64,000 nucleotides of DNA from Astrocystis sublimbata (lineage: Eukaryota > Ascomycota > Sordariomycetes > Xylariales > Xylariaceae). Shown piece by piece: positions 1-64,000 of this stretch (positions are counted from its first letter, which is position 1; each line of letters opens with the position of its first letter). The stretch is taken from NCBI GenBank assembly GCA_022453515.1, contig JAJNNY010000021.1:62001-126000 (forward strand), given 5' to 3'. A model generated the notes under the pieces. That model had not been told where the DNA came from and made no database searches. It saw only the letters and a program-made list of their open reading frames with translations. Both the position numbers and the translations under genes were made by a program.

Positions 1-666
1 TCCTCCTCGGCGCCCGGGAACTGGGCGTCCGACGTCCTCATCGAGAACGGCAACACCTGGCTCGTGCAGATCCCCAAGAACCTAAAGGCGGGCAACTACG
101 TCCTGCGCCACGAAACCATCGCCTTGCACTCGGCTGGCCAGGAGAACGGCGCGCAGAACTACCCGCAGTGCTTCAACCTGGAAGTCACCGGGTCTGGCAC
201 CGAGGTGCCCAAGGGCACCAAGGCGACGGAGCTCTATACCTCGACTGACACTGGTATCGAGGTGAACATCTACCAAGCGGGCCTCAAGTACGAGATCCCG
301 GGCCCGGCGCTGATTTCCGGGGTCGAGAGCACGGTTGCGCAGAGCAGTGTGGCAGCCACGGCTTCGGCGAGCGCGACGGTGGGCTCTGGATCTGGTGATG
401 GTGGTGATTCTGGGTCGGAACCTACTGCCACTGCGACGCAGGCGACGACGACGCTCGTCACTTCGACGAAGAAGGGAGACACTACCTCTGCTCCGCCTGC
501 TACTACCGCCACTGCGACGGCGACGAAGACGCAGACGGGCGATGCTGCGGCGCAGACTCTGTACGGACAGTGCGGCGGTATGAACTGGGCGGGACCCAGC
601 GCTTGCGCAAAGGGTACTTGCACCGAGCTGAACCCGTACTACTCCCAGTGCGTTGAGGGCAACTAA
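1..666 (+). CDS. AA9 lytic polysaccharide monooxygenase with C-terminal CBM1 (3' part only)
   Basis: The frame is open from base 1 to the TAA at 664-666; the 5' part, including the N-terminal copper-binding His, lies outside the window. AA9 enzymes are secreted copper oxidases that cleave cellulose, and some cleave xylan. The visible part has the family's C-terminal core: the ALHSAG stretch with the second-sphere His, then [11 protein letters not shown] with the Gln and the axial Tyr. A Ser/Thr/Ala-rich linker of about 90 residues follows (bases ~320-550), with short TATATK-like runs typical of O-glycosylated linkers. A CBM1 closes the protein ([15 protein letters not shown] ... YYSQC) with the aromatic residues that bind cellulose. 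This CBM1 is clearly different from the near-identical pair in the GH11 and CE5 genes. Family assignment is firm; substrate is not. Confidence 0.93.
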
Positions 667-2333
667 GTAGGTATGTGTGGAAAGGGGGCGAGGGCCTCTT
701 CTTGTGCATACAATTCTTTCTTTTTAGCAAGCTTTGAAGGGCCGAGTTCAGGAGCTGAGTGACTGGCGGCGGCTTTTTGGTCAAAGTTCAGTTCTTGTAT
801 ATATCTAAGCTTTAAAAAGTCGCGATTTTTTGTGAGAAATACATTTTGTCTATAGCCTGATGCATGAGAGGAAAGTTTGCTTTGGTATTATCCTCGTTAT
901 TCTTCCTTCGAGAGTGTTCCATCTTAAAGTGACTAATGCTCACACATCATGCTAGATGCAGAGCATTTTGTGCCTCATTTAATCCTTCCCATGCCTCAAT
1001 TCGTCCCTCATATCAATGATCTGAAACATATATGAGGTATGATCGGAATGAAGTTGGCTAATACCTTGCAATTACCCCAGGGCCCTGCGAAAACGATATC
1101 TGGGAGATGAAAACACTTCAAGTTTCCAAACTTCCTAAATTTCCACGAAGCCTGCACGCATAATTACACGGCGTTGTACATATTTGCTGTGCCCCCCAGT
1201 TGTACGTATTTTAGCATCGTGCTTATTATGATGGCGTCTCATTATCTCTGCGCAGCCTGCCACCACATCATGTCTAGATGTATTGATCTATAATACTCAT
1301 AAATCCTTCAGCTTCTAGCTATTGCAATGCTTACTTCGCCAAGTTCCAGACGTTCAGGGGGAGATCATTTGAAATTTTGGAATGGCCATGCTCAATGTGA
1401 ATGGAGCACTGCTTACTAGACCAAAAAGTAGGTGTACAAGTATGTGCACTTTGAATGCCGGCGGGGTCGGCGAGATTTGGTGGTGCTCGAGATCCTGGAT
1501 TCAATTGGTCTATACTGTAGCTTATAGATAGATGTATGATCCTCTGGCCTGTAGTTGATAACAACTACCACTAATTAACAGGCAGCTCTGTTCAGGTGCT
1601 CTTCTTCTAGGTCTACTCGATATATTTTCTATTGCAAATGACCAACCTTTGATGACTCTTAATGGGAGTGCCGTGCCAATCCCTGGTGTGTGGATGAGAA
1701 TGGTGACTGTGACGAAGGCAAGATGATAGTCATTACATTCAAAACATCGCACATTGGGTCTTCATAAAAAAGCTTAAGCGCTGGTAGAAGATATCATTTC
1801 AAGCTCGAAAGAAGAAGATTGAGACTGAACCTTGGGGTGCATCTTCTAGGTCACTATCCTACTTTCGTCACATTCATTACATGGGTTGATTGCGTATGTT
1901 ATTGCGGCATTCATACAGAAACACTGCCAAGACATCATCGCGAATCTCGCCCGACCTTGAAATGTCGGTTTCTATACCACGAGTTTCCCCTCACAAGAGG
2001 GGTAGATACATGTAAGCAATGGTTACGTGGCATGGTAGTATTCAAGATAATACCACGTCATCGGCAATCGAGTCATGCCATCACGATGCATCTTGCGACT
2101 GCTTTCGAGTTCGTCCCTCCATCTGAAAGAAGAACTTGAGGTTGCTGACGCGTAACACCGTCGTCAGATAATTAGGCAGCCGTTTTTGTCTTCGATAGCG
2201 GTGTACAAAGCTCGCAGAGTGACTCCTGATTGATCATGTACTTAAAGTCGTGACGAAGCGGGCTTGCAAATCACCAGATTCAAATCGAAGAACCTTGACA
2301 ATTGTTTCCCATTGAAGTAAACAGGTGCTCAAA
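667..2333. other. Intergenic, 1.7 kb, no gene seen
   Basis: Between the LPMO stop and the oxidase start. Open frames here are short, lack a good ATG context and show no family motif. The first ~200 bases should hold the LPMO 3' UTR. The stretch just before 2334 should hold the oxidase promoter, but I see no clear TATA box. Confidence 0.6.
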
Positions 2334-3926
2334 ATGTCTGCCGCCCGCAACGCTTACCTACCAGTCCCCAATCCCACGACGCCGTACTGGCGCACTGATC
2401 TCCACCCTCTGGACTCATACCGCTCGACCAAGGACTTACCCGCCAGCAGCGACGTGGTCATTATCGGCGCCGGCATCTCCGGCGTCTCGGTCGCATATCA
2501 TCTTTCTCAAGAAGACGACGACAACCCCAGCACAACCACCACCCCACCATCCATCTTGCTCCTCGAAGCCCGCCAGGTCTGCTCGGGCGCCACGGGCCGC
2601 AACGGCGGGCACGTGAAGGTCAAGACATCCACGCTCCTGAAGCTCCTCTCCAAGGGTCAGCCAGACGTAGTCGACAGCTTCGTCGCGCTCGTCGGCGCGC
2701 AGATTCACGCCTTCAAAGACGTCGTTGAGCGCGAGGGGCTCGACTGCGAATTCGAGCTGCGCCGCAGCTACGACGTCTTCGCGAACGAGAAAGATGCGGC
2801 CGCGCTGCGTGAGTCGTGGACTAAGTATGCGGCGTGCGGCGGGGAATGGCTGCGCGACCGGCAGTTGATTGATGCTGATTTCGCGGAGCGTGTGACGAGT
2901 TTCAAGGGGGCTAGGGTTGCATTCAGCTCGCCGGCATGTTCGTTAGTAAGTGAATTTCATCGCATGCTCATCCATTCAGTTTGGAGGATTGAACTTGGGT
3001 TTGGGAGAAATATTGAGGGGATAAGTGACTGAGGGCTGATTCTGCGATGCTGGAAAAGTGGCCGTACAAGTTCGTCACGCAATTGTTGGCACGGACACTG
3101 GAGCGTAACCCAGGCTTGAATCTACAGACAGAGACGCCAGTTGTAGAGGTTGAGTATGTCGCGCAGGGCTCAGACGGCAGTCCCGAAACCATCATCCACA
3201 CGCCGCGGGGTTCGGTTCGCGCGAAAAAGGTCGTGTTCGCGACGAATGCGTACACGGCCGGTCTGCTCCCACAGTACGAGGGCGTCATTACGCCGTACAA
3301 AGGCACGGCGTCGCATCTTGCGCCCTCGCCGACGAAAGGGCCTGTGTTTCCTCATCTTAGCTACACGTATAATCTAGAGTTCGGGCTCAATGACCGAGAG
3401 ACAGTGGACTACCTCAACCCAAGGCCGGATGGGGGAATCGTGGTAGGCGGCGGCAAGTGGCTGTTCGAGAAAGACCGCGAGGCGTGGTATGGTAACATTG
3501 ACGATTCAACTACGTTCAAGGCTATAGCCGATGCGAAGTACTTCGAGGGGTATATGCAGAGGAACTTTAGAGGCTGGGAGGATAGTGGGACAGAGGTTGA
3601 TAAGATTTGGACTGGGAGTAAGTGACCCCTCGCTGATCTCCACCATTCTCTTTTCTCGGTGACTTTATTTTATCTGTTGACAATGCTGATTGGAGCCCCT
3701 TTACCCAGTTATGGGCACAACTCCAGATGAATTCCCGCACGGCGGAGAGGTGCCGGGGAGAAAGAATCAATGGGTTATAGCGGGCTTCAACGGTGGCGGC
3801 ATGACCATGAGCTTCTTACTGGGGAAAGGCATTTCCCAAATGGTTCGGCATAATCTACCCTTTGAGGAAATTGATCATGTCGTCCCGCGGTTTTTCAAGA
3901 CTACGCAAGCTAGACTAGCCAAGTGA
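2334..3926 (+). CDS. FAD-dependent amine/amino-acid oxidase (DAO family)
   Basis: Three exons, 2334-2945, 3059-3617 and 3709-3926, give 462 residues. Both introns begin GTAAGT, and the junctions rebuild family sequence (CSL|WPYKF and TG|IMGTTPDEFP). The start is the ATG at 2334, since the GTG nine bases upstream is not a likely fungal start. The N-terminal Rossmann motif VVIIGAGISGVSVAYHL (about residues 40-56) binds the FAD ADP moiety, followed by the CSGATGRNGGH loop. The end NGGGMTMSFLLGKGISQMV is the C-terminal FAD contact. The family oxidises amines or amino acids with release of hydrogen peroxide; this subtype resembles the bacterial gamma-glutamylputrescine oxidase/OrdL group. There is no signal peptide, so it is probably cytosolic or peroxisomal. 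The end AKLAK-like ARLAK is not a canonical SKL signal. Substrate unknown. Confidence 0.88.
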
Positions 3927-5452
3927 CTAGGCGGAACCGAAACTCCAGTTATTATAAGTCGAGCTCCCTTAGAGACAATAGCTAGCCATACGTAGGGGGT
4001 AGTCAATTGGTTATAGTATAATGACAATGTGAAACGACAGCTTGAAGCGCAAAGTCAGTATCCAATATCATCAAGATAACGCATCAATTATGAACGGTGA
4101 TTGAGCAAACCAACAACAGGGGCGTAGGCGTCGAGGCTAGCCAGCGCAATATGCTTGCTCTTCAGAAGGCATAGCCGCACTCACGTACACCCTTGAGATG
4201 TATTCAACCACCTGAGACCCTAGAGCTCTTCTCGACCCTTTTAACAAATTCATCGGCGTCTGACGCCGAGACCTGGTATTCTGCTGTGAAGACGAATGTC
4301 AGGTGCCAAGGTAGCATGAGCTTCACCATGACCTAGGGGCTCCCCTGTAGAGGGCTGTTTAGGCTACAAGATCTGTGTATATAAGTGCTGGGCGACTCCC
4401 ACTGAATGGGAGAGCCCAGGAATCAATAGACTTGACACCTGACCCCTACTATTCTACTTGGCTACTGCTATATTCCTTCACTCTGGTGCAAAAGCACTTG
4501 ACAGTACAGCCTACGCTGAAATCAAGTTATGTATGGTCATATGCAGATCTTATTTACTAGTCCAACTGTATGTCAGCGTGATAATAACTCTTTCTTTTAT
4601 CATATACGTTAAACTCGTTCCTAGAAGACTGCCCTGTAAAGATTAAACGGAGCTTTTCTTAACAAAGACTTAATAGGTCTAAAGAGTCACTTGCCTTTTC
4701 GCTCAAATATATCAGTGAGAGTAGTAAGTAATTCTTGAACATGAATGGGCGATGTGGTATTTTTATTAAGCATATGTTACAATGTTTTTCTAATTGTTGC
4801 TCTATATTACCTTGATACTAATGTATCGGTCTTCAGTAAGATACATTAAATGGTTGAGTATATGTGAAATGCATCCGAGCAGACTCCAATGTAGATCTTT
4901 AGATGCGCAGTCAATTAGCCGAATGCAATCAGTGAGATTTTCAAGTAATAGTTAGCCCTTCTGGCCCTGACCAAAACACCGACACTGTACGATCGTCATG
5001 TGTAGATCGAGTCACTGGCTAGACCAGCCCAAAGAGACGACGAAATGCCATTCAAAGACTCCAAGAAAACCGTGCACACAGCTGTCATATCATGCGCGAC
5101 CTTGTGAGATGCACGGTCTAGCTGTTCCGCAGGTATACTCCCTTGATAACAAACCCCGCCGTCTCCAATCGGAAAAGGGCAACCGCATCCGGGACGCAGC
5201 ATCTTGTGTATCCTACTGACAAATACCTTCCCCAACTAAAGACTCACATCAAATGCTTGCTTGTTCACTTAATCGGAACCAATGACTACCGGTCTAATAC
5301 TACCCTGGCTGTGCCTCAAGATGCAAACACAGATCAAGGATACATAGCTTGGGTACCGCAGGGTATATAGAGCCGGCGTTGGCAAATTTGATTCACAGAA
5401 AGGGATATCCAAGTTTCTCTGCTAACCCTCTTTGCCATTTCGATTGACGACC
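3927..5452. other. Intergenic, 1.5 kb, AT-rich in the middle
   Basis: No gene seen. About 4340-4980 is markedly richer in A and T than its surroundings, with many in-frame stops on both strands. It could be an old repeat remnant, but no coding relic or terminal repeat is visible. The last 150 bases hold the tannase promoter. Confidence 0.55.
5364..5370 (+). promoter_or_regulatory. TATA-like box of the tannase gene
   Basis: TATATAG lies about 89 bases before the ATG at 5453, a usual distance for a highly expressed secreted enzyme gene in filamentous fungi. Assigned by position only. Confidence 0.4.
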
Positions 5453-7395
5453 ATGACACGAGTGTTATGGACCCTGGGCGCAGCGTGTTGGCTCGTCGTC
5501 ACCACAGCCAGCGCCATCGACTTCAAGACCAAATGTCTCCAATTCCAACCCCAAGATCTCGCGCAAAACGCAACCCTGAACCATCTCGAATACGTATCGG
5601 CCAATACTAGCCTTTCCTTCCCGGATAACGTGCCGTCATGCGGTCGTGCGAGTCAAGCTGTTGCTGTCGACCTCTGTCGCGTGGCCATGACGGTGCCGAC
5701 GTCGCAGCGGTCGGGGTTTACATTCGAGCTATGGCTTCCTGAGACGTGGAACGGGCGCACGCTGGCTACGGGGAACGGCGGACTAGATGGGTGTTAGTTT
5801 CCAACTTTACTCACGTTGAGTCAATTGGGAGTCAGTGGTTGTGGCTAATTCTATGAGATGTTAGGTGTAAAATATGAAGATGTTGCGTATGGCGCTGCAA
5901 ATGGGTTTGCGAGGTATGTATGAGACGCTGTTCATCCTGCGGAGCCTAGAGTTACGCTGAGTATACTGATGATCTATGTGTAGTACGTGCCAAAGATCCC
6001 CATCAGGAAGCTTGGTTGGCTAGTGACTGCCTAGGCTACACAGACGATGACATAGAATGAGTGTTCAAGTACACTGACTGATATAGGTTTCGGCACGAAT
6101 AACGGCCACGATGGTGGCAGCGGCGAGGCATTCTACCAGAACGACGATGTTGTTATTGACTTTAGCTGGAGAGCGTGAGTGTTTAGTCCGCATCCGCTCA
6201 TTCTCACAAGACAACTAACTCAAATTCCAGTCTTCATACATCAGTCGAGCTTGGCAAAGAGCTCGCCTCGAACTTCTTCGACAAGGCGCCAGGCAAGTCC
6301 TACTATATAGGATGCTCACTAGGCGGCCGCCAAGGCATTGGCAACGCAGAGAAATTCCCGTCTGACTTTGACGGCATCGTTGCCGGTGCTCCAGCGGTGG
6401 ACTTCAACAGCTTGTATTCGTTTCGCGCCAGTTTCTTCACTATTACTGGGAGCTCCGCCTCGCCAGACTTTATCTCTGGCAATACCTGGAAGACGACAAT
6501 TCATGACGAGGTGATGAGGCAGTGCGACGACATTGACGGTGTGAAGGACGGTATTATTGAAGATCCTGTTCTATGCCATTTCGATGCGGCGCAACTCCTG
6601 TGCAAGGATAATGCTACCAGTAGCACTTCGATCTCCGGCGGCTGTCTCACCGCGGCGCAGGTAGATATCGCAAAGAGGATCTACGGCGACTACACTTGGC
6701 CGAACGGCACGCTCCTGTACCCGCGTGTGAACCCTGGAGGCGAGAACCTGGCTTCCAGCGGGCTGTATTCCGGCAACGCGTACGGACCCTCCGCCGACTG
6801 GTTCAAGTATGCCGTTCTCGGGCAGCCGTCCTGGGATCCTGCTACATATACCACAGACGATGCAGCGCTCGCGATTGGGAAGAATCCGGGAGACATCGCT
6901 ACCTGGTCCTCTTCGCAAACACTTTCTGCCTTCAAGGATAAAGGGGGCAAGATCCTCTCGTACCACGGACAGCAGGACCAGCAGATCTCAAGCCTCAACT
7001 CGATTCGCTTTTGGAAAAGACTTGCAGGCGACGCGGGGGAGGCAGGGGGTGATCTAGAGAAGATGGATGCGTTCTACAGACTGTTTCGCATTCCGGGCAT
7101 GGACCATTGCGGTGGAGGGCCAGGGGCGTGGACCGTTGGCCAATCGGGCACCGCACCGTCTTACAGCATCCCGTTTGATAAGGAGCACAATGTCCTCGCT
7201 GCTATTGTTGATTGGGTTGAAAAGGGGGAAGCTCCAGATGAGATTGTGGGGACGAAGTTTATTGAAGATAGCGCTGAGAAAGGGGTGAGTTATCTGCATC
7301 GTCATTGTAGATACCCCTTTCGAAGCACCTATTCGGGAAGTGGTGATCCGCTGGATATGGGGAGTTGGCATTGTGTCAACTTTGGGGGCTACTAG
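5453..7395 (+). CDS. Secreted tannase / feruloyl esterase family protein
   Basis: Likely exons are 5453-5792, 5865-5913, 6070-6174 and 6231-7395, giving 552 residues. The start is the ATG at 5453, which begins a clean signal peptide (hydrophobic core, cut near TASA|IDF). The family (Pfam tannase) hydrolyses feruloyl esters of arabinoxylan or galloyl esters of tannins outside the cell. The CS-D-HC catalytic set is visible: Ser in GCSLGGRQG, Asp in YHGQQDQQIS, His in GMDHCGGGPGAW, with Cys residues beside Ser and His that pair in the family. The Cys-rich tail HRHCRYPFR is also typical. The second intron (5914-6069) is uncertain: the acceptor at 6069 is the only one I found that keeps the frame, and it adds about seven residues before FGTNNGHDG. 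It stands beside GH11 and CE5, which suits release of ferulate from xylan. Confidence 0.87.
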
Positions 7396-7674
7396 CTCAT
7401 TGATTTAGCCACTTGACACTCCCTCGAACTTCTTAAGATATATACGATTTTTAAAATACCATTGAGTCCAGTCCCCCAATGGCAGAGCAGACTTTCTTTT
7501 ACTATGCTATGTGCTCGTAGTCGGCACTAAGTGTTTGTTTCACAGTAGTCAACTGTCACGGTGTATTGCAAAAATGTCTAATTCTGTATAAGAGCACCAT
7601 CGCACCCAACTCCGAATTAAGAGAGTAAGCGGCCGTGTTGCCCATGCAAGACAGACTCAAGCAGCTACATAACT

Positions 7675-8803
<1,129 letters not shown>

Positions 8804-8911
8804 GTCGACAAGTGAGTGGAAGATGCCCCAATTGGATGATCTATTGTGTCCTGGTACCTGGTGATCAGTAGATCATGGGCCAGACTCGCCAGTATTGTAG
8901 GCGGGTCATCT

Positions 8912-8919
8912 CTTTTATA
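8912..8919 (-). promoter_or_regulatory. TATA box of the GH11 gene
   Basis: TATAAAAG on the minus strand, about 110 bases before the xylanase ATG at 8803. It is a near-perfect TATA element at a usual distance. Confidence 0.55.
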
Positions 8920-10345
8920 CCTCCACCGAGATAGTCCATCGTGGGTAGCTCGGCTAGGTAAGGTAGACAACGGTGATGGAGGTCGGGATGACGTTCAATT
9001 CACATGGTGGGGCTAGGCATCTAGGATCACGTAACAAGGGATGTGCTACTTTAGGAAACATGCATTGTCAATCCGTTCCTGGCCATCGGTTTCTTGGCTT
9101 AATATGTTGAGGGTTGGCCGAGGGTTGAGTTATGATGGCCAGCAAGGATAAGTTGCAACACCCGTGGCGTGTTATATTGATTGGTGGACTGAGGTCGTTA
9201 GATCCAATTAGCCTGAAGGATAAGGTGACATGGTGGGGGGTTATGCCAGCATGGGTTGAACCATGGAGTTGCGGTTCAGGAACGAGACAACCAAACACCT
9301 AGGTAGTTATTGCCAACAATAAGAACATCGCGCATTTATATGAAACCTTTGTCATCTTCACATTATACCTGGTTTAACTACTGCCCTTAGTTAGACTCAG
9401 GAGTAAATCAATATTCGGGATACCATAGCACCTTAAGCACCGTTGGCAAGGTAGTCGTGTTAGTGTCTGCTGAGTGCCATGTTGGGAGTGGGGTTTTCAT
9501 GGGTGCCCGATGTTTCTGATATATTAATCAAGTGCGCTTGCATTTTGGCTGTACCCCCGCGAGTTCTTGTTCCTTGACTTGACAAGTTGAAGGATGAAGA
9601 AGGCTCACCGTGCCGGGGTTTTAGTGGTCGCCGTCTTCTGCAAAACCTTTTCGCATGAATTACCCGAAACAGTCTATTTCTTTTACGTTCCGGATCAGTA
9701 GGTGTGGTTGACGGGAACTCCCATAGAGGACAAGACGTTCTCGAGGGGTCGAAATGTGATGGGCATAATCGGCGCGCAGAGCGATAATAGTATCGATCGA
9801 TATAACTCTCCACGTGTCTTGACTCTATTATAGGCTTCCCTATTTCCCGGGCACAAGTCTCCTAAATCCGGAACTCTTTTCGTGGTGTCAATCAAGTCTT
9901 TGGATATTTAACGCAAGTCGTTGGATCCACTTCCCCAAAGCCAGCCAAGGCCAGCTGCCTTTCCATATGCACATCCATCTGTACATTACGGGGTTGGGGT
10001 TGTATTGGTATCCAGATTGGCCCAGATCTAAGGACCAGCTGAGATCATGAGCCAATTACAGCCAGGTCTGCTGCCATTTGCGGCATTGGAGGTGCGCCTG
10101 ACCGGTGACTTTAACCGTTTACCCGCAAACATGGTTAGACCGGCCATCCCCGGATTAAGCCTCCGTCTGCTTTGCATTTACATGTATCCGTACACGTCAC
10201 GATCATGAATATCGGCCATCTCAAGTGGTGGATAGGAAAAGAAACGAAACAGGTGATATAACCGATGCACCATTAGCATCCGCGCGGCTGAGTAGGCTCG
10301 AGCATAGTTAATATGCATACCCGGGCTATGGGCGAAATGATATGG

Positions 10346-10352
10346 TATTTAA
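10346..10352 (+). promoter_or_regulatory. TATA-like box of the CE5 gene
   Basis: TATTTAA about 112 bases before the ATG at 10463, mirroring the spacing of the GH11 TATA box. Assigned by position only. Confidence 0.4.
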
Positions 10353-10462
10353 GTCGAGGAGCCACTCGCCGACCCGTTTCGCGAAGGACTTGGCTAGATA
10401 GCTGGCATTGGTAGGGGAAAGTGAACAACAACATTCTACCTACCTCCGTTCGTGCACCGAAA

Positions 10463-11726
10463 ATGAAGGCCACACTCATCGCTCCGCTCGTCGCCGCCGC
10501 TTGCGCGAGCGCCTCGCCCGCCGAGGTCGCCGCGCGACAAAGCTGCCCCGGCGTCTATGTCTTCGGCGCACGCGAGACGACCGTGGGACCAGGATACGGC
10601 ACTGCGGGGGGTCTCGTGAACCAAGTGCTCGCCGCGTACTCCGGCTCCCAGGTCAGTTCACTGGAGTCTTTTATCCCCTCTTCTGGCAAAGCTCGGAGGC
10701 ATGGATTACCCTGATAGGAAGTATCTATGCTCCCGAGACACCTGCGAACCTATGTCCCACGAGCAGTTTCTTTACGATAAAATGCAATTATTGACTCAGG
10801 CGTGATGAATAAGGCCTCCGCCATCTCGTACCCTGCCTGTGGAGGACAGAGTTCATGCGGGGGGGTCCCGTACGAGCAGTCCGAGGCGCAAGGCACGAGC
10901 GCCGTGGTCTCGGCCGTGAACAGTCTCAACAGCCGCTGCCCGGACACGCAGATCGTGCTCATCGGATACTCCCAGGGCGGGCAGATCATGGATAACGCCC
11001 TCTGTGGCGGGTCGGGCTCAACGCTTTCAGGCAATGCGCTCAAAGCTGTGAAGGCTGCCATCTTCATGGGTGATCCGCATAATGTTGCCGGGTTGCCGTA
11101 TAACGTTGGAACTTGCAATGCGGGAGGGGTGAGTTGTGTCTCTTCACTTTTCTTCGCAGACTCAAGAATGCGACTCTCTGACATGGTGCGTTCTCGTGAT
11201 GTTTAGTTCGCCGCCCGGCCATCCGGGTTCCAGTGCAAGCCCGCCGACCCGAGCATCATCAAGTCGTACTGCGACAATACCGACCCTTACTGCTGCAACG
11301 GCAACGATGCCAACTCGCACCAGCAATACGTCAACAAGTACGGCTCGCAAGCTATGACTTTTATCAAGTCGAAGCTTTCGGTAAGTTCCCTCGTCTCTCT
11401 TAGGCTCAACTACCCAACTTTCTCCGTGCCCAGTCACGCCTGTTTACATACCTCATGATGCACACACACCTTGACTGAATACGTTTAACGAACCAAAGGC
11501 CTAGAACTCTGGAGGAACAACGCCTGCTCCTGGCAACGGAGGCGGAAACAATGGTGGTAACGATGGAGGCGACAATAACGGAGGTGGAAGTGGCTGCGCC
11601 GTTGCAAAGTACGGCCAATGCGGAGGTCAGGGCTATAGTGGCTGCACGGCGTGCGCCACTGGCTCGTCTTGCTCGGCTCAGAACCAATACTACTCGCAAT
11701 GTGTGTAGCGCGTTTCCCTATGCCAT
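10463..11726 (+). CDS. CE5 acetylxylan esterase (cutinase fold) with C-terminal CBM1
   Basis: Exons 10463-10651, 10814-11128, 11207-11380 and 11505-11726 give 299 residues. A signal peptide starts at the ATG at 10463. CE5 enzymes remove acetyl groups from xylan. The triad is visible: Ser in the nucleophile elbow GYSQGG, Asp in CDNTDPYCC, His in NSHQQY; the paired cysteines ([17 protein letters not shown]) are typical. A Gly/Asn linker and a CBM1 follow. Intron 1 (162 nt) is the first copy of an introner-like element; using its last AAG as acceptor rebuilds the normal family spacing ([14 protein letters not shown]), while the earlier CAG would hit a stop at once. After the final Cys of the CBM1 the frame runs seven extra residues (VARFPMP) to TGA, because the expected TAG is out of frame by one base. 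Confidence 0.92.
10652..10813 (+). repeat. Introner-like intron, copy 1 (CE5 intron 1)
   Basis: A 162-nt intron (GTCAGT ... AAG). Most of its length aligns with the intron at 58517-58673 in an unrelated ABC transporter gene. Shared blocks in the same order include a TATCCCC start, CTTCTGGCAA, CCGAGACACCTGC, a GAGCA-TCTTTTAC stretch and GCAATT-TGACTC. By eye roughly three quarters of the core positions match. The shared core ends at the TGACTCAG, which looks like a branch-point/acceptor end, 14 nt before the splice site I infer. No other intron in this window matches. Confidence 0.75.
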
Positions 11727-12615
11727 GATTGGTTTGCCTGGAGGTACAATGCTTGGGTTGTTTACACATCCGTACATGCAAAATGCAAACTGCGAAACAA
11801 AACAGGCGCTTTGATTATTGTTAGCCAAGTAATCGATGCTGTCGTAGTTCTCTACTCTAGTGGAGTGAGTCCCAAATTTGCGAACAGCCTGTAATTGTAT
11901 TGTTCAAGAGAGCATGACAGCTACCACGACCACGATCACCCATCAAACCGGCAGCCGGGATTTCGTGACATGAGTGATCACTGATATTCGTCCATGTGCT
12001 TATGACGCCTGCTCGTTAAGCAACTCCATCTGACGCGAAAGCAATAAACCTACCATCAATGGTCCCATCATATCCATGTTGTATGCACGTAAGGCTTCCA
12101 GCCTACAGCCAGTCTCGCCGTGTAGGACGAGAATGTTTTCCATAAGTCTGCAACATCAACACCAACAGTATCCGATGCCACTGCTGTGGGCCCTGGTGGA
12201 CTCGTATGGGTTCCTAGTGAGTGCTTGAGAGAGAGATTAGAGTCGGATAGGATGTATGCAGACACAAGCGAGCAGGTTTGAAAAGTACAAGCGGTATATT
12301 CGCAATTATTTGATTGGGATTGGTGCAATTTCGCCTGTCGCACGATGAAAATCAAGGGAAGAGGTTCATTGCGCTTGCTTGCCATGAATCGGGTTTCGAT
12401 GGTGGTTTCAATTGATGGTCAATTTGTTATGTTGCTTTTTATGTCAGCTTCTCATTTCGCTCGTAAGGGAAAACCAATGTTTTAGCACTTACTGCTAATC
12501 AACAGGTCCTTTTCCTCCCACGTTCCATAGAGTAAGTCTTCAAGTCCCCTGCTTCATCTGCAAGCTCCTTTGTCGGATTTCCCATTGACTTTCATGTTCT
12601 GCCGCAGTAGCTGAA
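11727..12615. other. Intergenic between two gene 3' ends, 0.9 kb
   Basis: The CE5 and FAL1 genes converge here. An ATG-led minus-strand frame (12385-12068, about 105 residues) shows no signal peptide, domain or biased composition, and I do not call it a gene. Confidence 0.55.
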
Positions 12616-13939
12616 TTAAGCAATGAGATCCGCCACGTTCATTGGCATCTCATCGATTTGAGTCGAGTAATACACTTATCCATGTTAGCAATTGGACTGA
12701 AAATAGCACACAAAGTTGGCGACTTACACTCAATATCGCGCAAAATGCGCACGTCTTCGCTCGTCACAAAGTTTATAGCAACGCCCTTGCGGCCAAAGCG
12801 ACCACTCCGCCCAATACGGTGGATGTAATTCTCACGATTGCTAGGCAGGTCGTAGTTGATGACCAAGCTGACCTGCTGCACATCGATACCGCGAGCCCAG
12901 ACATCAGTCGATATCAGCACTCTGCTGTTGCCCTGTCTGAAATCCTGCATGATGCTGTCGCGCTCCTTCTGAGGCATGTCTCCGTGCATGCTACTGACGG
13001 TGAAATTGGCCTCACGCATCTTGTCGGTCAACCAGTCGACCTTGCGCCGCGTGTTACAGAAAATAACGGCTTGTGTAATGGTGAGGGTGTCGTAGAGATC
13101 GCAGAGGGTGTCGAACTTCCAGTCCTCCTTCTCGACGGCGATGAAGTACTGCTTGAGACCCTCGAGGGTCAGCTCGTCACGCTTAACCAGGATGCGCACG
13201 GGGTCGGTCATGAACTTGGTGGTCATGTCGAGGACATCGTAGGGGAGGGTGGCGGAAACAACGACGACCTGGGTGGCGGGGGGCAGGTAACGATAGACAT
13301 CGTAGATTTGCTCACGGAAACCCTGGTTGAGCAGCTCGTCGGCCTCGTCGAGCACGAGCATCTTAATGTTCTTGGTGCGCAGGTGGCGGCGGCGGATCAT
13401 GTCGGCGACGCGGCCGGGGGTGCCGGACACGATGTGCTGGCCGTAGTCGAGCTTGCGGATGTCCTCGCCGACGTTGGTGCCGCCGATACAGGCGTGGCAC
13501 TGGACGTTCATGTAGTCACCGAGGGCCATGACGACGGACTGGATCTGGGTGGCGAGCTCGCGGGTGGGGGAGAGAACAAGGGCCTGGGTCTCGCGGACGG
13601 CGGTGTCGATGACCTGCAGCATGGAAATGGAGAAGGTGGCCGTCTTTCCAGTGCCGGACTGGGCCTGGGCGATGGTGTCGCGGCCCTTGCAGACCTGGAC
13701 GATGGCTCGGGACTGCACAGCGGATGGCGACTCATAGCCGTATGCGTAGATTCCGCGGAGGAGATTCTCTGATTGCAGAATGATGCGTCAGCAGTGTGTA
13801 TTATCAATCAGTCTCGATGACCATGACACGAACCCTTCAGCGACATGGCCTCAAAGGTGGGATGGACGGTGACCTCTTTCGAGGTAGAGAATTCCATCTT
13901 CTCCTCGGCGCGACGGTCGATGCCACCGCCTTCTGCCAT
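12616..13939 (-). CDS. FAL1: ATP-dependent RNA helicase FAL1 (eIF4A-III type DEAD-box)
   Basis: Exons in gene order are 13939-13834, 13768-12728 and 12674-12616, giving 401 residues, the usual FAL1 length. The start [17 protein letters not shown] matches fungal FAL1 N-termini. Motifs in order: Q-motif region [13 protein letters not shown], Walker [30 protein letters not shown] (VVSATLP), [11 protein letters not shown] and HRIGRSGR. The end [12 protein letters not shown] is typical. The family is a nuclear RNA helicase: in yeast it acts in 18S rRNA maturation, and the animal ortholog eIF4A3 is the core of the exon junction complex. Intron-rich fungi may use it for both. It is divergent from the splicing gene SF3a60, with 585 bases between starts. 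A long antisense frame on the plus strand is only a shadow. Confidence 0.96.
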
Positions 13940-14524
13940 TTTGAACGGTGTTATATTATGTCGGGGTAGTTTGCTGAGACGAGTAGTATATGGCCGTCGT
14001 AAAAGTGTGTAATTGCTGAATTGGTGGATGGGCTGATATGAGGATTGCAGGTAGATGGATAGAATGCGACGAGGCTCGATCTACCGGCGCGTCCCATTAA
14101 CTCTCCAAGTTTAAGTGGAGCACCAGAGCTGCTAGAAGGACCATATTGTTATAAGCAGCTCACGATAAGGGAGGGTAGCGACTGATAAGCATGAATGCAA
14201 GGGTTCACGTGCATATAGACAGACCCGCTATATGCATGCGATTGCCAAGCATGCCTAGGCCCTGTACCTACCCAGTTAATCTTTAATCTTTGGACGTACC
14301 TACCTCGTGCAAGCTTCGACCGTACCAGGCCATCTCCGATCAACCTCTTCCAAGTCAGAAGCAGCATATCACCTGCTCTTCGCCTACGCTTAGCGGTCGC
14401 TACGTCCTGCAGTATTGTGCGCTTGATAAAACCTTTACTCTCCGTCCGTCAGAACTACGAGACGGAAGCTGCTCGTATTCTGCCATCGTCGCGTAGAGCA
14501 CCAGTGAGTGAGCGCGTATACACC
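13940..14524. other. Divergent promoter region FAL1 / SF3a60
   Basis: 585 bases between two head-to-head RNA-processing genes. No TATA box is evident in either direction, as expected for housekeeping genes. There is a pair of similar TATATGCATG / ATGCATGCG words around 14210-14240. No gene seen inside. Confidence 0.55.
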
Positions 14525-16089
14525 ATGTTGTTGGAGGAGCAAAGGTTCCTTCATGAGGACCTCGAGCGCCTCGAACAAGGTATCGCAGATAGAATCGGCG
14601 ACGAGCCCAAGCAGGTACGCCATCTTGCACAACAAATCCCGCCACACGCTCTATAAACATCTTGCTAACTGCACCTCGGCAGATCCGAGATCGATTGGCA
14701 CGCGACCATCAAATCGCCGAGTTTCTCGACCGCATCTCTTCACAGTCCACCAAGCTGCTCGAGCTATATCGCGATGGCGACGGATCGAGATCACGCGAGA
14801 TCCAACAAATAGGCGCCGGTGACCCCATGGACCAGTTCTACAAGCAGTTGGCCGACATCAAGAGCTTCCACGCAAGATACCCCAACGAGCCCGTCGAGAA
14901 CCTAGAGCGCGCATACCGACCCAAGAAGGGCCCCGAAGAGGCCGCCCAGCCAAGTGTCGTCGACTTCATGTTCACTGGAGAGGAAGCCTTCGGCCGATTC
15001 TTCGACTTGCACACCAGCCATGAGCGCTACCTTAACCTGCCTAATGCTAAGAGGCTCACCTACCAACAGTACCTCGATCAATTTGATAATTTCGCCCCCG
15101 GAGCTGCTGGAGTAAAGAGATCCGAGAAGATGACGGATCAGTACTTCGCATATGTCGGCCAGCTCGCATTAGACTTGGAGAGGTTCATGCGCAAAACCCG
15201 CCCACTCGAAAACATCGAGAAGGTCCTGGCCGACTTCGACAAGCAGTTCGAGGACGATTGGGAGAATGATAAGGTGCCCGAGTGGAGCCAAGAATCAACT
15301 GGACCCAAGCCCGGAGCAACAGATGCCAACTGGTGCGAGGCCTGCGAGAAAGCCTTCACGAACGAAAACGTTTACAGAAACCATCTTACTGGCAAGAAAC
15401 ATATTCGCGCAGAGAAGGCTCGACAGGAGAGGGGGCAAGAAGGTGACAGCACCCCCAACGGCGCCGGCAAGGGATCAGATTCCACAACACGGCGGAAAGA
15501 AAGGGCTATCGCAGAGCGCGAATACCGCGTCAAGCGTCTTGCGAGCGCCATGAGCACAGAACGTAGCGATACACGGGTCAACGTGGAGCGGAAACAGGGC
15601 ATGACAGAGAAAGAACGTCAGAATGATATCGACAACATATTCAGTGCATCGATGTCGGCGGCGCAACAACCCGAGGCGGAAGACGGCGACGATGATGACG
15701 ACGATGAGAAGATTTACAACCCGCTGAAATTGCCGTTGGCATGGGACGGAAAACCCATCCCCTTTTGGTTGTACAAGCTGCACGGGCTGGGAGTCGAGTT
15801 TGCCTGCGAAGTCTGCGGCAACTTCGTCTACATGGGACGCCGGGCGTTCGATAAGCACTTCAACGAGGCTCGACATATTCATGGTTTAAAATGTCTAGGC
15901 ATCACGAATACCACTCTCTTCAGGGACATTACTAGGATTGATGAGGCCTTGAGGTTGTGGGAGAAGATACAGAAGGACAAGCGGAAAGACAAAGTGGACG
16001 ACGGGAGCATTATCCAGATGGAGGATGCCGAAGGCAATGTCATGCCGGAAAAGGTCTACTACGATTTGCAGAAACAGGGACTTTTATAG
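14525..16089 (+). CDS. Splicing factor 3A subunit 3 (SF3a60 / PRP9 / Sap61)
   Basis: Exons 14525-14614 and 14683-16089 give 498 residues. The start MLLEEQRFLHEDLERLEQ is the family N-terminus; the frame is open further upstream but only with non-ATG starts. SF3a60 is part of the SF3a complex of the U2 snRNP and helps engage the branch site. Seen in order: N-terminal helices that contact the rest of SF3a; a first C2H2 zinc finger (CEACEKAF ... HLTGKKH, about residues 240-265); a charged stretch ending in a run of acidic residues; then IYNPLKLPLAWDGKPIPFWLYKLHGL and the second zinc finger (CEVCGNFVYMGRRAFDKHF) with HGLKCLGI. The end YYDLQKQGLL matches the human protein's end. Very secure. Confidence 0.96.
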
Positions 16090-16589
16090 ATGGCGTAACA
16101 TTATGTATAACATTGTGTATTCTATTGATACCAGGGAGGCAACTAGGCGATTTTGATTCCATTAGTCCTAACTCGGAATCCGCAATTGTGATACAAGTGT
16201 GCAGCAGCTTCGACTTGCAGTTCGATCATCATGTGTACTGGGAAGACTACTAGTGGCCCAGTATCTGGGAGGCGAATTATACCATCACCCCACCAACAGC
16301 TTCTGGACCTTATCTGTTCAACCCAATTACCCAACTTTGAATTCTCCTTTACTCATCCATACTTTTAGGATGTTTGTTTTGAATAACTATGATCGAACGT
16401 AAGATGTGACGCGATGGCAATAGCTCCGGGTCTATATTGCCCCAACATCCTTCCCTTGAATTGTTTGGTTCCAGGTAGCCAGCAGGTACTTGTACCTACT
16501 CACTACTTTCCAGCTTTCTTCGATCACTCAATACCACATCAATCTTGGTTAGATCGTGATGCGAGGCCAGATCTACATCAGCGCACACC
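16090..16589. other. Intergenic, 0.5 kb
   Basis: Holds the SF3a60 3' UTR and the SLX1 promoter; both genes point the same way. No further gene or clear site is seen. Confidence 0.6.
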
Positions 16590-17669
16590 ATGGCAGTTCA
16601 TTCCAAACCAATACCGCCTCTCTACACCGTATATATCCTGCGCTCAACAGTACGCAATGCATCTCTCTACATCGGCTCGACGCCCAACCCGCCCCGGCGT
16701 CTAAAGCAGCACAACGGCGTGGTCCAGGGCGGCGCCGCGCGGACGTCGCGCCAGCACTTACGCCCGTGGGAGATGGTTGCGCTGGTCTCGGGCTTCCCCG
16801 GCATGGTGGCCGCGCTGAAGTTCGAGTGGGCGCTCAACAACCCGCACCTGTCGCTGCACATCCCCACCGAGGCTCGCATCTCCATCGCCACGAAGCGCAA
16901 GCGAAATGGACACCCTAGGCGGCCTCCTCATAACATCAAATCCATTGTTTCCAATGTCCACCTTCTATTGAACGTGCCGAGCTTCAGGCGATGGCCTCTT
17001 AGATTACACTTCTTTGATGCGGAGGTGCATAGAGCGTGGACACGGTGTTGCGACACGGCTGCTGAGACGGTGGGGAGGGAGGTTCCCGTCTTTACGGACT
17101 TTGCGCCGGAGAAGAGTACTACTGCTGCAACTACCAAGGCCGCTCGCGGTCGTCGTCGTCGTGCTTCTGCTACTACTGCTGCTTCCGCTGCTGACGGTGG
17201 TGACGTCGGTGATCAAGAAGGCACGCCGACAGACCCTGAGCCACCAAAGCCTCGGGGCATTCACGCCCTGCCTTTGGACTACGCCCCGATGAAAAGCTAT
17301 GTGGAGAAAACGCAGTCGCTATACACCTTTGAGAGAGAAGGCGTGTGCGTGGTGTGCGATCAACATCTCCCGCACGAAGAAGGGTTATACGCCACATGCT
17401 CGAATCCGGGGTGCGAGGGCACGGGACATCTCAACTGCTGGAGCAAGCATCTCCTGGACGGGAATGATACGGAGGACATAATCCCTATCTCTGGACGATG
17501 TCCGAAGTGTGAGGGCGAGGTCGTCTGGGGAGATATGATGAAGGAGATGAGTTTGAGACTTAGGGGAAGCAAGGAGGTAGAGGATTTGCTGAGAGAAAAG
17601 AGGAGGAGGAGGAAGAAGGACGCTGTTATTGAGGACTCGCATTCGCCCTCGCCCTCGCCTTCACCTTGA
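16590..17669 (+). CDS. SLX1: Structure-specific endonuclease subunit SLX1
   Basis: A single exon of 359 residues, ATG at 16590 in a good context (CACCATGG). SLX1 is the catalytic subunit of the nuclear SLX1-SLX4 nuclease, which cuts branched DNA such as stalled forks and Holliday junctions. The GIY-YIG nuclease domain is at the N-terminus (VYILRS ... LYIGSTPNPPRRLKQHN, about residues 12-45), with the conserved Tyr, Arg and later Glu (KFEWALNN). After a Thr/Ala/Arg-rich insert (about 185-215) comes the C-terminal RING/PHD-like zinc domain, with CVVCDQHL, CSNPGC, HLNCWSKH and RCPKCEGEV pairs, which binds SLX4. The end is a basic run and a short Ser-Pro repeat. The domain order is diagnostic. 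Confidence 0.95.
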   Translation: MAVHSKPIPPLYTVYILRSTVRNASLYIGSTPNPPRRLKQHNGVVQGGAARTSRQHLRPWEMVALVSGFPGMVAALKFEWALNNPHLSLHIPTEARISIATKRKRNGHPRRPPHNIKSIVSNVHLLLNVPSFRRWPLRLHFFDAEVHRAWTRCCDTAAETVGREVPVFTDFAPEKSTTAATTKAARGRRRRASATTAASAADGGDVGDQEGTPTDPEPPKPRGIHALPLDYAPMKSYVEKTQSLYTFEREGVCVVCDQHLPHEEGLYATCSNPGCEGTGHLNCWSKHLLDGNDTEDIIPISGRCPKCEGEVVWGDMMKEMSLRLRGSKEVEDLLREKRRRRKKDAVIEDSHSPSPSPSP

Positions 17670-26497
<8,828 letters not shown>

Positions 26498-27315
26498 GTG
26501 GTCGATGGCAACTGGTCCAATTGTTCGTTTGATACTTTACGCAGGGCTATGAACCTGCGTGTCTTTTAACTGGACTTCCTATCCACGTGTGCATCAGTGG
26601 AAGGCTTCTTGGTTTTCAGCCCACGTCCTCGATTCTACCACAAGGTCTTGAAGTTTTGCATCTTTGCTGCACAGGCGTGATTATGAAAAGTATTACATGG
26701 GGGAGAAATGGACGGCGTTTAAACATACCCATATTATCTTACGGCGGGGGGAGGGGGTCGATGGTAATGGAGTTGTACGATCATATGCCTGAATGGTGAA
26801 GTAACATTACGGTGTCGAGTGATCGTTCAGCAAGGTGTTTGAGAGATGCATTAGATAGGCGTTGTTTTAATTTACGCCACCCGAGACCTCAAGTTAGAGA
26901 AGCGAATTGATACCTATGTTTTCAAACATAATTAACTATTCCCGACGAACATGCTCTTCGTTCCTGTAGTGCTTGATTGACTCTAAAAAGTATGTTTGTA
27001 CGTGGTAAAATGATGGTACTTGGTCTGTCCTGGTGCACAGTTGATTGATGTATCCCTACCAAAGTAACATTTAAAATAGAGCATCATCTATGTGAATCCT
27101 CTATAGACGTTGGTTATAGTGTGATACGTACACTATCTACTATTCGATTATTACCTAATTTTGCAAACTTATATAAAAAGCAGTTTAGTTATCACGGGAT
27201 TGAGCAGAATATTGATTTAGGGGCATTGTAAACTTTTCATTCATTATTCACACTATATGCGATTTCTTTGGGCTGCCAAAATTCAGCATTAATCCGCTCC
27301 GTGTATTGCGTTTAT
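26498..27315. other. Intergenic between convergent genes, 0.8 kb, AT-rich
   Basis: Holds the 3' ends of KDM5 (+) and the RNase gene (-). About 26870-27290 is AT-rich without a coding signal. No gene or repeat recognised. Confidence 0.55.
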
Positions 27316-27519
27316 CTAGTTGGTCCCGGAGCAGCCGACGAAGTTATTGCCTGATGCGCCGGTGTGGGTTATCTCGCCGGCAAGCTTGCACGAAGTGTTG
27401 ATGACGACACGGTCTGCACCTGGGCTTCCTGTTCATATAGTATGTGTAAGTAAGTCTTACGTGTAAAGTGTGACAAGTTTGTGAACACTTTGACTTGTTC
27501 ACTTTGTTCCTGATACATG

Positions 27520-27551
<32 letters not shown>

Positions 27552-27931
27552 GTACCGCCGGTGTACACCCCGCTCTTGAGCATGGGGAACTCGAGATACG
27601 GCCCTGCGACCTTGAAGCTGAAGCCTTCGAAGTTGTTGTATGTGTGGGGGTATCCGCCTGGCGACTATGGTGGGTTATGAGTGTATTAGTCGATTGTGAT
27701 TCAGATGCGCGAACTGCTACAACTTGATTATTGGCAAACTTGAGGTTTAGATGTACATACAGAGCCAGATTTGTTTAAGCTGCACGCCTTCTGCGCCGCC
27801 TGGTTCACCTGGTCGGCGGTATACGAAGTCGAGCCACAGGTGGTTGCGGCGCGCGCCTCCAGCGCGGGTGCGGCGAGGACGGCGGGGGTAGCGAAGGCCA
27901 CCAGGGCCAGGAGGGATGTGAAGACCTGCAT
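27316..27931 (-). CDS. Secreted guanyl-specific ribonuclease, RNase T1/N1 family
   Basis: Exons in gene order are 27931-27761, 27664-27556 and 27428-27316, giving 130 residues. A signal peptide starts it ([20 protein letters not shown]), followed by a short pro-stretch and the mature enzyme from about [10 protein letters not shown]. The family cuts single-stranded RNA after G. Catalytic residues are all present: His and Glu in [11 protein letters not shown], Arg in PGADRVV, His in [10 protein letters not shown]. Cys pairs sit in the first and last exons. The length fits T1-type RNases, and no long loops of the ribotoxin kind are seen. Intron 2 starts with GTACG followed directly by 31 T on the coding strand, an odd donor region. 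Function is probably RNA scavenging or an extracellular role. Confidence 0.93.
27520..27550. repeat. 31-base A homopolymer (T run in RNase intron 2)
   Basis: An uninterrupted run of 31 A on the plus strand, inside intron 2 of the RNase T1-type gene. In the transcript it is a U run starting five bases after the exon end. Exact length may be a sequencing approximation. Confidence 0.95.
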
Positions 27932-29444
27932 CTTGATGAACGGATTGAAAGAATACGGGAAATAAAGGTAGGAAGATAGATTAATAATACGTAGATCTTG
28001 CGGCTCACGATTGGGAAATCTAAGTCGAGAAGTTGGGGGCGGCAGGCATCATATATGTATCATGCATATATGTACCTACCATGCATATATCTGCCTTGCC
28101 AATTGGCGCGCTCATGGGGCAACCATCACAAGCTGGATAAGCTTTCGTAACACACCTTTGGCCACGGCAACATCGGCTTCCTATTCAAGCCTGACCGGTA
28201 AGATTCGAATGTGGTTGTTTTCCCTCAATCATAGCATGGCGCCTAGCCACTACCTACCCTAGATACTACTAAGCTGCGCTGTAGGGTAAGGTACCTACCT
28301 GAGCTTGTGATACGGTGGCGCTGGCGCACGTGGGCTTATCATCCATCTACTATCGACCTGCCTGCACTAAGACAGAGGGTGTTGTCCCAAAAAGGGGTGA
28401 ATTGAAGGGCGCCAGGCGAATCGGAACATAGCCGAAAAGGGCAGGTGGAATGTTTTGAGAAACGCCAGAAGGCTCATGCGGGATGGGAACGTGCGATTAA
28501 GGTTGGTTGAGAATGCGTTGCAAGATGCAGGGACGCGCGACACTACTTGAAACGGGGTGGATTGGTGGAGATGGGAAGTTCGTTTGCTCTTGTTTGGTCT
28601 TGGTCTTGGTCTGCGCATAGGGTTAGGTAGGTCGTTATTTGGAAGAGTGCATACTTAGATAATGCGGCTTCTTAAAAGTGCCATTCCCATACATAAGCTT
28701 GGCTTTTGTAGGTGGTCGTCGGTGTGCTGTGAATGCGGCTAGGTGATAAGCGTCGCCGTAGATAGCATTGATCCCGCTGTGTTGTTGGCCTACCTCATCC
28801 ATGAGTGCATTTGGAAGGGTATACGAGATCTGCTATTCTCGAAGGCTATCAAGAGGTGCGAGACTCCTTCTTCTAGTACATTCTGCTACGATGGGAGCGA
28901 AATTGAATGTCGTTGACTCCAAACTTAGGAAAGGGATCAATCTGCAGCATCCATTCTGTGTTTTTCGAGGTGGCGGCCGAGTAAGCTTGCGCAAGCTGCA
29001 GAGCACCCTGCATGGTTGACAGAACAAACCACGGTGAAACCCCAACTCACCCCCATACAGAGGTTCCATGAAGTAAGCCTACACTGACGAACCGATGATT
29101 TATAGTATCTAGCAATGTTTGTCGTCGAAATTCTTATTCAGGTACAAATGGTAAATCCGGGGATAGTGGATCTCGATCGTCGATCGTCATTGCACTTGTT
29201 CGGTACACTTTGCCGAAACCACCGAGTGATCATCGCTGAGCAGCATTGGCATGAGGAGAAAACGCGGGGAAGTGCATCCAGACGAGCCAGAGAAGCCACA
29301 ATGATATAATATTAGGGCTGGGATTGTTCCTGCCATGACATCACATTAAAATGAGCTTACCGCCATGACGCTGCCGAGGACGCTGTACTTAAAAGGGCGT
29401 CCGTCCGTGTCCATATAAGATCTTGAGTCCTGCCATGGTCCAAG
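27932..29444. other. Intergenic between divergent RNase and GH115 genes, 1.5 kb
   Basis: Two secreted-enzyme genes diverge from here. ATGCATATAT words repeat at about 28057-28090. A TATAAG word sits at 29414-29419, close to the GH115 ATG. No gene seen inside. Confidence 0.55.
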
Positions 29445-32400
29445 ATGTGGTGGTTTCTGGGAGTCTTGCTTCTGGGTCTCTCTCCTTCGATATCGGGGTT
29501 ACTGGAGGAGACAATCATCTCGTTTGAGAGAGTCGAGGCATCAGTCCCGCTACACAATGCCTCAATTGTATACGACTCGAGCGACCCAATCGGTGTTGAA
29601 ATAGGAGCAACAAGCCTTGCCGAGGATCTAGAAGCCATCGTGGGTATAAGGCCATCCGTCATCAAAGTCGGAGCCGGAGCCGAGGAGTCGATCGGATGTG
29701 AAAACTGTCATGACTACGCCATTATTGCTGCGACCGTCGAATCCGATCTGATTACAGCGATAGTACGGGATACAAGTCTAGATGTATCTGGTATTGAGGG
29801 GAAATGGGAAAGCTACCGAACGAGCGTCGTGGACGATCCGATACCTGGTGTCAAAAGAGCTCTAATCATTGCGGGAAGTGATAAGAGGGGCGTGGTTTTC
29901 GGGATTCACACTCTTGCGGAGCAATGCGGTCAGTCACCGTAGGTTCATTGATCGAAAGAGCTTCATGGCACTTGGTAGACTAAGGGGCGCACAGGTTTCA
30001 CTGGTGGGCTGATGTACCCGCAACAAAACATGAGGAGATCTACGCACTCGACAAAAACACTACATTTGGACCTCCTAGTGTCCAGTATCGCGGTCTCTTC
30101 ATCAACGATGAAGCCCCAGGACTAACTGGGTATGGCCATGCATCTCGTTTTAACAGACGGGTACATTCTGATGATGCTTTAGGTGGTGGTCCAGGATACA
30201 TGGAGTTGATCATCAGCCGATAGACACTGAGTTTTACAAACATGTCTTCGATATGTTGCTGCGACTGAAGAGCAACTTTATCTGGCCTTCAATGTGGAAG
30301 TCGTTTGTGCCCAGACCTGGAAATATTTTCTTCACGGATGACCTTGGCAACATGCAGCTCGCAGACGACTACGGGATCGTTGTATCAACAAGCCATCATG
30401 AGCCTATGCAGAGGGCTACAAATGAATGGAATGAGACGATCGATGGGCCATGGGACTGGGAAAAGAACAAAGACAACGTCATAGCTTTCATGGAAGACGG
30501 TGTAAGTCGGGCAGGAAAGAACGAGACGTACTTCACTCTTGGCATGCGCGGTGAAGGCGATGGTCCCATTCAGGCAGATGACCCGGTTGCAATCTTGGAA
30601 GATGTCTTCAAGACTCAGCGACGGCTACTCGCGAAGTATCATGGAAATGAGTCCGAGGCCAAACGTGCGTCGCCCGGTTTGCGCCACACAACGCGGCTAA
30701 TATTTGACAGAGGTGTGGACAATATATAAGGAAGTGGCGACATACTACGCGGCTGGACTCGTCCCGCCTGACGATGTGACTCTAATGTTCACGGACGATA
30801 ATTGGGGAAACATCCAAAGACTGCCACTTGCGAACGAAACCGCGAGATCTGGTGGTATAGGAGTGAGACTATATACCCTGGATAAATTTCATACCTCTAG
30901 GGGACACTAACAACTGAGGTGTGCCAGATGTACTATCATCTAGAATATGTCGGCATACCCAAGTCCTATAAGTGGCAAAACACAAACAATCTCGTGAGTT
31001 GAATGCAGCACTGACCATTAATGCGTGCCTTTGCTACTAATTGATATGACTAGCCGAAAGTCTATAAAGAATTATACCAAGCTTACGAGCGAGGCGTCGA
31101 TCGCATATGGGTCATCAACATCGCCGACATCAAGCCCCTCGAGATGCCATTCGGGTTCATCATGGACCTTGCCTGGAATACGTCGTCTGTCGATTTCGGC
31201 ACCATTCCGAGTTACTTGAAAGCGTTCGCCTCTCGAGAGTTTGGGTCGGAGTATGCGATAGAAATATCTCAGATCTTGATGGAGCAGAGCAGGCTTATTG
31301 GACGGAGGAAATACGAGTCGGTACAATCGAAGACTTATTCCGTTTCGAACTATCACGAGACCGAGCGAGTCCTGTTCGAATGGCGCGCTCTCGCCGACAG
31401 CGTAATCTCCATCGCAGACAAATTGCCCGACGAACGCAAGAACGCGTACTGGCACCATGTGCAATATCCGATTCTATCTGGTCAGGCATACTACGCAGCT
31501 ATGTTGGGCCTTGGGAAGAATCAGCAGATTGGGTTTGAGCGTCGCAACTCGGCGAACAGTCTAGCGGACCAGGTACGAGAGGACTTCGATCGGGACTTCG
31601 ACCTTGCCGAAAACTACGACTCAATCGCGAATGGCAAATGGGCTGGAATCCTGTCACAGGCTCACTATGATCAATACAGCCAGTCTTTTGGAGACGATTG
31701 GGCCGAACCGACTAGAGACGTTATCACTGGATTATGGTATGTGCAGCTACGACAGAACTCATCCTACGAATTTGGGAACCTAGGCATATTCGCAGAAGGG
31801 AGCGGGAGCGCACAGGCACAGGGTCGCAGTCTGCCATCTGCGTGGTCTTCGGCGCCTACGACCGACCAATTTGCACCGACGTTGCCCATCATGGACCCCT
31901 ACGGCAAGGGAATCTGGGCGATCGATCTCTTCCACCGCGGCGATTACCGAATTCCCATCGAATGGGAGGTCGACATACCATACGATTGGATCACGTTCGC
32001 GCCGTCGTCCGGCACATTATCAATGAACCAGCTCGAACAACGTGTCAACGTCTCAATCGACTGGTCTGCTGTCCCCGCAAACACTAACGAAAACATAGGG
32101 GTACGGATCAACTACGACCATTCTCCGTACTTTGATCTCATTCACCTGCCTATCATGAACCGCCGCGTCCCGGACGACTTCGTCGGGTTTCCCGAGACAG
32201 GAGGCATTATATCTATCGAAGCACCTCACTACCAACGGAAATCCAAAGGTAACGTGACGTTCGAGCACATACCATTCCTAGGCACGCGTACGGACTCGGG
32301 GTCCTTAGCACTCCGCCCTTACAAGGTCGCGCGAGTTTCGGAAGACGGGGCAAAGAACACTTGGGTCGATTACGATATCTATCTTTTCAACGCTGTGGCG

Positions 32401-32745
32401 CCCCTTACGGCGACGGTCTACGTAAACGGAGCACTCGATACTGATCCGACATTATTGATGTCGTACTCGCTCACTTTAAGAGACAACAACGACTCAACTG
32501 CGAATTTCACCCGATTGCTCGAGGATCCTGCGACCCCTGGAGACACGCCGCCGCACTGGCGCGAGACTGTGGCCGACCATGTCTGGATGCGAAACATGAC
32601 GCTGGGAAACGTCGGTGAGGGACGGCATACACTGCGATGGCAGACAAATTCGCCAGAAGTTTATCTTGAAAAGGTTGTGCTGAACACTCGGGATGGGTTG
32701 CGTAGCAGTTATCTGGGGCCGCCGGAGACTAAGCTGGTTGTTTAG
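29445..32745 (+). CDS. GH115 xylan alpha-1,2-glucuronidase
   Basis: Six exons, 29445-29938, 29995-30129, 30183-30664, 30711-30862, 30928-30993 and 31054-32745, give 1006 residues, the usual GH115 size. The start has a signal peptide (MWWFLGVLLLGLSPSISG). GH115 enzymes remove (methyl)glucuronic acid from the inside of xylan chains. Recognised family blocks in order: GSDKRGVVFGIHTLAEQ, SPFHWWADVP, YRGLFINDEAPG, KSNFIWPSMW, STSHHEPMQRA, TLGMRGEGDGP, DDVTLMFTDDNWGNIQRLP, YYHLEYVGIPKSYKW, INIADIKPLEMPFGF and, toward the end, the beta-rich C-terminal domain ending in a YLEKVVLNT strand. The ATG at 29433 is in another frame. The first donor is GTAGGT at 29939; using the upstream GTCAGT would break the WWADVP block. 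Confidence 0.93.
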
Positions 32746-35700
32746 GTAAGAGACTGCAATACGCCGTACTCTCGACTGAGTGAGTCATGGTTCTGCATAC
32801 TTCAATTTCCTGTTTCTGCCTATGTGACTGCGGCCTTTCTTTTAAGGCCAGAATGATGCGGCAGTGATATTACAAACCTCAGCCTCGTGTAGAAGGGCTA
32901 CCCGAAAAGGCTACCCGGGCTACGAGTGTCAGGGAAGAAATCCTACAAGAAACGATTCCTGGGGTGCCTGTACCAGAAGCCTGTCTTGTCTGTGTCCGGG
33001 GAAGGAGAGTCTTAGTTTGAGAGTACAAATGTCCCAGGCATCCAGGCAGTGTGGTACAGGTAGTCTCAATTACCATGCCTTTGCCCCCTGCGATGAAGTT
33101 GAACTGCTTCTGCTAGCGGCTATACATCACTATACGCTTGACAGCCTATCACTCGTCAAAGCAGGACATCCAATGAGCCGAGATGTATGGATGATACAAT
33201 CCCGCCGTAGCTGACGTGAGATGCTTGTCCTTCATTGCCCCGCAAGTTTGAACATTGACATGGAAACAACTCTATCTAGGAAAGACAGTTCTGTATGGAA
33301 AACTGCAGCGACTCCCTACCCAAGCCTTGAGAGGTTCTCCTCTAGCTCGGACTTGCAATACGGATGTTCAATAGACAGAAGACATGGGGTAACGGCCTAA
33401 TTAGAGCGAGAATTTACCCGACTGAGACCCGAAGATGCGCGCGCTCTTACCTACCTAACGTTCGAGGGCGTAAGATGATCTACATCGTATGCTACTCTGT
33501 GGCACAATAATTCTCCGTGGTTGTATTTTGTGATCTCACTTTGACTCGCTCCAATACACACCGCTCTCTCACTGTTATGTTACTATGGACATATAGACAA
33601 TTGCTGCCCAAAACAATATAACGCTCGCATTTACCGCGGGTGACAGACGGCAAAATATGATATGATCAGCGCTGCAACTTACGGTTTTCAGAACGAGTCT
33701 CGCAACGTCTCATTGGCCGCATCGAACGGCGAGTGGTCAGCCTTAGTGCGTTTCGAAGACAGCGACTAACGAGTCTGCAAAAATGACCTATCAGAAAGCT
33801 CCGAATGCAGTGGTGAATGAGGAACATCGCTGTTGGCACGAGGAGGTCTTAGCACTCGTTACCCTCTTTACCGCTTTACCGCTACTTTGAGGGGGGGTAT
33901 TTGTTATCAGCACGACCTCGTCGCAACCGTTAGAAATGTTACAGTAATGATCTCTCGATGCGGTCTGTATGCGACATAGGTGCATTAGAAGTTGCATTAG
34001 CAGAACCACATAAAGTATGGAGTCGTGAATATCACCCGCGGGTTCTGGCCCTTGGCAATGCCGGTCCTCGCCGGTCGCAAGCACTTACTGTCGAACTGCT
34101 CATGCCATCTAATCTCTGATGTGGGTTAGCATGACTCGCAAAAAAAAGGGCAGAAGATGAAAGAACATCAATTCCCCCTCGGAACTTTACAGACTTACTC
34201 GTAACTCTGTACGGTCGGTGAATCGCGGAGATCTAACAATCCATCTTTTTTTTTTTTTCGAAAAGCCCCAACCAACCAACTAACTTGAAAGTCAGGTAGT
34301 GTAGTGCGGTGTAGTGCGGCGTAGTGTCTCTCCGGATTCCCCGGACCCCAAATTTTACGGCCCCAAACGAAACCCCCCAGCGACGGACCCTAAACGGGCG
34401 CCGTAAATGCCTAGACACAACAACCAGCAACAGGGAGCGCGACGCCGTGCGGCAAGTCAGCTGACACGGACGCTTCGGGCGCAACAATACGGGTTTCGGT
34501 ACGGGGTAAACGCCAGGAAAGGCGACGAGGGGGGGTATTGGAAGTTGGCTGCAGCCGACAGTGTGACGTAGCGGTGCCGTCGCGCCTTAGTGTTATCTGT
34601 TATTTGAGTTTTGCGTATCTGCTGCACAGTATCAGTTGGCTTGTTGCAGTGCATGTAGGCACGGCTTGTCTGTTGCTTTGCGTGATAACACCTCCGCATT
34701 TCCCAACTCCACGATTTCTATTCCTGCCCGACCAACGACTAGCCATAGCCATCTATGTAAGTATCTCCCCGCAAAAAGGAGCCCACTGACTGCAATAGTT
34801 CAAACAGGTTGCGCACCAAGCCCGCAATTATGAAATCCTTCGTGACGAACGTTGCATTCTCTGCCTTGTCTCTCCCTCTCTCCGCGTTGCAAGGGCCCGA
34901 GGCCCATGCACAACACTTACACGCCCGAACATTGATGGTTATTCCCAACATGCGTGATGATGCACCCCGGCAAGGTCCTAAGGAACCGTACCAGAAACTG
35001 GCTCTGCCTGGCAGATGGGCAGGCCACCACCGGGTTTATTCAGGCCAGTACAAGAGGCCAAGGAATTAAATTCGCCGGTTCGCGTTACCCGTTGCTTTGC
35101 TCAAAGCGGCAGCCCGAGCCTTACACATGGGTTCTGCTATGGTTCTGACATGGTGGCCTTGCCTCAGGTAGCTTAGGTGGCATGGTAACCACAACACCCC
35201 CTCCATGGATGAGTTCCCAATACGGTAAGAATTTACGCATTTACGCACTTGCGTATGTAGGGCGGCGGCGGCGGCAGCAGCGTAGGTGCGGCCGTTAGCA
35301 ACTGGCGATAAAAGGTGTGGGTAGGTAGTATTGTGTTTTCGGCTGGTATGCTACTCAGTCCGATCGTCCCGGCGCAGTATAACATTGTTGTGATGGTGGT
35401 GGGTGGTAGTAAGACGTAGGCATTTGAGTGAGGATTGAGTGATCGGCCTAGTATCGCGGCTTGCGTCTATCCGAATGTTTGATTGACCCTCACTCCGATC
35501 TTCTAATTCCTGGAATACTTGGAGCGACGGTAAGCGGGTGATATTCAGGAGAATGTTGACGCAAGTCCAGGAACCCTGGCCCTGCCTGGGCGTGAATTTA
35601 CATTTACCGAGTACAGTACTTTGGCTGCTTCGCTCGAAGAAGCGGTGCGCGATTGGAAGTATTAGTGAGGTAGCATCGCGCCGTTTTCGCACAGTATTGC

Positions 35701-36543
35701 TGTTCTGGTCCTAGCGCCGGTGCACGTCGATACTTACAGTAGTAACTCGAGTAAGTACCTTTGCGTCCATGCATAGCGAGGTGGTACATCATGGACAACA
35801 TGGCATTTCGCCTTAACACGGCTAAAATGTGCACCATGGCTTATGATATGCATCCAAATGACATGTCCTATTCTTTCAAAAAGGAAAGCCGAAAACACGT
35901 AAGAGTAATTGCAATCCGAGCATTTGACGCGCGAGCCTCGCGAGACTTCAGGTAGTTGCGAACGTCGATCCCTCCCGTCCCAAGCCCCTCGCGTTCGGAT
36001 CCGGAATTAATTAATAATGGGCTGAGGCAACTATAAGATGATGTAAGATACATGTGATATGTGGAGATACCACGGTCCCCTGGGGCGCCGCACTCTGCAC
36101 GGAATTAGATTGCCGAATCGTTAGGCCAAGATCATGCGCATTGGTACATTATCACAAGATGCAATACGCTTTAGGTTCAGTTGAAAATTTCTATTGGCTA
36201 TGAGTGCCTGAGCGCTACTCTAGTTCTGCGAGGTGCCCCATCTCCCATCGTGGGATATCCAAAGGCTAGCTGAATAGTGGTATCATTTCAAAATAAAAAA
36301 TGGGAAAAACGAAAACAGTTTGAACATGCTATGAGTGTAATTCTACCCCCATGTTCGACCCCATGCGACAGTGTTGTGCAATAACGCCAATCAGATATGA
36401 TCGGTCTAGATCAGTGATCTCTGTACATTTCGTTAACTGGTCTCAGCCAGTTCCTCGCAGGATATCGTATTGTCGTAGTCAATCCCGTTGACGTGATGGT
36501 GTCGCTAAATAACTCGAATGCAACCCTCTTGCGTTTATGTAGC
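32746..36543. other. Intergenic, 3.8 kb, no convincing gene
   Basis: The longest empty stretch. It contains a run of 13 T at about 34246, short GTAGTGCGG tandem words at 34299-34327 and a GGCGGCGGC run near 35265. One ATG-led frame at 34830-35069 is listed separately at low confidence. The region before 36543 is the 3' side of the sugar transporter. No transposase, reverse transcriptase or tRNA seen. Confidence 0.5.
34830..35069 (+). CDS. Possible small secreted peptide, 79 residues
   Basis: Frame from the ATG at 34830 to TAA. The start MKSFVTNVAFSALSLPLSA looks like a signal peptide with a cut near EAHA|QH. The rest is polar and basic with no Cys and no known motif. It stands alone in a long intergenic stretch. 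It could be the first exon of a longer gene, or chance. I do not recognise it. Confidence 0.22.
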   Translation: MKSFVTNVAFSALSLPLSALQGPEAHAQHLHARTLMVIPNMRDDAPRQGPKEPYQKLALPGRWAGHHRVYSGQYKRPRN

Positions 36544-38220
36544 TTAGACTTCTGATCCGTCTGATGATGATGAACGGACCATGGGCTTCTCCGCCACCTC
36601 TTCCGTCTCTACACTGATTCCGTACTCGCGGGCCTTGTTCAAAACCTCGTCCTCGTGGAGGAAAGGTAGCTCCTTGGCGGCCTTGACGTAGCTGATGTTC
36701 TCCGTGTAACCCTTGGCGAAGATGACATCAATCTCTTCCAGACTGCGACCGGCAGTCTCGGGGTAGAAGAAGTAGATGATGGGGAAGAAGATGGCGTTGA
36801 GGACGGCGAAGAAGAGGTAAGTACCCCAACCGTGGGTACCGGTGTTGGCGACGAGGACGGGAGTGATCATGACGATGAAGAAGTTCCAGATCCAGTTACT
36901 GACGGTTGAGGAGGCAGTAGCCTTGGCACGAGTCTTGAGGGGGTTGATCTCGGCGGGGTACAACCAAGGTAGGGGTAGCCAGGTGGCACCGAAGAATGCG
37001 ATGTAGGTGAACAGACCGACAGCGGCACCCTTGGCGGCGGCGGCAGTACCTGGAATCAAGGCACCAAACGTGAGAACCATGGACAGGCACTGTCCAACAG
37101 TACCGATGAGGTACAGCTTTCGGCGACCAACACGCTCGACGGCGAACCAGGAAGTAGTGGCGAAGAGGGCGTAGACGATCTGGTTAACACCACCGAGCAG
37201 CAGCGCAGTCTGCTGTGAAGTACCAATGGCAGTCTGGAACAGGATGGGGAAGTAATAGATGACAGCGTTGCAACCAGACAATTGCTGGAACATCTGCGAT
37301 GAGAAGCCCAGAATCATGCGGCGGAAGTGTTGAGTAGGACCGCCAGTGAAAAGATCCGACACCTTGGTCTTGTTGTCGAGCTGGCCAGACGCAACGACGG
37401 CGGCCCGGAGGTTTCCGAGCTGGGTGTTGAGAGCAGGATCGGTCCGAGTCTCGCCGTTCAGGGCAGCTAAGATTTCTTTGGCTTCTTCCGTCCGATCATG
37501 CGACAGCAACCATCGGGGACTTTCCGGCAGGTCGATCATGAGAATCAGGACAGCAACGGCGAAAACGATCTGGAAGGCGATGGGGAACCGCCAGACAAAC
37601 TTGTGGGGTCCGTAACTGGCACCGTAGTCGAGCCAGTAAGCAATCAACGTGCCAATGGCAACATTGCCGCCTTCAATGCAGATAAGCTTGCCTCGGTTGT
37701 GCGAGTGAGAGCATCTATTAGGAGCGATAGTGTTAGCTCGAGACACTTCAGCCATGGCATGGGAGAAAACTTACTCTGCTTGCCAGATGGGAATGGTCGA
37801 AGTGTTGATACCATTACCCATACCAGTAATGAATCGTCCAATGATGAATTGGGCAGTAGCACCGTGGTTGGGAGGCACAGAGGAGATCTGGATGACAACA
37901 CCGATGATCATGGTTATAGCGCCGAGGAAGATGGCTTTCCGCCGACCAAGCTTGTCGCCAAATGTGAGGATAAAGAGTGCACCGAAGAAACAACCGACAG
38001 CGTAAATGGAAACGACGAAGCCTTGCCATGTTTCGTCGCCATCGACCTGAGGAAAGTCCTGTTTGAAGGGATCACCAGAGATGATACCGGACATGACACC
38101 TTGATCGTAACCGAACAGCAAGAAGTCGATTGTGGCCACGAGGGTAATCATGTTCTGCAAAGTCTTGCCAGACTTGCCCCAGTACGTGGGCACGCCGGCC
38201 GCATTGTCTTTGGGCCCCAT
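36544..38220 (-). CDS. MFS sugar/H+ symporter
   Basis: Exons in gene order are 38220-37775 and 37714-36544, giving 538 residues with about 12 membrane spans. It belongs to the sugar porter family, which takes up mono- or disaccharides across the plasma membrane. Signatures seen: FLLFGYDQGVMSGII in helix 1, DKLGRRK in loop 2-3, PESPRWLL before the central loop, QMFQQLSGCNAVIYY in helix 7, VGRRKLYLIGT in loop 8-9 and PETAGRSLEEID after helix 12. The intron (37715-37774) splits the GRFITGMGNG-IWQAE region. The N- and C-termini are cytosolic and the tail is Ser-rich. Exact substrate cannot be read; the CAZyme neighbours make pentose or hexose uptake plausible. Confidence 0.93.
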
Positions 38221-41200
38221 GATGTGCGGCTCAATGGTTTGTCGACATAAAATAGAATCTCAACTATGGAGGAGATGGGGAAGTCTAGAACGGGCGGGTG
38301 TAAGATGGGGGAGGAGAGATGGGATGGAGATGACTGGATGGGAGGACAGAGTCTAAGGGTCGCGGGATCTTGGGTATTTATCCATCTATTCGTCTGACGG
38401 TACTCCATTCGAGCGTCACCTTGCAGTTCAACATCATCAAGCACGTGGGGACCTGGCGGTTGCCCTCTCACAAATACATGCATGCTCCGAGCTTAGACCG
38501 AATAGAGTTCCTAGGATGGCCCGTATAAAAACCCACAATTCCTGATGATGCGAGCGTCACGTACGTAAGTAGTGCTGGAGACGTACATACACATACATAC
38601 TGTATCGCTCGAACATAGTGTATGTACAGTAGGCCGTGAACCAAGATTCGGCGATGACGATCAATGGTATTGGCCGCACTGCAGGCTCGGCAGGCTGGAT
38701 AGAGGGGACGAGGGTGATAAGACGGCCCACAAGAGGCTGAAGGATTCAGGCCTTGGGCCAGTTACAGTCGCGGCTGGCGCATGCTCTAGGGGACCGTGGC
38801 TCGCCGTGGCTAGGAACAAGCAGGCGGCTCGTGAAGAATCTTCAAAAACGATGTCATAGGCCCACACCCCCAAGCCCACTTCCGCGGCATGGCAGCGGAG
38901 CGCGATGACTCGGTCAGCCTCTGGTCAGTCCATCTGGGCGAGAATGGACAGGCTAACGGAGGTGTGGATCTACGGCGCCCCTTGGCGCTCCCTCGCTCGC
39001 CTGGCACGTCTGACGGCACCGACGCCAAGGTCGGCTATGGGGTCAATTCCTGTGCCACAGCGGAACCGGCAGCCATGATGGTCCTAGTGTGGTTTGCTGA
39101 GGCGTGGCAGCGGCACTCGCAAACGGCTCCCATGTCTCTTGCCATGCTCCCAAGCCTGCCCAAGCCGGCACAGCACCAGGCTCGAGAGGCTTGCCAGGAG
39201 TGCCAGGACCAACAGTTGATAGGCAGGAGGATTGGCGCGAGATTGACGCACTGGGAATTCCCCAAAGCAGTATACCGCGCTCGCCGCGCATCTGCTAGCG
39301 GGACGGGATTGGGATCGCCGGCGTGTTGGCTGCAGGGCTCGACCAGAAGTCGACCAGAACTTGACGATGCATACGTACCTGATCGATAGCATCGACATTT
39401 TTCGGTGATAAGTGCAGTATTCATGAACAACATTGAGCCGCGCGAGCCCCAGCCACGACCGGCAACGTCGGAAGCCCACCAGCAATTACGCTCGCACGGG
39501 CTTTGCGCGAATCGAACGAAACATAAAAAAAAATGCAGGTCTCGTGATGTCAAAGAGAGAAGAATGCCCATGCTCAGCTGAGGCAGAGCCCTGTCGAGGC
39601 CTGTCGGCACTGAACGCAGAATGCTCCTCGCTAGGTAAGTACCTAATCTGGCATCGTGCGGCGGGCAAAAAGACTTAGGGTCCTGTCCCGCTATTCTTCC
39701 TCGGCGCCCCACCTACATACTTAAGTACCCACCCAGCGGCATTATCTAGCGCCCTGATTGACTGCCGACCCAACGCTTGTGGCTTGCCCCGATATAAATG
39801 ATGTCATGGCAGATTAGTAAAACTTTCACGCCCCGACTTTTTCTCTTTCCTTTTCCAAACCTTTAATTTTTTCGGCGTTTTCGAAGAACGAAGGATAGTC
39901 TTGTCTTGGTCTGTGTCGTCGTGGATTACTATTCCGGACGAGACTGGAGTTGCTTTTGATCTAGTTCGCTTTGGCGCATCTCGAGGTACCGCCATGTTGG
40001 TACCGTGGCCGGTCCAGAACATGTCGACCCCGAAGACCCCAAACCCCGTGCTCGCAACCCCATGAGCACCACAAAATCTCCAGAGACTCGCTTGTTTACG
40101 GTGGTTGCATCGTGGAGTGGGTTTCCTGGAGATGAGGAGCCTGGGGACTATTGTCACGGCCCGCTTTTCTCGCACTGGAGATGCCCACACAAAATCCGTC
40201 CGAAACCACTCTCTGCCAATAAGGCATTTTTGAGGCATCCTTTCGCTTAGCCAGAGTGGGTTCGGCACCATGTGGTTGGATATGAGGTCCTATTCGCAAC
40301 CGCCCTCACGATGTGTGCTTTCTCCGGTGGCTTGGGCACTGTGCATTCCTACAGACACGAAGGATGATTTCTTGCAGCTTTGGAACGTTGCCTGGGGAAG
40401 TCAGAAGAGGGGAAAAATCAAATTGTTGGAAGATCTCTATTCCACCGAGGAAGCGACATTACGCTCACCTGTCACACCTGTGTATGCTACTTTCCCCGGG
40501 CATCCATTTTCTCTCATTGCGGGAGGGAGGCCGAGGGAGGCCTTTGTCCATGAATGATTATACGCTCGCTACTCGAATATTGGGTCATCATCAGTCAGAT
40601 TGAGCATACTAGCTTCAACCCTGGATGATAGCTATAGTCTGGTTGTGGTATTATTTTTAACGTACGATTCACGCAAGGTAAGGCCTGGTACACTGAGGAA
40701 CAGTCCGCTCGGCCGTTGCTCTTTACCTTATCCTCGGGCAGAACCTCGGGTACCCTACTTGCATAGATCTAGCCAGACCGTAGCCAGCAACAACTCCATA
40801 AAATCATTCTCACCTACCTAACTTACTCACTACAGTGGAGTCAAAAGTGGGCTGCAATCCCACATCCCACATTCTCCGCATAAAACTAACAACGAGCAGA
40901 TTCACCCACGATCTAACATTCATAGGATTTCGGAACACGGCATGAGTAAGGCCTCTAGACTATTATTCAGCAAGCAATATTATCATCCAGAAGCGCCGCC
41001 GAGGCACACATGTAATATATATTGGTTCGGGGTTAATTTCCAAATATCACCACTCCAAGACATTTATGCAGTTTACTCGTACCATACTCATAACAGGTAC
41101 AGATGACTTGAAAACATTCGAAATTTCTATTATAGTACTGACATAGTTGGGCAACATATGTACTCGTAGCACGCGACACTCATGGGTAATTTTTCAACCG

Positions 41201-41621
41201 GGCTAGTTTGTCATTTTCATCAGCCTCGAGATATGATTAGAAATCGAGTACTATTTTCAGCTGAGCCGCTTTGTGGAACGGAGCTGATCACATGGTTCCG
41301 AACAGTTGGTTCACTTTGACGATCAGTATCACGAGCCATAGGTAGACGGGCGAGGCGGGTAGTTTACACAAATGTATTCGGCATTCCTATTTTGTTCTGA
41401 CTACTCGGGTACGCAGTGGTTACAACAACGCGTGAGTCGCGTATCCCAGTGTATAAGCTGGCGAAAATACGGTGACCCGACATATGGCAAATTAGAGAAG
41501 CCCATGAAACAGTAGTCATGTGGACACTCAATTTAGGTCTCCAGATCCTTTTACCAACCATACCGTCAATTGCATCGGACCGGGTCATCCCTGTCAACAC
41601 GATGTGCAGATGCATTGTATC
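38221..41621. other. Intergenic, 3.4 kb
   Basis: Holds the sugar transporter promoter (a TAAATA word on the minus strand near 38370) and the 2EXR 3' side. GC-rich open frames at 39035-39712 lack codon or motif support. 41000-41300 is AT-rich. One small basic frame (39804-39995) is listed separately. Confidence 0.5.
39804..39995 (-). CDS. Possible small Lys-rich protein, 63 residues
   Basis: ATG at 39995 in a strong context (CCAACATGGCGG) leads a frame rich in Lys, Arg, Thr and Ser (MAVPRDAPKRTRSKATPV ... KKLKVWKRKEKKSGRE). It resembles a disordered nuclear-protein N-terminus. There is no domain and no splice continuation that I can defend. It could equally be chance. Confidence 0.2.
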   Translation of the reverse strand: MAVPRDAPKRTRSKATPVSSGIVIHDDTDQDKTILRSSKTPKKLKVWKRKEKKSGRESFTNLP

Positions 41622-42557
41622 TTAGGTTGCATTACTGGCAACTGGATCGGCAACTCGATCCTCTCCAGACTCATCTTCTTCAGCCTCATCCTTTTGCTCT
41701 GGCAATTGCTCGCTTTGAGCATTAGGGGCGACGAGCAAGGGAGCCAGGTCTTCCTTACGCATTAGGAGATGCGGGACCGGAACTTGTCTATCTGAATATT
41801 GCAGTAATAATTCGTGCAGCGTGACGGTGCTCGAGTAGTCCCACTCCGCCTTGTAGGGCACAAATTCAATGAAGTCGTCCATCTCAGCCCGTCCCACCGA
41901 TCGTTTATCCTGAGCAGCGCGCACGAGGAGGTGAACCGTCTTGAAGCCTTCACGGGAACCCAAGTCACGCGTCAAACGATATCCCAGAAAGATGCCATCG
42001 ATCCAAGTCTGCGATAGGACTTTGTAGAACAGAGCTTGACTGGAGTAATCCAAAGTGTGTGCACACGAACCAAACATGACATGGCGGATCTTGCTGGCTT
42101 CGGATGTTCCGACAATATTCTCATAGCCCATGGCGGTGTCACTCCAGTATACAGTGTCCTGCTGTCTAATGGCGAAATGATCCTGCTTTGGTTCAAGACA
42201 CAAATCATACTCTCTGGCGTCGAGCGAAAAGAGAATCATGCCCTTCATGGCACACCATCTGCTCTCGCGGCACACACCCAGCAGGGGGCACGCCTGTTCT
42301 CGAACAAGTCCATCAATGGTGATGGTGAGGCAGACTCCATCTTCCTCAACTTCGCTCTTGGCAGTGGTGTCGGCGCGGATGATGCGTGGGATGCTGACAA
42401 CAAGCTCCCAGATCATGAGACGGAGCTCGGTGGCGAGATGGTTGAAACCGACAGGTGTTCTGTTGGGATTGGGAACCACTTCCGAGACCTGGTTGGCGCC
42501 TTCGCAGAGGCTCTTCACTTGATTATCTTCCATTGTGACCTGATCGCACATGAGCAT
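41622..42557 (-). CDS. 2EXR domain protein
   Basis: A single exon of 311 residues from the first ATG at 42557; a second in-frame ATG at 42533 (MEDNQVKSL) is as likely. The central part has the fungal 2EXR signature: FNHLATELRLMIWELVVSIPRII with later CPLLGVCRESR. This family is widespread and expanded in filamentous ascomycetes, and its biochemical role is unknown. The C-terminus is Glu/Asp-rich (DEAEEDESGEDR). No signal peptide or membrane span is visible. It stands alone, with a paired GGTTAACC motif 500 bases upstream. Confidence 0.8.
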   Translation of the reverse strand: MLMCDQVTMEDNQVKSLCEGANQVSEVVPNPNRTPVGFNHLATELRLMIWELVVSIPRIIRADTTAKSEVEEDGVCLTITIDGLVREQACPLLGVCRESRWCAMKGMILFSLDAREYDLCLEPKQDHFAIRQQDTVYWSDTAMGYENIVGTSEASKIRHVMFGSCAHTLDYSSQALFYKVLSQTWIDGIFLGYRLTRDLGSREGFKTVHLLVRAAQDKRSVGRAEMDDFIEFVPYKAEWDYSSTVTLHELLLQYSDRQVPVPHLLMRKEDLAPLLVAPNAQSEQLPEQKDEAEEDESGEDRVADPVASNAT

Positions 42558-44425
42558 ACAGTCGCACAATTAGCTGTTTGAGGTGATAAGACACTTACTG
42601 TTTTCAGGTCGATGTTCCCAAGCAGGGAGCTTGTCAAGGCATATGCAAGAATGTGGTATGCGCGAGGAAAGGGGAGGTTACACGGTACTGCTGCAGACTG
42701 TCGGGATGCAGTGACAATGATTGAACAATGATGGGCTGAGGAGCGGCAGATTGATCTCGAAGCCGAAAACTTGTGAGATGAATGCGGTAGAGGACCGCGA
42801 GGGCGAGTCGAGGTTCACCAGAGTGTCAAGAGTGCAATGCCTCTCCACGGTACTACATGTGACCAGTTCACGAGGCAGTTCATGAGGAAGGGAGCAGTCT
42901 GTAAAGAGAAAAGGGAAGCGTGCACTCGAGCGCTTTGCACAGACAAGAAGAAAGAAGGCACGCGTTTGCGTGTTTGTTTACAGTAGCTAGCTACGGGCTT
43001 GCAGTAACTACATTGTTAATGAGGCAGGAGCACTTTCACAGAGGGAATCCGGTTAACCATCCGGCTAACGGTTAACCACACTATTGCGTCACTTGTAGCA
43101 AGTGCCGTCCGTGGCTGCATGTTTGTACAAAGTATTCAATGGAAGACCTAGCATCAAATGGCAGGAACCATTCTTGTTTGTGAATCCGGATGCCTAGTAC
43201 CCAAGTTGATGTGTCTTCCTCTTTGCCGAGATACTCCATCCAGCCTGGACTCTCATTATCCTTTTACTATGATAGTTGTATGAAGTAGAAGCCACCCTGA
43301 GCACTGTGGTATTACCAGCAAAGCCTTAGGAGGCTACCATCAGAGAATGAGCAGAAAGCGGACTCGTGTGATCACTGGGACACCTCCACGAAGAAATCAC
43401 TAATAGAAGTCTCTGCGAAACATATTTATTTGGACACATAGAATCACAGGATATGCTTTAAGGAGAGAGACTGAAAGGCAGAATTCACACAGACTCAGTC
43501 ATGACTTTCGAGTAGAGAGTGATTTTCTACCAAGACGCTATGGTCATTGTTGGCACAGCTGGTAGGATGCTGTCAATGTTATTTGTTGCAGTTCTCACAG
43601 ATGTCTGGCCGTTCATTCTCTTCATTTTAATGCCCCAGTGGCTTTGCCTACGTTAATGGGCCTGGGAATGAAATCCTGCGCAAGATTAGAAACGAGTCAA
43701 GAAGCGTGGTTGTACCTGCCGAATGCTCAGTTCCACGCCACGTGCATTGTGTCTTATGTTCTGCTTGTTAGCTTTACTACTTCCCATTAATACTGGGTAG
43801 ATAAAACCATATTTGTTATCCAGTAACAGAGTTCTAGCTTTGTATATTGAGATGGCAATTTCAATGTGGCGCTACTAATCTGTGGACAGACTTGTGATAT
43901 CATACTGCTGACTACCTTGCCATACACTAAGTGGTTTTAACAAGAAGGAGCCGTCTACATCGGAATAATGATGCAAGTCGAGCTAATTTTGTTGCTTTTA
44001 AATGTTGATGCCATATGCGCCGGATCGCAACCAAATTGCAACCAAGCTCCATTGTCGGGCCTTTGAATGTTACCTTTTTATAATAAGACTTGTCGCCTGC
44101 AAGCGAACTTTGGGTCGAGGTAACTGTGCACAGCAACATTCAGCGCGGGACCGAGTCAAGAAGTCAATCGACATGGCACGATCCCAGATATAGCTCTATC
44201 GAATATAGTAGTGAATCACGGATAGAATGATCATTTGTGAGTGTGTTGTCATTGTTATTAGGTATCGACATCATTGTGAACCCGATTCAACATGTTCCCG
44301 ACTCAATTTGACATAGTGTCCTCCATACTCGACCAACTTTCATCTTGTACACAGACTCCATTTTATCTCACCGACAAGCTTTTGGCTTTGTATCTTACAG
44401 GTCTGTTCTTGTATGTCCGAGTCTC
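42558..44425. other. Intergenic, 1.9 kb
   Basis: Upstream of the 2EXR gene and downstream of the CVNH-like gene. Contains two GGTTAACC palindromes at 43051-43058 and 43070-43077. No gene seen. Confidence 0.55.
43051..43077. promoter_or_regulatory. Paired GGTTAACC palindromes
   Basis: Two perfect 8-base palindromes 19 bases centre to centre with CCGGCTAAC between them, about 500 bases before the 2EXR start. The arrangement looks like a dimeric factor site, but no factor is assigned. Confidence 0.35.
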
Positions 44426-45014
44426 TCAAGGGGGTGTTATGATATTGTTGAAACCTGGGCATGTCATAGGCTTGCTATCCCAGCAAGTCAATCGACCGTC
44501 CTTGTTGTACACAACATCTTCTGTTCAAGAAAGCGTTAGTGAGATGACGCAAAGGCAGGATGCATATTAGGATTGTTGTGCAGCTCACCTAGGTCGATCT
44601 CAGCGTCCTGGTACGGCGCGTTCTTGCCAAACATGCGGCAGCTGCAGAAGAAAACAGTGCCATTGTCGCCCGTGAGATGGCAGTTAACGCAGCTTTTGTC
44701 AAAGCCTCCGCTAAGGAACATGTTAAGACTGTGATTGAGAGGTCGCAATTGTGACTTTGTAATGAAGCATTGGGGAAGGAATTGGAAGCGACATACTTGA
44801 TAGTCTTGGCAAGGTGGCCGTGAGAGTTCATGAGGCAGTAGCTGAGATCAAGCATGGTGCAGATCTGGATGCCAGCGTACGAAGGGCACAGAGTGCTGAG
44901 GTAGGGCGTCTCATGGATGACGTTGAACATTGCATTGCCGCCAAAGTTGCATTCCTCTCGCCAACCAGCACTGGCAACACCAAGGAGGAGTGCGACGGGA
45001 AGGACTGGACGCAT
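44426..45014 (-). CDS. Small secreted cyanovirin-N-like (CVNH) protein
   Basis: Exons in gene order are 45014-44797, 44710-44589 and 44520-44426, giving 144 residues. The signal peptide MRPVLPVALLLGVASA leads it. The mature protein shows the two half-repeats of the CVNH fold: YLSTLCPSY ... LDLSYCLMNSHGHL in the first half, then GGFDKSCVNCHL ... VFFCSCR ... AEIDLEDVVYNKDGRLTCW in the second. Half one matches half two at the LDL-x-x-C-L-x-N-x-x-G-x-L pattern. CVNH proteins of fungi bind mannose-type glycans; here binding is inferred from fold only. Exon 3 is short and easily missed: without it the frame runs into a different tail with no GRLTCW end. It is Cys-rich and secreted, so an effector or defence lectin role is possible. 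Confidence 0.75.
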
Positions 45015-45967
45015 CGTGCTGTTTGTTGGTGCAGGCTGGGGGAGACAGACGTATTGTTGTGTGAAAAGTTGATTGGTCTTGAAGGAAAATGGATTTGTTG
45101 TTGTAGAGACTAGGTCCAAAATACAATACTAGATTGCAAGTCTGGGCTTAGCAGGAAGTTGAAAAGGACAGAAGTTACAAGGTGGTTGTTTGTTGTCACA
45201 GAGACAAGAATACGTGGTACGCCACATGAATAATTAGCTTGCAAGCCTTGCATTTGTTGTTGTCATATGCCCAACCGCATCGTTTTCGTATAACGACTGA
45301 CCAAGGCACTGGAGGGTAGGCACATCTTTACGTTTATGGGTGGAGACGTAGAGAGCGCATGCTATGTTTATTCGGGTCAGTTTCTCGAGGCTATACAGAG
45401 CTGCTTTGGTACTTGGAGATTATAAGATCTATCCTAGAACGGCTGACTGGCACCCTCAATTTAATGTCACCCCAGAGTCCTTATGTGCCTACCCCCGGTC
45501 ACTCAACTTGACGCACACGTAGGTGCTGGTAAAGTGGTAGTTTGGACTCAACCCCTGTATGGTAATGTGGTAACTTGTGACGCTATTAGTTGGTGCAGTT
45601 CTGAATTGCATAAGTAGGTATTGACCCTCAACCCTACCTAGTAGCCCATCAAGGTTCTCATACTCGGTACTGAAGTGGATCAATCATGTGTCAGCTGTCA
45701 GCTTGCAACTAGGTATATAAATATTAAAGGCCGGGCAGAGACGCAACCAAGTCTCCTCGGACCATTTGATGAGGATGCCTCCAACTACCTACTGGCAGAC
45801 AGCCAGCCAACGTCTTGGTGTACAAGGCATTCACATTCACATTCAACTGGAGAGCCATGGTATACAACTGCATTCAACCATCATTTCATTCCTCATAAAA
45901 TCAATAGGCTATTTACACTGGGGTATCTCGAACGTTTCATCCGTGAATGCAGACAACGCATTATGAC
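45015..45967. other. Intergenic, 0.95 kb
   Basis: Between the start of the CVNH-like gene and the stop of the M43 protease, both on the minus strand. Holds the CVNH promoter. No gene seen. Confidence 0.55.
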
Positions 45968-46922
45968 TTAGCCGCGGTAGGTCTCCCAAGAGCTGTGCAT
46001 GCGGGCCTCTTGGCCAGCAGTGAACTCGGTGTAGCAAGCACTGCGATATCAGTTAGTATTGATCCTATCGAGCTGTGGAGAACACGGGGCATGAAGCTTA
46101 CTCGTCGGTGTAGTCCATGTAGTTGTGGATGGGGTCGACGCCTCCACCAGGGCAGGTGTCCCGGCCAGTGGGGCAGCCAGAAGCGGCCGACGCCTCGGGC
46201 GGAGTGTCGTCGACCATGTCTCCGGGGGCGGCGCAACCGCCCTGGAAGGTGTGGTAGAGGTTCATCCAGTGACCAACCTCGTGGGCGGCAGTGCCACCCA
46301 TGTTGTAGGGGGCTGCGGAGCCGCCGGGCACCGACTGGCCAAGGATGGTGCACCCGTCCAGCATGAAGCCTTCCGAACCCTCGGCATTGTCGGATGTGGG
46401 GAAGTAGCAGTATCCGAGGAGACCGCCTCCGAGGTCGCCAAGGAAGTAGATGTTGAGGTCGGAATAGGATCCCTTTCGGAGAGCAGCCTTCATTGCCGGC
46501 TCGTTCCCATCCCTGGCCCACTGCGTGTTGACAGTCCAGTCACTGCTGGCAAGGGTGAAGCTGACGCCATGCGGGTTGTATGCACTGTTCATGTAGGCGA
46601 TTTGGTCGTCCAACATTTGTTGCTGCCGAATGTTAGCGCTGATGGTCATCACGCATTGAAGGGGGATGTATCATACTGTGAGGTAGCCGTCGCTGAGGGA
46701 CGTCGACTTGGCAACGACGTGGAAGTGGGCATTGACGGTGAAGCTAGCGCGAGCGCGGTTCTCACCCTTGGAGAGGGCGATACGCTCCATCTCGAGCATG
46801 GCACGAGACTCGGCTTTCTGCTGCTCAGTAGGCTCGGGGGTACCGCAAAGTCTGGTGGTGTTGAACTGGGCGCTGGCCGTGGCGGCCATGAGGGCCGAAG
46901 CGATCAAAGCTTTGAACTGCAT
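45968..46922 (-). CDS. Secreted M43 (MEP1/pappalysin-type) metalloprotease
   Basis: Exons in gene order are 46922-46677, 46622-46102 and 46040-45968, giving 279 residues. The signal peptide MQFKALIASALMAATASA is followed by a short pro-part with the RLCGTPEP cysteine motif. The catalytic zinc site HEVGHWMNLYHTF (HExxHxxxxxH) and the Met-turn in HNYMDYTDD are intact, and the Cys-rich end CYTEFTAGQEARMHSSW is family-typical. It is an extracellular endopeptidase for protein nutrition or host interaction. Exon 3 encodes the last 24 residues and is needed to complete the final Cys pair. A TATA box stands about 125 bases upstream. Confidence 0.94.
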
Positions 46923-49900
46923 ATTGTCTGTCTTTGCGGTAGACCGTCGCGCAACTATTCGAGATGATCAGGAGGGATGGAAGAGGTGATCAGGATGGGA
47001 GTGCTGGATAGCAGAAATACTTCGAGAGAGGATCAGCCGTCTTCTTTATACCCAGCTCGACTTGCGTTCCTGCATCCTCCCATCCTCCCATCCCACCTCT
47101 TGCGCCAGGCGGCGAATGTCAAGGGAGCTCCCAGCTCCTGTCGTGGACCCATGGCGGCATCAGGCCGGCCAGCACAACGAACGATGGTATTGTAGCGACC
47201 TGCCTAATCCACACCCATCAGCAGCTGCAACGTTCACAACCACTCTCGTTCGCGTCACGGCAAAGGAACTTGTAGCTGGTCGTGGGGACCAATCAGGAGC
47301 GCCAGGCATACGACCGAGAGACCTTGTCAGATATCAGTTTGCCGCCGAGGTGGTAGATATATTCCCTTGGCGCATCATAGCGGCAAAGATATGTATTGGT
47401 TAAGAAACAAGGCGAACGACGCACAAGGGCACAATTTCCGAACCGCGCAGTCACTGGGGGTTCTGCTGGGGCCTTTTGGGAGGTAGGTTGAAGGGACTAT
47501 GCATGAAAAAGGAAGTTGATAAGCCGAGGCCTGACAAACGACTGGCAATCACTTCCCAACGCGGGATACTCCTCCACGATAATTCCATGCTCAGTTTCCA
47601 GCTACAAAGATAAGTACTATATTGATTTGCTTACTTACTTACCTCGAGGCCTCAGTAAAGTCTAATCAGAGTGAAAGCTAGATCCACCCGTGTTGTCATG
47701 ACACAATACTTGCAGTAACAGTTCTTCGATAAGACCGGCACAGCTAAAGAAAATAAGCTGGGCGGTCTTTGCCAGCTGCAGCCTGAAACCAGTCGTCGCC
47801 TGCTTCTTCAGACCGGCGCTGGGCTCCATGATCGACGTCAGTGGCTTTGGTTGTAGGACTAGCACTCCTCGGCACTGAACTGGCAATGCTTCACTTCCAC
47901 CAATCACTCCGAATCACCAATCCTACTCGGGGGCCCGGGGCACTTCCACCAGCTGGCCACTGCGACCTGCCCTATACCCTCGAGACCCTCATTCCTCATT
48001 TGGAGGGGTCCTTTGTTACTCAATGCTGAGTCGGTGGCCGTGCTCAACACTAGCACTTCATCTACTAGAGGCAAGTCAGATAAGATGGGACACAACATCA
48101 ACATCTTGGCTGCTTGGCGAGAAGCTTATCGACCACGAGGTATCCATAAAGGGCGAATCGCTTGCCTTTTGGAGTCTAGCTTGTTGTCCCCTCATTCTTG
48201 GCATCGTATTTATTGTTGTGACCTGATCAGGAACTTGACTGTTCCACCTCGACTGACCGATAATTCGATACCTACCTGGGTAACTACTCGACTACCTACA
48301 CCCGCGAGACTCGCTACACAAGCTACATCACCTTGACAGTTCTGCTAAGTACCGGTGCTATACCATCCTGGGCCATAGGAACCTGCCTGCATGGTGTCAC
48401 GCATCGGACGCTAGGATGCAGGGCCGACGCCAGCAGCAAGCATCGTTCAAGCTTCACGAAGTGCCGCAGCTTCGAGCTCCAAAGCGCGTGTTACCAACCC
48501 CCCAAACAGACCTTTAATGTCAAGCATCCGCCCACAAGAAATACGCCGATGACCCCCTTGTCAACCATCTCTATACGAGCTCGATTCAGACTGTCACATA
48601 TTGGTGAACAACAACTGGCGCGTTTGGACTTGACCGCCGATGTTCTGCCTACTTGCTGTTGTTGAAATGATCACACGACAATGGCGCTAGACCCCGCCGC
48701 AAGTCCAGCATCCTGGCTGGCTGTACAAGCTTTCGTATCTCAAAGACTTGGCGGCTAGGCGATCCGTGGTTCTCTCGTCTCACGAGTCACATATGCTGTA
48801 ATCCTTCCTGTGTTTTACTGACGTGGCTAGCTGGGTTGTTTTAGCTTCGCGCCGATGCAGTCCTGTCGTTTTCGTGTGGCATCTAAGTCAAGCTACGGCA
48901 CAGATTGTCCTGCCTCGTTGAGTGTAGTTTAACATGCGTTGAGGCTTTGGCGGTCTAGCATTAAATTGCTCAGCTATGAGCTTCTCTCGTAAGCGAAATG
49001 TAACTCCTTCCTGTTACGCCGTCATTGGTAGTCTTATGGTGCTTAGCCATCGACTTGATGTTACGCTGCAACTTGGCGTCAGATGTAAAGCGAGAGGGTT
49101 GTTCACTGAGTATATTTGCGCCCGTTAGTCGGCGGCAGTGTAGTATTATTGATCGGCAAATGCATGTAAGCTCCTGCCGCTGCACGGCATCCCCCGTGAA
49201 CTCAGTAAGACTAGAGTAAGAGCTTAGCATACACCATGTTACATCCGCATCAGCTGGCCAATCTTGACTGAAGTTGATGGCAGGTCCTCAGCTGCTGTAG
49301 AATTATAGGATGGTCAGCACGGGATTTTGCGGCATGCTTACGAGAACATGAAGAGAGCAATAACTGATGGCATGTATAGACTGGAGCGGTATCCCGACTT
49401 CACGAGCCACCGCAGGCAATGGACCCGATGACTTCGCTGCTTGGCCAACCAACTTGGTCGTTGAGAAGCTACTTATGTGTGACTGCCTGGTTTCTACAGC
49501 CTACCTAGTGGTTTATCACAAGTCAACTCAGCCTGCATATGCGCAGAATCGGATAGTTCCGCGCCGCGCGCTTCGAATATGCGTACCTTGTCATCTTGTT
49601 ACCCCTCTAACCACCCCAGTCATGCTCGTCGGGGTATGGGGCGTGGCGTTTGGTGGTCATTACTTAGTAATCTGATCTTGAGAACGACAACTGGGGTATG
49701 ACGACAAGGGCATGGAGCGGATCCTTCGTCGATATTCCAACATTTCCCGAGACGACAATCTCATGGTGGCTTTCAACCTCACTTGAGGGCTACATGCTCC
49801 GTCTGATGTTGGCAGTCGCGGTATCCCACACAGAGCCGCATGTTCTAGACCAGCTCGCCAGTATCCAACTCGGAGAACTATATGATGATCCATATTCCTG

Positions 49901-50409
49901 CACGATTGACGTGAGTGATCAACATGCAATTCTCCGCAGCAGCTTGTGCGTCTGTCGCATTCCGCTCTGGCAGCACTTCCGCGCTTGTACCAGTTAGTCA
50001 TGGCCATAATGTATTGTGTTGATAATTCAAAGACTGCGCCTATCCTGTGAACATGTATTCACTAAGTAGCTTCAGGGTAGACGCCAGAAATGGCTCCTTT
50101 CCAGATGCCCATATGCTATTTACGGCAAATCCGAGATCCACGATGATCTGCGGTAGCGGTAGAAGAACAGTGTTGCAGATCAGTCCTTTGAGTACGCAAA
50201 TTACACTGCGGGTCAGTGGATGATCATCGCTGCAAAACATAATGAAGCGTCGGACAACAAGTGATTAGGGTTTAATTCCATACATGTTAAAATAACCAAC
50301 TGCAACACTCTGTTGTGCCGAGTAAGGCTTGAAAGCAATCACAGATAATCGCTTTCATAAAGCCCAGCAGTCAACTCCAATATTCAGTATAAGTAGAATC
50401 ATTCTACTT
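46923..50409. other. Intergenic, 3.5 kb
   Basis: No convincing gene. Short frames around 47062-47403, 48013-48336 and 49660-50007 lack domain support. At 49698-49950 two overlapping plus-strand frames look partly protein-like (for example DDKGMERILRRYSN and LEGYMLRLMLAVAVSH), which may be a broken gene, but I recognise neither. Confidence 0.45.
47044..47050 (-). promoter_or_regulatory. TATA box of the M43 protease gene
   Basis: TATAAAG on the minus strand about 125 bases before the ATG at 46922. Confidence 0.45.
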
Positions 50410-51384
50410 TTAATCCTTGAATTTATGGACAAGATTCAAAAAACCTTCAGCGTGCCTGTCGCCGAGACGATAAGGAGGAAATCTCGGCTTCAGAGACGTG
50501 CGAATCGATCGAAGCCTCTGTCGAGAACTTGCTGGAGGACCTTGTGGAGGATCCTCACCGTTCATACCGCAGCCAGCTTGGACACAGGATGAGAGAGTAT
50601 GGACGTAGCGAATCCTGCCCGATTCAACTCTGAACATATGGCTGTCGGGCATCGTTGTGTTCATGCTCTGAGACAGATCCAACCCCGGGAAGCCGAGAAA
50701 GATATTGACAACGCCCATCTCTTGATCGACGACGTAACGGCGATTCGTCACGACCAACGTCGATGGAAGTCCGGCAGCCGTGCACGAGTCACCGGTTAAG
50801 TTGAGAGGCGCGGTGGAGAAGCCGCCTTCGAGCCGGGAGCACGGGACGCCAAAGGGAATTACAACGTTCTCGTCCTTGAACCGATCGAAGTAAGCGTCAC
50901 CGGCGGCCTGTATGATCTCGCGCGAATCCTGCTCGTCGGCTGCAACGGGGTCCCAGTTCTCGAGGGAGTTCCAGTATGCGTAGCCAGTGGCGTTGAACGC
51001 CCAATCCCCACGATCCGTGACAATAGATTCTATTTTCGAGATCTGATCGTTGGAATTGAATTGCATGCGAGTACCGATCACGTATTGGTGGATATTTGTA
51101 GCCGCGATGATCTCGGTGAACGTAGCGCATTGAACCGTATCCAGAATCGAGCGGTTGTGATCCATCTTGATCGGTTCTGTTAACACACTCCGATCCAAAG
51201 TCATCATAACTTCATTCTCCGTGTAAGTAACGTTAGTCACCGCGATAGTAGCTAGTTTACTACTGGCCCCTTCTGTTTGGGCTATGAGGTATCTGTCTGT
51301 AGCACTTTTGAGAAATTCTCGTGTGCACGCTGCCGACGCAACCGCAACGAAGAACAAGGGCTTAACTACCGCGAGGGTATGCAT
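50410..51384 (-). CDS. Secreted DUF8021-type protein
   Basis: A frame of 324 residues from the ATG at 51384, with a signal peptide (LAVVKPLFFVAVASA). It carries the pattern I associate with the fungal DUF8021 family: CTREFLKSATDRYL near the start, then HNRSILDTVQCATFTEIIAA, IGTRM, DRGDWAFNATGY, AAGDAYFDRF, IPFGVPCSRLEGG and PDSHMFRVESGRIRYVHTL. Function of the family is not established. The last ~65 residues after CVQAGCGMNG look unlike a domain, and a GTGAGG donor lies right there, so the true C-terminus may be spliced differently. Confidence 0.7.
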   Translation of the reverse strand: MHTLAVVKPLFFVAVASAACTREFLKSATDRYLIAQTEGASSKLATIAVTNVTYTENEVMMTLDRSVLTEPIKMDHNRSILDTVQCATFTEIIAATNIHQYVIGTRMQFNSNDQISKIESIVTDRGDWAFNATGYAYWNSLENWDPVAADEQDSREIIQAAGDAYFDRFKDENVVIPFGVPCSRLEGGFSTAPLNLTGDSCTAAGLPSTLVVTNRRYVVDQEMGVVNIFLGFPGLDLSQSMNTTMPDSHMFRVESGRIRYVHTLSSCVQAGCGMNGEDPPQGPPASSRQRLRSIRTSLKPRFPPYRLGDRHAEGFLNLVHKFKD

Positions 51385-54086
51385 CTCGACATCAACGAAT
51401 TGAGAAAATAAACTTCAAAAAGAATACTTCATTAGCTTCGCTGATGAAGAAGAGGATCATGAGGTAATTTAGTCATTTATGTAAGAAAACGAATGTCAGT
51501 ATTCCCATTAATATAGGCTAATTCCGTTTCAAATCTTCCATCGGCTGAACCGTCCACAGTTGCAGTTAAATCACACTATGTGATGGAGTGAGGTACCTCT
51601 GCGAAACTTTTACGTCATTGTTGGAGAAATAGTTGTATTCGCGTCAATCAATACTTCGGTATTCAATAATAACACTGTTCTACACGAAGCTGCGCAACCT
51701 GATATGAAGCTCCCGAGGCATCGACTCGCAAATAGTGAGAAGACCACGTATAGGAATAAATAAGAAGCAATATTTGACAAGTCACTGATGTTTTTAATAA
51801 GCACAATCTGAAAGAAGAATCCTATAGCTTTATCGCCTCGATGTCTGTCAATCATTCGATGGGAAGAATCACGCGTTCAGCATTGAATAGGTGTAGCTCA
51901 TTTGTCTGTAAGCTTGTAATCAGGGTGAGTTTTTCAATTGGTAGATGTGATACTCCCTGTGCGATTATCTACAACAGGAATATTTACACCATGCAATCGA
52001 TATTTGGACGGCGTCGGCCTGTCGATAACGACCTGCACTTGAAGTGCAACAGTGACACTCGGAAGTAATTGCCTTGTGGTGCAAGTATGAGACTCCTCTC
52101 TAGATTACGCGTCAATAACAATCACGCTAGGAGACAGAAATTGTCGCTGCCCAAGCATGCAGGAAGTCGTGGCACATGTTGTGGGAACCGGAGAGGAGAA
52201 ACCTGAAATCTGTGACACTCTCCTCGGTTGCTGCAGTGAAGACAACGAATTTCAAAAGCGCAAAAGTTATAGCGGCCCTATCAGTATCGTAGCATGCAAG
52301 GTCCTAAATAATACCTGGATGTGTTATGACAACTTGTGTTGGGTCCGGCCCAAGGGCCAATTATGACTTGTACAACTTCTAATGTCAACCAATCATGCAC
52401 GAATCAAGCAATGCAAAACTCATGTGGTAGTTTGCAAACCATTCCGGCCTCTGTAGATTTGAAGCTAGTCCTCAATCGGCTCATACTACTTTTGTTTTAA
52501 TCACAACTTAGGCGTTGGTCCTTCCACACTCTCGTCACAAGCACAGTTTACACCAGAGCCCTACGTTTTTGAATTCCGGCGACCCCCTCCAAGAATATTG
52601 CCTTACTCCCTGGGTTTATCCTGTCATTTATGAACGCATTCAACTGATGATTGGGTCACTCAACCACTGTCATAACTGTTCTGGCGTGAATGTTGCTACA
52701 CGTCCGGTGCCTTGAGAGCTGATTTTGGATGGACTTGACAGTTTTCTTCGAAGACGCAGCCAATGCAAATTTTGACTTCTCGGACATCTGAACAGATAAT
52801 TGTGTCTGTAGAGCAAACTTGACACATCGAGGGAAGTGATATGGGAAGAAAGTATCGCTATGCCAGACATGACTTCCTAGCAGCTCGAAGAGGGGTCAAT
52901 TATTATAGGCAGACACGGACCCAGCGAGTCATCAACATATCGTCGTGTAGTAGTAGGTGTGCCATTCAACTGCCTTCTATCCATGATACCCTATAAGATA
53001 CAAATACTTTTTGAAATTGCATGACTGAGTGTGTATCTCGCCTCGGATTTAGCTCGGCCCTGCGGACTTAGAGGCTGATCTGATTATTAAACAATGAATC
53101 CTTGAAGAGAGCTTGTAGGCAGCCGACCCCCACCCTACACCCAACAATGCAAGACATGACTCACAGAGTAAAACAGCATGTTATGGCATTGTTGTTAACT
53201 TATTCGAGTTCACCCCTCATTTGGAGGGGTAAGTTGCAGACAGGCAATGCCACTTTCTCACCAAGAGACCGGATGTCACTAAGATGCCTAATAATTTCTA
53301 TGGCTGATCTCATGCCCGCTGAGTCACTGTGTTTTGATTGATTCATCATGTGTCGCATTCGTGAGGAGTATCAACTCGAAAAACTATGTTTCATTGATGC
53401 ACTGAAGGTCGTATTTGCATGAGGCACCGAAGGGCTATGGGTATGTTAGCTTCTCGACCCAACACAACTGAGGCCGTGAGGCCGCTTAGCAATGTGGCCG
53501 CGAGCCCTTTCGGTGAACATCATCCCTATTGAAGGAGACTGGGTCAGGCAGTCAGTACGCGAACTAAAGTGCCAGTATCTTTCTTCGCATCATGTGAGGC
53601 CAATGAACATTCTCCACAGTGCTACACCTGCAGCTTGATCCCTCGCCCCAGACACGGCTAGGTTGGGGCACAGAGCTTATGAAGCAATCGGATAAGTGCC
53701 ATACACTGATTTTCGGTGAGATTGCGGACTATGCCAAGTTACCAAATTGACAACTTCTAAGCGCAGCGGGTAGGACTGTCCCTACAGCTTCGGCTTGTCC
53801 TTCAGAAGCTTGCCAATGAATGCCGCTTGTCACTTTGAGGCCATTAATCACGAAAACAAATTTCAGAAAGGCCGAGAGGCCAATAATCTCTTCCCAGGCG
53901 GCTCCGAAGCTGAGTCGATGACACATGGGGGCCAATACACACTCGATAGGTCAATCGCTGTCGATCTAATATAAAAGGAAAGCAGCGCGCCCTCTTGATC
54001 ACAGTCTTAAACAACACCAATAACCCCAACCACTTGTCTTCACACATCGTCAATATTCTAGTCTTGATATATACTTGCATTGCACA
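51385..54086. other. Intergenic, 2.7 kb
   Basis: No gene seen. The region is moderately AT-rich, and the open frames (for example 52157-52366 and 52515-52715) show no motif. At 53212-53230 there is a short hairpin (ACCCCTC / GAGGGGT with a five-base loop). Confidence 0.5.
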
Positions 54087-54913
54087 ATGAGACCTTCTCA
54101 AAGTCAAAATATCGGAAGTACCAGCACCCATCAAGGCCACAGTGAAGCCCAAGTCCCGAATACTGGTCAGATCCATGAAGACGATGCCTCAACTCTGATG
54201 GACGAACAGGTCGATCCAGGCCCAAGCACGCAGCGCTGTTGGAGCAGCTTGTACGCAATATTACCGACATAGAATCCTATTACTATATCTTGCGATTGCT
54301 GACATTCTACAGCCAGGTCGACAGTCATAATACCTCAGTCGTATACGAGTCGTGGGAAATGATATCAGTTCAGCCTACGACGGAGCTTACGAGTTTCCGA
54401 AGCATCCTAGGCGTGAAGCTATATTCGAGGTATAGGGTGTTGAAGGATCGCTATACTGGAGTACGGGCCATACCAAATTACTCCCAAGAAGAGCTGGCAC
54501 AGATGGTTGCGACGGCCGAAGGCGAGTGTTCAGGCAAGAATCGCATCCTCAATTGTTTCAAGAGGAAGGAAAGCTACAGCCAGAATGTGGCGAAGCGGAT
54601 TTTCGAGCTTCCAGCCTGTCTCCCATCCAAACTTGGTGCATTGCTCGACTGCCGCTTCGTGGCAACCAATAAGAACCCCTGCGTCCGGCGCGATTGGAAG
54701 GTCGTGATGCTGAAACCTGTGGTGGGATTCATGACAGACGAGGAATCCAACGGCGGGCTGGGCAAAGACACAACACGCGACCCGGTTCAGAAATGGCTGA
54801 TCATCCTTCGGGGCCAAGATACGCGACTAAGTGAGACGGGTTTTGCTGCCTTCAATACGATGAGTAATCCTTGGGCCAAGATTGACGAGGGCCTGCAAGG
54901 CCATGGCAGATAA
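54087..54913 (+). CDS. Unrecognised protein, 254 residues
   Basis: Exons 54087-54250 and 54313-54913 are joined by a typical 62-nt intron (GTACGC, branch-like GCTGAC, CTACAG). I do not recognise the family. The first 55 residues are Ser/Gln/His-rich and acidic (SQSQNIGSTSTHQGHSE), probably disordered. The second exon looks like a compact domain: ELTSFRSILGVKLYSRYRVL, EELAQMVATAEGECSG, then DWKVVMLKPVVGFMTDEES and WLIILRGQDTRLSETGF. There is no signal peptide and no membrane span. It lies 1 kb before the decayed ABCC transporter on the same strand. Without the intron the upstream ATG frame stops early, so the model rests on the splice. It could be an orphan gene. Confidence 0.5.
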
Positions 54914-55923
54914 TTGCCCTCAGGGCAGCCCCAGGAGCTCTTAGGCATTGTCCTATCGACTTGGTAGAAAGGGGGGTGTGATCGGCATGTCAGTGAGGCC
55001 GAATATCTACCTAAAATGGCCTTTGTGAGGTTTCGTTAGGTATGGGCTCAGGACCAATTAAGAAAGTTGTTATTGTTTACCTACGTTGTATTTCCCCGCT
55101 ATCAAGGCAGGCAGCTGGGGGCGGGCAGGCGGCCGAGTACTTTTGTTATTGTCTTTTTAAAAGTCGCGGTTATGATAAGCGCAACTTTGACGCCATTGGC
55201 ATGGCATTTTGAGCTTTCCCTACTCTCACTTAGGTGGCCCTGCATATATAATCCAGTTTTGATCCGCAACCTGCATGCATGGAAATCTTCTGGGCAGGCC
55301 TGATTTGTCTGGTAAGCCTAGCCTCACGCCCAGCCTGGGTGGCTTTCTATAATTACGTTGCACTTGGATGCATGCAATACAACACTGAACGTAGCAGACC
55401 TTAAGTACTTACATAAGTAAAGTTCCACTGCTCGGCCCCCACACTAATATCTTAGTCGAGACAACAACCACAATTCAGTCCTAGGGATAGAATCACATGG
55501 TTTTGGGATAGACTATTGGAGTTCTGGAAGAAACAAGCAGAGACCCGTGGCGACCTTGGGGTATGGCGCGACGCCTCTAAAAAGGTACTTATAGGTACCT
55601 AGATGCGCCAGTTCGCGGCCCACGGTGCGCTAAAAGCTGCCAGAGCGAACCGAGCTTGCCGAGATGGCTTTGCCAGCTAGGCTGTGTCCGGCTAGGTAGC
55701 TCTGAGCCAGGCAGATAAGCCCCGAGGTCCTATACTACCTAAAGCAGCGTTGGTCGCCATTCGCCTCTCATCGCACCCGCACCAGTTACTACAACCTCAT
55801 GTCAGCCCAAGGACGGGCTGCTTTCTGATGACGAGAGGCTTTTGTCCTACTTGCGCCGTCTGCAGTGTCGCCGGACCATGGTTCATTAGACAGCCGCAGT
55901 AGCATCTGCCGAGTTCTTGACAG
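54914..55923. other. Intergenic, 1.0 kb
   Basis: Upstream of the ABCC gene. Contains GGTACTTATAGGTACCTAGATG-type AGGTACCT words near 55584-55604. No gene seen. Confidence 0.5.
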
Positions 55924-58900
55924 ATGATGGATGCCACCAAGACCATCTTGTGCGAAGACGCATCGTTCGGACCAGTCGTTGATCGTGGCTGTCGCGGGGG
56001 CTTCGACTTCACCGGTATGCTTAACCAGTTGCAGCAATGACTCAGAACTGCATATCCTTACTTACGTGGGATCGCGGGACAGTACAGTTTGAGGAGCTGA
56101 TCCTCGCAATCTTGCCGACTGCCGTCTTTCTGCTTGTCTCTCCATTCAGAGCTGTTGCTCTGCTCCGTCGACGAATCACTGCCTCGAGGAGTCGAGTGTA
56201 TGTCGCTAAACTGGTCATCGTAGGTGTCTACACCAGTCTTCAGTTCGCACTCCTGGTTGAGTGGGCACACACGACACTTAGGAGCTCTGTTTCCGTCGCC
56301 TCCACAACTCTGTCCTTGGTATCCGGACTTTCGCTTGCGCTGCTGTCGCACCTGGAGCATGCGAGGTCTATCCGCCCTTCGTTTACTATTATCATTTATT
56401 TGATTCTCACTGTGTTGCTTGACATCGTTCGTGTAAGGACGCAATGGCTTCTAGAGGACGCCAATGGCACGGCAGCCATTCTGACCGCCTCGTTGATCGT
56501 CAAGGTTGTGCTGCTTAGTCTCGAAGCGGTTGAAAAGCGAAGTCTTTTGGTAGGAAGCGGTCGCGAATATCCTCATGAAAGCACAAGCGGGCCATTAAGT
56601 CGCGGCTTTTTTCTGTGGCTAAACTCTCTACTCGTCTCCGGATCTCGCAACGTGCTCTCTTTGACCGACATACCAGCTATCAGCGAGAAGCTTGAGTCAA
56701 GAGCTCTAGCAGCTGGCCTATCAGCGACATGGGATAATTGTATGCTGGCAAATCATCGAGGACCAACGAGGTGGGCATTTGTTAACGTGCAACAGGCAAT
56801 CAGAAAAGGAGGCATGCACTCGCCTTGGCCACAGTGTTGACATTTCGACGTGACATTCTCATCCTCATCTTTCCGAAACTTGCTTACGTAGCCCTTAGTC
56901 TATCTCAGCCTTTCTTGATTCAAGAAGCTGTCAATTTTGTGCAGAGCTCCGAGACTAGAGACAACATCGGCTACGGTCTCATAGGTGGTTTCGCCTTAGT
57001 GTACATTGGCCTTGCTGCCAGTACAGTCTTTCCTCTACTCAGGGAAGAAGCTCACACCCCGTTCCTAGGTCACTCTAGGCTGGGCGTCTCACCTCACCTA
57101 TAGATTGACTACGATGATGCGTGGAGGGCTCATACCACTGATTTATCGCAAAATGTTGCAGAGTCAAGTGGGAAATCCAAACAGTTCAGCAGCCGCCACC
57201 CTGATGAGCACTGATGTGCAGCGCATAACAGAAACATTTCACTACCTGCTAGTAGAAACGATCCCGGCCTTCATTCAGCTCGGTATCGCCACTTACTTGC
57301 TCTATCTTCAACTAGGTGCCGTGTTCGTGGTACTTCTGATTCTGTCTATCGGTAAACTCTCCTCCGTTCGCTTGATACCGTCATGTTTCTGAATGGCCTT
57401 ATTAGCGGGGACATTGTTATCTGGAAAAATAGCCGACAGATTGTCAAAAAGTCAGAAGCTCTGGCTCGAGGCGATCCAGGCTCGAATCAACTTCACGTCC
57501 GAGATTCTTGGCAGCATGAAAAATGTTAAGATGCTGGGACTAACAGAACAGATGGCCAACTTGATCAAAGGATTGCGGAACGATGAGATCGCAAAGTCAA
57601 AGAAATTCCGTCAAGTGCAAGCAACTAACATTTCTATTGGTTGGTGCTCGCTGTAGATTGAAGCTGTAATGAACTCCTTACTTATTGCGCCGATAGTCAA
57701 CATTCCTGAGATCCTTGCTAGGCTACTGCTTTTTGGGGCTTATGCAATTGCTGCACACATCAATGACACCGATGCATTGTCCGTGTCGCAAGCTATCTCC
57801 TCACTCGCATTGATCCTCTTAGTTTCCAAGCCTCTGTCGGATATTCTGATCGCCATCCCACAAGGCTGGAGCGCGTTGGGATGTTTTGGACGAATCCAAA
57901 CATTTCTTAATGAGATTCCTAATCAGAGGCCTTGTCTAGGTGAAGAGCGCGAAAGAGAATCACCCTCAATCTCTCTGGAGCTACGCAAAAGCGACATCTA
58001 TCTGCAGAATGCAAGCTTTGGGTGGTCACGGTCGTCGCAAAACCTTGTAGCTGATGTCACGGTGCGCATCAGCACCTCTGAACCTGGGCTCACTATTCTC
58101 ACCGGCCCCGTGGGCTGTGGCAAGTCTACACTTCTCAAAGGCATATTGAGAGAAACGGCTTTCTGTACAGGTCACATCGAGACTCTGCGTTCTCGCATTG
58201 CGTTTTGCGACCAGACGCCGTGGCTCGTGAATGGCACTATCCGTGCTAACATTATTGCTGAGGCTGAATACGATGAGCTATGGTACCAATCAGTGGTAGC
58301 CTCTTGTGCATTAGATATCGATTTCGACAGACTATCGCATGGTGACTTGACTGTTGTCGGAAGCAAAGGGGCCAAACTCAGCGGAGGCCAAAAGCAACGC
58401 ATAGTAAGCTTTTGCACCGCAGGTCTCAGCAATATGTTAACTTTTGCATCAGTCTGTTGCCAGAGCGGTATACTCCCGCAAATCGATCGCCATCCTCGAC
58501 GATGTACTCAGCGGCTGTATGCAACTCTTGGAAGCCATTATCCCCCCTTCTGGCAAGTCTCGGGAGCATAAATTGCCCTAACAGGTAGCTTTACAACCGA
58601 GACACCTGCAAACCACTGCTTCATGAGCAACTCTTTTACTGTAAAAGGCAATTGCTGACTCCAGCGGTTGTAGTGGATACAGTGACGGAAGAAGTCGTGT
58701 TTCGGGGTGTTTTTGGTTTGAATGGACTCTTCAGGAAAATTGGCACTACGGTACTTCTGGCTACTCATTCTGGTGAGACATACAAAATTTTCACATGTAA
58801 ATGAACTTACCCTACTCACTAATTCATACATAGTCAAGCGACTCCCTGAAGCAAATTTGATTCTCGCCATGAACGAATACGGGAAGATCGTCGAGCAAGG

Positions 58901-61244
58901 CAAATTTGCGGAATTGAACGTCCCCGGTCGATATGTCCATAGCCTTAGGATTAACACCCAGTCCACACTTGACTTGGGCGATGAGGATCAGACTAGCAAG
59001 CAGTACATTGCAGGGAGTACAGGCTTTCAGGCCGCGGTCGAGGGCAAAGATTCAGGCCGCCAAACAGGCGACTGGGCAACCTACAAATACTATGTAGCTG
59101 CACTTGGTCGCTCGAAATTATTGCTCTTCGTCGTCTTTGTAATCCTCAACGAAGCTGCCAATGGTGTACAATGTTTGTTGCCTCTCTCCATATATAAGTG
59201 CGCTGCTAACAGACGTCATAGCACTGTGGCTGAACTGGTGGGCGCAAAGTAATGAGCGAGGCGACCCTCCTCGACTTGGCTACTGGCTTGGTGTTTTCGC
59301 TGCCTTTAGCGTCGCTGAAGTGGTCGGCTTAGTTGTTTCTATCACGTAACTAATCTACTATAAGCATCACGTTGGGCCCATTACTAACTAGTCGTAAGGT
59401 ATCTATATGTCGATATAACGCCCAATGGGGGGAAACATCTTCACAGTTCGATCTTAACGTCAACCCTAAACGCGCCCATGTCATTCCTAGCCCAGATAGA
59501 AACGGGAGTCTTGCTCAATAGGTAGTATACTCCTGCCCGCTACATTTCCTGTTATTCTCTAACTGTTACTAGGTTCAGTCAAGATCTTCGTCTGACAGAC
59601 ACAATTCTACCGGGCGCTATCATCAATGTTGCTTTCCGTAAGCAGTCATTATTTCATTACATAGGTATCTGGTACGACGAGCCTGACGATTTACAGAACT
59701 TGGCCAGTGCGTAGTTGCTACGGTGCTAGCCGCAACAGCCGTAGGGTACTTCGCTGCTGTTTTGCCATTTGTGATTTTTGTGCTGTATCTCATACAACGA
59801 TTTTACCTCCGCACATCCAGACAACTTCGATTGTTAGAGTGAGTCGCTATAAATATGTGCATGGGATGACGATGTCGACTATAACTAACAGTGCTTCAGA
59901 CTTGAAACGAGTGCTCCTCTTTTCTCGCATTTATTGAGACCCTTAACGGCCTGGTAACAATTCGTGCGTTCGGATGGACCGAGGCCTACACGAACAAGAC
60001 CAACAGACTACTTGATCAATCTTAGAAGCCATTCTACCTTCTCCTCTGCATTCAACGATGGCTGGTACTGGTCCTTGATCTCGTAGTCGCTGGTCTCGCC
60101 GTTCTCCTTATGGGTCTGGCTGTCGCACTTCGATCTACGATTAATCCTGGTCTCCTAGGAATCGCGCTCGTTCAGCTAACTAGCCTTTCTCTCGCCCTTA
60201 CTGCATTGGTGCAGTTTTGGACTCTTTTGGAAACTTCTCTGGGCGCCATCGCGAGAATCAAGGACTTCTCGGAATCTACGCCAAGCGAAGCTATTACAGA
60301 AGAATCGACCGAACCTCCTCCAAACTGGCCAAATCACGGCGCTTTGACTTTTGAGTCGGTATCTGCTCGATATCTAGAGGACAGTCCTTTGATTCTCAAT
60401 AATGTCAGCTTGTCGGTCAAGGGAGGCCAGAAGGTTGGCATAGTTGGGCGAACCGGCAGGTATGTGACTTCAAGCAGACTCGACTGGTACCAAGCGCAGA
60501 CACTAAGTTAATAATACTACTCAGCGGAAAGAGTTCGACGGTCCAGACTATTCTCCGAATGATCAACATCGAGCGTGGTAAAATCCTCATTGACAACGTC
60601 GATTTGGCAACACTTACAGGCGCGGTGGTTCGGGACCACGTCACTACACTGACGCAAGACCCTTTTCTGTTTCCAGCATCAATTCGAACGAATATTGATC
60701 CTGTGGGGATACATACAGATGATGAAATCTGTGCTGCGCTTGACAAAGTGAAGCTATGGAGTGTCCTGCGAGACAGAAGCAGGGTTGGTCATGAAAATGT
60801 TAACGCTGTGCTTAACACAAATCTACATGAGGACCTACTGTCGCATGGTCAGCGCCAACTATTCTGCCTCGCGCGGTCTTTGCTCAAGCCCGGGAAGGTG
60901 CTGGTACTTGACGAGCCTACGAGCAGGTACGTGCTGCGAGTAATCGCTCCTTCGTTGCGGTGTTGTCAATGCGCTAATGATGAGTTTGCAGTGTCGATTC
61001 CAGTACTGATACTCAGATGCAAGCAATCATCCGCGACGAGTTCAAAGACCGCACGGTCATCATGATAGCGCATCGCCTGTCCACCTTGCTTGATTTCGAC
61101 CTCGTTCTGGTCTTAGATCAGGGCTCGGTCGTCGAGAGTGGAAATCCCACTGAGCTGCTCAGAGACCCCTTGAGTCGTTTCGCGAACATGTACTACGGAT
61201 CTGTTGGACAACCACGACAGGGACAGGATACTAAGGCTAAGTGA
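55924..61244 (+). pseudogene. Decayed ABCC (MRP-type) multidrug ABC transporter
   Basis: About 15 exons can be followed from MMDATKTILCEDASFGPV at 55924 to TGA at 61244. They give the full ABCC order: N-terminal span region, TMD1, NBD1 (Walker A GPVGCGKST, signature LSGGQKQR, Walker B AILDDVLSG), TMD2 (FSQDLRLTDTILPG) and NBD2 (Walker A GRTGSGKSST, unusual signature LSHGQRQ, LVLDEPTSSVD). Defects: exon 3 to 4 (near 57025-57103) lacks the usual YWHK-type loop; an in-frame TAG at 57654-57656; a one-base loss near 59931 that shifts LFSH|IETL; a TAG at 60023-60025 where the family has Gln (SQKP). CAG to TAG is a CpA to TpA change. NBD1 holds introner-like copy 2. Outside these breaks the splice sites are intact, so decay is recent or some breaks are assembly errors. 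Confidence 0.75.
58517..58673 (+). repeat. Introner-like intron, copy 2 (ABCC gene, NBD1)
   Basis: A 157-nt intron (GTATGC ... GTAG) splitting the D-loop region: LDDVLSG before, LDTVTEE after. It aligns with the CE5 intron at 10652-10813 over almost its full length in the same orientation relative to transcription. The shared core ends with TGCTGACTCCAG; the acceptor that restores the family sequence lies nine bases further on. As in copy 1, the homologous end and the inferred splice site therefore differ by a few bases. Confidence 0.75.
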
Positions 61245-61514
61245 ATATACAAGAATTGGTCTTGAGATTATTCAGAGGGGAGACTTGTAATTCAATCAAT
61301 CAGTTCTTCAACATTTACAAATTCACCTCACAAGCTGATACTTCACGAAAATTATTCCTGTCCAAAATCTCTATTGCTAATTTAAGGCCCAGCGCACGAA
61401 CTGGTGTCTATGTCAAGATCACTTCGCCGACACTACTCCTGCTGCCAATCTCGGCGTCTCGCGGGTCCTTGGACAGTCGTCTCCATTGACGACATGTGCC
61501 CAATCCCCCATAAC

Positions 61515-62081
61515 TCATTTCTGCGACGTATCTGGGCGCCTGGAAGGGTCTGGAAGAAAGAACTCATCAGGCGGCATTGTCACATTCTCGAAAGGATACT
61601 GGAAATCGGGGATAGTTCTTCGGGATTTCTGAGGCCACGGGAACGGACGCTTCGTTCCTCTTTTCTCAGTTGATTCAGACCATTCCGCTACCAGGTTAGC
61701 AGCCTGCTGCTGGGCTGGAAAGTCGGTCATGATATGTGGTATAGCCTTTGCTGCCCTCTCGTACGCCTCGTACGCCTTGTTCGTGTCGCCCATGCCAAGT
61801 TGGATGTGGCCTTCGTATAGGTAGCACGTCGCAAACGGAATATCTGATGGGTCGCAGAGTTCGGGCTCAAGTGCCATGGACAGTGCCTCGTTCAATTGAG
61901 TGAGCATTGTTTCCTAATCATGCACCTCCTGGGGTTGGGCTGTCGTATACTGGATTGAGCAACCTACGCGGAAGAGTAGGCTTTTGATTTCTCCTAACGC
62001 TTCTTGTTTGTCGGCAGGGGTGAAGTTGAAGGCTTTAATACCGAAGTTTTCGTCGTCTTCGGGGTCTGCCTTGGAAGACAT
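61515..62081 (-). CDS. Small TPR-like protein, unknown role
   Basis: Exons in gene order are 62081-61968 and 61913-61515, giving 170 residues. The 54-nt intron (GTAGGT ... TTAG) is phase 0; read through it, the frame would stop at once. The N-terminus is acidic (MSSKADPEDDENFG). A helical stretch, FATCYLYEGHIQLGMGDTNKAYEAYERAAKAIP, has the spacing of one TPR unit (long, so only its pattern counts). The tail is Pro/Arg-rich. I do not recognise a named family. It is convergent with the ABCC pseudogene, 270 bases apart. Confidence 0.6.
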
Positions 62082-62731
62082 TGTGTGATTTGAGGGAATG
62101 TTAGCTAAGAGGTTTTGGCAAGGTCAGGGTAAAATCTGAATTTGTTAATCAGCTTGGTTCTTTCGGATTCGATAGTTATGGAGATGAGTACTGTAGCTTT
62201 AATGAGCTAAGCTTTAATGGTTGTTGATGCTCTCGCAGGGGTTAATGCACTGACTGCATGCACATAAGGGCAGAATATCCTGTACTCTTACTGAGGATGA
62301 AGGAAGGTGGCCAAGCCAAGCCAGCCGAGGTGAGCTAAATACTCGCAATACATACAGTAGATGGCCAAGACAACGTAAGAGAATGCCTAACAACGTGCAA
62401 CAGGTTCTCAATTCTAAATACTGGTAGACAAACCTAGATGATTCGAGTGCTTGTCTACTATTCGGGGACAAGGTATTGTATTGTCGGAAACAAAGGCGTT
62501 GTACAACTACTATAACAACAACATGCGAAAACTGAATCGCAATGTTCGGCAAACATATGATAGACGTCTTGACTCAAAAAGTGTTGCAAAAGCTTCGAGT
62601 CTTTCGACCGGCACTAGTTTAATCTCAATTCTGAAAACAGGGAAAATATGGTTAAAGGCGATGGGTCAAAAAACATATCCTTGATTGCTGCATACCTAGG
62701 TATGCAGGGCTAGGTTTGGTACGGTAGCCCC
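62082..62731. other. Intergenic, 0.65 kb
   Basis: Promoter of the small TPR-like gene and 3' side of the GH43 gene, both on the minus strand. AT-rich; no gene seen. Confidence 0.55.
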
Positions 62732-64000
62732 TCACTTCTTCACCAAAGGCGGCACACCCGTCAAAGTAGGCACTACAGGTACCATGAAACCCGTCTTGTC
62801 ATCAAAATACAGCCGATCGATGGTCGTCTCGCGCATCGTGCCGCTGCCCTTGGGAATCGCAAAGCGATGGTAAGCGATGTACCACTCGTCCGTCCCTGGC
62901 ACATTGACGATGGAGTTATGGCCCGTCGCCAGGATGCCCTTCGACTTATCTTTCTGCAAGATCACGCCGCGGTACGTGAAGGGCCCGACAGCAGACGTCG
63001 CTGTCGCGTACCCGATGCGGTAGTTCTCCGAGCCGGTGTCGTCGATTGAGTAGGTCAGGTGGTAGAGCCCCTTGCGGTAGTTCATGAACGAACCCTCGCG
63101 GAAGCTGGTGAGGCCTGTGGGAGCGCGGAGAGTGGATGGTTTGATGGAGAGCATGTCGTCGCTGAGTTCCGCTAATAATGGAGATCTGTTGTGCCGTGAG
63201 TAATTGTTCCTATTATTTCCCACGAATTGTATCGTCGGCACGGTAGCAGATACTCACCCATTGCCCCAGTATAAGTAGTATTTGCCGGTCTCGGGGTCGT
63301 GGAACGCTGCAGGATCAATCGCTTGACCGGATTTGAGAGCTTCGTTGTTGAGAATCATGGCCTCTGGCTGTGCGGTGAATGGGCCTTCTGGCGACGAGGC
63401 AACTGCTACCCCGATCGTCTTCCTGTTGTATGTTGGGTTCTGGCCGCTGAAATAGAAGTAGTATTTCCCGCTCCGCTCAATAATCGTGGGCGCCCATGCG
63501 TTCTGGAACTGTTAGCCAGTGTGGTCTGAGACTGTCCTTCATGAAGTTTGGCTTACACCCGTGGCCCATGGCACGTTACCGTTCGTGCCGTTCAGAGTTA
63601 AGAATGGCTCTGTAGAGCGCGTCCATGTCTTGAAATCAGTCTGCGACAACCTGTTAGGATCCGTACAAGCTTGCAGAGTATGAGACGCAACTAACAGATT
63701 TCCACCAGTAAAAGGTTTGCCCGCCCCAACCTGGAAACCCATCACTGGTAGGGTATATGTAAAACGTATCACCAAACACGGCGATATTCGGGTCTGCATT
63801 AAGGCCTTTCAACGCGGGACTGTCGCGCTTGACTAAATCACGAGCCTTCTTTGCAGCGTAGGACGACTTGATATGTGACAGCTCGGCGGCAGTGAGGGAG
63901 ATCACAGTTCCGTGTCGCGGCTTCGTAGGCAACTTGAACGAGCTCGAAACCTTCCAGTTTGGCTTCGAGATATCCGCTGTCTCCAGTGGGATATATCCCC
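62732..64000 (-). CDS. GH43-family glycosidase (5' end beyond window)
   Basis: Exons in gene order are 64000(partial)-63696, 63640-63557, 63502-63258 and 63185-62732, about 362 residues visible. GH43 enzymes cut arabinose or xylose residues from arabinoxylan or arabinan. The five-blade propeller's three acids are visible: Asp in LNADPNIAVFGD, Asp in GQAIDPAAFHDP and Glu in REGSFMNYRKGLY. Other family blocks are NAWAPTIIERSGKYYFYFS and ATGHNSIVNVPGTDEWYIAYHRF. About 60 residues before the first Asp (GYIPLETADISKP ... RHGTVISLT) belong to an N-terminal part that continues past base 64000, so the protein has an extra N-terminal domain or a long leader. The end PPLVKK closes the domain. Confidence 0.92.

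Follow-up and report, generated by a model that had tools for sequence, protein, structure and literature searches.

The origin of introns is a long-standing open question, and the ascomycete families described without target-site duplications (TSDs), terminal inverted repeats (TIRs) or exon bias, in the sections of the literature cited here, leave models of intron gain little to test. The window analysed here, i.e. the whole stretch of 64,000 nucleotides of Astrocystis sublimbata DNA, brings this question down to a single locus: intron 1 of a CE5 esterase gene resembles an intron of an ABCC transporter gene, and a sequence-only reading had proposed that both are copies of an introner-like element, an intron that spreads. 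Is the resemblance real, how many relatives do these introns have in the genome, how do they sit in their host genes and by which route might they have been copied?

Two homologous introns in unrelated genes

Within the window, blastn aligned the CE5 intron (copy 1) with 58538-58661 of the plus strand, inside the ABCC intron (copy 2), at 73.2% identity over 127 nt (E 2.1e-16), and all remaining matches to copy 1, the self-match excluded, had E-values of at least 0.096. A covariance model built from 47 family introns, both window copies included, placed two sites in the window at E ≤ 1 and none beyond copies 1 and 2. The homology proposed from the letters therefore stands, as do the two intron lengths (Table 1) and the unrelatedness of the flanking exons, which encode a CE5 protein in one case and an ABCC transporter in the other. 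Chance similarity was excluded by this E-value and then by the 117 places located in the genome (see below). Two of the three shared blocks that had been singled out, CTTCTGGCAA (at 10680 and 58547) and CCGAGACACCTGC (at 10733 and 58597), occur exactly twice each on the plus strand of the 64 kb; the halves of the third, GCAATT and TGACTC, occur 16 and 15 times and are not special alone.

The CE5 host gene has four exons and encodes an acetylxylan esterase with a CBM1 domain. Its spliced model is identical to the public A. sublimbata protein P0001 (100% over 293 aa), so that copy 1 is excised in the public annotation exactly as in the model; the intron would presumably be spliced out in vivo as well. 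The branch-point candidate TTGAC of copy 1 fits RYURAY, the consensus given for A. nidulans in the part of PMC12403724 cited here. Rfam returned zero matches at E ≤ 1 for 10500-11000. Regarding the other host, the ABCC gene (56025-59250) carries in-frame stops at 57390 and 57654 when read in the frame of the upstream exons, for which unmodelled introns or decay are candidates.

Table 1. Coordinates in the window of the two introner copies, their sequence features and the CE5 host gene
Feature	Positions	Strand	Basis or remark
Introner copy 1 (F1)	10652..10813	+	162 nt, phase-0 intron 1 of CE5 gene, CAG^GTCAGT...AATAAG^GCC
Introner copy 2 (F2)	58517..58673	+	157 nt, ABCC gene, CT^GTATGC...GTTGTAG^TGG
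CE5 acetylxylan esterase exon 1	10463..10651	+	spliced model
CE5 exon 2	10814..11128	+	ungapped over the junction against structure 1bs9
CE5 exon 3	11207..11380	+	spliced model equals public protein
CE5 exon 4 (CBM1 domain)	11505..11708	+	stop codon closes the exon
5' near-terminal inverted repeat, copy 1, CTGGAGTC	10661..10668	+	stem pairing and column identity, 47 introns
3' near-terminal inverted repeat, copy 1, degenerate (GACTCAGG for GACTCCAG)	10793..10800	+	
Central hairpin of intron RNA, copy 1	10692..10737	+	single-sequence fold and pair counts in 47 copies
3' near-terminal inverted repeat, copy 2, GACTCCAG	58657..58664	+	
5' near-terminal inverted repeat, copy 2, degenerate (TTGGAAGC)	58528..58535	+	
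Likely branch point TTGAC, copy 1	10791-10795	+	overlapped by 3' inverted repeat

Copy number, subfamilies and age

Genome searches with either intron, whose counts are lower bounds, each scored at least 40 places with the query included, and the two window introns are accordingly far from being the only hits in the genome. The search with copy 1 had 108 candidates, of which 40 were scored, the query among them, all at 75-100% identity and each covering 120 or more of the 162 query nucleotides, besides a single 17-nt match at E 1.7; for copy 2, 40 of 144 candidates were scored, again including the query. The pattern CTGGAGTC-N(105-135)-GACTCCAG retrieved 38 genome places against 0 for the reversed control, the same repeat pair at a spacing of 75-104 retrieved 1 place against 1 in the control, and two sets of end patterns retrieved 34 places against 6 and 54 against 5. 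The union of located places, which also drew on two further copies used as queries, amounts to 117 on 47 contigs of the 42.6-Mb genome, a figure that counts partial copies and probable duplicates in the assembly as well. When up to three mismatches are allowed, the core motif CTCCCGAGACACCTGCAAA occurs at 156 places against 7 in the control and therefore suggests a family of about 150 copies. Thus, the sequence-only reading was right in expecting many copies genome-wide. The presence of two in 64 kb was a matter of luck, since an average of about 0.18 per window follows from 117 places in 42.6 Mb.

Some located places appear to be doublets of others. The copies at G000:C11:39264-39399 and C11:53731-53866 have the same listed string in opposite orientation, 14 kb apart, and one of them dropped out as a duplicate, flank included, which suggests an inverted segmental duplication and not two insertions. 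Those at G000:C95:5874-6027 and C107:516617-516770 share the same match statistics, one lying on a 13-kb contig, and probably represent a duplicated or alternative piece of the assembly.

Both ends were mapped in 59 of 68 distinct copies; the ends of L017, L022, L024, L046 and L056 were placed by hand. Subfamilies, like the inverted repeats and the subfamily-specific insertion sites described below, go beyond what had been read from the window. Four classes were set from the terminal letters, after inspection of these: F1 (GTCAGTTCA...GTGATAAATAG), F2 (GTATGCAACTC...CGGTTGCAG), F3 (GTATGTAGTTCG...CGGTATAG) and F4, a mixed class by end sequences. When copies were compared by interior sequence, two short ones being left out, the nearest relative belonged to the copy's own class for 24 of 27 F1, 28 of 31 F2, 4 of 5 F3 and 5 of 10 F4 members, and mean identity is 82.7% within F1, 82.4% within F2 and 74.7% between the two. 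L025 and L026 are identical across 157 nt and their flanks match at 19/60 and 16/60 positions, near chance; 24 more pairs are 94-98.7% identical, with unrelated flanks. Such near-identical copies in unrelated surroundings imply recent copying, i.e. a family that would have moved recently. Two members each are found in L037, L044, L051 and L014, the first being an arginase-family gene with two F2 copies 216 nt apart.

Location in genes and seamless junctions

After removal of the intron, an open frame of at least 100 codons was found in sense in 50/59 copies, in antisense in 25/59 and in 256/516 random controls. Codon usage, read in 150-nt windows that are noisy enough to miss the known genes L025 and L056, supported one and the same sense frame to the left and right of the intron in 31/59 copies, a common antisense frame in 1/59, two different sense frames in 7/59 and neither in 20/59. 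Ten gene-like spliced segments, hand-picked out of 30, were submitted to a Pfam search; eight matched a family and the other two did not, and five contain a domain that extends across the junction (GH43, amino-acid permease, 6PGD, Na/H exchanger and arginase). Most of the 59 copies read therefore lie in sense coding sequence, a location that is not established copy by copy because some sense frame also stays open through the intron in 15 of them and codon usage gives no common frame in 27.

Four junctions were compared with homologous proteins. At that of CE5 (F1), structure 1bs9 aligns ungapped, as do, to within six residues, 118 of the 119 listed homologues, the remaining one being gapped there; Gln precedes the junction in 20 of the 21 nearest homologues and in 55 of the 119 listed. 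Two F2 junctions were likewise aligned without gap, those of 6PGD (HNGIEQGMMSVIAE) and ABCC (DDVLSGLDTVTEE, against MRP1, the spliced protein reading LSG-L-DTVTEE). The GH43 intron, another F2 copy, interrupts the codon for the Met of YPMGRE; Met occupies this position in 120/120 fetched homologues, one of which is gapped within six residues of it. Since Met has a single codon, the site before insertion would have read A^TG, and duplication at this F2 site is excluded on the protein comparison. In the cases read closely, copies thus appear to have been inserted without damage to the host gene. The GH43 host is open from its start over about 590 codons once the F2 copy (L038, G000:C77:63783-63935) is removed, and this copy may be its sole intron. 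No Astrocystis-named row occurs among the 120 listed database matches of this host, some of them nameless, so that support from annotation is limited to one gene, CE5.

The locus L028 (G000:C126:166223-169355, minus strand) holds two members, 146 and 157 nt long, that abut directly without an intervening exon, and a third copy about 180 nt upstream. A 60-codon frame runs through when both introns are removed, and the exon after the tandem starts with TGG, the F2/F4 motif. This is probably a tandem (twin) intron, in which we infer that the second member inserted exactly at the 3' splice site of the first; because the first intron was kept, the target would have been DNA or unspliced RNA.

Insertion-site bias

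Flanks were counted at 75 of the 117 places, with 11 more F3 copies added for the F3 count; L026, L041, L066 and the F1 copy of L014 are manual additions among the 75 and, of 16 small loci, L078, L080, L083 and L084 were dropped on account of unclear 3' ends. F1 (n=28) follows an exon ending in AG in 24/28 cases and precedes an exon starting with G in 18/28, giving the motif AG^(G). In F2 (n=32) the next exon starts with T in 31/32 and with TG in 22/32, and the preceding one ends in A in 20/32, i.e. (A)^TG. The motif of F3 (n=16) is Y^GTS, with GT opening the next exon in 15/16 and C or T closing the previous one in 13/16, and the next exon starts with T in 7/10 members of F4 (n=10). The exon-end AG separates F1 (24/28) from F2 and F4 together (2/42) at p 1.6e-12, and the next-exon T separates them (5/28 against 38/42) at p 6e-10; both values are nominal because the copies are related, though the flanks of close copies are not. 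Further out than about three bases, no strong preference is seen in the flanks.

That the motif differs between subfamilies speaks against a general splicing requirement. Selection for splicing strength is an unlikely cause of the F1 exon AG, because F2 lacks AG despite a donor that we take, by U1 rules, to be weaker than that of F1. Hitch-hiking of flanking exon bases from donor to daughter copies was not supported either: outer flank positions shared by nearest relatives are in no clear excess, at 1.89 against 2.06 of 8 in F1 and 2.41 against 2.25 of 9 in F2. In F1 the AG that closes the intron recurs in the exon (24/28), and in F3 the intron's GT does so (15/16); these flanks are compatible both with a 2-bp target duplication with splice-site co-option and with a target preference. 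The 5' and 3' flanks of F2 do not repeat, and TSD models set out by hand for this subfamily (AGT, GT and ATG) were rejected, as each adds or removes bases at the GH43 Met codon, against the protein comparison.

Inverted repeats and RNA structure

The near-terminal inverted repeat CTGGAGTC/GACTCCAG measures 8 bp; it is exact at 38 places, and some copies, including the two in the window, have a degenerate form. Across 47 copies, 95.2% of the cells of this stem are paired and 2/8 pairs vary on both sides; when the central hairpin is added, both-side changes affect 10/22 pairs against 5.1 in shuffles, a value reached by 2/500 shuffles, slid versions giving 1-7. The F2 stem is longer, at 14 pairs, with its outer ends 3 nt from the donor and 1 nt from the acceptor. 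For this subfamily alone, four of five measures were reached by 0/500 shuffles and the fifth, percentage paired, by 22/500; both-side changes affect 1/14 pairs of the stem and 7/14 of the hairpin, slid versions giving 2-6. Support from covariation is thus stronger for the central hairpin than for the near-terminal stem, and in both it can be inflated by the relatedness of the copies.

The 5' arm, which has no known splicing role, has a mean column identity of 94% over the 47 introns, compared with 82% for the intron outside both stems. The whole element also resembles its own reverse complement more than shuffles do, with mean z of 2.0 for F1, 3.0 for F2, 2.6 for F3 and 1.8 for F4, and z > 2 in 12/24, 25/30, 4/5 and 5/10 copies, respectively. 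Folded as a single sequence, copy 1 is not unusually stable (whole-intron z -0.98). A wobble test comparing G-U with A-C changes in the stems gave no significant signal of selection at the RNA level, and the symmetry of the element therefore expresses no preference for RNA over DNA. With the likely branch point lying in its 3' arm, the near-terminal stem would not be expected to form while the intron is being spliced.

Nature of the element and route of copying

Whole-length similarity at unrelated gene positions, a location in genes and in sense orientation for most of the 59 copies, many near-full-length members and seamless junctions in the four checked all bear out the introner-like element of the sequence-only reading, and 10652-10813 is almost certainly a copy of an introner-like family of canonical introns. 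In this reading a canonical spliceosomal intron of about 157 nt is copied, with exact ends, into the coding sequence of genes unrelated to one another, and its removal by the spliceosome is expected to leave the protein unchanged. How such a copy would be made is a matter of much lower confidence. We consider the likeliest form inserted to be the excised intron RNA, its ends held together by the near-terminal stem, which would enter transcribed DNA at a short exonic motif that it prefers, through reverse splicing by the spliceosome or through capture in break repair, and would afterwards be converted to DNA. Sense location, exact ends and the lack of duplication in F2 favour such an insertion of excised intron RNA, while the symmetry and the two-base repeats of F1 and F3 leave room for DNA transposition; plain spliceosomal reverse splicing, in addition, would not lead one to expect targets that differ by subfamily. 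On balance we give the RNA route an even chance, and hold the introner reading and this route, taken jointly with the weight on the former, to be probable.

A non-autonomous DNA transposon of MITE type that became an introner, its inverted-repeat ends read by a transposase and one splice site borrowed from the TSD (AG in F1, GT in F3), would account for the near-terminal inverted repeats present in the family (8 bp; 14 pairs in F2), the partial symmetry of the whole element and the exon bases repeated in F1 and F3. It meets its main obstacle in F2, the largest subfamily read, where flanks do not repeat and the invariant GH43 Met leaves A^TG without duplication; moreover, copies with long flanks lie mostly in sense coding sequence, and no longer element with the same ends was encountered in a non-systematic look, so that we regard this explanation as rather unlikely. 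Helitrons, which insert between A and T and have the termini TC...CTRR, were also considered and rejected: the A^T of F2 is partial (A 20/32, T 31/32), its ends are GTATGC...GCAG, and F1 targets AG^G.

A MITE riding as a passenger inside ordinary old introns could explain why the terminal 9-12 nt vary by subfamily around a common core. Within subfamilies, however, homology reaches the splice sites in unrelated genes and falls to chance level within about three bases beyond them; because it ends there, we reject, for the copies read, the passenger, which the near-identical copies in unrelated flanks make still harder to sustain and which we judge extremely improbable. Membership in the Xylariales sister-stwintron family, or descent from it as a cropped canonical derivative, draws support from the same fungal order, seamless insertion, terminal symmetry and near-terminal inverted repeats (in the sections of PMC8469720 and PMC12403724 cited here), and from a central AGGT, able in principle to join two abutting introns, in 42/75 copies. 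The central AGT of the [D1,2] type, on the other hand, occurs in only 14/75, on which ground a [D1,2] stwintron was rejected; one exact form of the NTIRE-10 pair (GTATAAAAAC / GTTTTTATRY, spacing 140-169) has 0 genome places, full pairs occurring in a minority of members according to its authors; and the strong exon bias seen here is absent from stwintrons as those sections of PMC8469720 and PMC12403724 describe them. This origin is accordingly very unlikely.

Returning to the introner family, its subfamilies might carry their own target specificity, AG^G for F1, A^TG for F2 and Y^GTS for F3, with no necessary duplication, as if the site were chosen by pairing through the intron ends or an internal guide. 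We hold this to be a tentative and on the whole doubtful proposal; by eye, 4-mer matches between an internal guide and the target are too frequent by chance to count. Site choice by pairing is a property of retrohoming group II introns and of guide-using single-strand transposons, and the proposal, if true, would make a spliceosomal intron act as a sequence-addressed mobile element. One genome with more than 100 related copies, two of them identical, and with subfamilies that differ in both ends and insertion motif links intron sequence to target choice, makes the mechanism testable and offers a rare handle on how genes gain introns.

Comparison with known systems

Introner-like elements of Dothideomycetes were reportedly described by van der Burgt in 2012, and DNA-transposon introners by Huff in 2016. 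The parallel that the sequence-only reading drew with the former is apt for the type of element and not for the host, A. sublimbata being a sordariomycete (Xylariaceae). As presented in the passages of PMC4457414 (Collemare 2015) and PMC8469720 cited here, the dothideomycete elements are likewise near-identical canonical introns, seamless, in many unrelated genes and with a stable secondary structure, and the AG/GY insertion preference cited for them in PMC8469720 resembles that of F1; by description, the basis of this comparison, they differ in host class and from the ^TG of F2 and the ^GT of F3. With DNA-transposon introners, as outlined in the text of PMC9860276 cited here (Gozashti 2022), the family shares inverted repeats, and F1 and F3 can be read as splice-site co-option, whereas F2 is without duplication; the same text also reports ascomycete introner families without TIRs or TSDs.

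A title and abstract-opening search of the open-licence PMC literature found no publication on the A. sublimbata intron family, and the main text of PMC12403724 does not name Astrocystis. The closest relatives by taxonomy are the stwintrons of Xylariales (Fekete 2025, PMC12403724), which in the sections cited share with our family the order, seamless sense insertion, terminal symmetry and near-terminal inverted repeats. Unlike them, the A. sublimbata elements are single canonical introns of about 157 nt, carry the inverted repeat CTGGAGTC in place of GUAUAAAAAC, have a likely branch point inside the 3' arm and show a strong subfamily-specific exon bias, where PMC8469720 and PMC12403724, in the same sections, report symmetry without exon bias for related fungi. 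The family therefore consists of canonical introner-like introns, being neither stwintrons nor an ordinary MITE, and it adds non-stwintron introners to the Xylariaceae, for which the literature found, in the sections cited, describes stwintrons.
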